This document shows, piece after piece, positions 1-64,000 of a stretch of 64,000 nucleotides of DNA (positions are counted from its first letter, which is position 1; every line of letters begins with the position of its first letter). Origin of the DNA: Herbaspirillum sp. LeCh32-8 (GTDB lineage: Bacteria > Pseudomonadota > Gammaproteobacteria > Burkholderiales > Burkholderiaceae_D); assembly GCF_017814915.1 (NCBI RefSeq), contig NZ_JAGIPZ010000006.1:1-64000 (forward strand). The letters run 5' to 3'. The notes under the pieces are model-generated. The model was not told the DNA's origin, made no database searches, and saw only the letters and a list, made by a program, of their open reading frames with translations. A program made the translations under genes and the position numbers.

Positions 1-174
1 CGTCAGCAGGGGGCGAACTATAGCAACGCCCCACACACCGCGCAAGTACTTTTTGAAAAATAAGCAAAATAATTTACTACCTCCACTGCCGCGCAGCCCG
101 GCAATCGACTGCAAACCCAGCACAGGCAAGGCGTGCAGCCTCAAGCAGAAAAACAAAAAACCAACTTCAAAAAC

Positions 175-207
175 AAAAGAGCCGTCCCTGGCGGGACGGC
201 TCTTTCT
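175..207. terminator. Bidirectional intrinsic terminator downstream of the BON-domain gene
   Basis: Perfect inverted repeat with arms AGAGCCGTCCC and GGGACGGCTCT around a 4-base loop. It has an A-rich left flank and a T-rich right flank, so it can stop transcription from either side. It lies about 70 bases past the stop of the minus-strand BON gene. Confidence 0.75.
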
Positions 208-278
208 ATATTCAGGCGCAATCAGGCGGACTCAACGAGCAATCCGCGCCCTTCCATTCGCTGCATTGCGCAGTGCAT

Positions 279-626
279 TCAACCGGCCTTCACGGTAAGA
301 TCGCTCTTCACGTCCTTTACGCCCTCAACACCGGCCGCCAGCTGCAATGCGTGCTGGCCGACCTCGGCGTTCGGCACTGCGCCCTTGAGCGTGACCACGC
401 CGTCCTTGGTGGTGACCTTGATCTTCATGGCGGAAACCTGCTTATCTTCCACCAGCGCAGCCTTGACCTTGGCAGTAATCACCGAGTCATCTATATAGGC
501 GCCGGCCTTCTGCGTCGTCTTCGGCGTATTGCTGCCGCCGGCGCTGTCTGCGGCCTGCACGGCCGGCGCGGCGGCGATGACGAAGGATGCAGCCAGCAGC
601 CTGGTGATGAGTTTCGACTTGTTCAT
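279..626 (-). CDS. BON-domain periplasmic protein (OsmY-like)
   Basis: A 115-residue protein with an N-terminal signal peptide (basic MNKSK start, hydrophobic core, cleavage near AVQA-AD at residues 22-26). One BON domain follows, roughly residues 40-113, with the usual pattern of an alpha helix over a small beta sheet: DDSVITAKVKAAL, then VTTKDGVVTLKGAV and VKDVKSDL. BON domains bind phospholipid membranes or are found in envelope-stress proteins such as OsmY. OsmY has two copies and this protein has one. The start is fixed by a strong AAGGAG ribosome site seven bases before the ATG. It appears monocistronic, with a terminator behind it. The family call is clear; the physiological role (osmotic or envelope stress) is inferred. 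Confidence 0.8.
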   Translation of the reverse strand: MNKSKLITRLLAASFVIAAAPAVQAADSAGGSNTPKTTQKAGAYIDDSVITAKVKAALVEDKQVSAMKIKVTTKDGVVTLKGAVPNAEVGQHALQLAAGVEGVKDVKSDLTVKAG

Positions 627-858
627 GGCAATCTCCTTATAGATAGAACAAAGAATCCATGACGCCGCGTGGACGACGTCTCCAGCCTCATATTCGCAAA
701 GCCTGTGCCAGCCGATGTTTTTTCCAATTATTTCAATGACTTAGCAACCGCCACAACGGCAACCAACACCACTGTCGAGTCGCCAACAGGGCGTTTTTGG
801 CGCCTTGAGGCGACATTCAGACGTGAGCTAAACGGCCAAGTCATTGATTCATAAGGAT

Positions 859-2232
<1,374 letters not shown>

Positions 2233-2283
2233 CGGGTCACCTGTTTCCTGTTCAGGAACGGGCCCGCTGGGAGATGGCGGATA

Positions 2284-2787
2284 TTACTTGCCGCCGGCCG
2301 GCAGGCTCCGTTCGATATTCTTGAGCGCCTCAAGCTTGTCGTTCAGCTGGTCGACCTTGCGCTGCGCTTCCTTGGCTTGCACCGAGGACTTCTCGGCGCT
2401 GTCAGCCACGCGACGCAGGTCGGAGTAATGCCCGACCAGAACCTGAACCAAAGGCTTGAGCTTCTCCGCTTCGACGCTGTTGTCCCCCATGACGTTCCAC
2501 AGTTGCGCTTCGGCCTTGGCCAAATCGATGGGATCGCGGGTCAGCGACAGCGCCATGGCGCGCCGCACGGTGTTGGAAGGGCTGGCCGGATAGCCGTTGA
2601 TACGCTGCAGTTCGCGCGCAAGCTCCGCCCCCGACAGCTTGCGCAGCTGGGCGTTGTACATCAGCAGCTCATCGATATTGCTGGGCGACTGGATCAGCTT
2701 GACGCTGGTGGTCGGCGCATCCGGCGACGGCGCGGCGCAGGCGGCCAACAACAGGCTCGATGCCAGGATCAGGATTTTATTTTTCAT
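2284..2787 (-). CDS. qseG: QseG-like outer-membrane lipoprotein
   Basis: A 167-residue lipoprotein: basic MKNK start, hydrophobic stretch and lipobox LAAC with the lipidated Cys near residue 18. The C-terminal third is helical and likely a short coiled coil (VQAKEAQRKVDQLNDKLEALKNIE). The start at 2787 is chosen because it yields a proper lipoprotein signal; it overlaps the end of the upstream kinase gene by 11 bases, indicating translational coupling. A longer reading from 3018 would run through the kinase coding region and is not credible. Its position between the kinase and the sigma-54 regulator matches qseG/yfhG, whose product binds and activates the QseE kinase from the outer membrane. 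Sequence similarity to QseG is weak by eye, so the name rests largely on context. Confidence 0.7.
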   Translation of the reverse strand: MKNKILILASSLLLAACAAPSPDAPTTSVKLIQSPSNIDELLMYNAQLRKLSGAELARELQRINGYPASPSNTVRRAMALSLTRDPIDLAKAEAQLWNVMGDNSVEAEKLKPLVQVLVGHYSDLRRVADSAEKSSVQAKEAQRKVDQLNDKLEALKNIERSLPAGGK

Positions 2788-4255
2788 CAGGCAACTCAAT
2801 ACGGAAATGCGACCCGCCCTCGCGCGGGACCAGATAAACCTTGCCGCTGTGCGCCTGCACATACTCGCGCACCACCGACAGGCCGATGCCGTTGCCGCGC
2901 CGGGCGCCCGGCGGCTGGTGCAGGCCCTGGTAGAACGGCTCGAAGATGCGGGAGGCGTCGGTCGGCGCCACGCCCGGGCCCTGGTCGATGCACTCGATGC
3001 GCACCATCCCCGGGGCATCGGACAGCAAGAAGCGGATGAAACCGCCCTGCGGACTGAAGCGCACGGCGTTGGACAGCAGATTGGCCAGGACGATCGCCAT
3101 CTTCTCAGGGTCGATCACCACCGTACGGGTGCTGCCTTCGATCTCCACCTTCAGTTCGCGCGCCAGCCATTGCAGGCGCTGATCGTCGATCACCTTGTGC
3201 AGCAGCGCGCGCAGGTCGACCGGCACCGGGTGGATGCGCTGGGCGTCGAAGGACACCTCGTTGTAGCGCAGCAGGTCCTCGATCTGGTTTTGCAGCGACA
3301 CGGTGTTCTGGCGCAGGATGCGCGCGATCTCGCGCTGGTTCTCGGAGAGCTCGCCGGCCACGCCGTCGTCCAGCAACGCCGCGCCTTCGCACAAGGCCGA
3401 CAGCGGCGTCTTCAGCTCATGCGACACATGGCGCAGGAAGCGCGACTTCTCCGCCTCCAGGTCGGCCAGGCGCTGGCGCAGCCAATCCAGCTGCTGGCCG
3501 ACGCGGCGGATGTCGGCCGGGCCGCGCACGTCGATGTGCTGATCAAAGCGATTGTCGCCCAGCCGGCTGATGGCGTGCTCCAGACGCGCCAGCGGACGCG
3601 ACAGCCACAGGCCGAAGCAAAACGCCAGCAGCACCGCCAACAGGATGGCGCCGACCACTTGCAGGGTCAGCATCTGGCGCTGCTGTTCCAGCGCATCCGA
3701 CAGGGCATTGTTGCGGCGGTCGACCTCGCGCCGGCTTTCCTGGGCCACACGCTCGTTCAACGCCGGCAGGCGGGCAAAGTCCTGGAAGGCCTTCAGCTGC
3801 TCGGCCTTGTCCTTGCGCGAATCGGACTCCAATACCGAGGCTGCTTCGTCGACATAGATGCTCCACTGCCCGAAGATCTCGCGCGGCGCCATCGGCAGCG
3901 AATCGCCCAGTTCGTTCAGGGCCTGCTTGGCCTGGTCGCGCGCCTCGATGAAACGGTCATGGAAAGCCGGGTCGTCCAGCACCAGGTACTGGCGCGCGCT
4001 GCGCTCCATGGCGACCGTGCGTTCGGCCAGGCGCTGCGCAGACTCGGTCAGCTGCACGGCCTGGCGCGCGGTCTCGCGGCTGTTCTTGGCCATCCGGTCC
4101 AAGGTGAACAGGGCGTGGATGGAGGTGCCGCTCAGCAGCGCCGCGATCAGCAGAAACGCGGCCAGCAGCAGTTGCCGGAACGACAAGCCGAGATAGGCCT
4201 GCGGCAGCGCCGGCGGTGCATTCAAATTGTGGGTGTGCTCGATGGCGTTCTGCAT
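2777..4255 (-). CDS. qseE: Sensor histidine kinase, QseE/GlrK family
   Basis: A 492-residue membrane kinase. Transmembrane helix 1 lies near residues 26-48 (LLLAAFLLIAALLSG), a periplasmic helical sensor domain spans about 49-190, and helix 2 (VVGAILLAVLLAFCFGLWL) lies near 195-215. A HAMP linker follows. The HisKA domain carries SHELKTP with the phospho-accepting His279. The HATPase_c domain contains the N box LLSNAVRFSP, the G1 box GPGVAP and the G2 box GNGIGLSVV. It is the first gene of the three-gene operon with the lipoprotein and the sigma-54 regulator, as in qseE-qseG-qseF. The signal it senses cannot be told from the sequence. Confidence 0.88.
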   Translation of the reverse strand: MQNAIEHTHNLNAPPALPQAYLGLSFRQLLLAAFLLIAALLSGTSIHALFTLDRMAKNSRETARQAVQLTESAQRLAERTVAMERSARQYLVLDDPAFHDRFIEARDQAKQALNELGDSLPMAPREIFGQWSIYVDEAASVLESDSRKDKAEQLKAFQDFARLPALNERVAQESRREVDRRNNALSDALEQQRQMLTLQVVGAILLAVLLAFCFGLWLSRPLARLEHAISRLGDNRFDQHIDVRGPADIRRVGQQLDWLRQRLADLEAEKSRFLRHVSHELKTPLSALCEGAALLDDGVAGELSENQREIARILRQNTVSLQNQIEDLLRYNEVSFDAQRIHPVPVDLRALLHKVIDDQRLQWLARELKVEIEGSTRTVVIDPEKMAIVLANLLSNAVRFSPQGGFIRFLLSDAPGMVRIECIDQGPGVAPTDASRIFEPFYQGLHQPPGARRGNGIGLSVVREYVQAHSGKVYLVPREGGSHFRIELPDEK

Positions 4256-4516
4256 GCGATTGATGTCAGTCCCTCAAGACTCTTTGACTCTTCAAAATCC
4301 GGGTGGCCATGCCCCCTCATGCCCATGCTTATATATAGTGCGCGCACCGCCTTGCCGCCGGGAAACCTCTTCTTGTTCTGATGATCGGTCCGGTCGGGCA
4401 AAATGAAACCACAGGGAAACATCGTGCGCGCGGGCTCCCATTGTAATCAAGATGAGCTTGGCGAAGAACCGTTATCGTCGCCCGTCCTGCAATAAAGGCG
4501 CCGCGCGCCCGCGACC

Positions 4517-5761
4517 TCAGGCTTGCGGGCCGACAAAGTCCAGCAGGGTCAGCGCCACCACCTTGGTAGCCTTCTTCAGGTCGTCCAGCGCCAGGTTCTC
4601 GTCGGCCTGCTTGGCGTTGGATTCCATCAGCGTACGCGGACCGGCGCCGAACAGCACCACCGGGATACCGTGCTCGCCGTACAAGCGGGCGTCGGTATAG
4701 AGCGCGGAGCCGTTGGTGCTCAAGGTCTCGCCCATCACCGACTGCGCGTTGCGCAGCAGGCTGTCGACCAGCTTTTCATGGCCCGGCAGCGGACGCAGCG
4801 CGCGCGCCAGCAACAGGCGGCGGATCTCCACCCGGATGCCCGGCAAGCCGGCCACCGCGTCTTCGATCAGCTTGCGCACGCCGGCCTCGACCTGCGCCGG
4901 ATCCTCTTCCGGAATCATGCGGCGGTCCATCTTCAGCACCACCTTGCCCGGCACCACGTTGGTATTGGTGCCGCCGTCGATGCGGCCGACGATCATGGTC
5001 GGGTGCGTGATGCCGGGAATGGCCGAGCTGATCTGCTTGAGGCCCGGCAGCGCGCCGTAGATCGCGTTGAGCACCGCGTTGGCCGCCTGCAAGGCGTCGT
5101 GCCCGGTCTCGGGCATGGAGCCGTGGGTGGCACGACCATGCACGGTCACCTCGAACTGCAGGCAGGCGTTATGGGCGGTCACCACGTTGTAGCTGAAGCC
5201 GGCAGCCAGCACGTAGTCGGGCTTGGTCAGCTTCTGCTCCAGCAGCCAGCCCGGGCCGAGCAGGCCGCCGAATTCCTCGTCATAGGTGAAATGCAATTCC
5301 AGCGCGCCGCGCAGGTCGGCGCCCAGCGCTTCCAGCGCGCGCACCGCAAAGATGTAGCTGGCAAAGTCGCTCTTGGAGACCGCCGCCGCGCGGCCATAGA
5401 TGCGGCCGTCGGCAATCTCGCCGCCATACGGATCATGGCGCCAGCCTTCGCCCGGGGGCACCACGTCGCCGTGCGCATTGAGCGCCACGGTCGGGCCGCC
5501 GGCCGCATAGGCGCGGCGCACGATCAGGTTGGTGATGCTCTGCATGCCGTAGTCGGTCACCTGCTGTTGCGGCACCGCATGCTTCTCGGCGTGCCAGCCC
5601 CAGGTCCGGACCAACTCGGCCACTGCGTCCGCATGCGGCGCGTTGTTGCCCGGCGGGGTGTCGGTGGGGATGCGGATCAGTTGCTGCAGCACGCCCACTT
5701 CCTCATCGAAATGCTGATCGATCCATGCGCACAGGCGCTCCGACAACTGCTGTTTGGACAT
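4517..5761 (-). CDS. M20-family metallopeptidase/deacylase (ArgE/DapE-related)
   Basis: A 414-residue cytosolic zinc amidohydrolase of the M20 family. The first metal-ligand motif NAHGDVVP holds H97, and DEE at 161-163 supplies the catalytic Glu and a ligand. The dimerisation-domain motif HGRATHGSMPETG is present. The usual G-x-G-A-x-D-M-K-G segment with the metal-bridging Asp reads GRAAAVSKSDF here (residues 123-133), a variant I recall from a subgroup of this family. It is transcribed alone, divergent from the exporter gene at 5983, with a 261-base gap to qseE. The substrate (an N-acyl amino acid or dipeptide) cannot be assigned. Confidence 0.78.
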   Translation of the reverse strand: MSKQQLSERLCAWIDQHFDEEVGVLQQLIRIPTDTPPGNNAPHADAVAELVRTWGWHAEKHAVPQQQVTDYGMQSITNLIVRRAYAAGGPTVALNAHGDVVPPGEGWRHDPYGGEIADGRIYGRAAAVSKSDFASYIFAVRALEALGADLRGALELHFTYDEEFGGLLGPGWLLEQKLTKPDYVLAAGFSYNVVTAHNACLQFEVTVHGRATHGSMPETGHDALQAANAVLNAIYGALPGLKQISSAIPGITHPTMIVGRIDGGTNTNVVPGKVVLKMDRRMIPEEDPAQVEAGVRKLIEDAVAGLPGIRVEIRRLLLARALRPLPGHEKLVDSLLRNAQSVMGETLSTNGSALYTDARLYGEHGIPVVLFGAGPRTLMESNAKQADENLALDDLKKATKVVALTLLDFVGPQA

Positions 5762-5982
5762 GCTGCGACTCCGTCATCAAGGCGCGCCGGCCGCGCCGAC
5801 GCAAACCGCCATCATAGCGCACCGTACCGGCGGCCGGACAGCGGCCAGCAGAGGCGGCGTTTCCCCGCTATGATGGAACGCCGGCCACCCACCCCTGGGT
5901 GGCCCTATATATATAAGCGACGGATCCTGCCCGCGACAGGCTGCACGGCAGGCGTACCGATCGCGCTACCTCGCTGAAGACC

Positions 5983-7416
5983 ATGTCATCCCTGCCCGCA
6001 TCCTCCGGCGACGCCGCCGCCCCGCCGAACCACCATATCGTCATCGCCGGCGAGGGTCTGCCGCCCGAGCAACGCGGCCGCGCCATCCTGGCGCTGGCGA
6101 TCGCCGTCGGCCTGGCCACGCTGGACACCGCCATCGCCAACACTGCGCTGCCGGCCATGGCGCTGGACCTGAACACCACCCCGGCGGCGTCGGTATGGAT
6201 CGTTACCGCCTACCAGCTGGCGATGATGGTGGCGTTGCTGCCGCTGGCGGCGCTGGGCGAGATCATCGGCTATCGCCGCATCTACATCTGGGGCCTGGTG
6301 CTGTTCACCGCCGCCTCGCTGCTGTGCGCGGTAGCTTGGTCGCTGCCTACACTGGTGGTCGCGCGCTTCCTGCAGGGGCTGGGCGGGGCCGGCATCATGA
6401 GCGTCAACACCGCGCTGATCCGCTTCATCTACCCCACCCGCTCGCTGGGCCGCGGCGTCGGCCTCAATACCCTGATCGTGGCGATCGCCTTCACAGTCGG
6501 CCCCAGCGTCGCCTCGGCGATCCTGGCCATCGCGCCCTGGCCGTGGCTGTTCGCGGTCAACGTGCCGCTGGGCATCATCGCCATCGTGCTGGCGCTGCCC
6601 TCGCTGCCGCATACTGCATTGTCCAAGCATGCCTTCGACGTGCGCAGCGCGCTGCTCAATGCCGCCACCTTTGGGCTGCTGATCCTAGCCATCGGCGAAG
6701 GCGCGCATCAGGCCGAGGCCAGCGTAGTCGGGCTGGAGCTGGGCGCGGCCGTGGTGTGCGGCCTGCTGCTGCTCAAGCGCGAACTGGCGCATCCGGCGCC
6801 GATGCTGCCGGTCGACCTGTTCCGCCATCCGATGTTCTCGCTGTCGACGGTGACGGCGGTGTGTTCCTTCGCGGCGCAAGGCCTGGCCTTCGTCTCGCTG
6901 CCCTTCTTCTTCCACCACGACCTCGGCCGCAGCCAGGTCGAAATCGGCCTCTTGATGACACCATGGCCGGTGGCCGTGGCCATCATGGCGCCGATCGCCG
7001 GTCGCCTGTCCGACCATTACCCGGTCGGCATCCTGGGCGGCGTCGGTCTGGCCTTGCTGTGCACCGGCCTGCTGTCGATGACCTTCATGCCGGCCGCGCC
7101 CAGCGTATGGGAGATCAGCTGGCGCATGTTGGTGTGCGGCATGGGTTTCGGCTTCTTCCAGTCGCCCAACCTCAAGGCGCTGATGACCAGCGCCCCGGCC
7201 CATCGCAGCGGCGGCGCCTCCGGTATCGTCGCCACCGCGCGCCTGCTGGGGCAAAGTATCGGCGCATCGCTGGTGGCGCTGTGTTTCAATCTCTCCGAGG
7301 CACACGGCTCACGCTTCGCCCTGGGCTGCGGCGCGGCCTTCGCCGGCATGGCCTGCATCGCCAGCTTCCTGCGTTTGCTGACCAGCAACCCCTACGCGCC
7401 GCCGCTGAAAAAATAG
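5983..7416 (+). CDS. MFS drug exporter, DHA2 (14-helix, EmrB/QacA) family
   Basis: A 477-residue integral membrane protein with 13-14 hydrophobic segments. LDTAIANTALPAMALDL in helix 1 is the DHA2 signature with its acidic residue. The motif-A region LGEIIGYRRIYIWG lies between helices 2 and 3, and the motif-C-like region LIVAIAFTVGPSVASAI follows. These pumps use the proton gradient to expel hydrophobic or cationic drugs. The N-terminal ~40 residues are hydrophilic and rich in Ala and Pro. No periplasmic adaptor or outer-membrane channel gene is adjacent, so it probably works alone. A strong hairpin follows at 7444. No clear ribosome site precedes the ATG. Confidence 0.85.
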   Translation: MSSLPASSGDAAAPPNHHIVIAGEGLPPEQRGRAILALAIAVGLATLDTAIANTALPAMALDLNTTPAASVWIVTAYQLAMMVALLPLAALGEIIGYRRIYIWGLVLFTAASLLCAVAWSLPTLVVARFLQGLGGAGIMSVNTALIRFIYPTRSLGRGVGLNTLIVAIAFTVGPSVASAILAIAPWPWLFAVNVPLGIIAIVLALPSLPHTALSKHAFDVRSALLNAATFGLLILAIGEGAHQAEASVVGLELGAAVVCGLLLLKRELAHPAPMLPVDLFRHPMFSLSTVTAVCSFAAQGLAFVSLPFFFHHDLGRSQVEIGLLMTPWPVAVAIMAPIAGRLSDHYPVGILGGVGLALLCTGLLSMTFMPAAPSVWEISWRMLVCGMGFGFFQSPNLKALMTSAPAHRSGGASGIVATARLLGQSIGASLVALCFNLSEAHGSRFALGCGAAFAGMACIASFLRLLTSNPYAPPLKK

Positions 7417-7774
7417 ACGCGAGGCGAAAACCTTCCAGCAGCGCAACGGCGACCTCAATGGTCGCCGTTGTATTTTGCCCTGACGAAATGCTGACGACAG
7501 CTCGGAAGATCCTCATTACGCGCAAACAATCCGGCTGAAATTTCCATGCATAAATTTTTGTCTGCGCGAATGAAAAATATAGTCGCCGATGAGACGTTTC
7601 GGCTCTCTCAACTAAAAAACATTCTGCTACGATGAAAACGCTGCCTTACATCCGTCAGGGAAAATCGGCGTAGTGGCAGGAATGTGTAAATAAGGAAGCG
7701 GCGTCTATTTCATCGGGGAAATCGAACCGGTTTTCGGAGTTCAAGTACCACCAGACAAAGATCTGGAATTCGAT
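7417..7774. other. Intergenic region between the DHA2 exporter and the HD-GYP gene
   Basis: A 358-base gap without a credible gene. It holds the exporter terminator at 7444-7476 and, from about 7530 onward, an AT-richer stretch (ATTTTTGTCTGCGCG, AAAAATATAGTCGCC) that is the likely promoter region of the HD-GYP gene. No individual promoter can be fixed by eye. Confidence 0.5.
7444..7476 (+). terminator. Intrinsic terminator of the DHA2 exporter gene
   Basis: Perfect 11-base inverted repeat CAACGGCGACC / GGTCGCCGTTG with a TCAAT loop, followed by TATTTTG. It lies 28 bases after the exporter stop codon. Confidence 0.8.
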
Positions 7775-8998
7775 ATGTTGAAATCAATCGCCACCGAACA
7801 ATTACGCTTGGGCATGTACGTCCACTCCATACCCGGAGCCTGGATCAACCATCCCTTCTGGCGCAAGTCATTCAAGCTCGACAGCTTTGAAGACTTGCAG
7901 ACGCTGCGCGCCAGTCCCATCCGTGAAATCCTGATCGATACCGCCAAGGGGCGCGATGTAGCCCCCGAGCTCGTTGGCGAGGACGCCGAAGAACCAGGCG
8001 ACGGCGCCCCTGAAGCAGCCTCCGCCGCTCCCGCTGTACACGGCTCGGCGCCGCGCGCCAAGAGCGTGCGCACCGACACGGCGGTCGAGCGCGAACACGC
8101 CGCGCGCATCATCTCCTCCTCCAAGTCCACCGTGCTCAATATGTTCTCCGAAGCGCGCATGGGCAAGGCGGTGGACGTCAAGGATGCCGCCGAGCTGGTC
8201 ACCGAAATCACCTCATCGGTCTCGCGCAATGCCGACGCACTGATCAGCCTGGCGCGCCTGAAGACCACCGACGACTACACCTACATGCACTCGGTAGCTG
8301 TGTGCGCGATGATGATCTCGCTGGCCAACCAGCTCGGCATGTCGCATGAGCAAACCAAGCAGGCGGGCATGGCCGGGCTGCTGCACGACGTCGGCAAGAT
8401 GTCGGTGCCGCTGGACATCCTCAACAAACCCGCCAAGCTGACCGAAGAAGAATTCGCCTCGGTGCGCTCGCACACCGTAGCCGGGCACGGCATCCTCAAG
8501 CAGATCGAAGGCATCGGCCAGGCGGCGCTGGATGTGTCGCTGCATCATCACGAGAAGGTCGACGGCAGCGGTTATCCGTTCAACCTCAAGTCCGACCAGA
8601 TCTCCATCATGGCCAAGATGGGTGCGGTGTGCGACGTGTACGACGCCATCACCTCCAACCGTCCGTACAAGGCCGGCTGGGATCCGGCGCGCTCGATCCG
8701 CCACATGGCCGGCAGCGCCGGCCACTTCGACCCCAAGACCATGGAAGCCTTCGTCAAGGCGATCGGCATCTACCCCACAGGCTCCTGCGTACTGATGCAG
8801 TCGGGCCGCCTGGGCGTGGTGGTGGACCAGCGTCCCGACCACCTGCTGACGCCGCGCGTGAAAGTGTTCTACTCCACCACCAGCAAGATGCCGCTCAAGA
8901 CCGAGGTGGTGGATCTGGCGCACGCCAGCGACAAGATCGTGGCTTATGCCGACCACACCAAATGGGGTATCCGCAGCCTGCCGTCGCTGGATCTGTGA
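7775..8998 (+). CDS. HD-GYP cyclic-di-GMP phosphodiesterase with N-terminal DUF3391
   Basis: A 407-residue cytosolic protein. The N-terminal segment (residues 1-65, LRLGMYVHSIPGAWINHPFW) matches the DUF3391 domain often fused to HD-GYP proteins. An Ala/Pro/Glu-rich linker runs from about 65 to 105. The HD-GYP domain spans about 150-335: HD pair H204-D205 in LLHDVGK, HHE at 258-260 and GSGYP at 264-268, so the catalytic set is complete. Such enzymes hydrolyse c-di-GMP to pGpG or GMP and favour motility over biofilm. It is transcribed alone, convergent with the BLUF gene, with a shared terminator between them. I place the start at the ATG at 7775 because DUF3391 begins right after it; no strong ribosome site is visible. 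Confidence 0.88.
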   Translation: MLKSIATEQLRLGMYVHSIPGAWINHPFWRKSFKLDSFEDLQTLRASPIREILIDTAKGRDVAPELVGEDAEEPGDGAPEAASAAPAVHGSAPRAKSVRTDTAVEREHAARIISSSKSTVLNMFSEARMGKAVDVKDAAELVTEITSSVSRNADALISLARLKTTDDYTYMHSVAVCAMMISLANQLGMSHEQTKQAGMAGLLHDVGKMSVPLDILNKPAKLTEEEFASVRSHTVAGHGILKQIEGIGQAALDVSLHHHEKVDGSGYPFNLKSDQISIMAKMGAVCDVYDAITSNRPYKAGWDPARSIRHMAGSAGHFDPKTMEAFVKAIGIYPTGSCVLMQSGRLGVVVDQRPDHLLTPRVKVFYSTTSKMPLKTEVVDLAHASDKIVAYADHTKWGIRSLPSLDL

Positions 8999-9040
8999 AG
9001 GAATCGGCGGCAAGGGTGTCCGCCGGAACAACTTGAAAGA

Positions 9041-9067
9041 AAAACGGCGCCGCAACGGCGCCGTTTT
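9041..9067. terminator. Bidirectional terminator between the HD-GYP and BLUF genes
   Basis: Perfect inverted repeat AAAACGGCGCCG / CGGCGCCGTTTT with a three-base loop, A-tract on the left and T-tract on the right. It sits between two convergent genes and can serve both. Confidence 0.85.
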
Positions 9068-9071
9068 CACG

Positions 9072-9497
9072 TCAGTCACGCTGCGCAAAGGCAGCGGTCG
9101 ACGCCAGTTCGTTCAACAGCGCCACGGTGGCGCAATTAGAAACCAGGTAAGGGTTCAGTTCGCCGCAAACCGAATACTTCAGCAGCAGCGAACGGTTGAT
9201 CTTGTCCAACCGGATCTTGCCCATGGTCCACGACGAATACTGGCGCTCGTCGATCGACTCATACGCCAGCAGCACCAGGTCGTGGTGACGCTCGTCGCGC
9301 TGCAGGCTGCCGTAGATGCGGTTGACCTGATCACGCCCGCCTTCGAGCACCTGCACGAAGATGCTGTCGCTGTAGCACAGCACGCCGGTGATGCCCTGGC
9401 CGGGATTGTTCTTGCGCGCGCTGGCCAGGATGCTGTCGATCACTTCGCTGGAAATGGGCACGCGCGCACGGCTTGCATAGATCAGACGGACCAGCAT
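9072..9497 (-). CDS. BLUF-domain blue-light photoreceptor (FAD)
   Basis: A 141-residue protein that is a BLUF domain (residues 1-95) plus a short helical C-terminus. All flavin-pocket residues are present at the canonical spacing: Tyr7, Asn31, Gln49, Trp90 and Met92. They match AppA Tyr21, Asn45, Gln63, Trp104 and Met106 position by position, so it should be photoactive. There is no fused EAL, cyclase or transcription-factor domain, so it must act through a partner. Its ATG lies two bases after the stop of folE on the same strand, making a two-gene operon. An HD-GYP c-di-GMP enzyme is convergent on the other side. The partner and output are unknown; single-domain BLUF proteins can act by protein-protein contact. 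Confidence 0.92.
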   Translation of the reverse strand: MLVRLIYASRARVPISSEVIDSILASARKNNPGQGITGVLCYSDSIFVQVLEGGRDQVNRIYGSLQRDERHHDLVLLAYESIDERQYSSWTMGKIRLDKINRSLLLKYSVCGELNPYLVSNCATVALLNELASTAAFAQRD

Positions 9498-9499
9498 GA

Positions 9500-10225
9500 T
9501 TAACCTCGTTGACGGTGGGAAATCAGCGCCAGGAATTCACGGCGCAGGTTGGCGTCGCGCAGGAACGAGCCGCGCATGACGCTGTTGATCATCTTCGATT
9601 CCATGTCCTTCACGCCGCGCCAGTGCATGCAGAAGTGATCGGCCTCCATCACGATGGCCAGGCCGTCCGGCTGCAGCTTCTGCATCAGCAGGTCGGCCGC
9701 CTGCGAGACCGCCTCTTCCTGGATCTGCGGGCGGCTCATCACCCACTCCAAGAGGCGCGCGTACTTGGACAGGCCGATCAGGTTGGAATGCTCGTTGGGC
9801 ATCACGCCGACCCATACCTTGCCCATGATCGGGCACAGGTGGTGCGAGCAGGCGCTGCGCACGGTGATGGGACCGACGATCATCAGCTCGTTCAGGCGCT
9901 CGATGTTGGGAAATTCAGTGACCGGCGGCTCGGCCTGGTAGCGGCCGCGGAAGACCTCGTTCAGGTACATCTTGGCCACGCGCTTGGCGGTGTCCTGGGT
10001 GTTATGGTCGCTCTCGACGTCGATCACCAGGCTCTCCAGCACGATGGCCAGCTTGCTCTGGACTTCCGCCTGCAGCTCGGCCAGCTCGCCCTCCTCGATG
10101 AAGGCGGAGATGTTGTCGTTGGCGTGGAAGCGCACGCCGGCGGCCTTGATGCGCGCGCGGATGCGGGCCGAGACCAGCTGCTCGTGGACGCTGGGCGCGC
10201 CGGTCGGGTCTTTTTGTGTTGCCAT
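9500..10225 (-). CDS. folE: GTP cyclohydrolase I (type IA)
   Basis: Converts GTP to 7,8-dihydroneopterin triphosphate, the first step of tetrahydrofolate and pterin synthesis. A 241-residue reading. The zinc site CSHHLCP gives Cys126 and His129, and HFCMHWRGV gives Cys199, all at family spacing. The family signatures GKVWVGVMP and SKYARLLEW are also present. The N-terminus carries about 30 extra residues compared with short enzymes. I start at the ATG at 10225 (MATQKD); an in-frame ATG at 10279 would add 18 Pro/Ala-rich residues and cannot be excluded, as neither has a strong ribosome site. It is the first gene of an operon with the BLUF photoreceptor. Confidence 0.92.
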   Translation of the reverse strand: MATQKDPTGAPSVHEQLVSARIRARIKAAGVRFHANDNISAFIEEGELAELQAEVQSKLAIVLESLVIDVESDHNTQDTAKRVAKMYLNEVFRGRYQAEPPVTEFPNIERLNELMIVGPITVRSACSHHLCPIMGKVWVGVMPNEHSNLIGLSKYARLLEWVMSRPQIQEEAVSQAADLLMQKLQPDGLAIVMEADHFCMHWRGVKDMESKMINSVMRGSFLRDANLRREFLALISHRQRG

Positions 10226-10509
10226 GGTTGAAGGCGGGCGCGCGACGCGACCCGCTGGTATCGGTGGAATTGCCGCCATTATGCCCCGAAAGCGCGCATC
10301 GTACCGGCCTTGCGGACGCGGCCCGGGACAACATCACTTAACAATCGCTGATCTTTGTTTGCCGGCATTTACATCGGATTAACCGCCGCTTACGCGGTAG
10401 TCGAACATCATCCGCTCACGAGCCGCCGCGTATTACGCCTGCGTATTCTTTGCGGCCGCTCGCCGCGCCGGGCATCCAGTCCGGCCGTCCATTCCGGGGG
10501 GGTGCCGCC

Positions 10510-11175
10510 ATGAAGTTCCAATACCGTCTGACCGGCGCCTGCGCGCTGGCCGCCGCGCTCTGCGCCTGCACCAGCCCCGCACCGATGGTGAACGGGCCGA
10601 CCAGCGTGCGACCGTCCTATCCGGTGGCCAACGTGGAGAACAACGGCGCCATCTTCCGCGTCTCCAGCGCGCAGCTGTTCGAGGAACCGACCAGTTACAA
10701 CGTCGGCGACATCATCAAGATCGACATCTCCGAATCCATCAGCAGCAGCAACAAGGCGGCCACCAACAACAGCCGCGACACCGCGCTCACGCAAAAGGGC
10801 CCGGGCTCGGATGCGCCGCTGGGCGGCCTGTTCACCAAGCTCTACGACGCCAACTATTCGGCCTCCGGCAGCAACACCTTCAAGGGCTCCGGCGACAGCA
10901 GCAACACCAACACCATGACCGGCACGCTGATGGTCTCCATCGTCGAGGTGCTGCCCAACCGCAACCTGGTGGTGGCCGGCGAAAAGCGCATCGGCGTGAA
11001 CGGCAACATCAATACTCTGCGCTTCTCCGGCGTGGTGCGCACGCGCGACATCCGCGGCGGCATCGTGGCCTCCTCCAACGTGGCCGATGCGCGCCTGGAG
11101 CAAGTCGGCGGCGGCTCGATCGCCGACGCCAGCACCGACACCAACTTCTTCCGTCGCCTGCTGACCATCTGGTAA
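10510..11175 (+). CDS. flgH: FlgH-like flagellar L-ring lipoprotein
   Basis: A 221-residue lipoprotein: MKFQYR start, hydrophobic stretch and lipobox-like LCAC near residues 16-19. The FlgH fold signatures are present though diverged: GAIFRVSSAQLFEE (FlgH: GSIFQ...LFEDRRA), NVGDIIKIDISE, VEVLPNRNLVVAGEKRIGVN, LRFSGVVRTRDI and VADARLEQVGGG. FlgH assembles the outer-membrane L-ring bushing of the flagellar rod. The start is the ATG after a GGGGGGG tract at 10497-10503. It stands alone: no flgI, flgG or flgJ is near, so it is either a relocated gene or a member of a second, lateral-type set. The middle is low-complexity (Ser/Asn/Gly), looser than in canonical FlgH. Confidence 0.75.
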   Translation: MKFQYRLTGACALAAALCACTSPAPMVNGPTSVRPSYPVANVENNGAIFRVSSAQLFEEPTSYNVGDIIKIDISESISSSNKAATNNSRDTALTQKGPGSDAPLGGLFTKLYDANYSASGSNTFKGSGDSSNTNTMTGTLMVSIVEVLPNRNLVVAGEKRIGVNGNINTLRFSGVVRTRDIRGGIVASSNVADARLEQVGGGSIADASTDTNFFRRLLTIW

Positions 11176-11231
11176 TCGGGCGCAAGCGCCGCCGCACGGC
11201 AGGATCGTTGCGGCGGCGGCGGGCACAAAAC

Positions 11232-11260
11232 AAAAACGGCAACCGAGGTTGCCGTTTTTT
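11232..11260. terminator. Bidirectional terminator after flgH
   Basis: Hairpin AAAAACGGCAACC / GGTTGCCGTTTTT with a GA loop and a six-T run. It lies between the convergent flgH-like and Sbal_3080-like genes. Confidence 0.85.
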
Positions 11261-11309
11261 ATGGATCACCCGGACTACCCGGGATATGCCGCAAGCGCGG
11301 TGGCGCTCC

Positions 11310-11888
11310 TCAGTAACCGCCATTCATGCCGCGATTATTGTCCGGCGAATTGTCGGCGATGATGGACGAATTGCCCGGCAGCAGCGCATCGACCAGCGGC
11401 GCCAGCTTCTCGCCGACGGTGGCCCACTTGTCCTGGCCGAAGGAGCCGATGCGATATTGCGCCGAGGCCAGCACGCGGCCGTCGCGTCGCAAGGTCAGCG
11501 AGGCGTAGGTGAGATAGGGAGAGTAGGCGTCGGAAAACACCTTGGTGTCCCATTTGACGTAGCCGGTATACGACATCGTCACCGGGCAGGCCAGCGCCTG
11601 GGTGCCGGCATCGTAGACGCGGCTTTGCACGCCGTGCTTCAACAGCTCGCCCTGCAGGCCCGGCACGAAGTCGGAGAGCGCCACGGCGCCATTCCACTCG
11701 ATGCAGATCTCGCGGATCGGGTCCTTGCTGTAGACGATGGGATTGGCAGGCGGATTGGGTGACATCGACTTCACGCCCGACGCGGCGTAGCCGACCAGAC
11801 TGGCGGCATCGACCAGGGCGCTGGTCGACGTCACGACACAACCCGACAACGCCGGCGCCAGCAATGTAGCAATGATGATGGTGCGCAT
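11310..11888 (-). CDS. Small lipoprotein, Sbal_3080-family-like
   Basis: A 192-residue exported lipoprotein: MRTIIIATLLAPALSGC, with lipobox LSGC and lipidated Cys17. The mature part has the pattern CIEWNG...LQGELLKHGVQSRVYDAG...MSYTGYVKWD...YLTYASLTL, which resembles the Sbal_3080 family of uncharacterised proteobacterial lipoproteins; I recall this family only loosely. The start at 11888 is chosen because it is preceded by GGGGGAG and gives a clean lipoprotein signal; a longer in-frame reading would add 23 residues that mask the signal. The role is unknown. It is convergent with the flgH-like gene. Confidence 0.6.
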   Translation of the reverse strand: MRTIIIATLLAPALSGCVVTSTSALVDAASLVGYAASGVKSMSPNPPANPIVYSKDPIREICIEWNGAVALSDFVPGLQGELLKHGVQSRVYDAGTQALACPVTMSYTGYVKWDTKVFSDAYSPYLTYASLTLRRDGRVLASAQYRIGSFGQDKWATVGEKLAPLVDALLPGNSSIIADNSPDNNRGMNGGY

Positions 11889-12110
11889 GGTAGCTCCCCC
11901 GAGCGGAATCCGCGGTGTCTGCGCTGTATGGAGACAGGATTCCAGGCTGCCCATCATATCCGCGCGGGTTCGGGCGCCAGCCCTGTTTTACCCTGATTTA
12001 CGCAAGCCTCCACAATGCTTTACACCATGGGTGCCTGCGCTTCACACGCGCGCTGCTGGCACAATAGCGGCACGCATGATCCATGCGCCCGATTGCAACC
12101 GGAGACCCCG

Positions 12111-12554
12111 ATGACACGCCTGTTCCCCTCTTCCCTGCTGGCCGCCGCCGCGCTGGCCGGCGTCTGCCTCCACGCGCAGGCCGACACCCTGAAGTCCGAA
12201 GCCGAAGTGCGCACGCTGGCCGACAAGGTCATGGCCCAGGCCGGCGCCGGCCGCACCGATGACGCCTACGGCGCCATGTCGCCCTATTCGCTGATCGACA
12301 TCCGCACGCTGGAGGTCGCGCGCAGCAACGCCCGCAGCTCGCGCATGGCGATCGAAGCGCAAGTGGGAAATTCGGTGGGTTACGAGTTCATCCGTTCGGA
12401 GAAGGTGGGCGACTCGTTGATCAAGCTGACCTACATCGAGAAGACCGAACGCCAGGCGATCCCCTGGCAGTTCATCTTCTACAAGGCCCCGGCAGGCTGG
12501 GGCATCAGCGCCTTCAGCAACGGCGACAACGTCGACGCGTTGTTTGATCGCTGA
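12111..12554 (+). CDS. Small secreted protein of unknown function
   Basis: A 147-residue protein with a clear signal peptide (MTRLFPSSLLAAAALAGVCLHAQA, cleavage near residue 24). The mature chain starts with a helical stretch (KSEAEVRTLADKVMAQAGAGRTDDAYGAM) and ends in strands (LIKLTYIEKTERQAIPWQFIFYKAPAGWGISAF), an alpha-plus-beta layout like NTF2-type or DUF4019-type periplasmic proteins, but I cannot name the family. GGAG lies nine bases before the ATG. It is convergent with dadA, separated by a perfect palindrome. Confidence 0.65.
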   Translation: MTRLFPSSLLAAAALAGVCLHAQADTLKSEAEVRTLADKVMAQAGAGRTDDAYGAMSPYSLIDIRTLEVARSNARSSRMAIEAQVGNSVGYEFIRSEKVGDSLIKLTYIEKTERQAIPWQFIFYKAPAGWGISAFSNGDNVDALFDR

Positions 12555-12569
12555 GCCCCGGGGCTCAGA
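12552..12569. terminator. Perfect palindrome between convergent genes
   Basis: CTGAGCCCCGGGGCTCAG is a perfect 18-base palindrome spanning the stop codon of the upstream gene and the 3' edge of dadA. It has no T-tract, so it is a weak or factor-assisted terminator candidate. Confidence 0.45.
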
Positions 12570-13830
12570 TCACGCGCGCCGGCTCCAGGTCGGCGCTGTC
12601 GATTTCGGTGGCGACGCCGGCGATCTTGTCGGCGATGATGCGGCTGGCGCCGCAGGCGGTGGTCCAGCCGTTGGAGCCGTGGCCGGCGTTGAGCCACAGG
12701 TTGGAGAACGGCGTGGCGCCGATCAGCGGCGCGCCGTCCGGGGTCATCGGACGCAGACCGGCCCAGTATTCGATTTTGGCCATGTCGGCGCCGGCCGGAT
12801 AGAGGTTCTTCAGCGACTTGACGGCGGTGGCGCAATCGCGCGGCGTGACCCGGGTGTCCCAGCTGCCGATCTCGGCGGTGCCGGCGGCGCGGATGTGATT
12901 GCCCATGCGGGTGATCGCCACCTTGTAGTACTCATCCATCACGCCGCTGCGCGGCGCGCCGGCCGGGTCGGCCACCGGCACCGTGATGGCGTAGCCCTTG
13001 ACCGGGTAGATCGGCAGGTTCAGGCCCAGCGGCTTCATCATCGGCACCGAGGCCGAGGCGCAGGCCACCACGTAGGCATCGGCATGCAGCGTGCCGGCGC
13101 TGGTGCGCACGCCGCTCACCTTGCCGCCGGCCACTTCGATGCCCTCGACATTGGTCGACAGGCGGAACTCCACCCCATGCGCCTGCAGCCACGCCGCCAG
13201 CGCGCGCGCGAACAGCGGGCAGTTGCCGGTCTCGTCCATGGGCAGCAGCAGGCCGCCCTTCAACTCGCCGCGTGCGGCATGCAGACCCGGGTCGAAGGCC
13301 ACGCAGCCGTCGGCGTCCAGCAGCTCGAAGGGCACGCCGGCCTCGGCCAGCACCTTGGTCGACAGGCTGGCGTTGTCCACGCCCTCCTGGGTGCGGAACA
13401 GTTGCAGGTTGCCGCCGGTGGTCTGCTCGTAGCGGATGTTGAGGCGCTCGCGGATCTGCTTCAACTGGCCGTGGCTGTACCGCGCCAGGCGGCCCATGCG
13501 CGCCTTGTTGACGGCGTAGCGCTCGGGCGTGCATTGCGCCAGGAAGGTCTTCAGCCATTTCCACTGGTGCGCATCCATGCGCGGCGTGAAGCGCAGCGCC
13601 GCCTCCACGCCCAGCCAGCTCTGCACCGACCACTTCAGCGACTTGGCCGGCATGCCCGGCGCCGCCCACGGGGTGGCGTAGGACGGGCAGACATGGCCGG
13701 CGTTGCCGACGCTGGTCTCGGCCGCCACTTCGGCGCGGCGCTCGACTACGGTGACTTCATGACCGCGCTCGCGGAGGAAATAGGCGGTGGTGACGCCGAC
13801 GATGCCGGCGCCCAGCACGATGATGCGCAT
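12565..13830 (-). CDS. dadA: D-amino-acid dehydrogenase, small subunit (DadA family)
   Basis: An FAD-dependent DAO-family enzyme that oxidatively deaminates D-amino acids to 2-oxo acids, passing electrons to the respiratory chain. It has 421 residues, the usual DadA length. The N-terminal dinucleotide fold VLGAGIVGVTTAYFL (residues 5-19) is followed by the DadA signature ETSVGNAGHVCPSYATPWAAPG near residues 38-59. The C-terminal FAD-contact segment is WAGLRPMTPDGAPLIG...NLWLNAGHGSNGW. It is followed in sequence by an SDR gene on the same strand (26-base gap, the SDR gene being upstream) and is divergent from an amino-acid ABC transporter, suggesting uptake and catabolism of an amino acid. Many genomes carry several dadA paralogues, so the substrate is open. 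Confidence 0.85.
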   Translation of the reverse strand: MRIIVLGAGIVGVTTAYFLRERGHEVTVVERRAEVAAETSVGNAGHVCPSYATPWAAPGMPAKSLKWSVQSWLGVEAALRFTPRMDAHQWKWLKTFLAQCTPERYAVNKARMGRLARYSHGQLKQIRERLNIRYEQTTGGNLQLFRTQEGVDNASLSTKVLAEAGVPFELLDADGCVAFDPGLHAARGELKGGLLLPMDETGNCPLFARALAAWLQAHGVEFRLSTNVEGIEVAGGKVSGVRTSAGTLHADAYVVACASASVPMMKPLGLNLPIYPVKGYAITVPVADPAGAPRSGVMDEYYKVAITRMGNHIRAAGTAEIGSWDTRVTPRDCATAVKSLKNLYPAGADMAKIEYWAGLRPMTPDGAPLIGATPFSNLWLNAGHGSNGWTTACGASRIIADKIAGVATEIDSADLEPARVI

Positions 13831-13856
13831 GGTGTTGTTCTGGTGTTGGTGAAGGT

Positions 13857-14648
13857 TTAAAGAGTCAGACCGCCGTCGACATGCCAGACCTGGCCGGTCA
13901 CGTAGGACGCGGCGGGACTGAGCAGGAAGGCAATGACGTTGGCGATGTCTTGCGGCTGCCCCAGGCGGCGCAGCGGAATACGATCCAGCGCGGCCTGCCA
14001 GGCGGCGGGGTCAATGGCGGACTTGGCCGGGTCGCTCTTCTGCACGTAGCCGGGCGCCACCGCGTTGACGGTGACGTTGGCCGGCGCCAGCTGCACCGCC
14101 AGCGACTTGACCAGCGCCTCGATGCCGGCCTTGGCCGCGGCCGAGGCCGGGAAGCCCGACTCGCCCAAGCGAAACACGTGCGCCACGAAGGAGCTGACCG
14201 CCACCACACGGCCGTCGCCGGAGGCCTGCAGCGCGTCCTTGCAGGCGGTGGTCAGGCGGAAGAAGCCCGACAGCAAGGCCTCCAGCGAACGCGACCAGTC
14301 GGCGTCGGACAATTCACCGATGCGCTTCCTGTCGGCGAAGCCGGCATTGGCCACCAGCGCGTCAAGGCGACCGAACTCGCGCAGCGCGGTGTCGCGCAGG
14401 GTCGCCGCGGTGGCAGGATCGGCCATGTCGCCCAGCGCGGTCACGCACTGCGCGCCCTGGTCGCGGCAGAGCCGGGCCACAGCCTGCAGCTCGGCTGAAT
14501 CGCCGCGCGCATGCAGCACCAGCGCCACGCCGGGCGCGGCCGCGCTGGCAGCCACCGCTGCGCCGATGCCGCGCGCCGCGCCCGTAATGAGGATGACGCG
14601 CCGGCGCTCGCCGGCGGGAACAACTGAAGAGGAGGAAACCTGGCTCAT
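13857..14648 (-). CDS. SDR-family oxidoreductase with altered catalytic Tyr
   Basis: A 263-residue short-chain dehydrogenase. The cofactor motif TGAARGIG is at residues 22-29, NAG at 101-103, and the C-terminal [21 protein letters not shown]...[12 protein letters not shown] is typical of classical SDRs. The catalytic Tyr of YxxxK is missing: the segment reads [10 protein letters not shown], giving Ser169-x3-Lys173, with the preceding catalytic Ser at 152/153 kept. The codon is TCG, two changes away from Tyr. I use the ATG at 14648 because the upstream in-frame start at 14678 is a TTG without a ribosome site. It precedes dadA in an operon and is divergent from the ABC permease gene. Activity as a dehydrogenase is doubtful. 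Confidence 0.8.
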
Positions 14649-15027
14649 GGTCTGGTCTGGAAATGGAGGCTTTCCCAAGGCTCGGGAAAGCGTGCGCCCC
14701 GCACCGGTACAGGCGCGGCGCCAAGTCCGCTATTTTAGCCAAAGGCCGTTGCGCGTGGGCGTTGGCGCGACACCGGAGGCCATCCGGCGTGGCCGCGCGC
14801 GGCGGTTCTCCATTACAATTGCCGGGTTCGCGGGTTGCAAGCCATGCAATCCTTATAAAAAATATCCGTGCCCTTCCCCATGACTTCCGACATTCGTCCG
14901 CACCGGCGGCCCGCCGCCGATGGCGCAGACCGTGGCGGCGCGGCATGGATCATGCTTGCACAACCCGCATCCCGCCTGTTCGGACCGGCATCCCGGTCCA
15001 CTGAATCGTATTGAAGGAAAACCGCAG

Positions 15028-15693
15028 ATGTATCAATGGGACTTCGGCTCGCTCTGGCAATTCAGGAGCATCATCGGAATCGGCTTCGTCTACACGCTCT
15101 CCTATACCGTGGCGTGTATCGCACTGGGCTTGCTGGTCGGCCTGGTGGTCGGCCTGGGCCGGCTGTCTTCTAACCCGTTCATCTCCGGCCCGCTGCGCGC
15201 CTTCGTCGAGGTGTTCCGCTGCACCCCGGTGCTGGTGCAACTGGTGTGGTTCTACTACGCGCTGCCGGTGCTGCTGGGCATTGAAATGTCGGCCGGCACC
15301 GCGGCCATGCTGTCGCTGGCCCTGTACGGCGGCGCCTTTTATTCTGAAATCATCCGCGGCGGCATCGTCTCGCTCGACATCGGCCAGTCCGAAGCCGGCT
15401 GGGCGCTGGGCATGACGCGCTTCCAGCTGATGAAGCGCGTGATTTTGCCGCAGGCCTTCAAGCGCATGACGCCGCCGCTGGTGAACCAGTCCATCATGCA
15501 GCTGAAGAACACCTCGCTGCTGTCGGTGCTGGCCGTGCCCGACCTGCTGTACCAGGGCCAGATCATCGCCCACGAGACCTACCGTCCGCTGGAGATCTAC
15601 ACGCTGGTGGCGATCATCTACTTCGTGATCCTGCTGCCGGCCACCATCTGGGCCAAGCGCCTGGAAGCCCGCCTGACGGCACAGCACGGTTAA
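15028..15693 (+). CDS. Polar amino-acid ABC transporter permease (HisMQ/GlnP type)
   Basis: A 221-residue inner-membrane permease of the PAAT class. Helices include IIGIGFVYTLSYTVACIALG and LVGLVVGLG. The signature RAFVEVFRCTPVLVQLVWFYYALP and the EAA loop EAGWALGMTRFQLMKRVILPQAFKRMTP, which docks the ATPase, are intact. The start is the ATG after AAGGA at 15014. It lies 12 bases before the ATPase gene in the same operon. No binding protein or second permease is next to it; the nearest PAAT binding protein lies beyond the fimbrial island (21601-22446) and is a plausible partner. Confidence 0.88.
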   Translation: MYQWDFGSLWQFRSIIGIGFVYTLSYTVACIALGLLVGLVVGLGRLSSNPFISGPLRAFVEVFRCTPVLVQLVWFYYALPVLLGIEMSAGTAAMLSLALYGGAFYSEIIRGGIVSLDIGQSEAGWALGMTRFQLMKRVILPQAFKRMTPPLVNQSIMQLKNTSLLSVLAVPDLLYQGQIIAHETYRPLEIYTLVAIIYFVILLPATIWAKRLEARLTAQHG

Positions 15694-15705
15694 GGAACGG
15701 AATAG

Positions 15706-16473
15706 ATGATGAGCAACAACGCGATGATCCAGATCAGCAATCTCAAGAAGGCCTTCGGCGAGCACGTGGTGCTGAAGGACATTTCCATTCAGATCGACAA
15801 GGGCAGCGTGGTCGCAATGATCGGGCCGTCCGGCTCGGGCAAGTCGACCCTGCTGCGCTGCCTGAACCTCCTGACCGTGCCCGACTTCGGCACGGTGCGC
15901 ATCGGCGAGCGTCACTTCGAGTTCGACGGCAAGAAGTCGCGCCTGCCCAAGGACAAGGAACTGGCGGGCTTTCGCGCCCGTACCGGCATGGTGTTCCAGC
16001 ACTTCAACCTGTTCCCGCACATGACTGCGGTCGAGAACGTGATGGAAGGTATGGTCACCGTGCAGCGCGTGCCCAAGGCCGAGGCGCGCCAGCGCGCCAT
16101 GGCGCTGCTGCAAAAGGTGGGCCTGGCCGAGCGCGCCGACATGTACCCGCAAAAGCTCTCGGGCGGCCAGAAGCAACGCATCGCCATCGCCCGCGCGCTG
16201 GCCATGCAGCCGGACGTGATGCTGTTCGACGAAGCCACCTCGGCGCTCGATCCCGAGCTGGTGGGCGAGGTATTGAACGTCATCCGCGGCCTCGCGGCCG
16301 ACGGCATGACCATGATCCTGGTGACGCACGAGATCGCCTTCGCGCGCGAAGTGGCCGACCAGGTGGTGTTCATGCGCGACGGCGTGGTGGTGGAAGCCGG
16401 CCCGCCGTCGCAGGTCATCGACAACCCGCAGCAAGCCGCGACCCAGGCGTTCCTGGCGCGCTTTAATGGCTAA
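15706..16473 (+). CDS. Polar amino-acid ABC transporter ATPase (GlnQ/HisP type)
   Basis: A 255-residue ATPase. Walker A GPSGSGKST lies near residues 42-50, the Q-loop is in MVFQHFNLFPHMTA, the ABC signature is LSGGQKQR, Walker B is VMLFDEATSALDPEL and the switch His is in LVTHEIAF. The order and the length match GlnQ-type subunits of amino-acid importers. It is cotranscribed with the permease upstream, and the Lrp-type regulator gene begins 21 bases downstream, so all three probably form one transcription unit. Confidence 0.9.
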   Translation: MMSNNAMIQISNLKKAFGEHVVLKDISIQIDKGSVVAMIGPSGSGKSTLLRCLNLLTVPDFGTVRIGERHFEFDGKKSRLPKDKELAGFRARTGMVFQHFNLFPHMTAVENVMEGMVTVQRVPKAEARQRAMALLQKVGLAERADMYPQKLSGGQKQRIAIARALAMQPDVMLFDEATSALDPELVGEVLNVIRGLAADGMTMILVTHEIAFAREVADQVVFMRDGVVVEAGPPSQVIDNPQQAATQAFLARFNG

Positions 16474-16494
16474 GCCGGCCAGCGCCACGCCAAT

Positions 16495-16941
16495 ATGAAA
16501 ACCCGGCTCGACACCCTGGACCAGACCGATCGCGAACTGATCGCGCTGTTGCAGGTGTCGGCGCGCGAAAGCGTGGCCAACCTAGCGCGCAAGCTGGGCG
16601 TGGCGCGCACCACCGTGGTCGCGCGCCTGGCCCGGCTGGAAAAGAACGGCATCATCGCCGGCTACACCGTCAAACTGGGCCAGGAAGTCACCGACAACGC
16701 GCTGCGCGCCTACGTCGGCATCACCGTCGAAGCCAAGGCCGCGCCGATGGTATTGAAGCGCTTCAAGCGCATGCCCGAGATCGAACTGCTGTGCTCGGTC
16801 TCCGGCGAGTTCGACTACGTCGCCTGGCTGCGCGCCGCCTCCCCCGAACGCCTCGACCAGCTGCTCGACGAAATCGGCGAGATCGACGGCGTCACCCGCA
16901 CCACCACCTCCATCGTGCTGTCGCGCAAGATCGAGCGCTGA
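16495..16941 (+). CDS. Lrp/AsnC-family transcriptional regulator
   Basis: A 148-residue regulator: N-terminal helix-turn-helix (LDQTDRELIALLQVSARESVANLARKLGVARTTVVARLARLE, residues 8-50) and C-terminal RAM/ligand domain (about 65-148, ALRAYVGITVEAKAAP ... GEFDYVAWLRA). These proteins sense amino acids and control their transport or catabolism. Its place directly behind the amino-acid permease/ATPase pair suggests local control of that operon and perhaps of dadA. The last 50 bases of the gene are found again at 18511-18560, which marks a duplication border. Confidence 0.88.
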   Translation: MKTRLDTLDQTDRELIALLQVSARESVANLARKLGVARTTVVARLARLEKNGIIAGYTVKLGQEVTDNALRAYVGITVEAKAAPMVLKRFKRMPEIELLCSVSGEFDYVAWLRAASPERLDQLLDEIGEIDGVTRTTTSIVLSRKIER

Positions 16942-17028
16942 GCTTAAGCAAGGCTCCATCGGCGCCCCGGCCGACGTCATTGCACGGATGACATCGCGGG
17001 CCGGGCTTGCGTTCGAAAAAATCGGGCG

Positions 17029-17050
17029 TTTCAGACTATTCCTATAGTCC
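17029..17050. promoter_or_regulatory. Fimbrial upstream element, copy 1 (perfect inverted repeat)
   Basis: TTTCAGACTATTCCTATAGTCC contains GACTAT-TCCT-ATAGTC, a perfect six-base inverted repeat with a four-base spacer, about 60 bases before the first adhesin gene. Related elements occur at 18598 and 20350, each upstream of a fimbria-associated ORF. It resembles a response-regulator (LuxR-type) box; the binding protein is unknown. Confidence 0.5.
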
Positions 17051-17107
17051 GGCGGGGGGCACCTCTCTAGCATGCAGTTCTTCACATCTACATATTGGAA
17101 GAACGCC

Positions 17108-18373
17108 ATGTTCTCTTCTCTTCTCCATCTAATTGGCCGGTTGCACCGGTTGGCCTGGCTGGCCGGCGCCCTTGCTCTGTTGTGCCTGGCCGCAGGCAGC
17201 GCCCGCGCGGGGCGATATCTGGCGGGGTTGCTTATTTCCACCCTGTCGTTGAAAACAGGCAAAACATGTTCTGCCGCCGTCAAGAAAGATGGTGTGACCT
17301 CCTCAAAGCAAATCTGGCGGTGGGTATTGGGCTTGGCGGGGGCATGTATGTACGCGCAGATAGCACTGGCTGGGAATTGCACAGCTATCAGACTTAATGT
17401 TGATCCTTCTGGTCCTGTTGGTCTTCCAATCACCAATGGGGTGAGTTCAACACTTATACCGATACGAATTACTGTGACTGGAGACGAGGCGCCGGGAACG
17501 GTGCTTGGGATTTCTACGCAAACAGCTACGACAGCTCAGCGACTCAGGTGCACAAATACCCCTGTCGCGAGTGGGCTAACCGGCATTGTAGCGGGGCAGC
17601 CGTCAATTTCCGTGGGAGGATGGAATGTCTTGCCGACTGATGTGCCAGGAATAGGCTTTTCTATTGCCACTACGGGGCATGAATCAGGCATAAAGTCTTA
17701 TCCACTGGATACTGATGGGGCTAACGGTGAAATCTTCACTAGTCTTACAGGAACAGGGATTGGGCGTCCCTTTACATTGCGCATCATTCGTATTCCAGGA
17801 ACAATTCCAGAAGGCGTGAGCCGTATACCCGGGGCGGAGCCGTTTATGGGAAGTTGGGTCGCGGGTGACAACAAGCAGTCCGTATACAATTTCTCAGGAG
17901 CGGTAGTTATTACCAAGCAGGCGAGTACCTGCCAACTAAGCTTCTCTCCGTCGTCGTCTGTCAACTTCGGGGTAATACCGCAATCCAAGTTGGCAACCGC
18001 TAATAATAGCGGCCGTTCTGACTTGAAATTCGTATCGCTACAACTGACGAATTGTTCCCGTTCCGTCACCTCCTATAGTTACTCGTTTTCTATCAGCGGC
18101 AGCAGCAGCGCTGTGGGCGCTGCCTGTAATGGCACACTAAGCAATGCTGCAACGGACAGCACGGGCGCAAAAGGAGTCGGCATTCAATTGGGGACGAATG
18201 ATTCAACAGGTTTCACGCCTATTTGCTGGAACAGGACAGTCTCACAGAATATTACCGCTACTACGGGGCCAATTACGGTGGTTAATCTGGCCACCGCGCT
18301 GATAGGTTTAGGTCAACCTATCAGCGCGGGGAATGTCATTGGCCGGGCGCTCGCCACTGTCAATTACAATTAA
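17108..18373 (+). CDS. Fimbrial tip adhesin-like protein (FimH/MrkD-type), tandem signal-like segments
   Basis: The mature part starting at GNCTAIRL is a two-domain fimbrial adhesin: a lectin-like N-terminal domain (VLPTDVPGIGFSIATTG, SYPLDTDG, LRIIRIPGTIPEG) and a C-terminal pilin domain (STCQLSFSPSSSVNFG ... VIGRALATVNYN) ending in the aromatic-containing donor-strand tail. It shares VPGIGxSIA, GLKSYPLDxDG and LRLIRIPGTxPxG motifs with the adhesin at 20454. The N-terminus is odd: one signal-peptide-like segment after the ATG at 17108 (LAGALALLCLAAGSARA), about 40 unrelated residues, then a second (WVLGLAGACMYAQIALAG). I take 17108 because GGAAG precedes it; a GTG at 17294 would give a conventional single-signal protein. 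The coding region is AT-richer than its neighbours, suggesting transfer. Confidence 0.65.
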   Translation: MFSSLLHLIGRLHRLAWLAGALALLCLAAGSARAGRYLAGLLISTLSLKTGKTCSAAVKKDGVTSSKQIWRWVLGLAGACMYAQIALAGNCTAIRLNVDPSGPVGLPITNGVSSTLIPIRITVTGDEAPGTVLGISTQTATTAQRLRCTNTPVASGLTGIVAGQPSISVGGWNVLPTDVPGIGFSIATTGHESGIKSYPLDTDGANGEIFTSLTGTGIGRPFTLRIIRIPGTIPEGVSRIPGAEPFMGSWVAGDNKQSVYNFSGAVVITKQASTCQLSFSPSSSVNFGVIPQSKLATANNSGRSDLKFVSLQLTNCSRSVTSYSYSFSISGSSSAVGAACNGTLSNAATDSTGAKGVGIQLGTNDSTGFTPICWNRTVSQNITATTGPITVVNLATALIGLGQPISAGNVIGRALATVNYN

Positions 18374-18416
18374 TTTCATCCCGGGTTGAGTACGTTGAAG
18401 CGGTGTCATGTCGCTC

Positions 18417-18452
18417 AAAAAGCCCCGCCACGATCACTCGTGCGGGGCTTTG
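18417..18452. terminator. Terminator after adhesin 1
   Basis: Inverted repeat AAAAAGCCCCGC / GCGGGGCTTT with inner arms ACGA/TCGT, 44 bases after the stop. It is nearly identical to the hairpin at 21543-21576 behind the second adhesin. Confidence 0.8.
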
Positions 18453-18510
18453 CCGTTGAATGTTGCGGACTGCGGCTTAGAACGTGTTGACGATCTGTAG
18501 CGAGTGTCCC

Positions 18511-18560
18511 TCACCCGCGCCACCGCTTCCATCGTGCTGTCGCGCAAGATCGGGCGCTGA
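18511..18560 (+). pseudogene. Duplicated 3' fragment of the lrp-type gene
   Basis: These 50 bases match 16892-16941, the last 16 codons and stop of the Lrp-type gene, with only 4 mismatches. Nothing upstream encodes the rest of the protein. The fragment is followed, as at the parent site, by a GACTAT-type fimbrial promoter element, so gene end plus promoter were duplicated together. Confidence 0.8.
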
Positions 18561-18597
18561 ACACTCGTCGTCCGGCCTCGGCCTATCCTTGCTGCAC

Positions 18598-18619
18598 TTC
18601 CAGACTATTCTCATTGTCC
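18598..18619. promoter_or_regulatory. Fimbrial upstream element, copy 2
   Basis: TTCCAGACTATTCTCATTGTCC aligns with the element at 17029. The inverted repeat GACTAT-N4-ATTGTC has one mismatch. The similarity continues downstream (CGGCG..GCGC..CTAACATG versus CGGCGGGGGGCACC..CTAGCATG). Confidence 0.45.
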
Positions 18620-18868
18620 CGGCGCGCAGCGCTCACTAACATGTGCACTGACCCGACCACTGCTGCGCACGGCGAATGTGCGCGAAGTCTTCCGACACCC
18701 ACTGCCCTTCCCGGGCTGATCATTCGGCGGCGCTGCCTGCATGATGCAGGACGAACAACGGCATGCACTGCCGAAGCGTCACCGGCATTCAGGAATTCCC
18801 TGATGGAAGAACAACGGTCATATTTCTAAGATGAACTCGTGCTCTTTCACCTTACCAGGGAGACCATC

Positions 18869-18970
18869 ATGCGCAAGATTTTCGGCAATCACATCACCAT
18901 CCTGGCCTGCTGGCTGGGCAGCTCCGCGGCGCTGGTCGTGTTGATGACGCTTAGCGGCATGCATTCCTGA
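18869..18970 (+). CDS. 33-residue putative membrane peptide in the fimbrial island
   Basis: MRKIFGNHITILACWLGSS followed by a hydrophobic ALVVLMTLSGM tail makes a single-helix membrane peptide with a basic start. A clear ribosome site (CAGGGAG) precedes the ATG by eight bases, and a hairpin with a T-run follows at 18989, so it looks like a small transcription unit. A frameshifted relative is present at 20196-20295. Similar length and charge suggest either a small membrane protein or a translated leader peptide; no family is recognised. It lies downstream of fimbrial element copy 2. Confidence 0.5.
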   Translation: MRKIFGNHITILACWLGSSAALVVLMTLSGMHS

Positions 18971-19482
18971 GCCGCTTCAAAATGAAGGAGCCTGCCGCGA
19001 TGACAGGCTTTTGTGCATTGCCCACGTTGCGCACAGTTGCGCCTCGTCTGCAGGTAGCCCCACTCCACCTTTCAAGGCGCTCAACACTCCAGAGCGCCGC
19101 CATGGCGGCTATAAGGCTCGAACTAGCGTCGCCGCGGCGTTGCCTGTCAACAGCCGCAGGATACCCCGCGCAAGACCCGCTCCAGACGCGACAGACCCCG
19201 ACTTTCGACTCCCCCAAAGGCACGGCATAGAGACGAGACTCTCGGCAACTACAGGGTGCCCTGCCAATCAGAGCTTTCCAGGCCGCGCTGGCCCAGTGGC
19301 AAACCTATTGTGCCGGTGGGACGGCGCGGCCGGCGCAACATCGCTAGCGACCTTTTTGAGATCTTTCTGATATTGCTGCCGCCATGTTCACCCTTATCAT
19401 CGTCAGCTCTTTGCGTAGAAAACGTGCGCATCATCAGACCCAGGGCGCCTGGCGTTTGGCCTCCATCAATTGAGGAAATGCA
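18971..19482. other. Intergenic region upstream of the major pilin gene
   Basis: A 512-base gap without a credible gene. The left edge holds the hairpin at 18989. The AT-richer right end (ATCTTTCTGATATTGC around 19363, TTGCGTAGAAAACG near 19412) probably carries the pilin promoter. A GAGGAA ribosome site stands directly before 19483. No copy of the GACTAT element was found here. Confidence 0.45.
18989..19013 (+). terminator. Hairpin terminator after the small membrane peptide ORF
   Basis: AGCCTG-N9-CAGGCT followed by TTTG, 18 bases past the small ORF stop. The stem is short (6 base pairs). Confidence 0.5.
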
Positions 19483-20037
19483 ATGAATAAACTCGGTATT
19501 TTTCTAGCGATGGGCGCTATCGCCGCGCTAGCTCCGGCAACCAGCTTTGCCTATGACGCACAGATCAATCTCAGCGGCGTCCTCACTGCCTCCACCTGCG
19601 TCATTAACGCGCCCAACGGCACCGCCGTGATCGGCGACTTCCCCGTCTCCGCATTCACCGGCATCGGCAGTCATTCCGACTGGGGCAAGGGCGATCTTGT
19701 GATCAATCTCGACTGTGCCGGCATCGCATCGAAAGTGACGGTAAGCCTGACCGACGCCACCACGCCCGGCAACACCAGCAACATATTGTCACTGACGCCG
19801 TCGTCAACCGCGCGTGGGATCGGCATTGAGGTGTGGCAGGCCAGCCATGACATTTACGTCTATGGGCCGGATACGAAAACGCCCGGCGCCCCCAACCAGC
19901 ATTTGGTATTCGTCGGCAACGGAAGCGCCACTCAGCTGGCGACGCTCAACTTCTCGGTGCGCTACGTGCAAACCGCAAACACCGTCACGCCAGGCTCCGC
20001 GAATGGGGCGGCGACCTACACCCTGCAGTATCAGTAA
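19483..20037 (+). CDS. Type 1 fimbrial major subunit (FimA-like pilin)
   Basis: A 184-residue secreted pilin. The signal peptide is MNKLGIFLAMGAIAALAPATSFA, cleaved near residue 23. The mature chain has the typical N-terminal donor strand (DAQINLSGVLTASTC), a disulfide pair (Cys in TASTC and Cys in NLDCAG), and the C-terminal motif LNFSVRYVQTANTVTPGSANGAATYTLQYQ, with the penultimate Tyr recognised by a periplasmic chaperone. It should polymerise by donor-strand exchange through a chaperone and usher, but neither gene is in this window. GAGGAA precedes the ATG. The neighbours on both sides are adhesin-like. Confidence 0.85.
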   Translation: MNKLGIFLAMGAIAALAPATSFAYDAQINLSGVLTASTCVINAPNGTAVIGDFPVSAFTGIGSHSDWGKGDLVINLDCAGIASKVTVSLTDATTPGNTSNILSLTPSSTARGIGIEVWQASHDIYVYGPDTKTPGAPNQHLVFVGNGSATQLATLNFSVRYVQTANTVTPGSANGAATYTLQYQ

Positions 20038-20195
20038 AAGAGAACACCCACTCAGTTCGGGTGGGCGTGTGCATGCATGCGAGTTACCGACAACTCGAGG
20101 CTGGCTCGACGCTTTCAACAGACCCTGTCGCTGTCAGATCACGCTTCTGCCAGCGTCAATGCGAAGTTCAGGATAGATCCATTGCCTGATGCGCC

Positions 20196-20295
20196 ATGTG
20201 CAAATTCTTCCAGCATCAACTGACCATCCTCGGCCTGGCTTTGCATGTCGGTGCCGCTGGTTGTGTTGATGACCGGGATTGGCCTGCATTCCTGA
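20196..20295 (+). pseudogene. Decayed copy of the small membrane peptide ORF
   Basis: Aligns along its length with 18869-18970: ATG, ACCATCCT, CTGGTTGTGTTGATGAC and CTGCATTCCTGA are all shared. A net two-base loss in the middle shifts the frame, so the conserved LVVLM tail is no longer in frame with the ATG. It marks a second duplicated unit upstream of adhesin 2. Confidence 0.6.
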
Positions 20296-20349
20296 TTTGA
20301 CTCAGAGGTGTTGAAAAATCGACCCTCGGGCCGACGTCAATGGCGCCAA

Positions 20350-20371
20350 TTTCAGACATTTCCCATATTTC
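20350..20371. promoter_or_regulatory. Fimbrial upstream element, copy 3 (degenerate)
   Basis: TTTCAGACATTTCCCATATTTC aligns with the elements at 17029 and 18598. The preceding GGGCCGACGTCAATGG also aligns with CGGCCGACGTCATTGC at 16966, and TTGAAGAACACC downstream aligns with TTGGAAGAACGCC near 17095. The inverted repeat itself is weakened. Confidence 0.4.
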
Positions 20372-20453
20372 TCTCATCATTCGATCTCTAAGATTTCGCT
20401 TGCATGTTTGAAGAACACCTTGCATCGGAAAATGCATATTCAATTGGACGGAA

Positions 20454-21476
20454 ATGAAACTATTAAGAAAATTTCGGTGGTGGATGGGTGGCTTAATTTG
20501 GGCTCTGCTTTCGCTGCAAACAGCGCAAGCAGGAAATTGTTCATATAGCCCAGGTCAAAATATTCCATCATCATTCCGCTTCAGTGGACCACCGACCATC
20601 ACGCTGACCGGGAACGAACAGCCTGGGGCAGTTCTGTGGACTTCTCCAACAGCAACTGCCGACCATGGCATAGTCGCTAGCTGTCAAAGTGCGAGTAATA
20701 CCAGCGGCTTGCGAACCTCCTTAAACAAAACGTCAATATATATCGGGGGAAGGAATGTCATTCCCACCGAAGTACCCGGAATCGGATACTCAATCGCTCA
20801 GGGTGGAGACCACGCTTCAGGCCTGAAGTCATACCCATTGGACGTCGATGGATTTGCTCCTAGCACCACATCAGATGGCAATCCCATTCCAAGTAACATT
20901 GCTACACTTCGTCTTATTCGTATTCCAGGAACCGTTCCTGTAGGCAGCAGCGTGGTCAATATGGGACAGAACAACTCTGCATTTGCAGCTTGGTATGTTG
21001 GCGACAACGGACTCCTTTTCGGCAAGTTCTTTGCCAGGGACTTCACTGTAGTAACCAAGCCCCCAGTGCGGTCTTGTACAGTCACCACAAAATCCATATC
21101 TGTCAGTCTTTCATCGGCCGCAGGCCTGCCAGTCAAGAGCTTCACCGGAGTCGGCTCGACCTCTCCGGCAATACCTTTCAATCTGGAGCTTGATTGCTCG
21201 GCAAGCCAGTCCGACGTATACATCACATTGAATGGTGTGCTCAATCCCATCAACTCCAGAACGTTGTCCCTCACGACTGAGTCCACCGCAACAGGTGTAG
21301 GTGTACAAATTCTTCGCAATGGATTGACATACATTTTCGGTAGCAGGGCCTTCCTGATTACGGCCCGCAACAACCTCGTTACCATCCCCCTTAGTGCACG
21401 CTATATCCAGACCGCTTCCAATGTCACTGTGGGTCAAGCCAACAGCGCGGCTACCGTGACGCTTTCTTATCAATAG
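20454..21476 (+). CDS. Fimbrial tip adhesin (FimH-like, two-domain)
   Basis: A 340-residue secreted protein. The signal peptide is MKLLRKFRWWMGGLIWALLSLQTAQA, cleaved before GNC at about residue 26. The N-terminal lectin-like domain (about 27-205) carries IYIGGRNVIPTEVPGIGYSIA and LKSYPLDVDGF. The C-terminal pilin domain (about 207-340) has a disulfide pair (CTVTT, LDCSAS) and the terminal strand LSARYIQTASNVTVGQANSAATVTLSYQ, so it should be chaperone-bound and mounted on a fimbrial tip. It is a paralogue of the adhesin at 17108 in the lectin part, but its pilin part resembles the pilin at 19483 more closely. AT-richer than flanking metabolic genes. Confidence 0.82.
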   Translation: MKLLRKFRWWMGGLIWALLSLQTAQAGNCSYSPGQNIPSSFRFSGPPTITLTGNEQPGAVLWTSPTATADHGIVASCQSASNTSGLRTSLNKTSIYIGGRNVIPTEVPGIGYSIAQGGDHASGLKSYPLDVDGFAPSTTSDGNPIPSNIATLRLIRIPGTVPVGSSVVNMGQNNSAFAAWYVGDNGLLFGKFFARDFTVVTKPPVRSCTVTTKSISVSLSSAAGLPVKSFTGVGSTSPAIPFNLELDCSASQSDVYITLNGVLNPINSRTLSLTTESTATGVGVQILRNGLTYIFGSRAFLITARNNLVTIPLSARYIQTASNVTVGQANSAATVTLSYQ

Positions 21477-21540
21477 CAGAAACGCCTCAGAGCGAAGAAT
21501 TCTCCAGGCGGGAACAGAGGAGCGATTCCAGAGCATAAAA

Positions 21541-21578
21541 GCAAAAGCCCCGCACGATGACTCGTGCGGGGCTTTTGC
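21541..21578. terminator. Bidirectional terminator between adhesin 2 and the binding-protein gene
   Basis: GCAAAAGCCCCGCACGA / TCGTGCGGGGCTTTTGC is a perfect 17-base inverted repeat with a TGAC loop and A/T tracts on both sides, between convergent genes. Near-twin of the hairpin at 18417. Confidence 0.88.
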
Positions 21579-21600
21579 TTTGGACGTTGCTGACTACGGC

Positions 21601-22446
21601 TTACAGCGGAATCTGCGGCGGCACGTCTTCCGGCTTCACGCCGGAGAACTTTTGCAGGTTGCCCAGCACGGTCGGCTTGATCTTGCCGGCGGTGCGCTCG
21701 GTCACGATCCACTTGTTGATGGTGTCGGTCCAGGTCTTGTCGTCTTCCTTGGGTACGCCGATGTTGGTGGAGGTGGCTTCCAGCGGCATCGGCACGCTCA
21801 TCTTGCCCAGCGACGGGTTCTTCTTGAGGATGTTCAGCGACAGCAGCCACACCAGCACCTGCGCGTCGACGCGGCCGGTCTGCAGCGCCAGGGTGGCGTC
21901 GTCGGCCTTTTCCAGGCGCACGATGGTGGCGTTGGGGCACACGCGCGAGATCATCTGGTCATGCGACGAGCCGATGTCCACGGCGATCTTCACCTCAGGC
22001 TTGTTCAGGTCGGCCCAGGTCTTGTATTCCTTCTTCGAGACCACGGTGAAGGCGTTCAGGAACAGCGGCTCGGAGAAACCGATCACTTCGCGGCGCGCCG
22101 GGGTCGGGTTCATGCCGAAGAAGACGTCGATCTTGCGCGTCTGCAGGTCCAGCACCGAGTTGCCCCAGGTGGTTTCGGTAATTTCCAGCTTGACGTTCAT
22201 GCTGGCCGCCAGGCTCTTGGCGAAGTCGATCATGAAGCCGCCCCATTCGCCGCTGGCCAGGTCCTTGTTGTAGTAAGGCGCTGCGCCGCGCACCGCGCCG
22301 ATGCGCAGGGTCTTGGTGCGCTGGATGCGGGCGAAGGTGGCTTCGGTCGAGCCGGACGGAGCCGCGGCTTGGGCGAAGACGTTGGGCAAATAGGACGCGG
22401 CGGCAAGGCCTGCCACGTTGGCGATGAAACTGCGGCGATCGGTCAT
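21601..22446 (-). CDS. Polar amino-acid ABC transporter substrate-binding protein
   Basis: A 281-residue periplasmic binding protein of family 3. The N-terminus MTDRRSFIANVAGLAAASYLP has a twin-arginine-like motif (DRRSFI), unusual for this family and possibly indicating Tat export. The mature chain shows KTLRIGAVRGAAPYYNKD, WGGFMIDFAKSLAASMNVKLEI, DVFFGMNPTPARREVIGFSEP, VVSKKEYKTWADLNKPEVKIAVDIGSSHD and DAQVLVWLLS, the standard two-lobe pattern. It has no transporter genes beside it. The permease/ATPase pair at 15028-16473, now separated by the fimbrial island, lacks a binding protein and is the natural partner. Divergently transcribed from the lysine catabolic genes. Confidence 0.85.
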   Translation of the reverse strand: MTDRRSFIANVAGLAAASYLPNVFAQAAAPSGSTEATFARIQRTKTLRIGAVRGAAPYYNKDLASGEWGGFMIDFAKSLAASMNVKLEITETTWGNSVLDLQTRKIDVFFGMNPTPARREVIGFSEPLFLNAFTVVSKKEYKTWADLNKPEVKIAVDIGSSHDQMISRVCPNATIVRLEKADDATLALQTGRVDAQVLVWLLSLNILKKNPSLGKMSVPMPLEATSTNIGVPKEDDKTWTDTINKWIVTERTAGKIKPTVLGNLQKFSGVKPEDVPPQIPL

Positions 22447-22701
22447 TCTGTTCTCCCTGTTTGGCGGATGGTGCCGGCAGCCTCGGCGCTGCCGTTGGTC
22501 TCAAAAGCATGTCCGGCGCGCAGCCGGACATTGGCGTCGATTTTAGCCCAGCCGCATGTCGGGCGCGCGGGCAAATGGGCAGGCCCGGGGATGAAATTTC
22601 TTGTTGTTGTGGCGGTATGCCCGGCGCCATCTCAGCAGACGGGAAATTGACTCTGTAAGGTGTGCGGCCTTGCCCGGCAACATGAGCGGCGCGATGAAAG
22701 C

Positions 22702-22730
22702 CACTGGGTCCCGGCCTGCGCCGGGACGAC
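22702..22730 (+). repeat. REP-like palindromic repeat 1
   Basis: Core GTCCCGGCCTGCGCCGGGAC, a perfect stem of eight base pairs with a CTGC loop, preceded by CACTGG and followed by GAC. The same unit, with variants, occurs eight times in the window. Confidence 0.8.
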
Positions 22731-22814
22731 AAAGAGGTGGCGGACTCGACCGGCAGCTGGTCGACGCTTCCGTAGCAGCGTCGCCCCTCTGACGGCTTCA
22801 TTTACCTCCCGCTC

Positions 22815-22848
22815 GTCGTCCCGGCGCAGGCCGGGACCCAGTGTCGTT
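22815..22848 (-). repeat. REP-like palindromic repeat 2, inverted to repeat 1
   Basis: Reverse complement of repeat 1 (GTCGTCCCGGCGCAGGCC then GGGACCCAGTGTCGTT), 84 bases further on, forming an inverted pair. Confidence 0.8.
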
Positions 22849-23007
22849 AAACGGCCTCAAAGGCCTCAAAGCAACAAAATCACTCGCTTGATACTACATA
22901 ACGACGACAAAACCACCATTTCAACGTCAATCTTCATCTTTTTATCGTCTCAGCTCGTCCCTAGAATCGTCCCCAGCACTCCAGAACGCCACGAGAAAGG
23001 GATCGCC

Positions 23008-24168
23008 ATGCACAACATCATCCTGCTGGGCGCCGGCCATATCGGCCAGGCCATTGCTCGCCGCCTGCACGCCGCCGGCGACTACCGCCTGCTGGCGGCC
23101 GATCGCGATGCCGCGGCGCTGCCGCCGCTGCAGGCCATGGGCATCGCCACGCGTGAAGCCGACTTCAACGATCCGGCGCAACTGCGCGCGCTGCTGGCCG
23201 AAGGCGACGCCGTCATCAATGCCCTGCCGTATCACATGGCCATCCCGGTGGCCGAGGCTGCGCGCGAGGCCCGGGTGCATTACTTCGACCTGACCGAGGA
23301 CGTGCAGGCCACCCGCCGTATCATGCAGCTGGCGCAGGACGCCGACACCGCCTTCATGCCACAGTGCGGACTGGCGCCGGGCTTCATCGGCATCGCCGCG
23401 CACCACCTGGCGCAGGGCTTTGACGAGATCCGCGAGATCAAGATGCGGGTCGGCGCGCTGCCGGAGTTTCCCACCAACGAGATCAAGTACAACCTGACCT
23501 GGAGCGTGGACGGCCTGGTCAACGAGTACTGCCATCCGTGCGAGGCGATCCGCGACGGCGCGCTGCAGGAGGTGCAGGCGCTGGAGGGACTGGAGCACTT
23601 CTCGCTGGACGGCGTCGAGTACGAGGCCTTCAACACCTCCGGCGGCCTGGGCACGCTGTGCGTCACGCTGGCCGGCCGTGTCGCCAACCTCGACTACAAA
23701 TCGGTGCGCTATCCCGGCCACCGCGACCGCCTGCGCTTCCTGCTGGAAGAGCTGCGCCTGAAGGAACGCCCCGAGCTGCTGAAAGACATCCTGCGCAACG
23801 CCGTGCCGGCCACCATGCAGGATGTGGTGCTGGTGTTCGTCACCGTCAGCGGGCGGCGCGGCGGGCAATACCTGCAGCGCGCGTTCAGCCGCAAGGTGTT
23901 CGCCGACGCGCAAGAGAGCGCGATCCAGATCACCACTGCGGCCGGCGTGTGCGCGGCGGTCGACCTGTTCTTCGCCGGCCGCTTGCCGCAGCGCGGCTTC
24001 ATCCGCCAGGAACAGGTGGCGCTGCCCGATCTGTTGGAAAACCGTTTCGGGCGCGCCTATGCCGGCCCTGAAGACGGCGGCCGGCGGCGCTACACTGTGG
24101 CCATGCCATCCACAGGAGGAGACCAAGATGAATGCGCAAGCACACCACCCGGCAGGCTCGCCGCCTGA
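23008..24168 (+). CDS. Saccharopine dehydrogenase-family protein (lysine catabolism)
   Basis: A 386-residue NAD(P)-dependent enzyme. The Rossmann motif GAGHIG is at residues 8-13, followed by the family's NALPYHMAIPVAEAAREARVHYFDLTED and MPQCGLAPGFIGIAAHHLA segments and the C-terminal catalytic-domain motif FNTSGGLGTL. Related enzymes (Lys9/Lys1) interconvert saccharopine with aminoadipate semialdehyde and glutamate. GAGAAAGGG precedes the ATG. Its last 41 bases overlap the DUF1338 gene, and an aminoadipate-semialdehyde dehydrogenase-like gene follows, which points to lysine or aminoadipate breakdown. No lysine-ketoglutarate reductase gene is in the window, so the source of saccharopine is unclear and a related opine-type substrate is possible. 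Confidence 0.8.
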   Translation: MHNIILLGAGHIGQAIARRLHAAGDYRLLAADRDAAALPPLQAMGIATREADFNDPAQLRALLAEGDAVINALPYHMAIPVAEAAREARVHYFDLTEDVQATRRIMQLAQDADTAFMPQCGLAPGFIGIAAHHLAQGFDEIREIKMRVGALPEFPTNEIKYNLTWSVDGLVNEYCHPCEAIRDGALQEVQALEGLEHFSLDGVEYEAFNTSGGLGTLCVTLAGRVANLDYKSVRYPGHRDRLRFLLEELRLKERPELLKDILRNAVPATMQDVVLVFVTVSGRRGGQYLQRAFSRKVFADAQESAIQITTAAGVCAAVDLFFAGRLPQRGFIRQEQVALPDLLENRFGRAYAGPEDGGRRRYTVAMPSTGGDQDECASTPPGRLAA

Positions 24169-25249
24169 CGCCATGTCCGCCGCTGCGGCCAGTTCTGCGC
24201 CAACTTCTGCGCACGACTCGCAGCTGATCGCCCTGCTGGGCGCGCAGCGCTCGCCCCGGCAGATCGACTTCCTGCTGCGCGCGCTGCACGTGCCGTCCTG
24301 CACGCTCAGGCCGGCCGGCGCAGCCACCGTGTCGCGGCTGGAGCTGGCGCAGGCGCTCAACATGCTGCTGTTCGAAAAACTGCTGCAGGACGTGCCCTAC
24401 GCCGACGCCTATGTCGCCGACGCCATGACCGCCGGTAAACGCATGCACTTCGACCACGGCGCGCTGCGCACCGTGCTGGCCAATCACACCGGCCTGCTGC
24501 CAGCCGGCGAGGCCGCCATCACGCGCATCCTGCGGCCGCTGGGCTATGTGCAGAACGGCTTGTATCCGCTGGAGCGCCTGCGCATGACCGGCCGCGCCTA
24601 CGCCCATGCCGATGCGCCGGAGGACATCGCCCAGTTCTTCGTCAGCGAGCTGCATGCCGATCGCTTCTCGCCGGAGTTCCAGCACGTGGTGGACCAGGTG
24701 ATCGGCACCTCGGTCGACCCGCTCGGCGCGGACGCCAAGGCATTGCTGGCGCAACTGGAGGCGCAGCGCGAACTGCCGCTGGCGGCGGCCGGGGAGTTGT
24801 TGCCGGTGCTGCTGTCGGCCTTCGACCGGCAACATGATTTGCCCACCATTGCCCAGTACGAACGGCTGCGCGAGGAGTCCGCCGAGATGGCCTGGATCGC
24901 CACCGAAGGCAATGTCTTCAACCACGCCACCGACCGCGTGCCGGACGTGGAAGCGCTGGCCGAGCGCCAGCGCGCGCTGGGCCGGCCGATGAAGGACAAG
25001 GTCGAGGTCTCGCGCAACGGCCGCGTGCGCCAGACCGCCTACCGCGCCTGCACCGTGCTGCGTCCGATGCGCGACGAGCATGGCGTGGTGATCGAAAAGA
25101 CCGTACCGGGTTCGTTCTACGAATTCATTTCGCGCGACCGCTATGTCGACGAGCAGGGCGTGGAACGCCTCGACCTCAGCTTCGACAGCGGCAACGCGCA
25201 GGGCATTTTCAAGATGACCGCAAACAGCACCGGCGCCGGCGGCATGTAA
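24128..25249 (+). CDS. DUF1338 protein, 2-oxoadipate dioxygenase/decarboxylase-like (HglS/YdcJ)
   Basis: A 373-residue DUF1338-family enzyme. HglS of Pseudomonas putida (family DUF1338) converts 2-oxoadipate to D-2-hydroxyglutarate with Fe(II) and O2. Candidate metal ligands are the His of MHFDHGALRT (107, 110), a His of TEGNVFNHATDR and the Glu of GSFYEFISR, matching the two-His/one-Glu pattern I recall for the family. It is shorter than HglS and YdcJ (about 450-460 residues). The start is set by AGGAGGAG six to thirteen bases ahead, inside the 3' end of the upstream gene; the overlap implies coupling. Its location between saccharopine-dehydrogenase-like and aminoadipate-semialdehyde dehydrogenase-like genes supports the 2-oxoadipate role. 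Confidence 0.82.
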   Translation: MNAQAHHPAGSPPDAMSAAAASSAPTSAHDSQLIALLGAQRSPRQIDFLLRALHVPSCTLRPAGAATVSRLELAQALNMLLFEKLLQDVPYADAYVADAMTAGKRMHFDHGALRTVLANHTGLLPAGEAAITRILRPLGYVQNGLYPLERLRMTGRAYAHADAPEDIAQFFVSELHADRFSPEFQHVVDQVIGTSVDPLGADAKALLAQLEAQRELPLAAAGELLPVLLSAFDRQHDLPTIAQYERLREESAEMAWIATEGNVFNHATDRVPDVEALAERQRALGRPMKDKVEVSRNGRVRQTAYRACTVLRPMRDEHGVVIEKTVPGSFYEFISRDRYVDEQGVERLDLSFDSGNAQGIFKMTANSTGAGGM

Positions 25250-25307
25250 GTCCGCCCTCCGGCGCTACGGCCTTGTGCGGTTGTCCATCCACATCCAAGG
25301 AGCCACG

Positions 25308-26852
25308 ATGAGCCAAGCCATGACCAACGCCGAGCTGCTGCGCCACTGCGGCTTCACCGCTGAAGAACTCGATGCCGCCGGCGCCGACCTGGCAGTCCAC
25401 TCGCCCTGTGACGGCGCGTTGCTGGCGCGCCTGCGCAGTCACACGCCGCAGCAGGCGCAAGACGCCATCGCCCGCGCCCATACAGCGTTTGCACAATGGC
25501 GCGACGTGCCGGCGCCGGTGCGCGGCGAGCTGGTGCGCCTGCTGGGCGAAGTGCTGCGCGAGCGACGCGACGACCTGGGCGCGCTGGTCACGCTGGAAGC
25601 CGGCAAGATCAACTCCGAAGGCGTGGGTGAAGTGCAGGAGATGATCGACATCTGCGACTTCGCCGTCGGCCTCTCGCGCCAGCTGCACGGTCTCACCATC
25701 GCCTCCGAGCGGCCCGGCCACCGCATGATGGAAACCTGGCACCCGCTGGGCGTGTGCGGCGTGATCACCGCGTTCAACTTCCCGGTCGCGGTGTGGGCCT
25801 GGAACGCGGCGCTGGCGCTGGTCTGCGGCAACAGCGTGGTGTGGAAGCCGTCTGAGAAAACACCGTTGACTGCAGTGGCCGTGATGCGCTTGTTCGACGA
25901 GGCCGCCCGCCGCTTCAGCCTTAAACATCCGAACGCGCTGCCGACGGGCCTGTGCGCCCTGCTGATCGGCGGCGGCGAGTTGGGCGAGGCGCTGTCCGCC
26001 TCGCCGCAGGTGCCCTTGGTCAGCGCCACCGGCAGCGTCGCCATGGGTCGCAAGGTCGCGGTGCAGGTGGCCCAACGGCTGGGCCGCAGCCTGCTGGAAC
26101 TGGGCGGCAACAACGCCATGATCGTCACCCCCAGCGCCGACCTCGAACTGGCGCTGCGCGCCATCGTGTTCTCGGCAGTGGGCACCGCCGGCCAGCGCTG
26201 CACCACGCTGCGCCGGCTGTTCCTCCACCGCAGCATCGCCGCACCGTTGCTGGCGCGCCTGGAACAGGTCTACGCCAGCCTCACCATCGGCGACCCACGC
26301 CGCGACGGCGTACTGGTGGGCCCACTGATCGACGGCCGCAGTCACGAGGCGATGCAAGACGCGCTGCGCCAGGCATGCGAACAAGGCGGCGTCGTGACCG
26401 GCGGCGAGCGCGTCGCTGTCGGCGTGGGTGACGCGCAGACGCACTGCTGGTACGTCAGGCCGGCGCTGGTGCGCATGCCCGCGCAAAGCGCCGTGATGCA
26501 CCACGAGACCTTTGCCCCCATCCTGTACGTGGTCGAATACGACGACTTCGCCGACGCCATCGCCATGAACAACGCGGTGCCGCAAGGACTCTCATCCGCC
26601 GTGTTCTCCAACGACGTGCGTGAAACCGAGTGGTTCATGTCCGCTCGCGGCAGCGACTGCGGCCTCGCCAACGTCAACATCGGCACCAGCGGCGCAGAAA
26701 TCGGCGGCGCATTCGGCGGCGAAAAGGAAACCGGCGGCGGCCGCGAATCCGGATCGGACGCGTGGAAGAACTACATGCGACGCGCCACCAACACCGTCAA
26801 CTACAGCGGCGCGTTGCCGTTGGCGCAGGGGGTGAAGTTTGAGCTTGATTGA
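25308..26852 (+). CDS. amaB: L-aminoadipate-semialdehyde dehydrogenase (ALDH7/AmaB family)
   Basis: A 514-residue NAD-dependent aldehyde dehydrogenase. Catalytic Cys298 lies in GTAGQRCTTLRRLF, a segment diagnostic of the ALDH7 group (antiquitin, Pcd, AmaB), with general base Glu264 in LLELGGNNA. The NAD-binding SATGSVAMGRKV and the C-terminal IGGAFGGEKETGGGRESGSDAWKNYMRR are also family-typical. The enzyme oxidises 2-aminoadipate 6-semialdehyde to 2-aminoadipate. AAGGAG precedes the ATG at 25308; a second ATG 12 bases on is possible. It ends the three-gene catabolic operon and is followed by REP-like repeats. Confidence 0.9.
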   Translation: MSQAMTNAELLRHCGFTAEELDAAGADLAVHSPCDGALLARLRSHTPQQAQDAIARAHTAFAQWRDVPAPVRGELVRLLGEVLRERRDDLGALVTLEAGKINSEGVGEVQEMIDICDFAVGLSRQLHGLTIASERPGHRMMETWHPLGVCGVITAFNFPVAVWAWNAALALVCGNSVVWKPSEKTPLTAVAVMRLFDEAARRFSLKHPNALPTGLCALLIGGGELGEALSASPQVPLVSATGSVAMGRKVAVQVAQRLGRSLLELGGNNAMIVTPSADLELALRAIVFSAVGTAGQRCTTLRRLFLHRSIAAPLLARLEQVYASLTIGDPRRDGVLVGPLIDGRSHEAMQDALRQACEQGGVVTGGERVAVGVGDAQTHCWYVRPALVRMPAQSAVMHHETFAPILYVVEYDDFADAIAMNNAVPQGLSSAVFSNDVRETEWFMSARGSDCGLANVNIGTSGAEIGGAFGGEKETGGGRESGSDAWKNYMRRATNTVNYSGALPLAQGVKFELD

Positions 26853-26874
26853 GCGGCTGAGAGGCGCGACGAAC

Positions 26875-26907
26875 GACGCTGGATCCCGGCCTTCGCCGGG
26901 ATGACGG
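26875..26907 (+). repeat. REP-like palindromic repeat 3
   Basis: Core GGATCCCGGCCTTCGCCGGG followed by ATGACGG, directly behind the last gene of the lysine catabolic operon, where it may act as a transcript-end hairpin. Confidence 0.8.
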
Positions 26908-26993
26908 GTTATATGGATGGCGAGCCTCTCATTGCTGCTGATGCTGAAAATGGATGTCGCTTGGGTGATGGATGCAAACGGCTGAGGGGCGCA

Positions 26994-27031
26994 ACGAACG
27001 ACGCTGGGTCCCTGCTTTCGCAGGGACGACG
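26994..27031 (+). repeat. REP-like palindromic repeat 4
   Basis: ACGCTGGGTCCCTGCTTTCG then CAGGGACGACGG. The upstream flank GCTTGGGTGATGGATGC is shared with repeat 6, so the mobile unit is longer than the palindrome. Confidence 0.8.
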
Positions 27032-27182
27032 GATTACATCAGTTAGCGAGCCGCCACATCGAAGCCGCAGGCGAGCAGCAAGCCAACGAGGCCAAAGGCG
27101 AGGTACAGGCCACGCGACGCCGCAGGCGAGCCCCAATCCCGATGCCGCAGGCGAGGCGGATGGTATTTCCCCTTGTGGGCCA

Positions 27183-27270
27183 GCCGGCGGAGCGTGGTGA
27201 AAAATGGATCAGCAAGGCAACCGGAGCGCAGCGACTTTGCCTTGCCCATTTTTCAGCGCGCTCCGCCGGG
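27183..27270. repeat. 88-base imperfect inverted repeat
   Basis: Three paired blocks nest around a 16-base loop: GCCGGCGGAGCG with CGCTCCGCCGG, TGAAAAATGG with CCATTTTTCA, and GCAAGGCAA with TTGCCTTGC. Short unpaired joints separate them. The RNA would form one long hairpin. Looks like a nonautonomous mobile element of the MITE type or a structured intergenic repeat. Confidence 0.7.
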
Positions 27271-27310
27271 AACCCCGCAGGGGCTGGCACTTAGGGGCCG
27301 CCTTCTTTTG

Positions 27311-27342
27311 CTTACTTTTCTTGGCGGAGCAAGAAAAGTGAG
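27311..27342. repeat. Hairpin repeat CTTACTTTTCTTG / CAAGAAAAGTGAG
   Basis: Inverted repeat with a six-base loop (one mismatch), in a CCGCCTTCTTTTG context. I recall similar sequence near genes in many proteobacterial genomes, so it is probably a dispersed intergenic repeat. It lies 40 bases after the 88-base inverted repeat. Confidence 0.6.
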
Positions 27343-27464
27343 CGGCTGCCGGGCCACCCCCGGCGCTCCCTCCCGACCGGAGAAAGAAAAACACAAAGCC
27401 GGTGCATCTGCACGCAGCAAGACCAGACTACCCAACCTGAACAACAACCGAGGAAGCACAACAA

Positions 27465-27499
27465 ACGACGCTGGGTCCCTGCTTTCGCAGGGACGACGG
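27465..27499 (+). repeat. REP-like palindromic repeat 5
   Basis: ACGCTGGGTCCCTGCTTTCG then CAGGGACGACGG, identical in the core to repeat 4, 470 bases away. Confidence 0.8.
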
Positions 27500-27586
27500 A
27501 TTCACTTGTTGACGAGCCTGCTTTGCAACCAATGCGACGCTTGATGCTGCTTGAGTGATGGATGCCAGCGTCGAAGACGCGCGACG

Positions 27587-27622
27587 AACGACACTGGATC
27601 CCGGCCTTCGCCGGGATGACGG
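27587..27622 (+). repeat. REP-like palindromic repeat 6
   Basis: GGATCCCGGCCTTCGCCGGG plus ATGACGG, identical in the core to repeat 3, with the longer flank GCTTGAGTGATGGATGC shared with repeat 4. Confidence 0.8.
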
Positions 27623-27857
27623 AGGTGTTAGCCAGCGCGGCTGGCACCAAGCAATCAAACAGACAAACAGCAAACCAATAATCCTTGCAACTTCCCCCAC
27701 CATTTTTACAGCCACACTCCCCAAGTAAATCCAGGTAAGAAGCCCCCACCCCACCGTAACGGAAGCTTACGCTGTGACTCCTGCATTTCGTTCCCCGCGG
27801 CAACACCGCCGCAAGAACCGCAAATGCAGCTTCATGAGCAAAGCACGAGGGGGTCTC

Positions 27858-28190
27858 ATGCGCCAACACCACCACATCACCCGCCGCATCCGCACCGGCG
27901 GCCTGCTGGCCGCCTGCATCAGCGCCGCAACGCTGGCCGGCTGCGCCAACTTCAGCGAAGTCAAATCCGAGGAACGCGACCTGTTCATGGTCTCCGCCAC
28001 CGGCGTGAGCTACACCATGTCGATCCCGGCCCTGACTGCCGCGGCCAAGGAAAAAGCCAACGACTTCTGCGACAAGCAAAAGATGAAAGCCGACCTGCGC
28101 CAGCTGGTGCGCGGCTGGCGTCCGATGCAGGTCGAGCTGTATTTCCGCTGCCAGCCGCAAGGTGTGAGCCTGCAGGCGCTGCTGGACTAG
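27858..28190 (+). CDS. Small lipoprotein of unknown function
   Basis: A 110-residue lipoprotein: MRQHHHITRRIRTGGLLAACISAATLAGC with lipobox LAGC. The mature part (NFSEVKSEERDLFMVSATGVSYTMSIPALTAAAKEKANDFCDKQKMKADL ... ELYFRCQ) keeps two further Cys residues that may form a disulfide. The start at 27858 is chosen because GAGGGGG precedes it; an ATG 24 bases upstream is also in frame. No family is recognised. It follows the repeat block and is convergent with the DUF2863 gene. Confidence 0.65.
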   Translation: MRQHHHITRRIRTGGLLAACISAATLAGCANFSEVKSEERDLFMVSATGVSYTMSIPALTAAAKEKANDFCDKQKMKADLRQLVRGWRPMQVELYFRCQPQGVSLQALLD

Positions 28191-28198
28191 GCGGCGAA

Positions 28199-28219
28199 CA
28201 AGCCTGAGGCTCAGGCTTG
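28199..28219. terminator. Perfect inverted repeat between convergent genes
   Basis: CAAGCCTGA-GGC-TCAGGCTTG. The right arm contains the stop codon of the minus-strand DUF2863 gene. No T-tract, so termination would be weak or factor-assisted. Confidence 0.45.
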
Positions 28220-29548
28220 CGGGAAGTCGCGCTCGCGCGTGGCGGCGCCGTCCTCGGCGATGGCGTCGGCCAGCCTGAACTGCGTCACGCCCAGCGAGGC
28301 CACGGCGTCGGCGGCGTCGAACAGGCGCTCCTGCGGATCGCCGTCGAAGACCAGCGCCGATTGCGCCAGCACGCGGGCGTCCAGGCGCAGCAACACCTGC
28401 AGCACGCTCTCGCCGTCCTCATCGGTCACGGCAAAGACGGCCGTAGCGGCGGCGGCATCGGCCTGCGCCAGCCCCTGTTCCAGCTCCGACATCATCTGCA
28501 GCGTGCGGTACTCGGCGTTGCCGGTGCGCTTGCCGCCGTGGAACAGGTCCTGGTACATGAAGTGCAGTTCGCACTGCGCCTCGTCACCGGACTTGCCGGT
28601 CAGGCACTGCTGCATCAGCGGCGTGTAACGCTCGGTCCAGGCGCGGAAGGCGGCGCCGCGCCGGGCGAAGTAGGCGTCGGCCTGCGCCTCGTCCTTGGGG
28701 ATGGCGTAGAAGGGATCGTTCAGCTCCTTCAACGCAAAGCCCAGCAGGAAACGCAATTCCAGCGCCTCGTCTTCCGCGGCGAACGCGCTCTGCGGCCAGC
28801 CGCGCATGCTGCGCTCGATGGCCGGCACGCTCATTACCTTTTTGTCGGTCAGCGAGGCGAAGGCGTCGCGATTCATGGCCTCGACGTCGCCATAGGTGAG
28901 CGCGTCGATCTCGTCCGGATGGTAGAGATGGTGCACCAGCACCACGCGCGCCTTGGCGCTCTCCAGGCCGGCCTCCTGCATGCTGCTGCGCAGGGCGTCG
29001 AAGGCCTCGCCGTCGGCCAGCGCCTGCGCCTCGCGCAGGCCGCCGGTGGTGCGTGCCAGGAAGGGGATGAGGAAGGCGTTGATCTCCATTTCCTTCTCGC
29101 CGCGGCGCAGGACCACCACGTCGGCGGCCTCTTCCACGATCTCCAGCAGCAGGGCATGCGCGCGTCGGTCGTCGTCGCGCAATTGCTCCAGCGCCTCGTG
29201 CAGGATCTCGTCCTCGCGCTGGCGCAGGAAGTTGCGCACCATGCGCTCCAGCTCGTCCTGCCCGACCCGGCGGCCGGCGGCGTCGGGCGCGCCCGTGGCC
29301 ACGGCGGCCGACAGCGCCAGCAGCTGCAGGATTTCTTCCTCGCCCTCGTCCATCACTTGCGTGGCGGCGTGGGCATTGTGCTGGCGGCGACGCGAAGCGT
29401 CGGTGGCGACGTGGGTCTTGGGCTTGTCGCGCGCCGGGCCTTGCGACTTGGGGGACGGCTTGGCCGCGGATTTCGCCGCCGGCTTCTGGCCCGGCTTCTG
29501 GTTGGCGTTGGCTTGCGGTTTGCCCTGCGGGCGGTTCGGTTTGTTCAT
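28211..29548 (-). CDS. DUF2863-family protein
   Basis: A 445-residue cytosolic protein. The first 65 residues are a disordered Lys/Gln/Pro/Ala-rich tail (MNKPNRPQGKPQANANQ, KPAAKSAAKPSPKSQ). A conserved-looking globular part follows, with the acidic segment MDEGEEEILQLLALSAAVA and a segment EINAFLIPFLARTTGGLREAQAL. The layout matches DUF2863 proteins, which I recall as common in Burkholderiales and without known function. It lies 12 bases downstream of an EamA transporter gene on the same strand, so the two are probably cotranscribed. No enzyme motif is visible. Confidence 0.6.
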   Translation of the reverse strand: MNKPNRPQGKPQANANQKPGQKPAAKSAAKPSPKSQGPARDKPKTHVATDASRRRQHNAHAATQVMDEGEEEILQLLALSAAVATGAPDAAGRRVGQDELERMVRNFLRQREDEILHEALEQLRDDDRRAHALLLEIVEEAADVVVLRRGEKEMEINAFLIPFLARTTGGLREAQALADGEAFDALRSSMQEAGLESAKARVVLVHHLYHPDEIDALTYGDVEAMNRDAFASLTDKKVMSVPAIERSMRGWPQSAFAAEDEALELRFLLGFALKELNDPFYAIPKDEAQADAYFARRGAAFRAWTERYTPLMQQCLTGKSGDEAQCELHFMYQDLFHGGKRTGNAEYRTLQMMSELEQGLAQADAAAATAVFAVTDEDGESVLQVLLRLDARVLAQSALVFDGDPQERLFDAADAVASLGVTQFRLADAIAEDGAATRERDFPQA

Positions 29549-29560
29549 CTTTTCTCTCGC

Positions 29561-30502
29561 TCAGTTCAGCGGCAATTCGGTTGACGCGCTCTTGGCGGCG
29601 CGGCCCGGCAAGGTGGCCAGCAACATGCCGGCCATGGCCACGGCGAAGGCGCCGGCCTGCAGCAGCGTGAGGCTCTCGCCCAGCGCGACCACGCCGACCA
29701 GCGCCGCCGACACCGGCAGCATCACGGTGAATACGCCGGCGCGGCCGGCCGGCACTACCTTCAGGCCGGTCATCCACAGCCACACGGTCCACACGCTGGC
29801 GGCCAGCGCGTAGAACACCAGCAGCAGCCAGATGTTGGCGGGCACGGCGCCGAAGTCGAAGCGCAACGCGGTGTAAAACCCCACAGGCGTCATCAGCAGC
29901 AGGCCCCACAGGTTGATGACGGCGCTGATGCGCTTGGGCGTGAGCACGGCGGTCAGCTTCTTGCCGATCACCGCGTAGGAGCCCTCGCACAGCACCGCGC
30001 CGAACACCAGCAGGTTGCCCAGCCAGGCGTTGGCGGCGTGTGCGCCACCGGCGTCGCCGTGGGTGTTCTTTGCCAACGACAGCATGCCGATGCCGATCGC
30101 GCCGCAGGCCACCGCGCCCCATACGCGCAGGGTGATCTTTTCCTTCAGGAAGATCCAGCTCATCAGCGCCACCACGGCGGGAATGGCGGACATGATCACG
30201 CCGGCCGACACCGCGCTGGTCATCGAGACGCCGGTGATCATGCAGATTGTGAACAGGAAGTTGCCGAGGAAGGACTCCAGGAACACCAGCCAGCGCGACT
30301 GCGCTGACAAGGGTTTTTCATCTGCCGGCTTCTTCAGCCAGCGCGCCATGGCCACCGCGCCGATGCCGAAGCGCATCCACGCCAGCAGGAACACCGGCAG
30401 CGCCGCCGCCAGCGGCTTGGTCAGCGCGACGTAGGCGCCGACCATGGACATGGAAAGGATCAGGCAGCCGTAGCCCATGGCGCGGCTTGGGGTGTAGCTC
30501 AT
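29561..30502 (-). CDS. EamA-family (DMT) transporter
   Basis: A 313-residue inner-membrane protein with ten hydrophobic segments in two similar halves, as in EamA/RhaT transporters. The first half begins YGCLILSMSMVGAYVALTKPL and LLAWMRFGIGAVAMA; the second includes GAVLCEGSYAVIGKKLTAVLTPKRISAVINL. The Arg/Gly-rich RFGIGAVA motif after helix 2 is typical. Members export metabolites or amino acids; the substrate cannot be predicted. It is the first gene of a pair with the DUF2863 gene. Confidence 0.82.
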   Translation of the reverse strand: MSYTPSRAMGYGCLILSMSMVGAYVALTKPLAAALPVFLLAWMRFGIGAVAMARWLKKPADEKPLSAQSRWLVFLESFLGNFLFTICMITGVSMTSAVSAGVIMSAIPAVVALMSWIFLKEKITLRVWGAVACGAIGIGMLSLAKNTHGDAGGAHAANAWLGNLLVFGAVLCEGSYAVIGKKLTAVLTPKRISAVINLWGLLLMTPVGFYTALRFDFGAVPANIWLLLVFYALAASVWTVWLWMTGLKVVPAGRAGVFTVMLPVSAALVGVVALGESLTLLQAGAFAVAMAGMLLATLPGRAAKSASTELPLN

Positions 30503-30748
30503 TGTTGTTGTCTTTGCTCGGGTTGGCGGCGCGCGGCGGCGCCGGTTGCTCTAGCCCTGAATTTTAACCGCAGACGTCGCCGCGACCGCCGGGCCATCCC
30601 TGCGGGCTTATGTCTTATCTGCATGAGCCGACGCCCTCAAGACGCGCCGCCGGCCTTCTTTCATGCATGCCCGGCATCAACGCCGCACGCGGGCGGGCGC
30701 ATACTGGGGCCATCCCTACCTCCCGTCCGCACCACGCAAGGAACCACC

Positions 30749-32230
30749 ATGGCCAGCACCGCACACCTCTCCCGCCGCTCCTACGGCATCATCGGCGGAC
30801 TCGGCCCGCTGGCCTCGGCCGATGTCTTCTTCAAGCTGATGCAGGCCATGGCGGCCGACGGCGACCTCGAGCAGGCCGACGTCATCTTCGAGCAGCATCC
30901 TTTCCGCGGCAGCGGCCTGGCCAGCACCGCCACCACCGAGCGCAAGCTGTATGTGTTCGACATGATCCGCGACTTCGAAAAGCGCGGCGCCGGCGCGGTG
31001 GTGCTGCCCTGCTTTCTCAGCCACACTTTCCTCGACGAGCTGCGCGCCAACACCACCCTGCCCATCGTCGACATGATGGCGGCGCTGGCGGCGCACGTGC
31101 GCCAGGCGTATCCGCAAGCCACCCGCATCGGTGTGCTGAGCTCGGACTACACGCGCGCGGCCGGCCTGTTCGAACGCTACTTCCCGGCGCCGTCCTTCGA
31201 CGTGCTGTATCCGCACGCCGCCGACGGCGTCAATCCGGTGGCCGAGGCGGTCTACGGCGAACACGGCATCAAGCGCGGCAACCTCACCGGTCGCCCGCTG
31301 CAGCTGCTGACCGAGGCCGCACACGACCTGGCGGCGCAAGGCGCGCAGGTGATCCTGCCCGGCCTGACCGAGGTGGCGCTGGTGGCGCATGCCCTCGGCG
31401 CGCTGCCGGCGCCGCTGGTGGACAGCAACCAGGTCTATGCGCGCAGCGTTGCCGCCGGCCGGCGCGAGGCGCGAACCAAGCCCTTCAAGGTGGGCGTAGT
31501 GGGCGGCGTGGGGCCGGCGGCGACGGTGGACTTCATGCAGAAGATTGTGCGCAACACGCCCGCTGCGCGCGACCAGGAACACATCAAGGTGCACGTAGAA
31601 CAAAACCCGCAGATTCCCGACCGTACCGAGAACCTGATCGGCCACGGCCCCGACCCGACCATCGCGCTGTACGCCACCTGCCGCAAGCTCGAAGACGGCG
31701 GCGCCGACCTGATCGCGATTCCCTGCAACACCGCCCACGCCTACGTCGAGCGCATCCAGCCGAGCCTGTCGATCCCGATCGTGAATATGCTGACGGTGAC
31801 GGTGCACAGCATCCGCGAGCGCTTCCCGCAGCTCACGCAAGTCGGCCTGCTGGCGACCTCCGGCACGTTGGGCAGCGGCGTCTACCAGAAGGCGCTGGAA
31901 GAGCAAGGCCTGCAGCAGCTGGCGCCTTCGCCCGCCGCGCAGGAGCATGTGATGGAGGCGATCTACGGCCGCGAGGGCGTCAAAGCGGGCTTCACCGAAG
32001 GCCGCTGCCAGGACGATATACGCATCGGACTGGACGACCTGGTGCGGCAAGGCGCCGAGCTGGTGATCCTGGGCTGCACCGAGCTGCCGTTGCTGCTGCC
32101 GTTTGCGCAAGTGATGCATGCGAGCGGCAAGACCATCACGCTGGTTGATCCGACCGATACGCTGGCGCGACGCTGCGTCGAATACGCCGGCGCGGGCATG
32201 CAAACCGCGGAGCACAACGCGGCGCGCTGA
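30749..32230 (+). CDS. Tandem-domain aspartate/glutamate racemase-family protein
   Basis: A 493-residue protein made of two Asp/Glu racemase domains: residues 10-235 (YGIIGGLGPLASADVFFKLM) and 246-485 (VGVVGGVGPAATVDFMQKIV). Each domain should have two catalytic Cys, one in a PCNT-type motif and one in GCTE. The second domain has both (C326 in IPCNTAH, C443 in GCTELP). The first has C88 (LPCFLSH), but its GCTE reads PGLTE, with Gly205 where Cys is expected. So only the C-terminal half looks able to racemise. AAGGA precedes the ATG at 30749. It stands before a LysR gene; the amino-acid substrate is unknown. Confidence 0.82.
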   Translation: MASTAHLSRRSYGIIGGLGPLASADVFFKLMQAMAADGDLEQADVIFEQHPFRGSGLASTATTERKLYVFDMIRDFEKRGAGAVVLPCFLSHTFLDELRANTTLPIVDMMAALAAHVRQAYPQATRIGVLSSDYTRAAGLFERYFPAPSFDVLYPHAADGVNPVAEAVYGEHGIKRGNLTGRPLQLLTEAAHDLAAQGAQVILPGLTEVALVAHALGALPAPLVDSNQVYARSVAAGRREARTKPFKVGVVGGVGPAATVDFMQKIVRNTPAARDQEHIKVHVEQNPQIPDRTENLIGHGPDPTIALYATCRKLEDGGADLIAIPCNTAHAYVERIQPSLSIPIVNMLTVTVHSIRERFPQLTQVGLLATSGTLGSGVYQKALEEQGLQQLAPSPAAQEHVMEAIYGREGVKAGFTEGRCQDDIRIGLDDLVRQGAELVILGCTELPLLLPFAQVMHASGKTITLVDPTDTLARRCVEYAGAGMQTAEHNAAR

Positions 32231-32321
32231 GCCGGCAACGATCGTACCGGCACCGCGCCGACGCGATCTGCGCTAAAGTCGCGCCTGTCGACATCAGCCA
32301 GGCAGTCCCTGCCCCGTCCCG

Positions 32322-33203
32322 ATGAACCTGCGCGCCCTTCAATGCTTCGTGGTCCTCTGCGAAGAACTCAACTTCAGCCGCGCAGCCGCGCGCCTGCATA
32401 TCGCACAACCGGCGCTGAGCCAGCAGATCCGTACGCTGGAAGAACGCCTGGGCGCCCAGCTGGTGGACCGCAAGTCGCGCCCGCTGCGGCTGACCGAGGC
32501 TGGACATTATTTTTCCATCGAAGCGCGTCAGATCCTCAAGGCCTACGAACAAGCCTCGGTCGGCGCGCGCGCCATCGGCTCGGGCACACACGGCTGGCTG
32601 GCCATCGGCTTCACGCGTTCGGCCATGTACAGCGTATTGCCGCCGGCGCTCAAGGCTTTCCACGCGGCCTATCCCAAGGTCGAGCTCAAGCTCTACGAAA
32701 TGTTGACCGAGCCGCAGGCGGACGCCCTGCGCGACGCCAGCATCCATATCGGCATCGGTCGCCAGGCCAGGCAGGTCACAGGCTGTACCCAGGTGGACGT
32801 GCTGCACGAGCGGATGATGGTGGCGCTGGCGCCGGAGCACCCGGCCGCGGCGAAGAAGAAAGTACGCATCGCCGACCTGGCCGAGACGCCTCTGATCGCA
32901 TACTCCAAGCATCCCACAGCGCAGTTTCCACGCTTTGTGCTGTCGCTTTATCTGGACGCGGGCGTCACGCCGCATGTGGAGTACGAATGCCACGAAATCC
33001 AGACCGCGCTGGCGCTGGTAGCCGCTGGCCTGGGGGTAGCGTTCGTGGGGGAATCGGTGGCGCGCCTGGGGCGCAACGACATCCGATACCTGCCGCTGTC
33101 GGGACCGGGCTCGACCCAGACCAGTACCCTGAGCGCCATGTATCGCAGCGACGACGACTCGCCGCATCTGCGTGCTTTCCTGCAATTTCTGGCGCCGGTC
33201 TGA
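32322..33203 (+). CDS. LysR-family transcriptional regulator
   Basis: A 293-residue LTTR. The N-terminal winged helix-turn-helix is MNLRALQCFVVLCEELNFSRAAARLHIAQPALSQQIRTLEERLG, then a linker helix and a type-2 periplasmic-fold effector domain (about 90-290). It reads in the same direction as the transporter, hydratase and aldolase genes that follow, and a perfect TATAAGC-N4-GCTTATA palindrome lies between it and them. By analogy with the Pseudomonas gal genes it probably senses a gallate or protocatechuate metabolite; that is inferred from neighbours only. Confidence 0.85.
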   Translation: MNLRALQCFVVLCEELNFSRAAARLHIAQPALSQQIRTLEERLGAQLVDRKSRPLRLTEAGHYFSIEARQILKAYEQASVGARAIGSGTHGWLAIGFTRSAMYSVLPPALKAFHAAYPKVELKLYEMLTEPQADALRDASIHIGIGRQARQVTGCTQVDVLHERMMVALAPEHPAAAKKKVRIADLAETPLIAYSKHPTAQFPRFVLSLYLDAGVTPHVEYECHEIQTALALVAAGLGVAFVGESVARLGRNDIRYLPLSGPGSTQTSTLSAMYRSDDDSPHLRAFLQFLAPV

Positions 33204-33217
33204 GGCATACCGGCGCC
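33191..33217 (+). terminator. Hairpin over the LysR stop codon
   Basis: GGCGCCGGT / ACCGGCGCC is a perfect nine-base inverted repeat with a nine-base loop that contains the TGA stop of the LysR gene. No T-tract; a weak terminator at best. Confidence 0.4.
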
Positions 33218-33246
33218 ACGCTGCACCGGCCCGTATGGCAGCACAC

Positions 33247-33264
33247 TATAAGCAAACGCTTATA
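33247..33264. promoter_or_regulatory. Palindromic operator upstream of the MFS/hydratase/aldolase genes
   Basis: TATAAGC-AAAC-GCTTATA is a perfect seven-base inverted repeat 120 bases before the transporter ATG. It contains T-N11-A spacing typical of LysR-family sites, and the LysR gene is directly upstream. Confidence 0.6.
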
Positions 33265-33383
33265 AAAGCATAAACAATCGGTCTTGGACGCCACACGTCG
33301 CCGCTTCATAGAATTAAAAACCACAAGAAGCGACCAGACCCGGCCATCGCGCCGGCGCCAAACAACGACCCGTGGAGACAACC

Positions 33384-34706
33384 ATGACCGACACCGTCGA
33401 GCAATCGACCATGCGCAAGGTATTCAGGCGGCTGCTGCCGCTGCTTTTCGCAATGATGTTCTTCAACTATCTCGATCGCATCAACGTCGGCTTCGCCGCG
33501 CTGGAGATGAACCGCGATCTGGGATTGACGCCTGCGGTATTCGGCTTTGCCGGCAGCATCTTCTTCGTCGGCTACATGCTGCTGGAGGTGCCCAGCAACC
33601 TGATGCTGAACAAGGTCGGCGCGCGCCGCTGGCTGGCGCGCATCCTGATCACCTGGGGTGCGATGGCCACCCTCAACGCGTTCGTCTTCAACGCCACGAG
33701 CCTGTACGCAGTGCGTTTCCTGCTGGGGGTGATGGAGGCCGGCTTCCTGCCCGGCGTGGCGGTGTACCTGACCAAATGGTTCCCGGAACGCTACCGGGCG
33801 CGCGCAGTGGGCGGCTACATCATCGCCGGCTCATTCGCCGCCATCATCGGCGCGCCGGCGTCCACCGCACTGATGACCTATGCCGACGGCCTGCTGGGCC
33901 TGGCCGGCTGGCAGTGGATGTTCATCGTCGAAGGCGTGCCCACCATCCTGTTGGGCCTGTACACCTGGCGCGCCATGAGCGAGCGCCCGGCGGATGCCGA
34001 CTGGCTGGACGAAAAGGAGAAACGCTGGCTGGAGCAGACGCTGGAAGCCGAACGCCGTTCGCTGGGCGATGCGCACCACGTGTCCTTCCTGAAAGTGGCC
34101 GGCGACGCCCGCGTGTGGAGCCTGGCCTGCCTGTTCGGCTGTGCGCTGGTGGGCATCTACGGCCTGTTCCTGTGGCTGCCGCAAATCGTCAAGAACTTTG
34201 GCGGATTGTCCAATATGGAAGTCGGCTTCCTCTCTGCCGTGCCGCCGCTGGCCGGCGTGCTGGGCACCTTCGTCATCAGCCGCAGCTCGGACCGCAGTGG
34301 CGATCGCAAGAAGCATCTGGCTTTCGTCTACGGCATGAGCGCCATCGCTATTGCCGGCAGCGCCTTCGCGTCCTCGCCCACGCTGGCCTATCTGCTGCTG
34401 TGCGTGACGGGCCTGTTCATCTATGCCGGCAATCCGCTGTTCTGGAGCCTGGCTGCCTCGTTTCGTACGGGCGCGGCGGGTGCGGCCACCATCGCGCTGA
34501 TCAACACCATCGCCCAGTTCGGCGGTCTGGTCGGCCCCTGGAGCATCGGCCTGGTGCGCAGCTCCACCGGCAGCTTCAAGCTGGCGCTGCTGACCATCGC
34601 CGGCTTCCTGGTGATCGCTACCGTGATCGCGCTGCGCATGCGGGTGACGCCGCATGCCGACCAGCACGAGAAGGCCGGCCATGAACCGGCGCGCCGCAGC
34701 GTATGA
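33384..34706 (+). CDS. MFS transporter, ACS family (aromatic acid uptake, GalT-like)
   Basis: A 440-residue 12-helix transporter. The anion:cation symporter signature FNYLDRINVGFAALEMNRDLGLTPAVFGFAGSIFFVGYMLLEVPSNL in helices 1-2, and RFLLGVMEAGFLPGVAVYLTKWFPERYRARAVG (motif after helix 4), place it in the phthalate/tartrate/gallate permease group. The start is the ATG at 33384, preceded by GTGGAG; a GTG 12 bases earlier overlaps that ribosome site and is less likely. The genes that follow encode 4-oxalomesaconate hydratase-like and HMG aldolase-like enzymes, so an aromatic acid or dicarboxylate is the likely cargo. Confidence 0.82.
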   Translation: MTDTVEQSTMRKVFRRLLPLLFAMMFFNYLDRINVGFAALEMNRDLGLTPAVFGFAGSIFFVGYMLLEVPSNLMLNKVGARRWLARILITWGAMATLNAFVFNATSLYAVRFLLGVMEAGFLPGVAVYLTKWFPERYRARAVGGYIIAGSFAAIIGAPASTALMTYADGLLGLAGWQWMFIVEGVPTILLGLYTWRAMSERPADADWLDEKEKRWLEQTLEAERRSLGDAHHVSFLKVAGDARVWSLACLFGCALVGIYGLFLWLPQIVKNFGGLSNMEVGFLSAVPPLAGVLGTFVISRSSDRSGDRKKHLAFVYGMSAIAIAGSAFASSPTLAYLLLCVTGLFIYAGNPLFWSLAASFRTGAAGAATIALINTIAQFGGLVGPWSIGLVRSSTGSFKLALLTIAGFLVIATVIALRMRVTPHADQHEKAGHEPARRSV

Positions 34707-34770
34707 AGTACGTCCCTGATGCGGGCCGATATCACTGCTTCGCCTTCCTTCCAACCAACCTGCCTACGAC

Positions 34771-35811
34771 ATGATCATCGACTGCCACGGCCACTACACT
34801 ACCTCGCCTGCTCAACACCAGGCCTGGCGCACTGCCCAACTGGCGGCGCTGCGCGACGGCACCGGCGTGCCGCCACTGCCGCGCATCAGCGACGACCAGA
34901 TCCGCGATTCGATCGAAACCGGCCAGCTGCGTATCCAGCGAGAACGCGGCACCGATCTCACCATCTTCTCACCGCGCGCGGCCAGCATGGCCCATCACGA
35001 TGCCGACGCCAACGCCAACGCGATCTGGTCGGCCGCCTGCAATGACCTGGTGCATCGCGTCTGCACCTTGTTCCCGCGCAATTTCATCGGTGTGTGCCAG
35101 CTGCCGCAAGCCCCCGGCGCCGACCCCGCCGGCTGCGTGGCCGAACTGCGTCGATGCGTGCAGGAGCTGGGCTTCATCGGCTGCAATCTCAACCCCGACC
35201 CGTCCGGCGGCCACTGGAGCGGCGCGCCGATGACCGACCGCTCCTGGTACCCCTTGTACGAGGCGCTGGTGGAGCTGGACGTGCCGGCCATGATTCACGT
35301 CAGCTCGTCCTGCAACCCGAACTTCCACGCCACCGGCGCGCATTATCTCAACGGCGACACCACGGTGTTCATGCAACTGATCGAAGGCGACCTGTTCGCC
35401 GACTTCCCCACGCTGAAGTTCATCATCCCGCACGGCGGCGGCGCGGCGCCTTATCACTGGGGCCGCTACCGGGGGCTGGCGCAAGACATGCAGCGTCCGC
35501 TGCTGGAGCAACACGTGCTGCAAAACGTCTTCTTCGACACCTGCGTCTACCACCAGCCGGGCGCCGAGCTACTGGCCAAGGTGATCCCGACGAAGAACAT
35601 CCTGTTCGCCTCCGAGACCATCGGCGCGGTGCGCGGCATCGACCCGCAGACCGGCTTCCACTACGACGATACGCGCCGCTACATCGACGCCATCCCTTGG
35701 CTGGACGACGCCGAGCGCGCAATGATTTTCGAAGGCAACGCACGTACGGTGTATAGCCGCCTGACTCGGCAATACGACAAGCAAACCTCGACCCTGGGAG
35801 TCCCCGCATGA
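34771..35811 (+). CDS. 4-oxalomesaconate hydratase (LigJ-type amidohydrolase superfamily)
   Basis: A 346-residue TIM-barrel protein of the amidohydrolase-2 group. MIIDCHGHYTTSPAQHQAWR, FSPRAASMAHHDAD, LFPRNFIGVCQLPQAPGADP, NLNPDPSGGHWSG, MIHVSSSCNPNFHATGAHYLNGDTT, IIPHGGGAAPYHWGRYRG and FDTCVYHQPG track the Sphingomonas LigJ sequence as I recall it almost motif by motif. LigJ hydrates 4-oxalomesaconate to 4-carboxy-4-hydroxy-2-oxoadipate in protocatechuate/gallate meta-cleavage. DCHGH (residues 4-8) supplies the first zinc ligands. Its stop overlaps the start of the aldolase gene (ATGA), so they are translationally coupled. Confidence 0.88.
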   Translation: MIIDCHGHYTTSPAQHQAWRTAQLAALRDGTGVPPLPRISDDQIRDSIETGQLRIQRERGTDLTIFSPRAASMAHHDADANANAIWSAACNDLVHRVCTLFPRNFIGVCQLPQAPGADPAGCVAELRRCVQELGFIGCNLNPDPSGGHWSGAPMTDRSWYPLYEALVELDVPAMIHVSSSCNPNFHATGAHYLNGDTTVFMQLIEGDLFADFPTLKFIIPHGGGAAPYHWGRYRGLAQDMQRPLLEQHVLQNVFFDTCVYHQPGAELLAKVIPTKNILFASETIGAVRGIDPQTGFHYDDTRRYIDAIPWLDDAERAMIFEGNARTVYSRLTRQYDKQTSTLGVPA

Positions 35812-36479
35812 ACACACCCGGATGGCGGCGCAATCCTTCCTCGCCCAGCATCGATGCCGCGCTGGTGGATCAGGCGCGTAGCCTGGCGGTCTCACTGCTG
35901 AGCGACAACATGGCGCGGCTAAGCGGCGCCGTCGGCCTGCGGCCTTACCATCTCGGCGGCGCCGCCATGGCCGGCACCGCGGTCACGGTACGCACCCGCG
36001 GCGGCGACAACCTGGCGATCCATCGCGCCTTCGATTTCTGCCGCCCCGGCGATGTGCTGGTGATCGACGGCGGGGGCGAGCTCTCGCAAGCCTTGCTGGG
36101 AGATCTCATGTCAAGTTACGCGCAGCGCATCGGTATCGCCGGGCTGGTGGTGGACGGCGCCATTCGTGACGTCGCCGAGATCGGCGCGCGTGACTTTCCT
36201 GTCTATGCGCGCGGCGTCACCCATCGCGGTCCCTACAAGAACGGGCCGGGCGAGGTGAATGTCCCGGTAACGGTGGGCGGGATGGTGGTGCACCCGGGCG
36301 ACCTGATGGTGGGGGATCAAGACGGCCTGCTGGCAATCGCACCGGCCGAGCTGGCGCAAGTGTTGGCTGGCGCCGCCCGACAGCGCGACAAGGAGGCCGA
36401 CGCCCTGCGTGCGATCGCCGCCGGTACGCTGGACCGCAGCTGGATCGCCGCGCAGGAACAGAAGATGATGGGCGGCTGA
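35808..36479 (+). CDS. 4-carboxy-4-hydroxy-2-oxoadipate aldolase (RraA-like, GalC/LigK type)
   Basis: A 223-residue protein with the RraA-like fold. GTAVTVRTRGGDNLAIHRAFDFCRPGDVLVIDGGGELSQALLGDLM and IAGLVVDGAIRDVAEI carry the active-site Gly-Glu/Leu pocket and the Arg-Asp pair used in class II pyruvate aldolases of this group. The enzyme cleaves 4-carboxy-4-hydroxy-2-oxoadipate to pyruvate and oxaloacetate and may also decarboxylate oxaloacetate. Its four-base overlap with the LigJ-type gene makes the pathway assignment firm. The ring-cleavage dioxygenase and isomerase are not in the window. Confidence 0.88.
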   Translation: MNTPGWRRNPSSPSIDAALVDQARSLAVSLLSDNMARLSGAVGLRPYHLGGAAMAGTAVTVRTRGGDNLAIHRAFDFCRPGDVLVIDGGGELSQALLGDLMSSYAQRIGIAGLVVDGAIRDVAEIGARDFPVYARGVTHRGPYKNGPGEVNVPVTVGGMVVHPGDLMVGDQDGLLAIAPAELAQVLAGAARQRDKEADALRAIAAGTLDRSWIAAQEQKMMGG

Positions 36480-36512
36480 CGCCGGCCGCAAGCGCAGAAA
36501 GACCAGAGAAGG

Positions 36513-37337
36513 CTACCAGGCAGCCAGGATGCCGCCCTTGAACTCGGTCTGGATGAATTTCTTCACTTCGTCGGACTGGTAGGCCTGCACCAGCTTGCCC
36601 AGCCAGGGCTGGCTCTTGTCCTTCTCGCGCACGGCAATCAGGCAGGCGTAGGGGCTATCGCCGTCCTCCACCACCAGGCTGTCGCGCGCCGGATTGAGGC
36701 CAGCCTTGGCGGCGAAGTCGGCGTTGACGGCTGAAGCGTCGAGATCATCGAGCGTGCGCGGCAGCTGGGCGGCATCGATCTCGATGAACTTCCACTTCTT
36801 CGGGTTCTCGGTGATATCGATCGGCGTGGCGTTGGTGCCTGTCAGCGGATCGATCCCGGTGCGCAGCTTGAGCTGGCCATGCTTTTGCAACAGCAGCAGC
36901 ACGCGGCTCTCGTTGGCCGGATCGTTGGGGATGCCGATCTTGGCGCCGGCGGGGATGTCTTCCAGCTTGCGGTATTTTTTGGAATAGATCGCCATCGGGC
37001 CGATCATGGTCTTGCCCTCGGCATACAGCTTGTAGCCGCGCGCCTTGATCTGCGCATTGAGGAAAGGTCGATGCTGATAGCTGTTGGCGTCCAGTTCGCC
37101 GGCATCGAGAGCGGCATTGGGCTGGATGTAGTCGTTGAACTCGATGATCTTGACCTTGTAGCCGGGATTGTCGCGTTCGAACACGCGCTTGGCGGCCTCG
37201 AATATCTGCGCATGCGGCCCGCTGGTGACGCCGACCTTGATCACCTGATCGGCCGCAGCCGATGCCGGCGCAGGCAATGCCCCGGTCGTCGCCACCCATG
37301 CGGCCACGCGCAACCACTTCCATACTGCTTGTTTCAT
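36513..37337 (-). CDS. MetQ/NlpA-family ABC transporter substrate-binding protein
   Basis: A 274-residue periplasmic binding protein of the methionine (NLPA) family. The N-terminus MKQAVWKWLRVAAWVATTGALPAPASAAA is a Sec-type signal without a lipobox, so it is soluble rather than a lipoprotein. Family motifs: IKVGVTSGPHAQIFEAAK, VKIIEFNDYIQPNAALDAGELDANSYQHRPFL, KIGIPNDPANESRVLLLLQK, and NADFAAKAGLNP. No MetN or MetI gene is adjacent. It lies 101 bases after the double-ATPase gene on the same strand, at the end of the organosulfur operon, which fits a role with a sulfur compound. Convergent with the aldolase gene. Confidence 0.82.
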   Translation of the reverse strand: MKQAVWKWLRVAAWVATTGALPAPASAAADQVIKVGVTSGPHAQIFEAAKRVFERDNPGYKVKIIEFNDYIQPNAALDAGELDANSYQHRPFLNAQIKARGYKLYAEGKTMIGPMAIYSKKYRKLEDIPAGAKIGIPNDPANESRVLLLLQKHGQLKLRTGIDPLTGTNATPIDITENPKKWKFIEIDAAQLPRTLDDLDASAVNADFAAKAGLNPARDSLVVEDGDSPYACLIAVREKDKSQPWLGKLVQAYQSDEVKKFIQTEFKGGILAAW

Positions 37338-37438
37338 TGGTGTTCCTCTGCAGACAAAAAGGCCAATGTATCGACCGTGCGGCAGAGGTGGAACGAATCT
37401 TTTCCCGCTTCGATATGTGCTGCGCGATTACGCTGCGC

Positions 37439-39160
37439 TCAGGCGATCAGCCGCTCTTCTTCACGCTCTGTGCGCACGTGCGATGCCGGGGCGCCCGGTA
37501 CCGCCGCGATCAGTTCACGCGTATAGGGATGCTGCGGGTTGCGCCAGATGGCGTGGTGGTCGCCCTCTTCCACGATGCGCCCGCCGTTCATCACCAGCAC
37601 GCGGTCGGCGATATAGCGCACCACTGAAAGATCGTGCGAAATGAAGAGATAGGACAGGCCGAACTCGCGCTTCAAGTCCACCAGCAGGTTGAGGATCTGC
37701 GCTTGTACCGACACATCCAGCGCCGATACCGGCTCGTCGCAGATCACCAGCGCCGGTTTCAGCACCAGCGCTCGTGCAATGCCGATGCGCTGGCGCTGAC
37801 CGCCCGAGAACTGGTGCGCATAACGTGTCAGCGCCGTCTTCGGCAAGCCGACCAGGTCGACGATTTCCTCGATGCGGCGGCGGCGCTCACGGCGATCTTT
37901 CACCTCGTGGATCACCAGCGCGGCATCAAGAATCTCGGCCACGGTATGGCGCGCATTGAGCGAAGCATAGGGGTCCTGGAACACCATCTGCACACGACGC
38001 CGATGCGGCCGCAAAGCAGCGCGCTCAAGTCGGGCGATATCGACGCCATTGAGCACGATGCGGCCGGCGCTGCTGTCTTCCAGGCGCACGATGCTGCGCG
38101 AGAGCGTGGACTTGCCGCAGCCGGATTCACCTACCAGGCCCACTGTCTCGCCGGCGGCGATGTCGAAAGACACGCCACGCACCGCGTGCACTACACCGCG
38201 CGGGGTGACGTAGTCGACCCGCAGGTCTTGCACCGACAGCAGCGCAGGCGCCTTGCGTTCGCTCGCCGCAGGGGCGGAGGCGAACGGCAACACGTGTTCA
38301 CGACCGCTGAGGGTGAAACTCTGCCGGCCTTGCGCATCAAGCTCGCTGCGGATCTCGGGCAGGCGCTGCCGGCGGTAGTGCTGGTCCTGCTCCAGGCGCA
38401 GCGACGCGCCCAGCAGGCCACGCGTGTAGGCATGCTGCGGCCGGGCGAACAGCGCGGCGTTGCCGGCCTCCTCCACCTTGCTGCCGCCATACATCACCGC
38501 CACCCGGTCTGCCCATTGCTCGACCACGCCGAGGTCGTGCGTGATCAGCAATACGGCCATGCCGAGCTCGCGGCGCAGTTGATCCAGCAGTTCCAGGATC
38601 TGCGCCTGGATGGTGACGTCCAGCGCAGTGGTCGGCTCGTCGGCGATCAACAGGCGCGGCCGGTTGGCCACCGCCATGGCGATCATCACACGCTGACGCT
38701 GGCCGCCGGAGAGCTGGTGCGGATAGTCGTCGATACGGCGCTGCGGCTCCGGGATGCGTACCAGCTCCAGCAACTCGATGGCGCGCGTGCGCGCGGCCGC
38801 GGCGCGCAAGTCCTGGTGCAGGCGAATCGCCTCGATCACCTGGTCACCGATCGACAGCACCGGATTGAGCGAGGTCATCGGCTCCTGGAAGATCATCGAG
38901 ATAGCATTGCCGCGCAGCGCCGTCAGTGCGTGCTCGGGCAAGGTCAGCAGGTCGCGCCCCTCGAACAATAGCTCGCCCGATACCTGCGCCGACGGTCCCA
39001 GCAGGCGCAGCAGCGACAAGGCGGTGGTCGACTTGCCGCAACCGGACTCACCCACCAGCGCCACGGTCTGGCCGGGGGCGATGTCCAGGTCGAGGCCGCG
39101 TACGGCCTGGTGGCCGGCGAACGACACCCTGAGGTTGCGGATCTGTAGCAAAGGCTGCAT
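37439..39160 (-). CDS. Double-ATPase subunit of a dipeptide/opine-type ABC importer (GsiA-like)
   Basis: A 573-residue fusion of two ABC ATPases. Domain 1 (about 1-260) has Walker [10 protein letters not shown], signature LSGGQRQR and Walker [13 protein letters not shown]. Domain 2 (about 305-555) has Walker [10 protein letters not shown], signature FSGGQRQR and Walker [13 protein letters not shown]. Both keep the oligopeptide-family C-terminal iron-sulfur-less tail ([13 protein letters not shown]). Fused DppD/DppF-type proteins such as GsiA energise uptake of peptides, glutathione or nickel. It serves the permeases at 41149-43084 and the binding proteins at 43098-46387 in the same operon. 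Confidence 0.9.
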
Positions 39161-39201
39161 GACGGTCTCCCGGTTGGCGCTGTGGATCAGGTGACGGTGG
39201 A

Positions 39202-40584
39202 TCAGGCGGCGACGTCGGCTCGCTGCCCGGCACGATAGCCGGCACCGACGTGGCGTTGCGGCAGCGTCGCGCCTTCACCGAACAGTTTTTCGCGCAGCGT
39301 GCCCTGGGCGTAATCGCGCTTGTAGACGCCGCGCTCCTGCAGCACTGGGATCACCTGGTCGACAAAGTCTTCGAAGCTCTCCGGCGTCACCGTGCGGGTC
39401 AGGTTGAAGCCGTCGATGCCGGTGTCTTCCACCCAGGCTTCCAGCTCGGCGGCGACCTGTTCGCCGGAACCGACCACGGTAGCGTAGCGGCCGCCCAGTT
39501 CGAGCTGCTGCAAGAGCTTGCGCTTGGTCCAGTTCAACTCCGGATTCGTGACGGTCTTGACCAGCGATTCGATGGAGTTGGTCTTGGCCGCGCGGATCGG
39601 CTCGTCCAGCTCGTACTGCGAAAAATCGATGCCGGTGCCGGCCGAGAAATGCGCCAGGCCGGCTTCCGGACTGGCATAGCCGGCGTATTCACGGTAGCGC
39701 TCGCGCGCTTCCTGCTCGGTGCGGCCGGTGACGGCGGTCAGGCCCATGAAGATCTTGACGTCCTCCGGATTGCGCCCTTCACGCGCGGCGCCTTCGCGGA
39801 TGCCCTGCACCAGTTTCTTCGCGGCCTCGCGCGTCTGGCTGGAGATGAACACGCACTCGGCATGGCGCGCGCCAAAGGCCTGGCCGCGGCCTGACGAGCC
39901 GGCCTGGTACAGCACCGGCGTGCGCTGGCGCGAGGGTTCGGACAGGTGGATGCCTTCCACGCGGTAGTAGTCGCCGCTGTGCCTGATCTTGTGCACCCTG
40001 GCCGGATCGGCATAGACGCGGTTGGCGCGGTCGCGCACCACGGCGCCGTCTTCCCAGCTGCCTTCCCACAACTTGTAGACGACTTCCATGAATTCATCCG
40101 CACGGTCATAACGCAGGTCGTGCTCCAACTGCTCGGTCAGGCCCATGGCGCGCGCGGCGCTGTCGAGGTAGCCGGTGACGATGTTCCAGCCGACGCGACC
40201 TTTGGTGAGATGGTCCAGCGTCGACATGCGGCGTGCAAACAGGAACGGCGCTTCATAGGTCAGGTTGGCGGTGATGCCGAAGCCCAGGTGCTCCGTGACG
40301 GCCGCCATGGCGGAGATCAGCAGCAGCGGATCGTTGACCGGCAGCTGGATCGACTCGCGCAGCGTGATGTCGCTTGAGCCTTGGTAGACATCGTAGACGC
40401 CGACGATGTCGGCCAGGAACAGGCCGTCGAACTTGCCGCGCTCCAGCAGCTTGGCCAGATGCGTCCAGTAACCGATGTCGGTGTAGTCCTGCGAGCGGTC
40501 GCGCGGATGCGTCCACAGGCCGTGGTTGATGTGGTTGACGCAGTTCATGTTGAACGCGTTGAGGCGGATCTGCTTCTTGCTCAT
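39202..40584 (-). CDS. FMN-dependent monooxygenase, NtaA/SnaA/DszA family
   Basis: A 460-residue luciferase-like (LLM) flavin monooxygenase. Family markers: LNAFNMNCVNHINHGLWTHP at the start, GKFDGLFLADIVGVYD, SAMAAVTEHLGFGITANLTYEAPFLFARRMSTLDHLTKGRVGWNIVTGYLDSAARAMG, HSGDYYRVEGIHLSEPSRQRTPVLYQAGSSGRGQ. These enzymes use reduced FMN from a separate reductase to oxidise substrates such as nitrilotriacetate, sulfones or dimethylsulfide. With SfnB-like genes in the same operon, an organosulfur substrate is most likely. No flavin reductase gene is in the operon. Confidence 0.88.
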   Translation of the reverse strand: MSKKQIRLNAFNMNCVNHINHGLWTHPRDRSQDYTDIGYWTHLAKLLERGKFDGLFLADIVGVYDVYQGSSDITLRESIQLPVNDPLLLISAMAAVTEHLGFGITANLTYEAPFLFARRMSTLDHLTKGRVGWNIVTGYLDSAARAMGLTEQLEHDLRYDRADEFMEVVYKLWEGSWEDGAVVRDRANRVYADPARVHKIRHSGDYYRVEGIHLSEPSRQRTPVLYQAGSSGRGQAFGARHAECVFISSQTREAAKKLVQGIREGAAREGRNPEDVKIFMGLTAVTGRTEQEARERYREYAGYASPEAGLAHFSAGTGIDFSQYELDEPIRAAKTNSIESLVKTVTNPELNWTKRKLLQQLELGGRYATVVGSGEQVAAELEAWVEDTGIDGFNLTRTVTPESFEDFVDQVIPVLQERGVYKRDYAQGTLREKLFGEGATLPQRHVGAGYRAGQRADVAA

Positions 40585-40596
40585 GAGGTCCTCCGC

Positions 40597-41139
40597 TTAA
40601 GCGGCCTGCGCCGTGTATTGCGGCTCCAGCTGCACGTCCAGCGCCTCGTTGAAGCGCGCGAAAAAGGCGCACAGCGCGGCGCGCAAGGTCAGCTCGACGA
40701 TCTGCGATTCGTTGAAGTGTTCACGCAGGCGCTCCACCAGGCTGTCGCCCACGCGCTGGCGGGTAACGGCCAGGGCGTAGTCGCGCACCAGTTTTTCCAC
40801 CGGGCCCAGGCCGGGCACATCGGCGTCGAGGATGCGCTCCACCGTCTCGGCCGGCACGTGCTCGGCGCGCAGCTTGGGTGCGTGGTGCGAGACGCAGTAG
40901 CTGCATTCATTGGCCCTGGAGGCGGTAACCAGCACGATCTCCAGGTGCAGCTTCGAGATGTTGCCTTCGCCGGCGAAGCCCAGCAGCAGGCCGTAGATGT
41001 GCTCGATCGAGGCCGGTTTGTGCGCCAGTACACCCAGCATGTTGCCGAAGTGACCGTATTCGTTCTCCACCTTCTCGAAGATGGCGCGGGCCGGGCCCGG
41101 CTGCAGTTGCCCGGACAAGAGCGTGGATACGCGTGCCAT
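40597..41139 (-). CDS. Carboxymuconolactone decarboxylase-like (AhpD-type) protein
   Basis: A 180-residue protein of the CMD/AhpD superfamily. A helical core with the redox motif ECSYCVSHHAPKL near residues 75-87: a CxxC pair preceded by Glu and followed by His, as in AhpD-type disulfide reductases. HIYGLLLGFAGEGNISKLHLEIVLVTASRAN is the usual upstream helix. In sulfur or peroxide metabolism such proteins reduce peroxides or electrophiles, often beside flavin monooxygenases. It lies 12 bases from the monooxygenase gene and 9 from the permease gene in the operon. Confidence 0.8.
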   Translation of the reverse strand: MARVSTLLSGQLQPGPARAIFEKVENEYGHFGNMLGVLAHKPASIEHIYGLLLGFAGEGNISKLHLEIVLVTASRANECSYCVSHHAPKLRAEHVPAETVERILDADVPGLGPVEKLVRDYALAVTRQRVGDSLVERLREHFNESQIVELTLRAALCAFFARFNEALDVQLEPQYTAQAA

Positions 41140-41148
41140 GGTTTTCTC

Positions 41149-42033
41149 CTATTTTCTGTCGCGCGGGTCGAGCACGTCAGCCAGCCCGTCGCCTAAAAGA
41201 TTGAGGGCCAGCACCGTGATGACGATGGCGATGCCGGGAATGGTGGTGATGAACCAGTCGGTGCGCAGCACTTCGCGGCCGGCGCCGACCATGTTTCCCC
41301 AACTGGCGGCGTTGGGGTCGCCCAGGCCGAGGAAGGCCAGGCTGGATTCGGTCAGGATGGCGGTGGCCACCATCAGCGAGGTCGACACCAGGATCGGCGT
41401 GGCGGCGTTGGGCAGGATGTCGCGCAGGATGATGCGCGCATCGGATGCGCCCAGCGCCACGCTGGCCTGCACCATCTCGCCGTGACGCAGCTTGAGTACC
41501 TCGGCGCGTACCAGTCGCGCCAGGCTGGGCCAGGCGGTGACGCCGATGGCCAGCGCGATGGTGGTGAGCGAGGGCTGCGCGACAGCGACGATGGCCAGCG
41601 CGAACAGGAAGGACGGAATGGTCTGGAAGAACTCGGTCACGCGCATGAGCGCCGCATCCGCGCGGCCGCCGTAGTAGCCTGCCAGCAAGCCGCCGGATAC
41701 CCCCAATAGCAAGGCCACCGCGGTCGACACCAGCGCGATCAGCAGCGAGGCGCGCGCACCGTGGAAGATGCCGGCCAGGATGTCGCGCCCCAGCATGTCG
41801 CTGCCCAGCAGATGTTGGGCATCGGCGAAGGGACGCAGGAAAGGCTCGGCCACCATGTCCAGCGGGTCGCCCGGGAACAGCCAGCCGGCCGAGGCGGCCA
41901 TTGTCGCCACCACCAGCAGCAACACGCCGCCGGTGAGCGCCGAGGGCGAGCGCAGCAGGCGGCCGAACCAGCCGGGCGCCTTGGCGGGTTCGGGCAGGAC
42001 GGCGGTGGAAATATCGTTCAGCACGGTGCTCAT
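41149..42033 (-). CDS. ABC transporter permease, DppC/GsiD type
   Basis: A 294-residue inner-membrane permease. An N-terminal cytoplasmic segment and a first helix (GGVLLLVVATMAASAGWLF) are followed by the DppC-type region HLLGSDMLGRDILAGIFHGARASLLIALVSTAVALLLGVSGGLLAGYYGG. The EAA loop is VQASVALGASDARIILRDILPNAATPILV, and a C-terminal ESSLAFLGLGDPNAASWGNMV motif follows. It pairs with the DppB-type gene 10 bases upstream to form the channel of a dipeptide/opine-type importer. Confidence 0.9.
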   Translation of the reverse strand: MSTVLNDISTAVLPEPAKAPGWFGRLLRSPSALTGGVLLLVVATMAASAGWLFPGDPLDMVAEPFLRPFADAQHLLGSDMLGRDILAGIFHGARASLLIALVSTAVALLLGVSGGLLAGYYGGRADAALMRVTEFFQTIPSFLFALAIVAVAQPSLTTIALAIGVTAWPSLARLVRAEVLKLRHGEMVQASVALGASDARIILRDILPNAATPILVSTSLMVATAILTESSLAFLGLGDPNAASWGNMVGAGREVLRTDWFITTIPGIAIVITVLALNLLGDGLADVLDPRDRK

Positions 42034-42043
42034 GCTCTCCTCC

Positions 42044-43084
42044 TCATCGCAGCCGGATGCGCGGATCGAGCCGCACGTAGACAGCGTCGACGATCCAGTT
42101 GACCAGGACCACCACCGCCGAGCTGCACAGCAGGATGCCGAGCAGCAGGTTGAAATCGCGCTGGAACAAGGCCTCGAAGGCCAGCCGCCCGAGGCCGGGC
42201 CAGGAGAACACGGTCTCCACCAGCACCGCGCCGCCGACCACCGAGCTGGCCTGCACGCCCAGCATGGTCACCAGCGGCAGCAAAGCGTTGCGCAGCACGT
42301 GCGCGAACAGTACGCGCGGCGCGCGCGCGCCCTTGGCCACGGCGGTGCGCACGAAGTCCTGACGTCGCACCTCGATCATGGCCGCGCGCATCAGGCGCGT
42401 GTACACCGCCATGTAGAACAGGCCCAGCGTGACGGCCGGCAGCACCAGGTGGCGCGCCACATCCAGCACGTAGGCCAGGCCGGTGTAGCCGGCCTCGACG
42501 GTGAACATGCCGCCCACCGGCAACCAGTCCAGCCAGACCGAGAACACCACCACCAGCATCAGGCCGATCCAGAACAGCGGCGTGGCGAAGAACAGCAAGG
42601 CCAGCGCCGAGATCAGCGCGTCGGCCAGCTTGCCGGCGCGGTAGGCGGCAAGCGTTCCAAGCACCACGCCGGCCACCGCAGCGAACACGATGGCCCCGCC
42701 CATCAGCAGCAGCGTGGCGGGCACGCGCTGCGCGATCAGTTGCGCCACTGGCATACCCTGGCGGAAGGAATAGCCGAGGTCAAACTGCGCCAGGTGCAGC
42801 AGGTACTTGCCGAACTGCACGATCAGCGGTTGGTCCAGCCCGAACTGCGCGCGCAACGCGGCCATGTATTCCGGCGTGGCCGCGCCGGCTTCGCCGGCCA
42901 GCACCTGCGCCGCGTCGCCGGGTGCCAGGCGCAGCAGGAAGAAGTTGATCACGGCCACGCCCAGCATCACCGCCACCAGCTGCAGCAGGCGGCGCAGCGT
43001 GGCGCGCAGCAGCGCCACGCCGGCCGATGGTGCAGCAGGTGCAGGCAGCGCGGCGTCAGCCGGGGCGAGATAGGGCGCGCTCAT
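42044..43084 (-). CDS. ABC transporter permease, DppB/GsiC type
   Basis: A 346-residue permease with the DppB layout. The first helix LLQLVAVMLGVAVINFFLLRLAPGDAAQVLAG lies after a 25-residue cytoplasmic N-terminus. QLIAQRVPATLLLMGGAIVFAAVAGVVLGTLAAY follows. The EAA loop region is FVRTAVAKGARAPRVLFAHVLRNALLPLVTMLGVQASSVVGGAVLVETVFSWPGLGRLAFEALFQRD. It is 13 bases downstream of a family-5 binding-protein gene, in the same operon. Confidence 0.9.
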   Translation of the reverse strand: MSAPYLAPADAALPAPAAPSAGVALLRATLRRLLQLVAVMLGVAVINFFLLRLAPGDAAQVLAGEAGAATPEYMAALRAQFGLDQPLIVQFGKYLLHLAQFDLGYSFRQGMPVAQLIAQRVPATLLLMGGAIVFAAVAGVVLGTLAAYRAGKLADALISALALLFFATPLFWIGLMLVVVFSVWLDWLPVGGMFTVEAGYTGLAYVLDVARHLVLPAVTLGLFYMAVYTRLMRAAMIEVRRQDFVRTAVAKGARAPRVLFAHVLRNALLPLVTMLGVQASSVVGGAVLVETVFSWPGLGRLAFEALFQRDFNLLLGILLCSSAVVVLVNWIVDAVYVRLDPRIRLR

Positions 43085-43097
43085 GACCTAACCTCTC

Positions 43098-44726
43098 TCA
43101 GCGCGGTGCGGCGCCGTTGTTGGCAGCTACCTTGGCGCCGTTGTCGAACCAGGCGTTCTTCAGGGAGCTATAGATCTGGTCAACGCCGGCCACGGTGTCT
43201 TTCAGGTTGGAGGCATGCAAGGTGAAGAAATGCAGCTCCAGCAGCGGCAGCGACGGCAGATCGGTTTGCACGCGCTGCTGGAATTTCTTGAACAGCGCAA
43301 CGCGATCGGCTTGCACCGGGGCGCCCTGGGCCTGCTCGATCAGCTTGTCGGCCTCGGCATTCCGGTAGCCGGCGCCGTTGGTCCACGGGATGTTCTTGCC
43401 GACCGAGTCGCTCCAGTAGGCTCGCGTCACCCCCACCAGCGGATCGGCAAAACCGGCCAGCCAGATCACCGACAGATCGAAGTCGCGGTCGCCGTACACT
43501 CGCTTGGTGAAGGTCGGGGTGTCTTGCGCACGCACGCTGACCTCGATGCCCACACGCTTCAAGGAATTGCGGATGAATTCTCCGCTGCGCTTGAAGTCGT
43601 CGCCATACGGCAGGTAGTCGAGGTTGATGCGCAGGCGCGTGCCGTCAGCGCCGCGCTTGAGACCGGCTTCATCCAGCAGCGCTTCAGCCTTCTTCGGATC
43701 GAAGCCGTATTGCGGCGTATCGGCGGTGTAGAACTGTTTTAGCGTCGACACCACCGGGCTGGTGGCGGGCTTGCCGAAGCCGTACCACACCACCTTGTTG
43801 AAGGCATTGCGGTCGATCGCGTAGGCCAGCGCCTGGCGCACACGCACATCTTTGAAGTACGGCTTGTCGAGGTTGATGTCGACCAGCAGCCAGGGCGAAA
43901 TCCAGTCGTAGCCGCGCGTCTCCAGCTTCAGCGTGGGCAGCTTGGCCAGGCGCTCTGCGTCCTTCAACGGCACCGGCGAGAACGGTGCGTACTGCACTTC
44001 TCCCTTTTCCAGCGCGGCAGCGCGGGCGCCTGCGTCCGGGATGATCTTGAAGACGATCTTGTCGAGGTAAGGCTTGCCCTTGTCCCAATAGTCCGGATTG
44101 CGTTCCAGCGTGATGTAGTTGCCGCGACTCCATTCCTTGAACACGAACGGGCCGGTGCCGACCGGCTTGTTGTTGTACGGGTTGTTGAGGATGTCGGTGC
44201 CCTCGTAGAGGTGCTTGGGCAGCACTTGCGCACCGTTGCTGTTGAGCGAACTCAGCACCGCCAGCGAGGGCTCGCTGAAGTGGATCACCACGGTGTAATC
44301 ATCCGGGGTGTCGGTGGAGGTCACCTTGCCGAGCAGGATCTGGTTGCGCGGGTGAATCTTCTTCCACACGTTCTCCAGCGTCCACTTCACGTCGGCCGAG
44401 GTGAACGGCTTGCCGTCGTGCCACTTCACACCATGGCGCAGGTGGAAGGTCAGCGTCTTGCTGTCCTTGGAGACTTCCCAGCGTTCGGCCAGCGCCGGGC
44501 GCAGCTTGAAGTCGTTGTCGTACTCCACCAGGCCGTCGAACACGTTGGCGCTGAAAAAACCGGTCGGCGACGCGGTGTTGAGTGCCGAGGTGAGGATCAC
44601 CGGCTCGGGCTGCAGGATGGCGGTCAGCGTGCCGCCCGGTGTGGCGGCGTGCGCCAGCGTCGCCGCCGCGCTCAGGATGAAGGCGCCGGCGGCCAGCAAC
44701 GCGCGCGACTTGATGTGCTTGAACAT
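43098..44726 (-). CDS. ABC transporter substrate-binding protein, family 5 (copy A)
   Basis: A 542-residue periplasmic binding protein of the peptide/nickel family. Signal peptide MFKHIKSRALLAAGAFILSAAATLAHA. Family motifs: NVFDGLVEYDNDFKLRPALAERWEVS, LTFHLRHGVKWHDGKPFTSADVKWTLENV, VRQALAYAIDRNAFNKVV and PYGDDFKRSGEFI. I start at 44726 because AAAGGGG precedes it; an in-frame ATG at 44756 would put ten polar residues ahead of the signal peptide. The next gene upstream, at 44753-46387, is a close paralogue, so the importer has two binding proteins. With SfnB-like genes in the operon the substrate may be a sulfur-containing small molecule rather than a peptide. Confidence 0.9.
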   Translation of the reverse strand: MFKHIKSRALLAAGAFILSAAATLAHAATPGGTLTAILQPEPVILTSALNTASPTGFFSANVFDGLVEYDNDFKLRPALAERWEVSKDSKTLTFHLRHGVKWHDGKPFTSADVKWTLENVWKKIHPRNQILLGKVTSTDTPDDYTVVIHFSEPSLAVLSSLNSNGAQVLPKHLYEGTDILNNPYNNKPVGTGPFVFKEWSRGNYITLERNPDYWDKGKPYLDKIVFKIIPDAGARAAALEKGEVQYAPFSPVPLKDAERLAKLPTLKLETRGYDWISPWLLVDINLDKPYFKDVRVRQALAYAIDRNAFNKVVWYGFGKPATSPVVSTLKQFYTADTPQYGFDPKKAEALLDEAGLKRGADGTRLRINLDYLPYGDDFKRSGEFIRNSLKRVGIEVSVRAQDTPTFTKRVYGDRDFDLSVIWLAGFADPLVGVTRAYWSDSVGKNIPWTNGAGYRNAEADKLIEQAQGAPVQADRVALFKKFQQRVQTDLPSLPLLELHFFTLHASNLKDTVAGVDQIYSSLKNAWFDNGAKVAANNGAAPR

Positions 44727-44752
44727 GGTTTCCCCTTTGTTGTGGTGGTTGC

Positions 44753-46387
44753 TCATTCCAGCCAGGCGTTCTTCAGCGAGCCTTGCGACTGGTCGCCGCG
44801 CACGTCAATGCCGTGCAGGCGCGGCGAATGAACGGTGAAGAAGTGCAGCTCCAGCAGCGGCAGCGTGGGCAGGTCGGTCTGGGTGATCTGCTGGAAGCGC
44901 TTGAACAGCGTCACGCGTTCAGCCTGGGTGGCGGCACCCTGGGCCTGCTCGATGATCTCGTCGACTTCCTTGTTGTTGTAGCCGGAAGCGTTGGTCCAGG
45001 GCACGTTCTTGCCGATCCAGCCGGACCAGTACATGCGCGTCAAACCGATCTGCGGATCGGGGAAGGAGGCGTTGTAGGAGATCGAGGTATCGAAATCGCG
45101 GTCGCCGTAGACGCGCTTGGTGAAGGCGGCGGTGTCCTGGCTGCGGATGTTGAGCTCGATGCCGATGCGCTTCCACGATTGCTTCAGGTATTCGGCGGTG
45201 CGGCGGTAGTCGTCGCCGTACGGCAGGTAGTCATTGCTGAGCGTGAAGCGCACGCCGTCGGCGCCACGCTTGAAGCCGGCCTCGTCCAGCAGCGCCTCGG
45301 CCTTCCTGGTGTCATAGCCGTAGCGCGGCACGCCGCCGTCGAAGAACTGCGTGAGCGTGCTGGGCACGATGGACACCGCCGGCTTGCCGTAGCCGTACCA
45401 GACCACCTTGTTCAGGCCGTCGAGGTTGGTGGCGTAGGCGATGGCGCGGCGCACGCGCGCATCCTTCAGGTATTTGTTGTCGAGGTTGAAGTCCAGGTAC
45501 ATCACCGGCGAGGACCACTGGTAACCGGCGGTCTCCACCTTGGCCTTGCCGGAGGCGGCCAGGCGCTGCGCTTCCTTGGGCGGCACCGGGCTGAACACGG
45601 CGTACTGGCCTTCACCGTTCTCCAGCTGCGCGGCGCGGGCCCCGGCGTCCGGCACCACCTTGAAGATGATCTTGTCGAGGTAGGGCTTGCCCTTGTCCCA
45701 ATACTCCGGATTACGTTCCAGCGTGATGTGGCTGCCGCGGCTCCATTCCTTGAAGACGAAGGCGCCGGTGCCGATCGGCTTGTTGTTGTTCGGATTGTTG
45801 AGGATGTCGGCGCCTTCATAGATGTGCTTGGGCAGCACCGGCGCGCCCCAGGAATTGACGGTGGACAGCAGCGCCAGCGAAGGCTTGGTGAAGCGGAACA
45901 CGGCGGTCAGCTCGTCCGGCGTGTCGACCTGCGTCAGGTTGACCAGAATGGCCTTGTTGCGCGGGTGCAGGGTCTTCCACACGTTCTCCACCGACCACTT
46001 GACGTCGGCCGAGGTGAACGGCTTGCCGTCATGCCATTTGACGCCACGGCGCAAATGGAAGGTGATCGCCAGGCCGTCCTTGGACACCTCCCAGCGCTCG
46101 GCCAGTTCGCCGTGCGGCTTCAGGGCGCTGTCATAGCTGAGCAAGCCATCGTAGACATTGGTGGAAATCAGCGAGGTCGGCTGGGCGGTGTTGACCGCGC
46201 CGGTCAGCGTCACCGGTTCGGGCTGGACGATGGCCAGCAGCGTGCCGCCAGACTTCGGCGCGGCCGGTGCTGCGGACGCGGCATGCGCGAGCTGCGCGGC
46301 GCCCGAAACCAGCGTGAAAGCAGCCAGCAGGATCCTGGTACGAGCGGCATGCGTGACATGAGCAATGCGGACGGTATGAGCAGGCAT
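44753..46387 (-). CDS. ABC transporter substrate-binding protein, family 5 (copy B)
   Basis: A 544-residue paralogue of the neighbouring copy A: NVYDGLLSYDSALKPHGELAERWEVS, FHLRRGVKWHDGKPFTSADVKWSVENVWKTLHPRN, DARVRRAIAYATNLDGLNKVVWYGYGKPA and KLLNDYLPYGDD-like segments correspond block by block. The signal peptide is long (MPAHTVRIAHVTHAARTRILLAAF to LAHA). I use the ATG at 46387, preceded by AAGAAG; a GTG at 46417 would extend it by ten residues. The 26-base gap to copy A suggests a local duplication, giving one transporter two specificities. Confidence 0.9.
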   Translation of the reverse strand: MPAHTVRIAHVTHAARTRILLAAFTLVSGAAQLAHAASAAPAAPKSGGTLLAIVQPEPVTLTGAVNTAQPTSLISTNVYDGLLSYDSALKPHGELAERWEVSKDGLAITFHLRRGVKWHDGKPFTSADVKWSVENVWKTLHPRNKAILVNLTQVDTPDELTAVFRFTKPSLALLSTVNSWGAPVLPKHIYEGADILNNPNNNKPIGTGAFVFKEWSRGSHITLERNPEYWDKGKPYLDKIIFKVVPDAGARAAQLENGEGQYAVFSPVPPKEAQRLAASGKAKVETAGYQWSSPVMYLDFNLDNKYLKDARVRRAIAYATNLDGLNKVVWYGYGKPAVSIVPSTLTQFFDGGVPRYGYDTRKAEALLDEAGFKRGADGVRFTLSNDYLPYGDDYRRTAEYLKQSWKRIGIELNIRSQDTAAFTKRVYGDRDFDTSISYNASFPDPQIGLTRMYWSGWIGKNVPWTNASGYNNKEVDEIIEQAQGAATQAERVTLFKRFQQITQTDLPTLPLLELHFFTVHSPRLHGIDVRGDQSQGSLKNAWLE

Positions 46388-46497
46388 GTCTTCTTGTTTT
46401 CCTTGGGATCGATGCACGCCTCCACGCTGCCTCTCTTGGCGAGGCGCAGCGTGGCCGAGGCGATGGTGGCCGGGTATTGCTCAGTGATGTGAGCGCG

Positions 46498-47766
46498 TTA
46501 CAGCGCGCCGTGGCGCGGCGGCTTCTTGCCGTTCAGGTAGAAGTTGCCGATGGCGTGGTACTTCCAGCGCACCGGGTCGTGCAGCGTGTGGGTACGGGCG
46601 TTGCGCCAGTGGCGGTCGAGGTTGTGCTCGGCCAGCGTGGACTGTGAACCGGCCAGCTCGAACAGCTTGCTGCCGGCCGCCAGCGACACCTCGGTGGTCA
46701 GCACGCGCGCCTCGGCCACCGCGATCGAGGCCTCGGCCACGCTATCTTCATTCAGGTCAGCCGCCGCCGCGTCGACCTTGCGACCGGCGCGCTGCACCAG
46801 CGCTTCGGCGGCGTGCAGCTGGATGGTCAGGTCGCCCACTTCGCGGATGGTCAAGGGATCGTCACCGGCGCGTTCGACGCCGCTGTCGACCCAGGGGCGC
46901 GAGCGGGTCTTCACGAACGCGATCAGGTCGCGATAGGCGGCGCGCGCGATGCCCAGGTCGATGGCGGCGTGCTGGATCTGCGCCATCGGGCCGATCTGGG
47001 TCGGACGCGAGAAGGCGGAGGCGAAGCCGATCACGGCATCCGCCGGCACGTGCACATTCTCGAACACGGCGCTGCCGCTGCCGGTGGTGCGTTGGCCGAA
47101 GCCGGACCAGTCGTCGATAATGGTCAGCCCCGGCGCGTGGCGCGGCACGATAGCCAGCTGCTGCACACCGTGCTCGTCGATCACCGAGGTCGGCACCCAG
47201 TCGGCGTAGAGCGCGCCGGTGGCGTAGAACTTGCGACCGTTGATGCGGTAGCCGGGGCCGTTGGGGTCGCGCGCCAGGCTGGTCTTGCGATCGTGCGATG
47301 TCTTGGTGCCCAGCTCGGCCAGCGCGTTGCCGAAGCGGTCGCCCTGCAGCACGCGCTCGAAGAAAAAGCGTTTCTGTGATTCGTTGCCGTTCACCAGGAT
47401 CAGCTCGACCGCGTAGAAATGGTTTTGCGGAATCTGCCCGATGGAGCCGTCGGCCGACGAGATGGTGGCGATCACCTCGGCCAGCGTGCCGTAGGAGACG
47501 CCGGCGCCGCCGTATTGCCTGGGTACGGTGATGCCCCACAGACCCGAGCGCACGTAGCGCTCCAGCTCGTCCCAGGGGAGCTTGCGCTCGCGGTCGCGCA
47601 ACGCGGATTCTTTCTCGAAATCTTCGGCCAGCTTGCGCGCCACGGCGATGGCTTCGGCGTCGTCGCGGATACGGGCGACGATGCGCGGCGCGGATGCGCT
47701 GGAAGGCGGCAAGGAGTCGAGCGCGGTGGCGCCGGGGGATGCTGTGGCGGCTGCGGTCTGGGTCAT
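46498..47766 (-). CDS. SfnB-family acyl-CoA-dehydrogenase-fold sulfur oxidoreductase (copy 1)
   Basis: A 422-residue flavoprotein of the acyl-CoA dehydrogenase fold, SfnB/DszC group. RDRERKLPWDELERYVRSGLWGITVPRQYGGAGVSYGTLAEVIATISSADGSIGQIPQNHFYAVELI is the group signature. GPGYRINGRKFYATGALYADWVPTS, the central strand domain TTGSGSAVFENVHVPADAVIG and the C-terminal helical DRHWRNARTHTLHDPVRWKYHAIGNF follow. SfnB proteins are used under sulfur limitation for dimethylsulfone or alkanesulfonate use. The last segment RHGAL is like the partner's RHSWS, and the two genes are separated by 37 bases. Upstream genes imply operon membership. Confidence 0.88.
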   Translation of the reverse strand: MTQTAAATASPGATALDSLPPSSASAPRIVARIRDDAEAIAVARKLAEDFEKESALRDRERKLPWDELERYVRSGLWGITVPRQYGGAGVSYGTLAEVIATISSADGSIGQIPQNHFYAVELILVNGNESQKRFFFERVLQGDRFGNALAELGTKTSHDRKTSLARDPNGPGYRINGRKFYATGALYADWVPTSVIDEHGVQQLAIVPRHAPGLTIIDDWSGFGQRTTGSGSAVFENVHVPADAVIGFASAFSRPTQIGPMAQIQHAAIDLGIARAAYRDLIAFVKTRSRPWVDSGVERAGDDPLTIREVGDLTIQLHAAEALVQRAGRKVDAAAADLNEDSVAEASIAVAEARVLTTEVSLAAGSKLFELAGSQSTLAEHNLDRHWRNARTHTLHDPVRWKYHAIGNFYLNGKKPPRHGAL

Positions 47767-47803
47767 GGTGTCCGATCTGACATGCGATGAATGAGGGAAG
47801 CGC

Positions 47804-49048
47804 TCAGCTCCACGAATGGCGCGGCGGCGGCGTGCCGTTCAGCGCGTAGTTGCCGACGGCGTAGTACTTCCAGCGCACCGGGTCGTGCAGCGTGTGCACG
47901 CGTGCGTTGCGCCAGTGGCGGTCGAGGTTGTGCACGGCCAAGGTGGAGGCCGAACCGGAGAGCTCGAACAGTTTTTCGGAGGCCAGCAGCGACAGCTCGG
48001 TGGACAGCACCTTGGCTTCGGCCACGGCCACCGAGGCTTCGGCCATCTGCTCGAACGTGATCTTCTCGGGCAGCGCGTCGAGCACGCCGGCGGCGCGCTC
48101 CAGCAAGGCGTCGGCGGCGTGCAGGCGCAGCTTGAGATTGCCGACGTCGCGCAGGATGTAGGGGTCGTCGCTGGCGCGCTCCAGGCCGCTGTCGGCATAG
48201 GGGCGCGCGCGGGTGGTGACGAACTCGATGGTGTCGCGCACGGCGGCGCGGGCGATGCCGGCGTCGATGGCGGCCTGGATCAGCTGCGACACCGGGCCGA
48301 TATTGTTGGCCTGGCGCAGGAAGTCCTTCACGTGCAGCACCTGGGCCGCCGGCACGTGCACCCCGTCGAACACCACGCTGCCGCTGGCGGTGGTGCGCTG
48401 GCCGAAGCTGGACCAGTCGTCGACGACGCGCAAACCCGCGGCGTCGTGGCGGTTGTAGATAAACAGCGGCTGGCCGTCATCGTCGACGGCGCGGGTGGGG
48501 ATCCAGTGCGCGTAGATCGCGCCGGTGGAATAGAAACGCGTGCCGGTGAGCAGGTAGCTGCCGTCGCCGGCTTCGCGGTCGAGCAAGGCGCGCGTGCGCA
48601 CGTCGAGCACGTTCTTGCTGTTGCGCTCGGGACCGGCGTTGCCGAAGCGTGCGCCGCTCAGGGCCTCCTCGAAGAAGAAACGCTTTTGCGCTTCGCTGCC
48701 GGCATTGGCGATGACGTTGAGGTTGCCAAAATGGTTCTGCGGAATCTGGCCGATGGATGGGTCGGCGGCCGAGATGATCTTGAACACCTCGGCCACGGTA
48801 TTCCACGAGGCGCCGATGCCGCCGTAGGCGCGCGGCACCGAGATGGCCCACAGGCCGCTGTGCGAAAAACGCTCGATCTCCTCGAACGGCAGGCGACGCT
48901 CACGGTCGCGTTCGGCGGCGCCCTGGGTAAATTCCTGCGCGAGCGCGTGCGCGACCTGCAGCGCCTGTTCGTCACTGGCGATGCGCTGGGCGGAACGTGG
49001 AGAAATGCGGCGCACGGGAGTGCGCTGGGCGTCGATGACCGCGGACAT
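47804..49048 (-). CDS. SfnB-family acyl-CoA-dehydrogenase-fold sulfur oxidoreductase (copy 2)
   Basis: A 414-residue paralogue of the gene downstream. RDRERRLPFEEIERFSHSGLWAISVPRAYGGIGASWNTVAEVFKIISAADPSIGQIPQNHFGNLNVI, DGSYLLTGTRFYSTGAIYAHWIP, TTASGSVVFDGVHVPAAQVL and DRHWRNARVHTLHDPVRWKYYAVGNYALNG align with copy 1. It is the first gene of the minus-strand operon. The start at 49048 (MSAVIDAQ) follows AAGGA; an in-frame ATG at 49090 would add 14 residues. Together with NtaA-like, AhpD-like and importer genes it points to organosulfur scavenging. No sulfur-control regulator gene is adjacent. Confidence 0.88.
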   Translation of the reverse strand: MSAVIDAQRTPVRRISPRSAQRIASDEQALQVAHALAQEFTQGAAERDRERRLPFEEIERFSHSGLWAISVPRAYGGIGASWNTVAEVFKIISAADPSIGQIPQNHFGNLNVIANAGSEAQKRFFFEEALSGARFGNAGPERNSKNVLDVRTRALLDREAGDGSYLLTGTRFYSTGAIYAHWIPTRAVDDDGQPLFIYNRHDAAGLRVVDDWSSFGQRTTASGSVVFDGVHVPAAQVLHVKDFLRQANNIGPVSQLIQAAIDAGIARAAVRDTIEFVTTRARPYADSGLERASDDPYILRDVGNLKLRLHAADALLERAAGVLDALPEKITFEQMAEASVAVAEAKVLSTELSLLASEKLFELSGSASTLAVHNLDRHWRNARVHTLHDPVRWKYYAVGNYALNGTPPPRHSWS

Positions 49049-49426
49049 GAAACGATGATCCTTCCTGAAATGAACGGCGCCCGCGCCCATGGTGGGGCGA
49101 ACGCCGGGGGAGGAGGATCATTAGAGCAAAGCGAGGCGCATTTCAGAACGAAGCATTGCGCATGTGCTTGCTTGGATTTCTCATGCTGCGTTTTTCGCGC
49201 AAGCTTATGCGGCCGAGGGTGGCCGCGCGACAGCGGCAGCGTACGTGGGGAGATCCGATCCGGCGGCTCCGTTCTCCGTCACCCCGACGCAGCCCGATCC
49301 GCACGGCCGCCGGTACGTGCGCCGGCTTTGCAGTAAACTCGCCGGACAATAGAACAAAAACGCATAAGCGACAGCGCCTGGGCTGACCGGCGCTCCATAA
49401 CGACAAGACTTTCCGGGAAGAGACAC
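49049..49426. other. Divergent intergenic region upstream of the organosulfur operon
   Basis: A 378-base gap between the divergent SfnB-like gene and the MFS gene at 49427. It must hold both promoters, but I see no repeated operator or clear hexamer pair. GGGAAGAGAC precedes the MFS start. No credible gene: the frames crossing it lack ribosome sites and family motifs. Confidence 0.5.
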
Positions 49427-50638
49427 ATGTTCCACACCGACCGCACTCCTGACTTCAAGACCGTGCTGATCGCCAGCGGCGTCGTGCTGACGCTGGCCAT
49501 GGGCGTACGACACGGCCTGGGCTTCTGGCTGCAGCCGATCTCGCAGGCACACGGCTGGACGCGCGAGACCTTCTCGCTGGCCATTGCCATGCAGAACCTG
49601 ATGTGGGGCGCCATCGGCCCGTTCGCCGGCATGGCTTGCGACCGCTTCGGCACGGCGCGCGTGATCTTCCTGGGCGCCTTCCTGTACGCGGCCGGCCTGT
49701 TGTGGATGGCGCTGGTGCACCAGCCGCTGGCGTTCGTGCTGGGCTCGGGCATCCTGATCGGCGCGGCGCTGGCCTGCACCGCCTTCGGCGCGGTAAGCGG
49801 CATCGTCGGCCGCAGCGCGCCCCCGGAGAAGCGCTCGTGGGCCTTCGGCATTTCTTCGGCGGCGGGTTCTTTCGGCCAATTCATGATGATGCCGGTGGAG
49901 CAACAGCTGATCTCGGTAGCCGGCTGGCAACAGGCCTTCTTCTGGCTGGCGGCGCTGGTGCTGGTGATGATGCTGCCCATGGCGCTGCGCCTGAAGGAGC
50001 CGGCGCGCGAAGCTGCCGCCCACGGGCAGAGCATCGGCGAGGCGATCCGCGAGGCCTTTGCCTACCGGCCGTTCCAGCTGCTGGTGGCGGGCTATTTCGT
50101 GTGCGGCTTCCAGGTGGTGTTCATCGGCGCGCACTTGCCGTCTTACCTGAAGGACAAGGGCATCATGGATCCCAACGTCGCGGTGATCGCGCTGGCGCTG
50201 ATCGGCCTGTTCAACATCTTCGGCTCTTATTACGCCGGCAAGCTGGGCGGCCTGTTGCCCAAGCGTTACCTGCTGGCGGGCATCTATTCGCTGCGCAGCG
50301 TGGCCATCGCGCTGTTCCTGGCGGCGCCGCTGTCGCCGTTGTCGGTGTACCTGTTCGCGGCGGCCATGGGCCTGCTGTGGCTGTCTACCGTGCCGCTCAC
50401 CAACGGCATCGTGGCCGGCATCTTCGGCGTGAAGCACTTGTCGATGCTGTCGGGCTTCGTGTTCTTCTCGCACCAGGTGGGCAGCTTCCTGGGCGTGTGG
50501 CTGGGCGGCTGGCTGTTCACCCGCCAGGGCAGCTACGACACGGTGTGGGCCATCACGCTGGGACTGGGCATCTTCGCCACCCTGATCAACCTGCCGGTGC
50601 GCGAGCAAGCCATTGCGCGCCCGCTGGCGGCGCGCTGA
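49427..50638 (+). CDS. MFS transporter (monocarboxylate/oxalate-formate-like group)
   Basis: A 403-residue 12-helix transporter. Helix 1 region VLIASGVVLTLAMGVRHGLGFWLQPISQAHGWTRETFSLAIAMQNLMWGAIGPFAGMACDRFGTARVIFLGAFLYAAGLLWMAL matches the YbfB/OFA-type pattern, with its motif-A loop DRFGTAR between helices 2 and 3. The second half begins FQLLVAGYFVCGFQVVFIGAHLPSYLKDKG. The substrate is unknown; monocarboxylates are typical. It lies divergent from the organosulfur operon and may import or export a related compound. A 49-residue membrane ORF starts four bases after its stop. Confidence 0.8.
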   Translation: MFHTDRTPDFKTVLIASGVVLTLAMGVRHGLGFWLQPISQAHGWTRETFSLAIAMQNLMWGAIGPFAGMACDRFGTARVIFLGAFLYAAGLLWMALVHQPLAFVLGSGILIGAALACTAFGAVSGIVGRSAPPEKRSWAFGISSAAGSFGQFMMMPVEQQLISVAGWQQAFFWLAALVLVMMLPMALRLKEPAREAAAHGQSIGEAIREAFAYRPFQLLVAGYFVCGFQVVFIGAHLPSYLKDKGIMDPNVAVIALALIGLFNIFGSYYAGKLGGLLPKRYLLAGIYSLRSVAIALFLAAPLSPLSVYLFAAAMGLLWLSTVPLTNGIVAGIFGVKHLSMLSGFVFFSHQVGSFLGVWLGGWLFTRQGSYDTVWAITLGLGIFATLINLPVREQAIARPLAAR

Positions 50639-50642
50639 GGCC

Positions 50643-50792
50643 ATGCGCACGGCGCCCTCACCTGCCCGCGGCCGTCGGCGCCGCGCTGTGCTGGCGGCGG
50701 TGGGCGCGGCCATGCTCACGGGCATCTTCTGGGCCTACCTGCAGCCGGGCTTCATCGTCGATCTGGCGAACCGGATCTACCTGTGTTTTTGA
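50643..50792 (+). CDS. 49-residue single-helix membrane protein
   Basis: A basic N-terminus (MRTAPSPARGRRRRAVLAAV) leads into one hydrophobic helix (GAAMLTGIFWAYLQPGFIV) and ends DLANRIYLCF. I recall similar short proteins with FWAYLxPxFxxDLxNRxxLCF tails in other Burkholderiales, which argues that it is real despite its size. It starts four bases after the stop of the MFS gene, so the two are almost certainly cotranscribed and perhaps coupled. The function is unknown; it could be an accessory peptide of the transporter. Confidence 0.6.
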   Translation: MRTAPSPARGRRRRAVLAAVGAAMLTGIFWAYLQPGFIVDLANRIYLCF

Positions 50793-50918
50793 GCGGGCGG
50801 CCGGCGCGCCTGATGTGATGCCGCAAGGGCCTTGTGTCGCAGTGCGGAGGTTTTTTTCGCGTTTTCGGGCTATCCTCTCGGTTTTATCCTACGGCCTTCC
50901 GGCCTCGCTTTCGCTGTC

Positions 50919-51134
50919 ATGCCCATGCTGTCCCTCACGCAACTCGAAGAAATCATCAATTACTGGCGCCAGCAGCGCCCGGCCACCGGCGAGGAGTGCT
51001 CGCTGTCACCCGAGGTGAACGTGCTGGCCGGGCTGTACGCGATGATGATTTACGAGCGCCGGCACGAGCTGGCGCTGGAGCATCTGGATACCCAGGCGCG
51101 CCAGCTGGTCGAGTCTTGGCCCGGCCGCGGCTGA
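50919..51134 (+). CDS. DUF3717-like small protein
   Basis: A 71-residue cytosolic helical protein: MPMLSLTQLEEIINYWRQQRPATGEECSLSPEVNVLAGLYAMMIYERRHEL. The layout matches DUF3717 proteins of Burkholderiales (recalled, not searched). The ATG at 50919 is used; an ATG two codons later is equally possible. No strong ribosome site is visible. The function is unknown. It lies between the MFS pair and the patatin-like gene, on the same strand. Confidence 0.6.
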   Translation: MPMLSLTQLEEIINYWRQQRPATGEECSLSPEVNVLAGLYAMMIYERRHELALEHLDTQARQLVESWPGRG

Positions 51135-51217
51135 GCCGGGACGCTCCGGCGACAAGCTCTTGCTGAACGTTTTGGCCCGGCCCCGATCTCTTCAGGGCCA
51201 CCATGAAAGGAAGGAAG

Positions 51218-52492
51218 ATGCGCAAGGACCCGGAGCAAACGCCTCCCGCCGCTCGCCGCAAGACGGCTGCAGCGGCCGAGCCGGCCAAGACAAGCCGGTC
51301 GGCCAAACCCGCCCGCCCCCTGGACGCCGGCCGCCGCCACAGCGAGCCCGGCAAGCCGCGGGTGGCGCTGGTGCTGCAAGGCGGCGGCGCCTTGGGCGCC
51401 TACCAGGCCGGGGTCTACCAGGCGCTGCATGAAAACGGCCTGACGCCTGACTGGGTGGTCGGCACCTCGATCGGCGCGATCAACGCCGCGTTGATCGCCG
51501 GCAACCCGCGCGAGACCCGCATCGCGCGCTTGCGCGAGTTCTGGGACACGGTGGCCCATCCCGACCTGTTCGACCTGCGCCAGGTGCCGGACAACCTGCG
51601 CCCCCTGGCCACCCGCATGACCACGCTCGATACCTTCGTGCGCGGCGCCCCCGGCTTCTTCCGCCCGCGCCCGTTCAATCCCTTCGCCATGGGCCTGCCG
51701 GTGCCGCCCGAGGAAGCCAGCTTCTACAGCACCGCCGAGCTGCAGGCCACGCTGGGGCGCCTGGTCGACTTCGACTACCTCAACGGCGGCTCCGGCATCC
51801 GCATGACGGTGTCGGCGGTCAAGGTCACCTGCGGCACGCTGGTCAAGTTCGACTCCAACACCCGCCCCATCGGCGCCGAGCACGTGATGGCCAGCGGCGC
51901 GCTGCCGCCCGGCTTTGCCCCGGTGCGCATCGACGGCGAGCTGTACTGGGACGGCGGCCTGTACTCCAACACGCCGCTGGAGGCAGTGCTGGGCGACGAA
52001 CCGCGCCTGAACACCCTGTGCATGATGGTCGACCTGTGGCACGCCGACGGCCCCGAGCCGCGCACGCTGGAGGAGGTTCAGACGCGCGAGAAGGACGTCA
52101 CCTTCGCCTCGCGCTCGCAGCGCCACATCGACGCCTATCTCAAGCAATACCAGCTGCGCCGCGCCGCCCACGCGCTCTACAAGCGCCTGCCGCCGGCCAT
52201 GCTGAACGCCGCCGACCGCAAGATGATGACCGAGCTGGGCGCTGACACCACCATCCACATCGTTCGCCTGGCCTACGCCGGGCGCGACTGGAACATGGCC
52301 TCCAAGGATGCCAACTTCGCCCGGGGTTCGGTGCAGTGGCGCTGGGAGCAGGGTTACCAGGACGGCTTGCGCGGCATCGAGGTCAGCCACGGCTGCCCGT
52401 TCGAGGATTCGGACGCGGGCATCGTGGTGCATGAGCTGCCGACCGGCGAAACCTATACGCAAACGTCCAAAGCGACCGAACGTTCGTCTTGA
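51218..52492 (+). CDS. Patatin-like phospholipase with DUF3734 C-terminus
   Basis: A 424-residue serine acyl hydrolase. The oxyanion loop QGGGALGAYQAG (residues 54-65), the nucleophile motif GTSIGA with Ser84 and the catalytic Asp245 in WDGGLYSNTP form a complete Ser-Asp dyad. A C-terminal region after residue 270 (MVDLWHADGPEPRTLEEVQTREKDVTFASRSQRHI) matches the DUF3734 extension. A 45-residue Lys/Ala/Pro-rich N-terminal tail has no signal peptide, so it is probably cytosolic and could act on membrane lipids or on PHB granules. The start at 51218 follows AAGGA; an ATG at 51203 adds five residues. The neighbouring phasin gene is suggestive but not proof of a granule role. Confidence 0.85.
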   Translation: MRKDPEQTPPAARRKTAAAAEPAKTSRSAKPARPLDAGRRHSEPGKPRVALVLQGGGALGAYQAGVYQALHENGLTPDWVVGTSIGAINAALIAGNPRETRIARLREFWDTVAHPDLFDLRQVPDNLRPLATRMTTLDTFVRGAPGFFRPRPFNPFAMGLPVPPEEASFYSTAELQATLGRLVDFDYLNGGSGIRMTVSAVKVTCGTLVKFDSNTRPIGAEHVMASGALPPGFAPVRIDGELYWDGGLYSNTPLEAVLGDEPRLNTLCMMVDLWHADGPEPRTLEEVQTREKDVTFASRSQRHIDAYLKQYQLRRAAHALYKRLPPAMLNAADRKMMTELGADTTIHIVRLAYAGRDWNMASKDANFARGSVQWRWEQGYQDGLRGIEVSHGCPFEDSDAGIVVHELPTGETYTQTSKATERSS

Positions 52493-52548
52493 TCGGGCGC
52501 AAAGCCGCGCTGGATGCGGCGTCGTATATTTTCTACGCCATTGAAAAT

Positions 52549-52571
52549 AATTTTGTGCGGCGCACAAAATT
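52549..52571. promoter_or_regulatory. PhaR/PhbF-type operator 1 upstream of the phasin gene
   Basis: AATTTTGTGC-GGC-GCACAAAATT is a perfect ten-base inverted repeat. Its TGC-N3-GCA centre fits the site I recall for the Herbaspirillum PHB regulator PhbF (TGC-N3-GCAA type). It lies just upstream of the -35 hexamer. Confidence 0.7.
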
Positions 52572-52574
52572 TAC

Positions 52575-52602
52575 TTGACCTCACCAAATAAGGGCATAAA
52601 AT
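52575..52602 (+). promoter_or_regulatory. Putative sigma-70 promoter of the phasin gene
   Basis: TTGACC (52575-52580), a 16-base spacer and TAAAAT (52597-52602). It sits exactly between operators 1 and 2, and the start point would fall at operator 2, a layout suited to repression by a PhaR-type regulator. Confidence 0.6.
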
Positions 52603-52607
52603 AGGAA

Positions 52608-52623
52608 TTGTTGCGGCGCACAA
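52608..52623. promoter_or_regulatory. PhaR/PhbF-type operator 2
   Basis: TTGTTGCGGCGCACAA contains TGC-GGC-GCA in the same arrangement as operator 1, 36 bases downstream of it, overlapping the expected start of transcription. Confidence 0.65.
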
Positions 52624-52718
52624 ATCGTGTTGATTGGTCGATTTTTGTGGAAAGCCGCTCTGGAAAGCCGATTGATCCGGCTGCTTTTTACACTTGAAAT
52701 GTTCTCTAGGAGATAGCG

Positions 52719-53288
52719 ATGTTCTCGTACCAAGACCAGTTTTCCGCCGCCACCAAATCCAACCTGCAAGCGCAGCTGGACCTGATCAACAACCTGACCG
52801 CCAAGGCCTTCGAAGGCGTGGAAAAGATCGTCGAGCTGAACCTGTCGGCCACCAAGGCCTCGCTGGAAGAAGCCGCCCTGGCCGCCAAGCAGCTGGCCTC
52901 CGCCAAGGATCCGCAGGAACTGCTGGCCCTGGCCGCAGCGCAAGCCCAGCCGGGCGCCGACAAGGCCACCGCCTACGGTCGCCACTTGGCCGGCATCGTG
53001 TCCTCGACCCAGGCCGAGTTCACCAAGGCCGCTGAAGCCCAGATCGCCGACACCAGCCGCAAGCTGTCGGCCCTGATCGACGAAATCAGCAAGAACGCGC
53101 CCCCGGGTTCGGAGCAGGCCGTGTCGCTGCTGAAGGCCACGCTGTCCAACGCCAACGCCGCCTACGAGCAACTGTCGAAGAACTCCAAGCAAGCCGTCGA
53201 GACCCTGGAAGCCAACCTGGCCAACGCGACCAAGCAGTTCACCGCCGCCGCTGAAAAGGCCACCGCATCGACCCGCGCCAAGAAGTAA
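52719..53288 (+). CDS. phaP: Phasin (PHB granule-associated protein)
   Basis: A 189-residue helical amphipathic protein of the phasin-2 family: MFSYQDQFSAATKSNLQAQLDLINNLTAKAFEGVEKIVELNLSATKASLEEAALAAKQLASAKDPQELLALAAAQAQPGADKATAYGRHLAGI is the family pattern, followed by a long helix (FTKAAEAQIADTSRKLSALIDEISKNAPPGSEQAVSLLKATLSNANAAYEQLSK) and an Ala/Lys-rich tail. Phasins coat polyhydroxybutyrate granules and control their number and size. GGAGATAG precedes the ATG. Two TGC-N3-GCA operators flank a sigma-70 promoter upstream, and a strong terminator follows, so it is a monocistronic, granule-regulated unit. Confidence 0.92.
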   Translation: MFSYQDQFSAATKSNLQAQLDLINNLTAKAFEGVEKIVELNLSATKASLEEAALAAKQLASAKDPQELLALAAAQAQPGADKATAYGRHLAGIVSSTQAEFTKAAEAQIADTSRKLSALIDEISKNAPPGSEQAVSLLKATLSNANAAYEQLSKNSKQAVETLEANLANATKQFTAAAEKATASTRAKK

Positions 53289-53317
53289 TTCGCAGCGCAG
53301 TCAGAGCAAGGCAAACG

Positions 53318-53352
53318 AAAAAGGCCGCTCCGGGAAACCGGGGCGGCCTTTT
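53318..53352 (+). terminator. Terminator of the phasin gene
   Basis: AAAAAGGCCGCTCCGG-GAAA-CCGGGGCGGCCTTTT: a long GC-rich stem with a single C:G exchange mismatch, followed by a T-run, 30 bases after the phasin stop. Confidence 0.85.
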
Positions 53353-53460
53353 GCTTTGTTCATTGATTCATTGATGCATTGACTCGCTGACTCGCTCACT
53401 CGGCGCTGAAGGAGCCATCGATGCAGTATCGAGGCGAGGCGTGCCGCTGTCGGCATTGCC

Positions 53461-55077
53461 TCAGCCGCGACCAGCCTCGGCGATGATGTCCAGCGCCAGC
53501 GCCTCGGCCACGCGGATGCCGTCGATGGCGGCCGACATGATGCCGCCGGCATAGCCCGCGCCTTCGCCGGCCGGGTACAGGCCTTTGGTGTTCAGGCTCT
53601 GCAGCGTCTGGTCGTCGCGCTTGATGCGGATCGGCGAGGAGGTGCGGGTCTCGATGCCGGTCAGCACGGCGTCGTGCATGGAATAGCCGCGGATCTGCTT
53701 GTCGAAGGCCGGCAGGGCCTCGCGGATGGCGTCGATGGCGTACTTGGGCAGCGACGGGTTCAGGTCGCCCCACTTCACGCCCGGCTTGTAGGACGGCTCC
53801 ACGCTGCCCTGCGCGCTCGACGGACGGTTGGCGATGAAGTCGCCCACCAGCTGCGCCGGGGCGTCGTAGTTGTGACCGCCCAGCTCATAGGCGCGGCTTT
53901 CCCACTCGCGCTGGAAGGCGATGCCGGCCAGCGGATGGCCGGGATAGTCGGCCGGCGAGATGCCCACCACGATGCCGCTGTTGGCATTGCGCTCGTTGCG
54001 CGAGTACTGGCTCATGCCGTTGGTGACCACGCGGCCGGGCTCGGAAGTGGCCGCCACCACGGTGCCGCCCGGGCACATGCAGAAGCTGTAGACCGAACGG
54101 CCGTTGGAGGCGTGATGCACCAGCTTGTAATCGGCCGCGCCCAGGATCGGGTGACCGGCGCTGGGGCCGAAGCGGCACTTGTCGATCAGCGACTGCGGGT
54201 GTTCGGCGCGAAAGCCGATCGAGAACGGCTTGGCCTCGATGTAGACGCCGCGCTCGTACAGCATCTCGAAGGTATCGCGCGCGCTGTGGCCGATGGCCAG
54301 CACCACGTGGTCGGCCTCGATCTGTTCGCCGCCGGCCAGGGTCAGGCCGCGGATCTTGCCGTCCTCGATCAGCACATCCTCGACGCGCTGCTCGAAGCGG
54401 AACTCGCCGCCCAACTGTTCGATCTTGTCGCGCATCAGCTGGATCATCTTGACCAGGCGGAAGGTGCCGATGTGCGGCTTGCTGACGTACATGATTTCCG
54501 GAGGGGCGTCGGCGGCGACGAATTCGGTCAGCACCTTGCGGCCGTAATGCTTGGGATCCTTCACCTGGCTGTAGAGCTTGCCGTCTGAGAAGGTGCCGGC
54601 GCCGCCTTCGCCGAACTGCACGTTGGACTCGGGCTTGAGCTCACGCTGGCGCCACAGGCCCCAGGTGTCCTTGGTACGCTCGCGCACGGTCTTGCCGCGC
54701 TCCAGGATGATCGGGTTGAAGCCCATCTCCGCCAGCAGCAGCGCGGCAAACAGGCCGCAGGGGCCGAACCCGATCACCACCGGCCGCTGTTTCAGGTTGG
54801 CCGGCGCGCGGCCGACCATGTGGTAGCCGGTGTCGGGCGTGGGGCCGACGTTGGTTTTCTTCTTGTTGCGTTCCAGTACGCGGGCCTCATCTTTCAGCTC
54901 GACGTCGATGGTGTAGGTGAGGATGATGCCGCTTTTCTTGCGCGCATCGTAGCTGCGGCGGAACAGGGTGAACGAGATCAGCTCATCGGCGCTGATGCCC
55001 AGGCGTTCCAGGATGGCGGCGTTGAGGTCGTCTTCCGTGTGATCCAGCGGAAGGAAAAGTTCGTTGATGCGCAGCAT
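53461..55077 (-). CDS. FAD-dependent oxidoreductase (COG2509-like)
   Basis: A 538-residue flavoprotein. Residues 1-95 form a small alpha/beta domain (MLRINELFLPLDHTEDDLNAAILERLGISADELISFTLFRRSYDARKKSGI), then the dinucleotide-binding motif VIGFGPCGLFAALLLAEMGFNPIILERG near 101-128. Later segments: WRQRELKPESNVQFGEGGAGTFSDGKLYSQVKD, HVVLAIGHSARDTFEMLYERGV, FCMCPGGTVVAATSEPGRVVTNGMSQYSRNERNANSGIVV and GLYPAGEGAGYAGGIMSAAIDG. These match a widespread, uncharacterised FAD enzyme group. The start at 55077 drops about 66 upstream in-frame residues that are Arg/Pro-rich and lack family features. The substrate is unknown. Monocistronic. Confidence 0.8.
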   Translation of the reverse strand: MLRINELFLPLDHTEDDLNAAILERLGISADELISFTLFRRSYDARKKSGIILTYTIDVELKDEARVLERNKKKTNVGPTPDTGYHMVGRAPANLKQRPVVIGFGPCGLFAALLLAEMGFNPIILERGKTVRERTKDTWGLWRQRELKPESNVQFGEGGAGTFSDGKLYSQVKDPKHYGRKVLTEFVAADAPPEIMYVSKPHIGTFRLVKMIQLMRDKIEQLGGEFRFEQRVEDVLIEDGKIRGLTLAGGEQIEADHVVLAIGHSARDTFEMLYERGVYIEAKPFSIGFRAEHPQSLIDKCRFGPSAGHPILGAADYKLVHHASNGRSVYSFCMCPGGTVVAATSEPGRVVTNGMSQYSRNERNANSGIVVGISPADYPGHPLAGIAFQREWESRAYELGGHNYDAPAQLVGDFIANRPSSAQGSVEPSYKPGVKWGDLNPSLPKYAIDAIREALPAFDKQIRGYSMHDAVLTGIETRTSSPIRIKRDDQTLQSLNTKGLYPAGEGAGYAGGIMSAAIDGIRVAEALALDIIAEAGRG

Positions 55078-55295
55078 GTGCGGGGACTTTCGTAAGCAGG
55101 TACGGGCGCGGCCCGGACATGCCACCCTCCTGCTGCGCATGCCTGCACAAGGGACGGGGCGCTGGCGGACGGAAAAACCCGACGGGCTGCGCGAAAGCCG
55201 CCATTTTACTCCAGCCGGGCCGGCCGGCCCAGCGTTGCGGGCGGTGCCGGGGGCCGCGTTGAGGCAATGTGGCAACGGTGAAACTCGATTATTTT

Positions 55296-55309
55296 TGAGA
55301 TTTATCTCA
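55296..55309. promoter_or_regulatory. TGAGA-N4-TCTCA operator upstream of DUF1120 gene 1
   Basis: Perfect five-base inverted repeat TGAGA-TTTA-TCTCA preceded by ATTATTTT-like sequence; a further TGAGA half-site lies at 55322. The same arrangement occurs at 57331 before DUF1120 gene 2. Confidence 0.6.
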
Positions 55310-55341
55310 TATGAACTTCAGTGAGAAATAGACAAACTGAC

Positions 55342-55392
55342 GTCACTGCATCAAGCAAACCAGGCAAGCACACGGCGCGATGCACATGAATC
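55342..55392 (+). repeat. Leader repeat, copy 1
   Basis: A 51-base segment (GTCACTGCATCAAGCAAACC to CATGAATC) identical to 57377-57427 except for two bases. It lies in the untranslated leader of DUF1120 gene 1. Confidence 0.9.
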
Positions 55393-55417
55393 ATTCAACA
55401 CTCTGGGAGAGAACATC

Positions 55418-56074
55418 ATGAAAAACGTCATCGCCTTCACCGCTCTGGCTGCAAGCCTGATCTCCGGCGCCGCTGTCGCCGCCAGCACCACCGAACTGAA
55501 AGTCACCGGCGTCATCAAGCCGCCCGCCTGCGCCGCGACCATTGCCGGCGGCGGGACTGTGGATTACGGCACTATCGCGGTCGCTTCCCTGAACAAGACC
55601 TCGGTGACCAAGCTTGATACCAAGGAAGTGCCGTTTTCGGTCTCTTGCGACGCATCGGCCAAGGTTGCACTGAAGTTCACTGACAACCGTGCCTCCTCCA
55701 AGGTGACCGGCCTTAGCCCTTCTCTGGGCTTCACCGACGAAACCGCCATGATGGGATTGGGCGCAGCCAGCGGCAAGAAGATCGGCGCCTATTCGGTAGC
55801 CTTGAAGCAAGGCTCATTCACTGCTGATGGCGCCTCTGTCGACACGCTCTTTACATTGAATCAAGGTGCGACATGGAGCAAAGGCACCCGCAGCGTTTTT
55901 GCTTCAAGCGCTTGGCTGAGCTGGGGCACCACCGGCACCACCACTCCTGTGGCCGCGAAAACCGTCAGCGGCACCCTGGCGGTGACCGCGATCATCGACA
56001 AACCCAACAACCTGGTTCTGACCTCGGACGTGCCGCTGGACGGCAGCGGCACGATCGAAGTGGTCTATCTGTAA
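55418..56074 (+). CDS. DUF1120 secreted fimbria-like protein 1
   Basis: A 218-residue protein with signal peptide MKNVIAFTALAASLISGAAVAA and mature start STTELKVTGVIKPPAC. A beta-rich single domain follows with one Cys pair (PPACAATIAGG and VSCDAS), YGTIAV, FTDNRASSKVTGL, GKKIGAYSVALKQGSFTADG and a C-terminal KTVSGTLAVTAIIDKPNNLVLTSDVPLDGSGTIEVVYL. This is the DUF1120 family, found near beta-fimbrial genes in enterobacteria. No chaperone or usher is near. It is 70-80 percent alike to gene 2 at the protein level by eye, with an almost identical leader. GGGAGAG precedes the ATG and a terminator follows. It is likely an adhesin or surface subunit. Confidence 0.85.
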   Translation: MKNVIAFTALAASLISGAAVAASTTELKVTGVIKPPACAATIAGGGTVDYGTIAVASLNKTSVTKLDTKEVPFSVSCDASAKVALKFTDNRASSKVTGLSPSLGFTDETAMMGLGAASGKKIGAYSVALKQGSFTADGASVDTLFTLNQGATWSKGTRSVFASSAWLSWGTTGTTTPVAAKTVSGTLAVTAIIDKPNNLVLTSDVPLDGSGTIEVVYL

Positions 56075-56096
56075 TCACCCCGTCGCCTCATGCAGA

Positions 56097-56122
56097 GCCC
56101 GGTTTATCGCCGGGCTTTTTCT
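56097..56122 (+). terminator. Terminator after DUF1120 gene 1
   Basis: GCCCGG-N7-CCGGGC followed by a T-run (TTTTTCT), 22 bases past the stop. Confidence 0.8.
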
Positions 56123-56254
56123 TGCCTGCGTGGACAGATCAAAGTGCAGGCCTGCCCGGACAGGCCGCAATCGGCATGAAGGTTTCCGGCAGAGCCGGTG
56201 CGACGGGCCATGGCCCGGCAACGATGTCTCCACCAGACACATCAGCGAAACAAG

Positions 56255-56267
56255 TTGCGCATCGCAA
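56255..56267. promoter_or_regulatory. Possible MarR-type autoregulatory palindrome
   Basis: TTGCG-CAT-CGCAA is a perfect five-base inverted repeat 48 bases before the MarR-GNAT gene, with a further TTGC half-site at 56287. MarR proteins often bind such sites at their own promoters; binding here is inferred. Confidence 0.35.
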
Positions 56268-56315
56268 TCATATCAAGGTAGATTAGTTGCACTCCACAAC
56301 CAACCAGGAACCCTG

Positions 56316-57302
56316 ATGGACTACGCCGACCTCACCTCCCCTCCGCGCGAGCAAACCATCCGCCAGCTGCGCGAACTCTCTCGCAAGCTGGTGCGTGAAC
56401 TGGGTTTCATGCGCAGCACCCTGGCCGGCAGCGAGCTGGCGCCGTCGGCGGTGCACGCCATCATCGAGATCGGCCAGGCGCCGGGCATCCAGGCGCGCGA
56501 CCTGGGCGAGATCCTGTGCCTGGACAAGTCCAACACCAGCCGACAGGCGGCCAAGCTGGAGGCGCTGGGCCTGTTGCGGCGCGCCGCGGTGGAGGGCGAC
56601 GCGCGCGGCTGGGGTCTGCACCTGACCGACGCCGGCCAGGCGCTGCGCAAGAAGATCGACAAGTTCGCCAGCGACCAGGTCTCGGCCGCGCTGACGCGCA
56701 TCGTTCCGGAAGACCAGCAAGGCCTGGTGCGCTCGCTGGCGCTGTACGCGGATGCCTTGTCGCGCGACAACCCCAATATGACGCCCCGCCCCGCCGTGGC
56801 CGCCGGCGGCGCCGATGCCTTCGTCCAGGGCTACCGGCCCGGCTGCATCGGTGACATCGCCGGGCTGCACGCACGCTACTACGCGGCAACGGCGGGCTTC
56901 GGCGCGTATTTCGAGGACAAGGTGGCCGGCGGCCTGGGGGCGTTTGTCCAGACCCTGCCGGCGCCGGGCAAGGAAATCTGGCTCTGCATGGAGCAGGATC
57001 GCGCGCTGGCGTCCATTGCCATCGATGGCGACGTTGCCGCCGGCGTGGCCCACCTGCGCTGGTTCATCGTCGACGACAGCCTGCGCGGCACGGGCGTGGG
57101 GCGCGTGTTGCTGCAAAAGGCCATGGATTTCGTCGATGCGCACGGCTTTGAAACCTACCTGTGGACCTTCCAGGGCCTGCATGCGGCGCGTCACCTGTAT
57201 GAGTCAGCCGGCTTCGCACTGGCCGAGGAAGCCCCCGGCGAACAATGGGGCAGCCGGGTGGTGGAGCAACGCTTCGTGCGGGCGGCGCGCCGGCCCGGGT
57301 AA
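56316..57302 (+). CDS. MarR-GNAT bifunctional regulator
   Basis: A 328-residue fusion. Residues 1-150 are a MarR winged helix (REQTIRQLRELSRKLVRELGFMRSTLAGSELAPSAVHAIIEIGQAPGIQARDLGEILCLDKSNTSRQAAKLEALGLLRRAAVEGDARGWGLHLTDAGQAL). Residues 165-320 are a GNAT acetyltransferase: GYRPGCIGDIAGLHARYYAATAGFGAYFE, the acceptor strand GVAHLRWFIVDDSLRGTGVGRVLLQKAMDF with the RGxGxG CoA loop, and YESAGFALAEEAPGEQWG. MarR-GNAT proteins are widespread with mostly unknown targets. It sits between two DUF1120 genes with matching operators, so it may control them. AGGA precedes the ATG. Confidence 0.85.
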   Translation: MDYADLTSPPREQTIRQLRELSRKLVRELGFMRSTLAGSELAPSAVHAIIEIGQAPGIQARDLGEILCLDKSNTSRQAAKLEALGLLRRAAVEGDARGWGLHLTDAGQALRKKIDKFASDQVSAALTRIVPEDQQGLVRSLALYADALSRDNPNMTPRPAVAAGGADAFVQGYRPGCIGDIAGLHARYYAATAGFGAYFEDKVAGGLGAFVQTLPAPGKEIWLCMEQDRALASIAIDGDVAAGVAHLRWFIVDDSLRGTGVGRVLLQKAMDFVDAHGFETYLWTFQGLHAARHLYESAGFALAEEAPGEQWGSRVVEQRFVRAARRPG

Positions 57303-57330
57303 GGGCCTCGACCGAATGACGGAATTATTT

Positions 57331-57344
57331 TGAGACTTTTCTCA
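57331..57344. promoter_or_regulatory. TGAGA-N4-TCTCA operator upstream of DUF1120 gene 2
   Basis: TGAGA-CTTT-TCTCA, a perfect five-base inverted repeat preceded by ATTATTT and followed at 57351 by another TGAGA. Same layout as at 55296. Confidence 0.6.
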
Positions 57345-57376
57345 TTTAATTGAGATGCGCGGAACGACATACTGAG

Positions 57377-57427
57377 GTCACTGCATCAAGCAAACCAGGC
57401 AAGCAAACAGCGCGATGCACATGAATC
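57377..57427 (+). repeat. Leader repeat, copy 2
   Basis: 49 of 51 bases match 55342-55392. It lies in the leader of DUF1120 gene 2. Confidence 0.9.
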
Positions 57428-57454
57428 CAGTTCAACATTTTGGGAGGAAATATC

Positions 57455-58111
57455 ATGAAAAACGTCATCGCCTTTACCGCACTTGCTGCAAGCCTGATCT
57501 CCGGCGCTGCTATCGCCGCCAGCACCACCGAACTGAAGGTCACCGGTGTGATCAAGCCGCCTGCGTGCGCGGCGACGATTGCCGGCGGCGGCACCGTGGA
57601 CTACGGCACCATCCCGGTGACCTCGCTGAACAAGACTAGTCCGACCAAGCTCGCTACCAAGGAAGTGCCGTTTTCGTTTTCCTGCGACGCATCCACCAAA
57701 ATCGCGCTGAAGTTCACCGACAACAAGGCCTCGACCAAGGTGACCGGTCTTGGCGGCCCGGTTGGCGCTATCTTCGAAACCACCATGATGGGATTGGGCG
57801 CCGCCAGCGGCAAGAATATCGGCGCATATCAGGTTACCCTGAAGCAAGGTTCCTTTACTGCTGATGGTGCCGTTGTTGACACGCTCAATAGCCCGGATCA
57901 AGGCGCTTCTTGGTACAAGGGCGACCTCGGCACCTTTTACACGGATCGCTGGCTGAGTTGGGGTAAAACTGGCACCACGACTCCCGTCTCAGTGAAAACC
58001 GTCAGCGGTACCTTGTCCGTGACTGCCGTGATCGACAAGACCGATAACCTGGTTCTGATCTCGGACGTGCCGCTCGACGGCAGCGGCACGATCGAGGTGG
58101 TGTACCTGTAA
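57455..58111 (+). CDS. DUF1120 secreted fimbria-like protein 2
   Basis: A 218-residue paralogue of gene 1. The signal peptide MKNVIAFTALAASLISGAAIAA and the first 25 mature residues are almost identical; differences concentrate in the middle (TGLGGPVGAIFETTMMGLG, YQVTLKQGSFTADGAVVDTLNSPDQGASWYKGDLGTFYTDRWLSWGK), while the C-terminal strand DGSGTIEVVYL is kept. This pattern, conserved ends with a variable centre, suggests diversification of a surface protein. I start at 57455, after GGGAGG, rather than at the in-frame ATG five codons upstream, to keep the signal peptide intact. It is followed by DUF1120 gene 3. Confidence 0.85.
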   Translation: MKNVIAFTALAASLISGAAIAASTTELKVTGVIKPPACAATIAGGGTVDYGTIPVTSLNKTSPTKLATKEVPFSFSCDASTKIALKFTDNKASTKVTGLGGPVGAIFETTMMGLGAASGKNIGAYQVTLKQGSFTADGAVVDTLNSPDQGASWYKGDLGTFYTDRWLSWGKTGTTTPVSVKTVSGTLSVTAVIDKTDNLVLISDVPLDGSGTIEVVYL

Positions 58112-58220
58112 TCCGGCTCAAGCGGAAGTATAAAAAGTCCGGCAGCGCACCGGACCATCAAGCCAAGCCGGGCCACCGAACGGCGATGTCTATCCCGTCA
58201 ATCTCAGATAGAGGAAATTC

Positions 58221-58880
58221 GTGAAACAAGTCATCACCCTGGGTACGCTTGCCACGGCGCTGGTTACCGGCACTTCGTTCGCCGCCGCCACCACCGAATT
58301 GAAAGTCAGCGGCGTCATCAAGCCGGCTGCCTGTGCGCCAACCATTGCCGGCGGCGGCACGCTGGACTACGGCAACATCCCGACCGCCTTGCTGAAAAAG
58401 AAAGAGCCGACCCAGCTTGCGCCCAAGGAAGTGCCGTTTTCGTTCTCCTGCGAGGCGGCGGTCAAGGTCGCGCTGCGGTTCACCGACAATCGCGCCGCCA
58501 CCAAGGTGAGCGGCCTGGCCAGCGTCCTCGACGCCAACACGTCCGAGAGCACGATGATGGGATCGGGCAACGTCGACGGCAAGAACATCGGCGCCTATGC
58601 GGTGGCGCTGAAGCAAGGCTCGTTCACCGCCGACGGCGTCGCCGTCGACACGCTCAATTCGCCCGACCAGGGCAAGACGTGGAAGAAGGGCGTCAAGGGT
58701 CACTTCCACACGGACGCCTGGCTGACCTGGGGCGCGACCGGGACAAAAATCCCCGTCGCGGTGAAAACCGTCAGCGGCGTGCTGTCGCTGACGCCGGTGA
58801 TCGACAAGTCGGACAACCTGCCGCTGTCGTCGGATGTGAAGATCGACGGCAGCGGCACGATCGAGGTGATGTACCTGTAA
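58221..58880 (+). CDS. DUF1120 secreted fimbria-like protein 3
   Basis: A 219-residue, more diverged paralogue. The signal peptide MKQVITLGTLATALVTGTSFAA uses a GTG start preceded by GAGGAA. Mature TTELKVSGVIKPAACAPTIAGGGTLDYGNIPTALLKKKEPTQLAPKEVPFSFSCEAAVKVALRFTDNRAATKVSGL and C-terminal KIDGSGTIEVMYL keep the DUF1120 layout with one Cys pair. The leader repeat and TGAGA operator seen before genes 1 and 2 are absent, and the 109-base gap after gene 2 has only a weak hairpin, so it may be read through from gene 2. A strong terminator follows. Confidence 0.84.
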   Translation: MKQVITLGTLATALVTGTSFAAATTELKVSGVIKPAACAPTIAGGGTLDYGNIPTALLKKKEPTQLAPKEVPFSFSCEAAVKVALRFTDNRAATKVSGLASVLDANTSESTMMGSGNVDGKNIGAYAVALKQGSFTADGVAVDTLNSPDQGKTWKKGVKGHFHTDAWLTWGATGTKIPVAVKTVSGVLSLTPVIDKSDNLPLSSDVKIDGSGTIEVMYL

Positions 58881-58898
58881 TCACCATGCGGCGACATG

Positions 58899-58928
58899 AA
58901 AAAGCCCGGCATCGCGCCGGGCTTTTTT
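58899..58928. terminator. Bidirectional terminator after DUF1120 gene 3
   Basis: AAAAAGCCCGGC-ATCGC-GCCGGGCTTTTTT, between the DUF1120 gene 3 and the convergent LtrA gene. Confidence 0.88.
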
Positions 58929-58942
58929 CTTCCGCGCCGCCA

Positions 58943-60172
58943 TCAGAAATCGGCGGCGTGCTCGTCCAGATAGGCGATGTGCACGGCGCGGCGCGAGCAG
59001 GCTTCCCAGCCGGCCACCAGCACCAGCACGGCGGTCGACAAGCCGCTGACCATCAGCAGGTCGGTCAGGAAGGACAGCGGCGCCAGCGCGGCCAGCAACA
59101 CCAGGCCGGCCACGTGCGAAAGCGGAAAGCGGCGGTAGACGATCTGCTTGTAGACGCCGTTGCCCAGCACGTAGAGCGCCGGGCCCAGGATCAGCACGGC
59201 CGCGTGCAGCGCGTCGATGCGCTGGTCGGGATGGGCGATCACCAGTTCATTGCCCACCGCCGATAGGATCACGCCGGCCACGATGACCACATGCACATAG
59301 TGGAACCAGGCGCCGATGCGGCCAGGGTCGTCGGACTCGACGATGGCTTCGCTGCCGTCCTTGCTGCTGGTGTCGAAGTACATCCACCACATCGCCACCG
59401 CACCGAGGAAGGTGACCACGAAGGCGATCAGCACCGGGGTCTCCCAGTCGTGCGCGTGCGCCAGCGTGGCGCCGGTCATCAGCAGGGTCTCGCCCAGCGC
59501 GACGATCACGAACAGCTGGCAGCGCTCGGCCAGATGGCCGCCTTCGATGGTCCAGTCGTCGGTGCGCGAGCGGCCCAGACCGGGCAGCCAGAAGCCGGTC
59601 ATCGGCGAGACGTATTCGCACGCCACCGCAGCGATCCACAAACCCAGCCGGTACTGCGGCAACAGGCCGCCGGCGAGCCACAGCACCGCCGAGATCGACA
59701 GCCAGCCCAGCATGCGGCGGAAGTTGGGCGCCAGCGCGTGGCCGCGCGCCAGGCTGGCCAGCACGATGGCGGTGCGGCCGACCTGGATGGCGGCATAGGT
59801 GACGGCGAACACCAGGCCGCGCTCGCCGAAGGCCTGCGGCAACGCCGCCGCCATCACCAGCCCGACCAGCATGATGCCAAACAGCATGGTGCGGATCGGC
59901 AACGCTTCCGGATCGAACCAGTTGGTGACCCAGGCGGTGTATTGCCACGCCAGCCAGACCGCGAACCACAGCACCAGGGTCTGGAGCGCGCCCTCGGGCG
60001 TCAGCTTCTCCAGCAAATTGTGCGAAAGCTGGGTAACGGCGAAGACGTAGATCAGGTCGAAGAACAGCTCGACGAAGGAGACGCGCGCTTCATGGCCGTC
60101 GCGTACGCGCAGCAGCGAAGCGGTCCGGTGATGATGAGCGTGGGCGGAGGGGCGTTGGCTGGCGTTGTTCAT
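58943..60172 (-). CDS. LtrA-family membrane protein
   Basis: A 409-residue integral membrane protein with about 10-12 hydrophobic segments. VSFVELFFDLIYVFAVTQLSHNLLEKLTPEGALQTLVLWFAVWLAWQYTAWVTNWFDPEALPIR is the bacterial low-temperature-requirement A (LtrA) signature, and HLAERCQLFVIVALGETLLMTGATLA is its second conserved motif. The name comes from a Listeria gene needed for growth in the cold; the molecular function is unknown. A 30-residue His/Arg-rich N-terminus precedes the first helix. It is monocistronic and convergent with DUF1120 gene 3. Confidence 0.88.
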   Translation of the reverse strand: MNNASQRPSAHAHHHRTASLLRVRDGHEARVSFVELFFDLIYVFAVTQLSHNLLEKLTPEGALQTLVLWFAVWLAWQYTAWVTNWFDPEALPIRTMLFGIMLVGLVMAAALPQAFGERGLVFAVTYAAIQVGRTAIVLASLARGHALAPNFRRMLGWLSISAVLWLAGGLLPQYRLGLWIAAVACEYVSPMTGFWLPGLGRSRTDDWTIEGGHLAERCQLFVIVALGETLLMTGATLAHAHDWETPVLIAFVVTFLGAVAMWWMYFDTSSKDGSEAIVESDDPGRIGAWFHYVHVVIVAGVILSAVGNELVIAHPDQRIDALHAAVLILGPALYVLGNGVYKQIVYRRFPLSHVAGLVLLAALAPLSFLTDLLMVSGLSTAVLVLVAGWEACSRRAVHIAYLDEHAADF

Positions 60173-60518
60173 GGCGCGATTCCGGCAAAAGCGCCCGGCG
60201 CCAAGTAACAGTACGCCGGAGCTTGTTACGAAAGACTGTGGATGAGGTTGCTGCCTGACGAATATCCTCGCACGCGCGGCGGCGTGCGAACAATATCGGC
60301 GGCCCGTGTTTGCCGGATTTTTGTCGCAGGATGCGGCAAATCGGCAACGCCGGCGGCGGGCGCGGCGACGGGAAAAAGCGACACAACTGGAAACACAAAA
60401 TTACAGCGCAAGTTTCGGCCGGCTTCTAGAGTGATTTCATGGTCATGCGAAACAGGGGCTTGATCCCGGCATTGAACCGCAGCAATTCATCCATGAATAT
60501 CGACCAGCAGGAGCCATC

Positions 60519-60860
60519 ATGAAAACCACAACAACCCGTCTCTCCTTCGCTTTGCTGACCGCGCTGACCGCCGTCGGCGCCACCCTGGCCGCCGCGCCTG
60601 CGGCCCAGGCCCAGGTGGTCGGCTCGGTCAATGTGCGCATCGGCACGCCGCCTCCCGCTCCGCGCTACGAAGCAGCCCCGCCGCCGCGTCGCGGTTACGC
60701 CTGGGCGCCCGGCTACTGGGCCTGGGACGGCCATCGCCACGTCTGGGTCGGCGGCCATTGGGAACAGGTACGCCGCGGCTATGCGCGCTATGAACCGGCG
60801 CATTGGCAGCAAGGCCCGCGCGGCGGCTGGCACTTCGTGCCGGGGCATTGGATGCGTTGA
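60519..60860 (+). CDS. YXWGXW/WXXGXW repeat-containing secreted protein
   Basis: A 113-residue exported protein. Signal peptide MKTTTTRLSFALLTALTAVGATLAAAPAAQA (cleavage near residue 31). The mature part VVGSVNVRIGTPPPAPRYEAAPPPRRGYAWAPGYWAWDGHRHVWVGGHWEQVRRGYARYEPAHWQQGPRGGWHFVPGHW has four W/Y-x-x-G-x-W repeats, a pattern of short envelope proteins with no known function. AGGAGCC precedes the ATG. Pro/Arg-rich linkers suggest an extended cell-wall association. Confidence 0.85.
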   Translation: MKTTTTRLSFALLTALTAVGATLAAAPAAQAQVVGSVNVRIGTPPPAPRYEAAPPPRRGYAWAPGYWAWDGHRHVWVGGHWEQVRRGYARYEPAHWQQGPRGGWHFVPGHWMR

Positions 60861-60963
60861 ATGAGATGACGCTTGAGTCGTCTGCCTCGCGTTGGTGCGG
60901 CGTGGACATGGCCCAGTTCATCGATGACGTTCAGGGCGCTTCGACACCGCCCGTGATGCGCTG

Positions 60964-61000
60964 CGAACGACGCTGGGTCCCCGCCTGCGCGGGGACGACA
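60964..61000 (+). repeat. REP-like palindromic repeat 7
   Basis: ACGCTGGGTCCCCGCCTGCG then CGGGGACGACA, a GTCCCCGC-CTGC-GCGGGGAC stem. It lies after the WXXGXW gene. Confidence 0.8.
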
Positions 61001-61045
61001 GGTAGTGAGTTGCTCGAACCTCAAGAGGTGTCGATTATCTTCTGC

Positions 61046-61082
61046 GTGTCGTCCCGGCGCAGGCCGGGACCCAGTGTCGTTT
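61046..61082 (-). repeat. REP-like palindromic repeat 8, inverted to repeat 7
   Basis: GTCGTCCCGGCGCAGGCC then GGGACCCAGTGTCGT, touching the stop codon of mnmC. With repeat 7 it forms an inverted pair like that at 22702/22815. Confidence 0.8.
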
Positions 61083-63066
61083 AACCGTCGTCGTCCGAGG
61101 AAACCTGGCCGGCAGCCCCCTTGACCGCAAAACGCCCCGGATCGATGACGGCCAGCAAGTCGCGCGGCAGCGGCGCCGGCTCACGCTCCAGCGTAGCGGC
61201 CAGCAGTTCGGCCATCAGCGGCGCCCAGATCAGGCCGCGTGACGCGTAGCCCAGCAGGCCGTACAGGCCGGGTTGGCGCGCCACGCCTTCCAGCCGCATC
61301 GGCGTCGCGGCTGCCGCCGCTTCCATGTCGGGCAATGCGCCCACCAGCGGCAGGCGATCGGGGGCGATGCAGCGAAAGCCCACGCGACCTTGCAGATCGG
61401 CATCGGCGGCCTCAGGCATCGCGTAGTGCGCGCCGATCTCCGGCAGCATGTGCTGCAGCCGTTCGAGGTTCTCTGCATGGCTGGCGCTACGCAGCGCGGT
61501 GTCGTCGTCGCGGTCGTAGCTGGCGCCCATGCAGATGCGGCCGGCATAGGGCCGGGTCAGGTAACCGTCGCCGCACAGGGCCACCGGCACCTCGGGAAAG
61601 CCCTGCGCCGGCAGGTGCGTGACCTGGCCGCGCACGGCGTTCAGCGGCAGCGGCGCGCTCTGCGCCAAACTGCGCGCCTGGGCGCCGGCGGCGAGGATGA
61701 CCACCGGCGCCTGCGCGATCACCGCGCCCTGCGCGTCCAGGGCCTGCCAGTCCTCACCGATGCGACGCAGCGCGGCGACCGTGCGCTGGAAGTGCGTGAC
61801 GACCTCGCTCTGTTCGCGCGCCGCCGCCAGCAGGCGTCGGCACACCGAGGGCGGATTGAGCCAGCCGGCCTCGGGAAAGAAATAGCCGCCGCCCATGGTC
61901 GGCATGCCCAGCAGCGCCTGAGTGTCCTGCGCGCTCATCCAGCGCGCGTAGCGGGCGGGATAATTCCACTGCGCCGCGCCTTGCTCGAACGACAGCGCCT
62001 GCTTGGCGTCACGCCCGAACTGCAGGATGCCGCAGGCCTCGCCGATAATCGCCGTCCCCTCGTGCGTGCCGACGCCGCCCAGCCGTTGCAGGTGGCGCGC
62101 AGCGAACAGGAAGGCGGCGCGCGTCAGGCGCGCCAGCGGGCTGTCGTCGCGCGCCAGCGCCGGCATGAACAAGCCGCCGTGGTTGCCCGAGGCGTGGGTG
62201 GCGACATCGCTACCGGCGTCGATCAGATCGATGCGCCAGCCGCGTGCGGCCAGGCGCTCGGCGGCAGCGGTGCCGGCCAGGCCGGCGCCGATCACCAGCG
62301 CATGGCGCGCATGCGGCGGACGGCGCAACAGCGGCGTATCGGCCGCGGCTACGTGTGACGGCGGACGTCCCCAGGCGGGGGCATAGCGCAGTGCCAGTAC
62401 ATCGTTCAACGCCGGCGCATCCACCACCCTCTCGCCGGCAAACCCGACCTGGCGCATGGCGGCGGCGCTGTCCGCGCCCTGATAGACCAGCGCGCGCGCG
62501 CCGGTCCACGCCAGGCGCGCCAGGCGCTTGCAGGCATGCGCGTTCCAGTCGGTGGCGGATGCGTCGAAATCCTGCCGGCGGCCGTGCAGGTAGAACAGAT
62601 CGGCCGGCACCTCAAGCCGCGCCAGCTCCTCATCGGCGCCGCCGAACACCAGCGTCAGCGTGACGCGACCGTGATCCAGCAACAAGCGGTGCGTGCCCGG
62701 CAGCAGCAGTGGCCAGACGGCGCGCAACTGGGCGGCATACTCTTCCAATCCGGGCCAGTCGCCGTGCGCCTGCGCCAACTGTTCCACGGTGCAGGGATGC
62801 GGCTGGATCGCCGCATAGTGCAAGCGGCGCGCGCCGCCCTGCCCGGCTTGCCTGGCAAACCGGCGCCAGGTCTGCAGGAAGGCCAGGCCGGCGCCGAAGT
62901 GCAGGTCCAGGATCGTTGCGCTCTCCTGCTCGGCCAGGCAGGCCTGCAAGCCGGCGGCAGGCGTGGCCAGCAGCGCCTCCATGAAGGCGGCGTCGCCCGC
63001 GGCCGGATCGGCGCGCCAGGCGGCAAGCAATTCTTCGGAGGCGGGACGGATGGGACGAGCGGGCAT
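61081..63066 (-). CDS. mnmC: MnmC-type tRNA modification protein, methyltransferase half degenerate
   Basis: A 661-residue protein. MnmC removes the carboxymethyl of cmnm5(s2)U34 with its FAD half and then methylates nm5(s2)U34 with its SAM half. The C-terminal FAD/DAO domain (about 258-640) is intact: GAGLAG at 260-265, ASGNHGGLFMPALARDDSPLARLTRAAFLFAARHLQRL, and GYASRGLIWAPLMAELLAATL. The N-terminal half is poor: its first ~40 residues are missing, the SAM loop reads LDLHFGAGLAFL (53-64) and the catalytic LDGFAP-type segment reads FYLHGRRQDF with His161 where Asp is expected. So only the oxidase half looks active. The ATG at 63066 is used; the longer TTG reading has no ribosome site. Confidence 0.82.
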   Translation of the reverse strand: MPARPIRPASEELLAAWRADPAAGDAAFMEALLATPAAGLQACLAEQESATILDLHFGAGLAFLQTWRRFARQAGQGGARRLHYAAIQPHPCTVEQLAQAHGDWPGLEEYAAQLRAVWPLLLPGTHRLLLDHGRVTLTLVFGGADEELARLEVPADLFYLHGRRQDFDASATDWNAHACKRLARLAWTGARALVYQGADSAAAMRQVGFAGERVVDAPALNDVLALRYAPAWGRPPSHVAAADTPLLRRPPHARHALVIGAGLAGTAAAERLAARGWRIDLIDAGSDVATHASGNHGGLFMPALARDDSPLARLTRAAFLFAARHLQRLGGVGTHEGTAIIGEACGILQFGRDAKQALSFEQGAAQWNYPARYARWMSAQDTQALLGMPTMGGGYFFPEAGWLNPPSVCRRLLAAAREQSEVVTHFQRTVAALRRIGEDWQALDAQGAVIAQAPVVILAAGAQARSLAQSAPLPLNAVRGQVTHLPAQGFPEVPVALCGDGYLTRPYAGRICMGASYDRDDDTALRSASHAENLERLQHMLPEIGAHYAMPEAADADLQGRVGFRCIAPDRLPLVGALPDMEAAAAATPMRLEGVARQPGLYGLLGYASRGLIWAPLMAELLAATLEREPAPLPRDLLAVIDPGRFAVKGAAGQVSSDDDG

Positions 63067-63301
63067 TGGCTGCAATCAAGGATGGAAAGCGGGAACAAAC
63101 AAAGCGGAAACGAAGGCCGCCATTCTACGCCCGGCCTCGCTGGCCAACCTTGCGGCTTGACAAAGCTGCGCTGCAGCAATAATCTGCATACAGAACACGA
63201 AAAACGACATCCGGGGAACATGCTGCCATGCGGGCGTCTTTGCGATATCGTTTTCCTTGCCCGGCCCCAGAGGCCCTCATCTCTTTTTCGACGGCAGTGC
63301 C

Positions 63302-64000
63302 ATGTACAAAATCGATGCCCCGGCGCAGCTGATCGAGCAGGTCTATCACGCCATCTTGGATGCGATCTGCTCGGGCACGCTGGCCCCCAATGAAAAGATC
63401 ACCCAGGAAGGCCTGGCCGAGCAGCTGGGCGTGTCGCGCCAGCCCATCCTGCAGGCCTTCCAGCTGCTCAAGCGCCAGGGCTTCATCGAGGATGCCGGGC
63501 GCAAGGGCGTGATGGTGACGGCGCTGGATCCGCGCAAGCTGATGCAGCTCTACCAGGTGCGCTCGGTGCTGGACGGCCTGGCCGCGCGCGAGACCGCCGA
63601 GCGCTGGAAGGGCGACGCCGACCTGCGCGCCGAAGGCGTGCGCGAGGGACGCGCCTTGATCGAGGCCGGCCGCAACACCACCGACATGACCGACCTGTCG
63701 GCGCGCATCGTGGCCGACATGAACTTCCACCAGTTCATCTACCGCAGCTGCGGCAACCCCATGGTGGGCGAGACCACCGCCTTGCACTGGCACCACATCC
63801 GCCGCGCCATGGGCGCGATCCTGTCTTCCGACGTGCGCTCGCACATCGCGGTGTGGGACGAGCACGAGGCGATCCTGCAAGCCGTCATCGACGGCAAAGC
63901 CGCCGTGGCCGACAAGCTGGCTCGCCAGCACGCCGAAAGCGCTGCCGAACACCTGGCGCGGGTGCTGACCGGCGAGGACTACGCCGACAAGAGAAAGCAG
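63302..64000 (+). CDS. GntR/FCD-family transcriptional regulator, cut by the window end
   Basis: An open frame of 233 codons that runs into the window end. The N-terminal GntR winged helix-turn-helix (QLIEQVYHAILDAICSGTLAPNEKITQEGLAEQLGVSRQPILQAFQLLKRQGFIEDAGRKGVMVTAL) is followed by the FCD ligand domain (MQLYQVRSVLDGLAARETAERWKG ... RIVADMNFHQFIYRSCGNPMVGETTALHWHHIRRAMG ... VWDEHEAILQAVIDGKAAVADKLARQHAESA) with the FCD metal-ligand His/Asp/Glu positions present. Such repressors control catabolic genes in response to small organic acids. The target gene would lie beyond the window. The start is the ATG at 63302; no strong ribosome site is seen. Confidence 0.82.
   Translation, partial: MYKIDAPAQLIEQVYHAILDAICSGTLAPNEKITQEGLAEQLGVSRQPILQAFQLLKRQGFIEDAGRKGVMVTALDPRKLMQLYQVRSVLDGLAARETAERWKGDADLRAEGVREGRALIEAGRNTTDMTDLSARIVADMNFHQFIYRSCGNPMVGETTALHWHHIRRAMGAILSSDVRSHIAVWDEHEAILQAVIDGKAAVADKLARQHAESAAEHLARVLTGEDYADKRKQ

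Follow-up and report, generated by a model that had tools for sequence, protein, structure and literature searches.

Three DUF1120 genes around a regulator gene

The window analysed (the whole stretch of 64,000 nucleotides from Herbaspirillum sp. LeCh32-8) contains three DUF1120 genes, W1, W2 and W3, with a gene for a MarR-GNAT regulator between W1 and W2 (Table 1). In a profile search against PF06551 (DUF1120), the three proteins scored 69.8, 62.1 and 61.6 bits, respectively, all above the curated cut-off of 21 bits and in agreement with the original prediction.

Table 1. Features of the locus, and the genes of two response regulators located elsewhere in the genome.
Feature	Position	Strand	Remarks
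Operator palindrome of W1	55296..55309	+	TGAGATTTATCTCA
-10-like hexamer of W1	55333..55338	+	CAAACT; fixed offset +37..+42 from palindrome start
5' leader of W1	55345..55417	+	From predicted start (A at 55345); stem arms TGCATC 55347-55352, GATGCA 55379-55384
W1	55418..56074	+	DUF1120 chaperone-usher pilin-like subunit, 218 aa; signal peptide judged by eye
Hairpin after W1	56096..56116	+	Intrinsic terminator, AGCCCGG-TTTATCG-CCGGGCT, T-rich tail
Operator of MarR-GNAT gene	56255..56267	.	TTGCGCATCGCAA; outside pilin regulon
MarR-GNAT regulator	56316..57302	+	MarR and GNAT domains; judged bystander
Operator palindrome of W2	57331..57344	+	TGAGACTTTTCTCA
-10-like hexamer of W2	57368..57373	+	CATACT; offset identical to that of W1
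5' leader of W2	57380..57454	+	From predicted start; stem arms 57382-57387 and 57414-57419
W2	57455..58111	+	DUF1120 pilin-like subunit, 218 aa
W3	58221..58880	+	DUF1120 pilin-like subunit, 219 aa; GTG start; no operator
Hairpin after W3	58899..58927	+	Terminator-like, with T tract
RR1	C11:129598-130290		Own genome; beside REC-EAL gene and REC-HPt gene
RR2	C22:533691-534344		Own genome; LuxR-class response regulator beside classical chaperone-usher operon

The W1 and W2 proteins had been described as conserved at their ends and variable in the centre, which is borne out by their identities by segment: 49/50 (residues 1-50), 36/45 (51-95), 53/80 (96-175) and 36/43 (176-218). The corresponding dN values are 0.009, 0.154, 0.266 and 0.085. 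Since dN is below dS in each segment, the central region is relaxed, with no sign of positive selection, which was rejected as a reading. Recent gene conversion was also rejected as the source of the alike N-termini, which differ by 14 synonymous changes and 1 non-synonymous change and thus point to selection, not recent copying. The contrast between ends and centre is slight in W3.

The third gene does lack the operator, its best upstream palindrome match being 7/10. No T-tailed hairpin was found in the gap between W2 and W3, so the two genes are probably co-transcribed, with W3 read through from W2. Hairpins are present after W1 and W3, despite the terminator scan listing none on the + strand.

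Relationship of DUF1120 proteins to chaperone-usher pilins

A structural model of the W1 protein, with a mean pLDDT of only 57.5, gave FimA/FimG as the top Foldseek and VIA rows; this low-confidence model matched FimA 5nkt with E 7.8e-6 and FimA 6r74 with Z 8.4 over 142 residues. A search of the PDB with the W1 sequence returned no match. Residues C38, C77 and Y217 are invariant across nine DUF1120 sequences of the genome; a cysteine pair and a penultimate tyrosine in the C-terminal strand are what we take to be marks of a chaperone-usher pilin.

A DUF1120 gene lies within a chaperone-usher operon elsewhere in the same genome (contig C11), another adjoins chaperone and usher in an operon on an Enterobacter plasmid, and a third lies beside an usher in Pseudomonas mandelii. 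The latter was the only organism with DUF1120 relatives in a protein scan of the named genome collection, from which near relatives are possibly absent, and a search of viral contigs gave no relative. The genetic link to a PapD-type chaperone and usher holds for the family, W1-W3 themselves being orphans. The absence of chaperone and usher noted originally is correct locally and does not extend to the genome, given the C11 operon.

On the basis of the FimA-like low-confidence model and the relatives in chaperone-usher operons, this family of "unknown function" looks like a family of chaperone-usher pilins, many copies of which lie outside any chaperone-usher operon. W1, W2 and W3 are very probably building blocks of a fimbria (pilus). 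The proposed surface-antigen or adhesin system survives to that extent; it is neither small nor self-contained, the operator marking many loci. A literature search gave no paper on orphan pilins that come with a response regulator.

A palindrome shared across the genus

The palindrome TGAGA-N4-TCTCA is present before W1 and W2, as predicted. Upstream stretches of 200 bp were scanned for nine of the ten DUF1120 genes of the genome (the weakest, C11:122735, was outside the set), and a 9/10 or 10/10 palindrome was found for six of the nine, where shuffles expect 0.04. Across the genus, 45 distinct TTTGAGA-N4-TCTCA sites were found in 14 of 34 genomes, whereas the reversed control matched 4 times; by manual reading, 28 of the 45 stand before DUF1120 genes and another 2 before the leader at a contig end. 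In related species the same promoter architecture is also found before a gene for a chaperone, a chaperone-usher operon of the classical kind and an operon encoding a regulator, and it ties these to the DUF1120 genes. The palindrome is thereby supported as a real, widely used regulatory site and part of a genus-wide promoter module.

The extended site is absent from G216, G246 and G258, though these genomes carry DUF1120 genes, and 14 of the 23 DUF1120 upstream regions at genus loci scored for PF06551 have no 9/10 palindrome. DUF1120 stretches from Enterobacter, Serratia and P. mandelii, scanned at ≥8/10, gave only 8/10 palindromes, none convincing, and no match was obtained when the named genome collection, where near relatives may be missing, was scanned for the pattern. 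The extra TGAGA half-site reported earlier occurs in both leaders, but its distance from the palindrome varies (26 and 20, read from the sequence), and in the other copies it is out of register; it was rejected as part of the operator. The protein behind the palindrome at G295:C225 appears adhesin-like by eye and was classed as unclear because no Pfam family was found.

Promoter geometry and the 5' leader

The 36 promoters align gap-free. A TATAAT match of at least 4/6 occurs at +37 from the palindrome start in 12 of the 16 non-redundant promoters (0 of 2000 shuffles), and a -10-like hexamer occupies that same position in the REC-EAL/RR1 operon promoter (6/6 genomes) and at other fimbrial sites. 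The promoter alignment shows no conserved -35 consensus upstream of the TTTT tract. The fixed place of the -10-like hexamer puts the centre of the palindrome near -42.5 from the predicted start site, where class II activators bind.

The 51-base leader said to be shared with 49 identities was recovered as the best shared 51-mer, starting at 55342 for W1 and 57377 for W2. A partner for the arm at +3 to +7 of the transcript is found in 11 of 18 non-redundant leaders, where permuted partners expect 3.9 (p 0.0002 among 36 tests). The leader is a stem-loop at the 5' end of the transcript whose arms covary. Taken one at a time, leaders show only a weak folding advantage over shuffles (mean z -0.68). 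This small stem-loop, with which the transcript would begin, probably stabilises the mRNA. No known RNA family scored above the gathering threshold in a search, and the 13 weak matches all lie outside the leaders. A leader ORF was also considered and rejected: the W1 leader holds a 13-codon ORF that overlaps the start of W1, but the ORF of the W2 leader runs on in a different frame.

Candidate regulators of the palindrome promoters

By association, the likeliest candidate activator of the palindrome promoters is RR1, a response regulator of the RcsB/RocA1/CblR type. It comprises a receiver domain (PF00072) and a LuxR-type (GerE) domain (PF00196), both over cut-off, and its best PDB relative, and the member of this type with which it was compared, is RcsB (E 1.7e-25), ahead of DevR (2e-18). 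A Lys of RR1 aligns with RcsB Lys180, a base-contacting residue according to the available part of PMC5829831, and RcsB Ser184 is Gly in RR1.

The promoter module precedes the REC-EAL/RR1 operon in six genomes. Plasmids encode relatives of RR1 (46-47%): those of two Pantoea are located near fimbrial operons, that of B. ambifaria near cable-pilus genes. The motif TGAGAGTRCTCTYG occurs three times in each of two Pantoea stretches (shuffled means 0.005 and 0), the same stretches from which it was drawn; five of the six sites have a ≥4/6 hexamer at +37, and one Pantoea palindrome site precedes a RocS1-like kinase. Four of the six plasmid loci with RR1 relatives (B. ambifaria, B. stagnalis, J. lividum and Pantoea SOD02) have no 9/10 site; no chaperone-usher gene is annotated in the J. 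lividum and Pantoea SOD02 stretches, and the B. stagnalis stretch is unannotated. In the own-genome stretches scanned, no palindrome of ≥8/10 was found at the RR1/REC-EAL promoter or the C11 DUF1120-chaperone-usher operon.

RR1 (≥71%) is present in 13 of the 14 palindrome genomes and 14 of the 20 others and so does not track the palindrome; the exception, G163, has three perfect modules and no close RR1 orthologue. G163 does have RR2, which is found (≥67%) in all 14 palindrome genomes, but also in 15 of the 20 genomes without the palindrome. As neither regulator tracks the palindrome, the phylogenetic profile was discarded as a means of naming the regulator. Activation by RR2, or by another NarL-type regulator, is an unlikely alternative to RR1 that nevertheless has gene context on its side: in G315 (10/10), G152 and G295 (both 9/10), RR2 and chaperone-usher genes have a palindrome between them, each time with TATGAT at +37, and a palindrome also occurs downstream of RR2 in G225 (9/10) and upstream of it in G142. 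However, a -10-like box is missing from +36 to +38 at the G142 site, and a 9/10 palindrome is lacking at 24 of 29 RR2 loci, five having one nearby. Furthermore, the RR2 recognition helix has Ser in place of the base-contacting Lys180 of RcsB, and the Pantoea palindromes accompany relatives of RR1.

It is less probable again that the palindrome is the operator of a repressor that blocks a promoter whose true -10 is the TATAAA directly after it. This hexamer is itself -10-like (≥4/6 to TATAAT at offset 14 in 31 of 36 promoters), but the lack of a conserved -35 counts against it, and the +37 hexamer persists where TATAAA is missing from +14: at the six REC-EAL/RR1 promoters, whose +14 hexamer is TATACG, and in Pantoea. 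The covarying stem, moreover, is anchored at +3 of the downstream start.

The regulator encoded between W1 and W2 does have both a MarR domain and the suspected acetyltransferase (GNAT) domain. That it regulates the flanking pilin genes through the TGAGA palindromes, as originally proposed, is highly improbable: it is adjacent to them here, and to a W2-type gene in G163, but its distribution dissociates from palindrome and DUF1120 both ways, it has a different, conserved operator of its own, and the same gene order occurs without pilin genes. A close orthologue (≥73%) is present in 15 of the 34 genus genomes, and 9 of the 11 such genomes scored for PF06551 have no DUF1120; among the 14 palindrome genomes, 5 have a close orthologue; in 8 the best is a 44-49% homologue, and 1 has neither. 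Its own operator, TTGC-N5-GCAA, is present at 14 of the 15 close orthologues (the fifteenth is cut at a contig end; 12 more distant homologues are outside the count), and the order oxidoreductase - MarR-GNAT - LtrA occurs as an empty site, lacking DUF1120 genes, in G142, G252, G174 and G225. The co-occurrence of regulator and target operator that marks a MarR-controlled operon was not found. From sequence, MarR-GNAT is judged a bystander of the pilin genes, a case showing that adjacency can mislead.

Proposed model: orphan pilins under a common promoter

The explanation that we favour, and consider fairly probable as a whole, is that W1-W3 are orphan subunits of a chaperone-usher fimbria under palindrome-bearing class II promoters and an RR1-type activator, with chaperone and usher encoded elsewhere in the genome; the C11 chaperone and usher would export them. 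Two cassettes, one with W1 and one with the W2-W3 pair, each bringing along its operator, promoter and 5' stem-loop, would have been inserted, one on each side of the unrelated MarR-GNAT gene. A response regulator of the LuxR/NarL class and the RcsB/RocA1/CblR kind would most likely bind the palindrome as a class II activator site, the promoter having no -35 consensus and a -10-like box whose distance from the palindrome is fixed. Through RR1 the scattered subunits would be turned on jointly; in related species, RR1 would also activate its own operon and a chaperone. This reading offers a testable operator (TGAGA-N4-TCTCA, -10 at +37) and a candidate regulator of the RocA1/CblR kind.

Chaperone-usher fimbriae are usually regarded as single operons. 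More tentatively, we hypothesize that the DUF1120 genes are plug-in pilins: many interchangeable mobile cassettes, each consisting of the gene with its operator, a class II promoter and a 5' stem-loop that stabilises the mRNA, placed beside unrelated genes, that share one chaperone-usher machine and one RocA1/CblR-type activator. The composition of the fibre would then be set by the cassettes that a strain has collected.

Comparison with known fimbrial systems

According to the available parts of PMC3083521 and PMC12051241, the Roc system of Pseudomonas aeruginosa (RocS/RocA/RocR) controls cup fimbriae, and the in vitro targets of RocA include the roc1 locus and the cupB and cupC operons; the RocA motif is given in a supplementary figure (PMC12051241). 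As far as described there, Roc resembles the arrangement here in pairing a LuxR-type response regulator with a REC-EAL regulator, tied to chaperone-usher fimbriae (the REC-EAL and RR1 genes are side by side in this genome), and in its targets, the palindromes here lying at the RR1 operon and fimbrial genes. In the kinase beside the Pantoea RR1 relative, the domains follow the RocS1-like order HisKA-HATPase-REC-Hpt, and a weak SBP_bac_3 match is present; no kinase adjoining RR1 was seen among the ORFs read at the own-genome locus. Unlike those described for Roc, the targets here include many scattered orphan DUF1120 pilins.

In P. aeruginosa PA14, cupD is controlled by RcsB/PvrR, and the cupD1 promoter has an RcsAB-box-like site whose GAA is essential for function (available parts of PMC2696094 and PMC3842833). 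This system likewise combines an RcsB-type activator and an EAL-type antagonist with a chaperone-usher cluster, but, as presented there, cupD is one fimbrial cluster on a pathogenicity island and not a dispersed pilin set. CblRST controls cable-pilus genes in Burkholderia, as stated in the available part of PMC3842833. The B. ambifaria RR1 relative (46.6%) is about 7 kb away from genes for a cable-pilus tip and usher and may be CblR itself; unlike the locus here, that stretch has no 9/10 TGAGA-N4-TCTCA site.

The E. coli RcsAB box half-sites (TTAGGAA / TCTAAGA, from the available part of PMC5829831) resemble TGAGA, and RcsB is the closest solved structure to RR1, whereas the half-site itself differs, as does the residue at Ser184. 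The Enterobacter plasmid DUF1120 subunit belongs to the same Pfam family and is encoded inside an operon with its chaperone and usher, whereas most copies here are orphans with their own promoter.

Genomic context of the DUF1120 genes

The block formed by W1, the MarR-GNAT gene, W2 and W3 is flanked by a FAD-dependent oxidoreductase gene and an LtrA gene (– strand). As originally noted, the W1 and W2 leaders share a 51-mer with 49 identities, and the two proteins agree closely at their ends (49/50 and 36/43), with lower identity over residues 96–175 (53/80); dN is lower than dS in all segments. The third gene likewise proved to lack the operator, TGAGA-N4-TCTCA, the best match upstream of W3 being 7/10. 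Since T-tailed hairpins follow W1 and W3 (the latter a strong hairpin with a T tract), and the sole hairpin in the W2–W3 gap lacks a T tail, transcription of W3 is most simply explained by read-through from W2. The W1 leader contains a short ORF whose stop codon overlaps the W1 start as ATGA; this ORF is not conserved in the W2 leader.

Features of the window and of related loci in the same genome
Feature	Location	Strand	Content
W1	window 55418-56074	+	DUF1120 (PF06551)
MarR-GNAT gene	window 56316-57302	+	MarR and GNAT domains
W2	window 57455-58111	+	DUF1120 (PF06551)
W3	window 58221-58880	+	DUF1120 (PF06551)
ORF in W1 leader	window 55380-55421		13 codons
Orphan gene (L023)	C11:15905		DUF1120, 9/10 operator
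Weak match	C11:122735		DUF1120, 23.4 bits
RR1	C11:129598-130290		LuxR-type response regulator
RR2	C22:533691-534344		LuxR-type response regulator
Sixth palindrome (L012)	C36:304389-304404		palindrome only

The MarR-GNAT protein had been proposed to bind the palindromes and regulate the DUF1120 genes. This was not borne out: its gene is widespread without DUF1120, has a conserved operator of its own (TTGC-N5-GCAA), and keeps the order oxidoreductase, MarR-GNAT, LtrA without pilin genes in four genomes (G142, G252, G174, G225), which suggests that it is a bystander. Given these four genomes, and a W2-type cassette after MarR-GNAT with none before it in G163, the pilin genes were probably gained or lost independently on either side.

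The genome (5.03 Mb), in which the window forms the beginning of contig C40, has 10 DUF1120 matches. At 122–131 kb of contig C11, two DUF1120 genes, a PapD-type chaperone, an usher and a weak DUF1120 match stand in a row, divergent from a REC-EAL gene, RR1 and a REC-HPt gene; a second chaperone–usher locus, of classical type, lies next to RR2. DUF1120 genes also adjoin chaperone and usher on an Enterobacter plasmid, and an usher in Pseudomonas mandelii. The W1 sequence had no match in the PDB. An AlphaFold2 model built from five sequences (pLDDT 57.5) gave FimA as best match both in Foldseek (E 7.8e-6) and in VIA (Z 8.4, 142 aligned), and most of the remaining top ranks in both lists are taken by other fimbrial subunits. 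Because a Z near 8 can reflect a common arrangement, gene neighbourhood is the stronger support for DUF1120 as a pilin family.

The orphan gene L023 directly adjoins a methyl-accepting chemotaxis protein gene. Contigs end in or near DUF1120 genes or leaders in three genomes, our own (C7 end, L009; C18 start, L010), G163 (C24/C25) and G225 (C142/C165/C110); this points to repeats that are nearly identical and might recombine.

Distribution of the palindrome

The genome has six copies of TGAGA-N4-TCTCA (reversed control, 0): before W1, W2 and a DUF1120 gene on C34, at the C7 and C18 ends, where the same leader follows and the contig stops, and on C36. The C36 site, near a GntR-like regulator gene, has neither the leader nor the promoter hexamer described below and looks like a chance occurrence. 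A palindrome of at least 9/10 precedes 6 of the 9 DUF1120 genes tested in this genome (0.04 expected) and 9 of 23 in a further sample of loci from the genome set (0.12 expected).

Across 34 genomes of the genus, TTTGAGA-N4-TCTCA has 45 distinct sites in 14 genomes (50 rows, since palindromic ones appear twice), against 4 matches for the reversed control. By our reading of the loci, 28 precede DUF1120 genes, 2 a leader at a contig end, 3 the chaperone of a DUF1120 operon (G315, G287, G152) and 1 a classical chaperone–usher operon (G315), with 11 elsewhere or unclear. In a set of 25 genus genomes, DUF1120 is present in 10, of which 7 have a site, and absent from 15, of which 2 do. Palindromes matching at 9/10 stand before the gene of a MrkD-like adhesin in G281 and, on our C42, before that of a protein of 331 residues containing a Fimbrial domain. 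Six of 294 family genomes, all of this genus, carry the longer module with an N24 spacer (13 hits, one chance-like). From this distribution, the palindrome appears to mark a regulon.

Promoter geometry and leader

Thirty-six DUF1120 upstream regions align without gaps on the palindrome, one of them (L043) being the divergent RR1 site in the opposite orientation. TTT before it and TAT after it are conserved, as are A38, A40, T42 and A49 counted from its first base. The hexamer at 37–42, for example CAAACT, CAGAAT or CATAAT, shares four or more of its six positions with TATAAT in 22/36 promoters and in 12/16 non-redundant ones, a level never reached in 2000 shuffles. It recurs at the REC-EAL/RR1 promoter in 6/6 genomes (G152, G315, G287, G295, G246, G196), at 2 of 3 chaperone sites, and at G287:C1:398771, G185:C67, G315:C1:2791991, G295:C225, G240:C3:187108, G281:C61:90108, the own C42 site, the G281 MrkD site and the G295 chaperone–usher site. 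In G225 (+36) and at one G142 site (+38) it is shifted by one base; it was not found at this place at the G142 RR2 site, G240:C1, G000:C36, G233 (inside a gene), the G287 chaperone site or the second G196 site.

A rival –10 box is the TATAAA immediately following the palindrome, with matches in 31/36 promoters; however, it is not matched at the RR1 operons or in Pantoea. With the +37 hexamer as –10 box and a predicted start at A49, the palindrome would be centred at about –42.5. LuxR-type activators bind at this position, as at the lux box (–42.5). At the –35 position, none of the 36 promoters reaches 4/6 of TTGACA.

In 11 of 18 non-redundant leaders, the arm at +3 to +7 from the inferred start has a downstream partner (3.9 with permuted partners; p 0.0002, in one of 36 tests run on arm, length and pairing). 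Arms starting at +4 also score, and those at +5 more weakly. The pairs vary among leaders (TGCATC/GATGCA, CGCATCA/TGGTGCG, GCGCAA/TTGCGC, TGCTT/AAGCA), and the predicted folding of individual leaders is little better than that of shuffled sequences (mean z –0.68; 13/35 below –1). The leader is thus a putative 5' stem-loop with covarying arms. Other 5'-terminal stem-loops stabilise mRNA, and by analogy this one probably does so; post-transcriptional control of cable pili is reportedly the subject of one paper.

Candidate regulators

Among the LuxR-type candidates, RR1 is probably the palindrome-binding protein. A palindrome promoter lies directly upstream of REC-EAL/RR1 in six genomes, two of which (G246, G196) have no chaperone–usher genes there. 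The closest PDB relative of RR1 is RcsB, whose half-sites TTAGGAA and TCTAAGA are read via Lys180 and Ser184 (PMC5829831); RR1 keeps the lysine, and glycine replaces the serine. Across 26 genus copies of RR1, some from palindrome-free genomes, the recognition helix hardly varies.

RR1 has relatives (44–53%) on plasmids from other genera. Six such stretches were compared: fimbrial operons are present in Pantoea SS70 and P. dispersa, and cable-pilus genes in B. ambifaria. No chaperone–usher genes are seen in J. lividum or Pantoea SOD02, and the B. stagnalis stretch is unannotated. The motif TGAGAGTRCTCTYG has three copies in each of the stretches of Pantoea SS70 and P. dispersa, from which it was itself derived (shuffled means 0.005 and 0); the copies lie ahead of fimbrial-side genes and of genes for kinases. 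Five sites have TATTAT, TATTAT, GATAAT, TCAAAT or CATATT at +37, and one has none. One of these kinases matches SBP_bac_3 weakly in addition to having HisKA, HATPase, REC and Hpt domains, a content like that described for RocS1.

Against RR1, G163 keeps three modules, chaperone and usher and has lost REC-EAL, RR1 and REC-HPt; our own RR1 and chaperone–usher promoters lack the palindrome; and 4/6 plasmid stretches have no 9/10 site. RR1 (at least 71%) is present in 13/14 palindrome genomes and 14/20 others, leaving out four further genomes with a 54–57% homologue; for RR2 (at least 67%) the counts are 14/14 and 15/20.

The control logic resembles that of Roc (PMC3083521, PMC12051241), RcsB/PvrR-cupD (PMC2696094, PMC3842833) and CblRST (PMC3842833). 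In vitro targets of RocA include the roc1 locus and cup operons (PMC3083521, PMC12051241), paralleling the palindromes here. What seems to be new are the orphan cassettes carrying DUF1120 genes, the operator together with its fixed promoter spacing, and the 5' stem-loop with its covarying arms; a literature search, mostly outside subscription papers, found no description of the cassettes, this operator geometry or the stem-loop.

A perfect palindrome at G281:C61:90108 (L220:4111), with TACGAT at +37, precedes genes that by eye resemble a peptide-export system rather than fimbriae. The protein at the G295:C225 site has no Pfam family and is not counted as an adhesin, although it looks like one by eye. 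Two fully symmetric TTTGAGA...TCTCAAA sites occur in G142, at C1:3377445 (L216) and C1:1916432 (L217). The one just upstream of RR2 lacks a –10-like box; its counterpart has TATAGT at +38. At G315:C1:2791991 (L107), a module with TAAAAT at +37 precedes the gene of a single receiver-domain protein (PF00072), which may belong to the regulon as a regulator.
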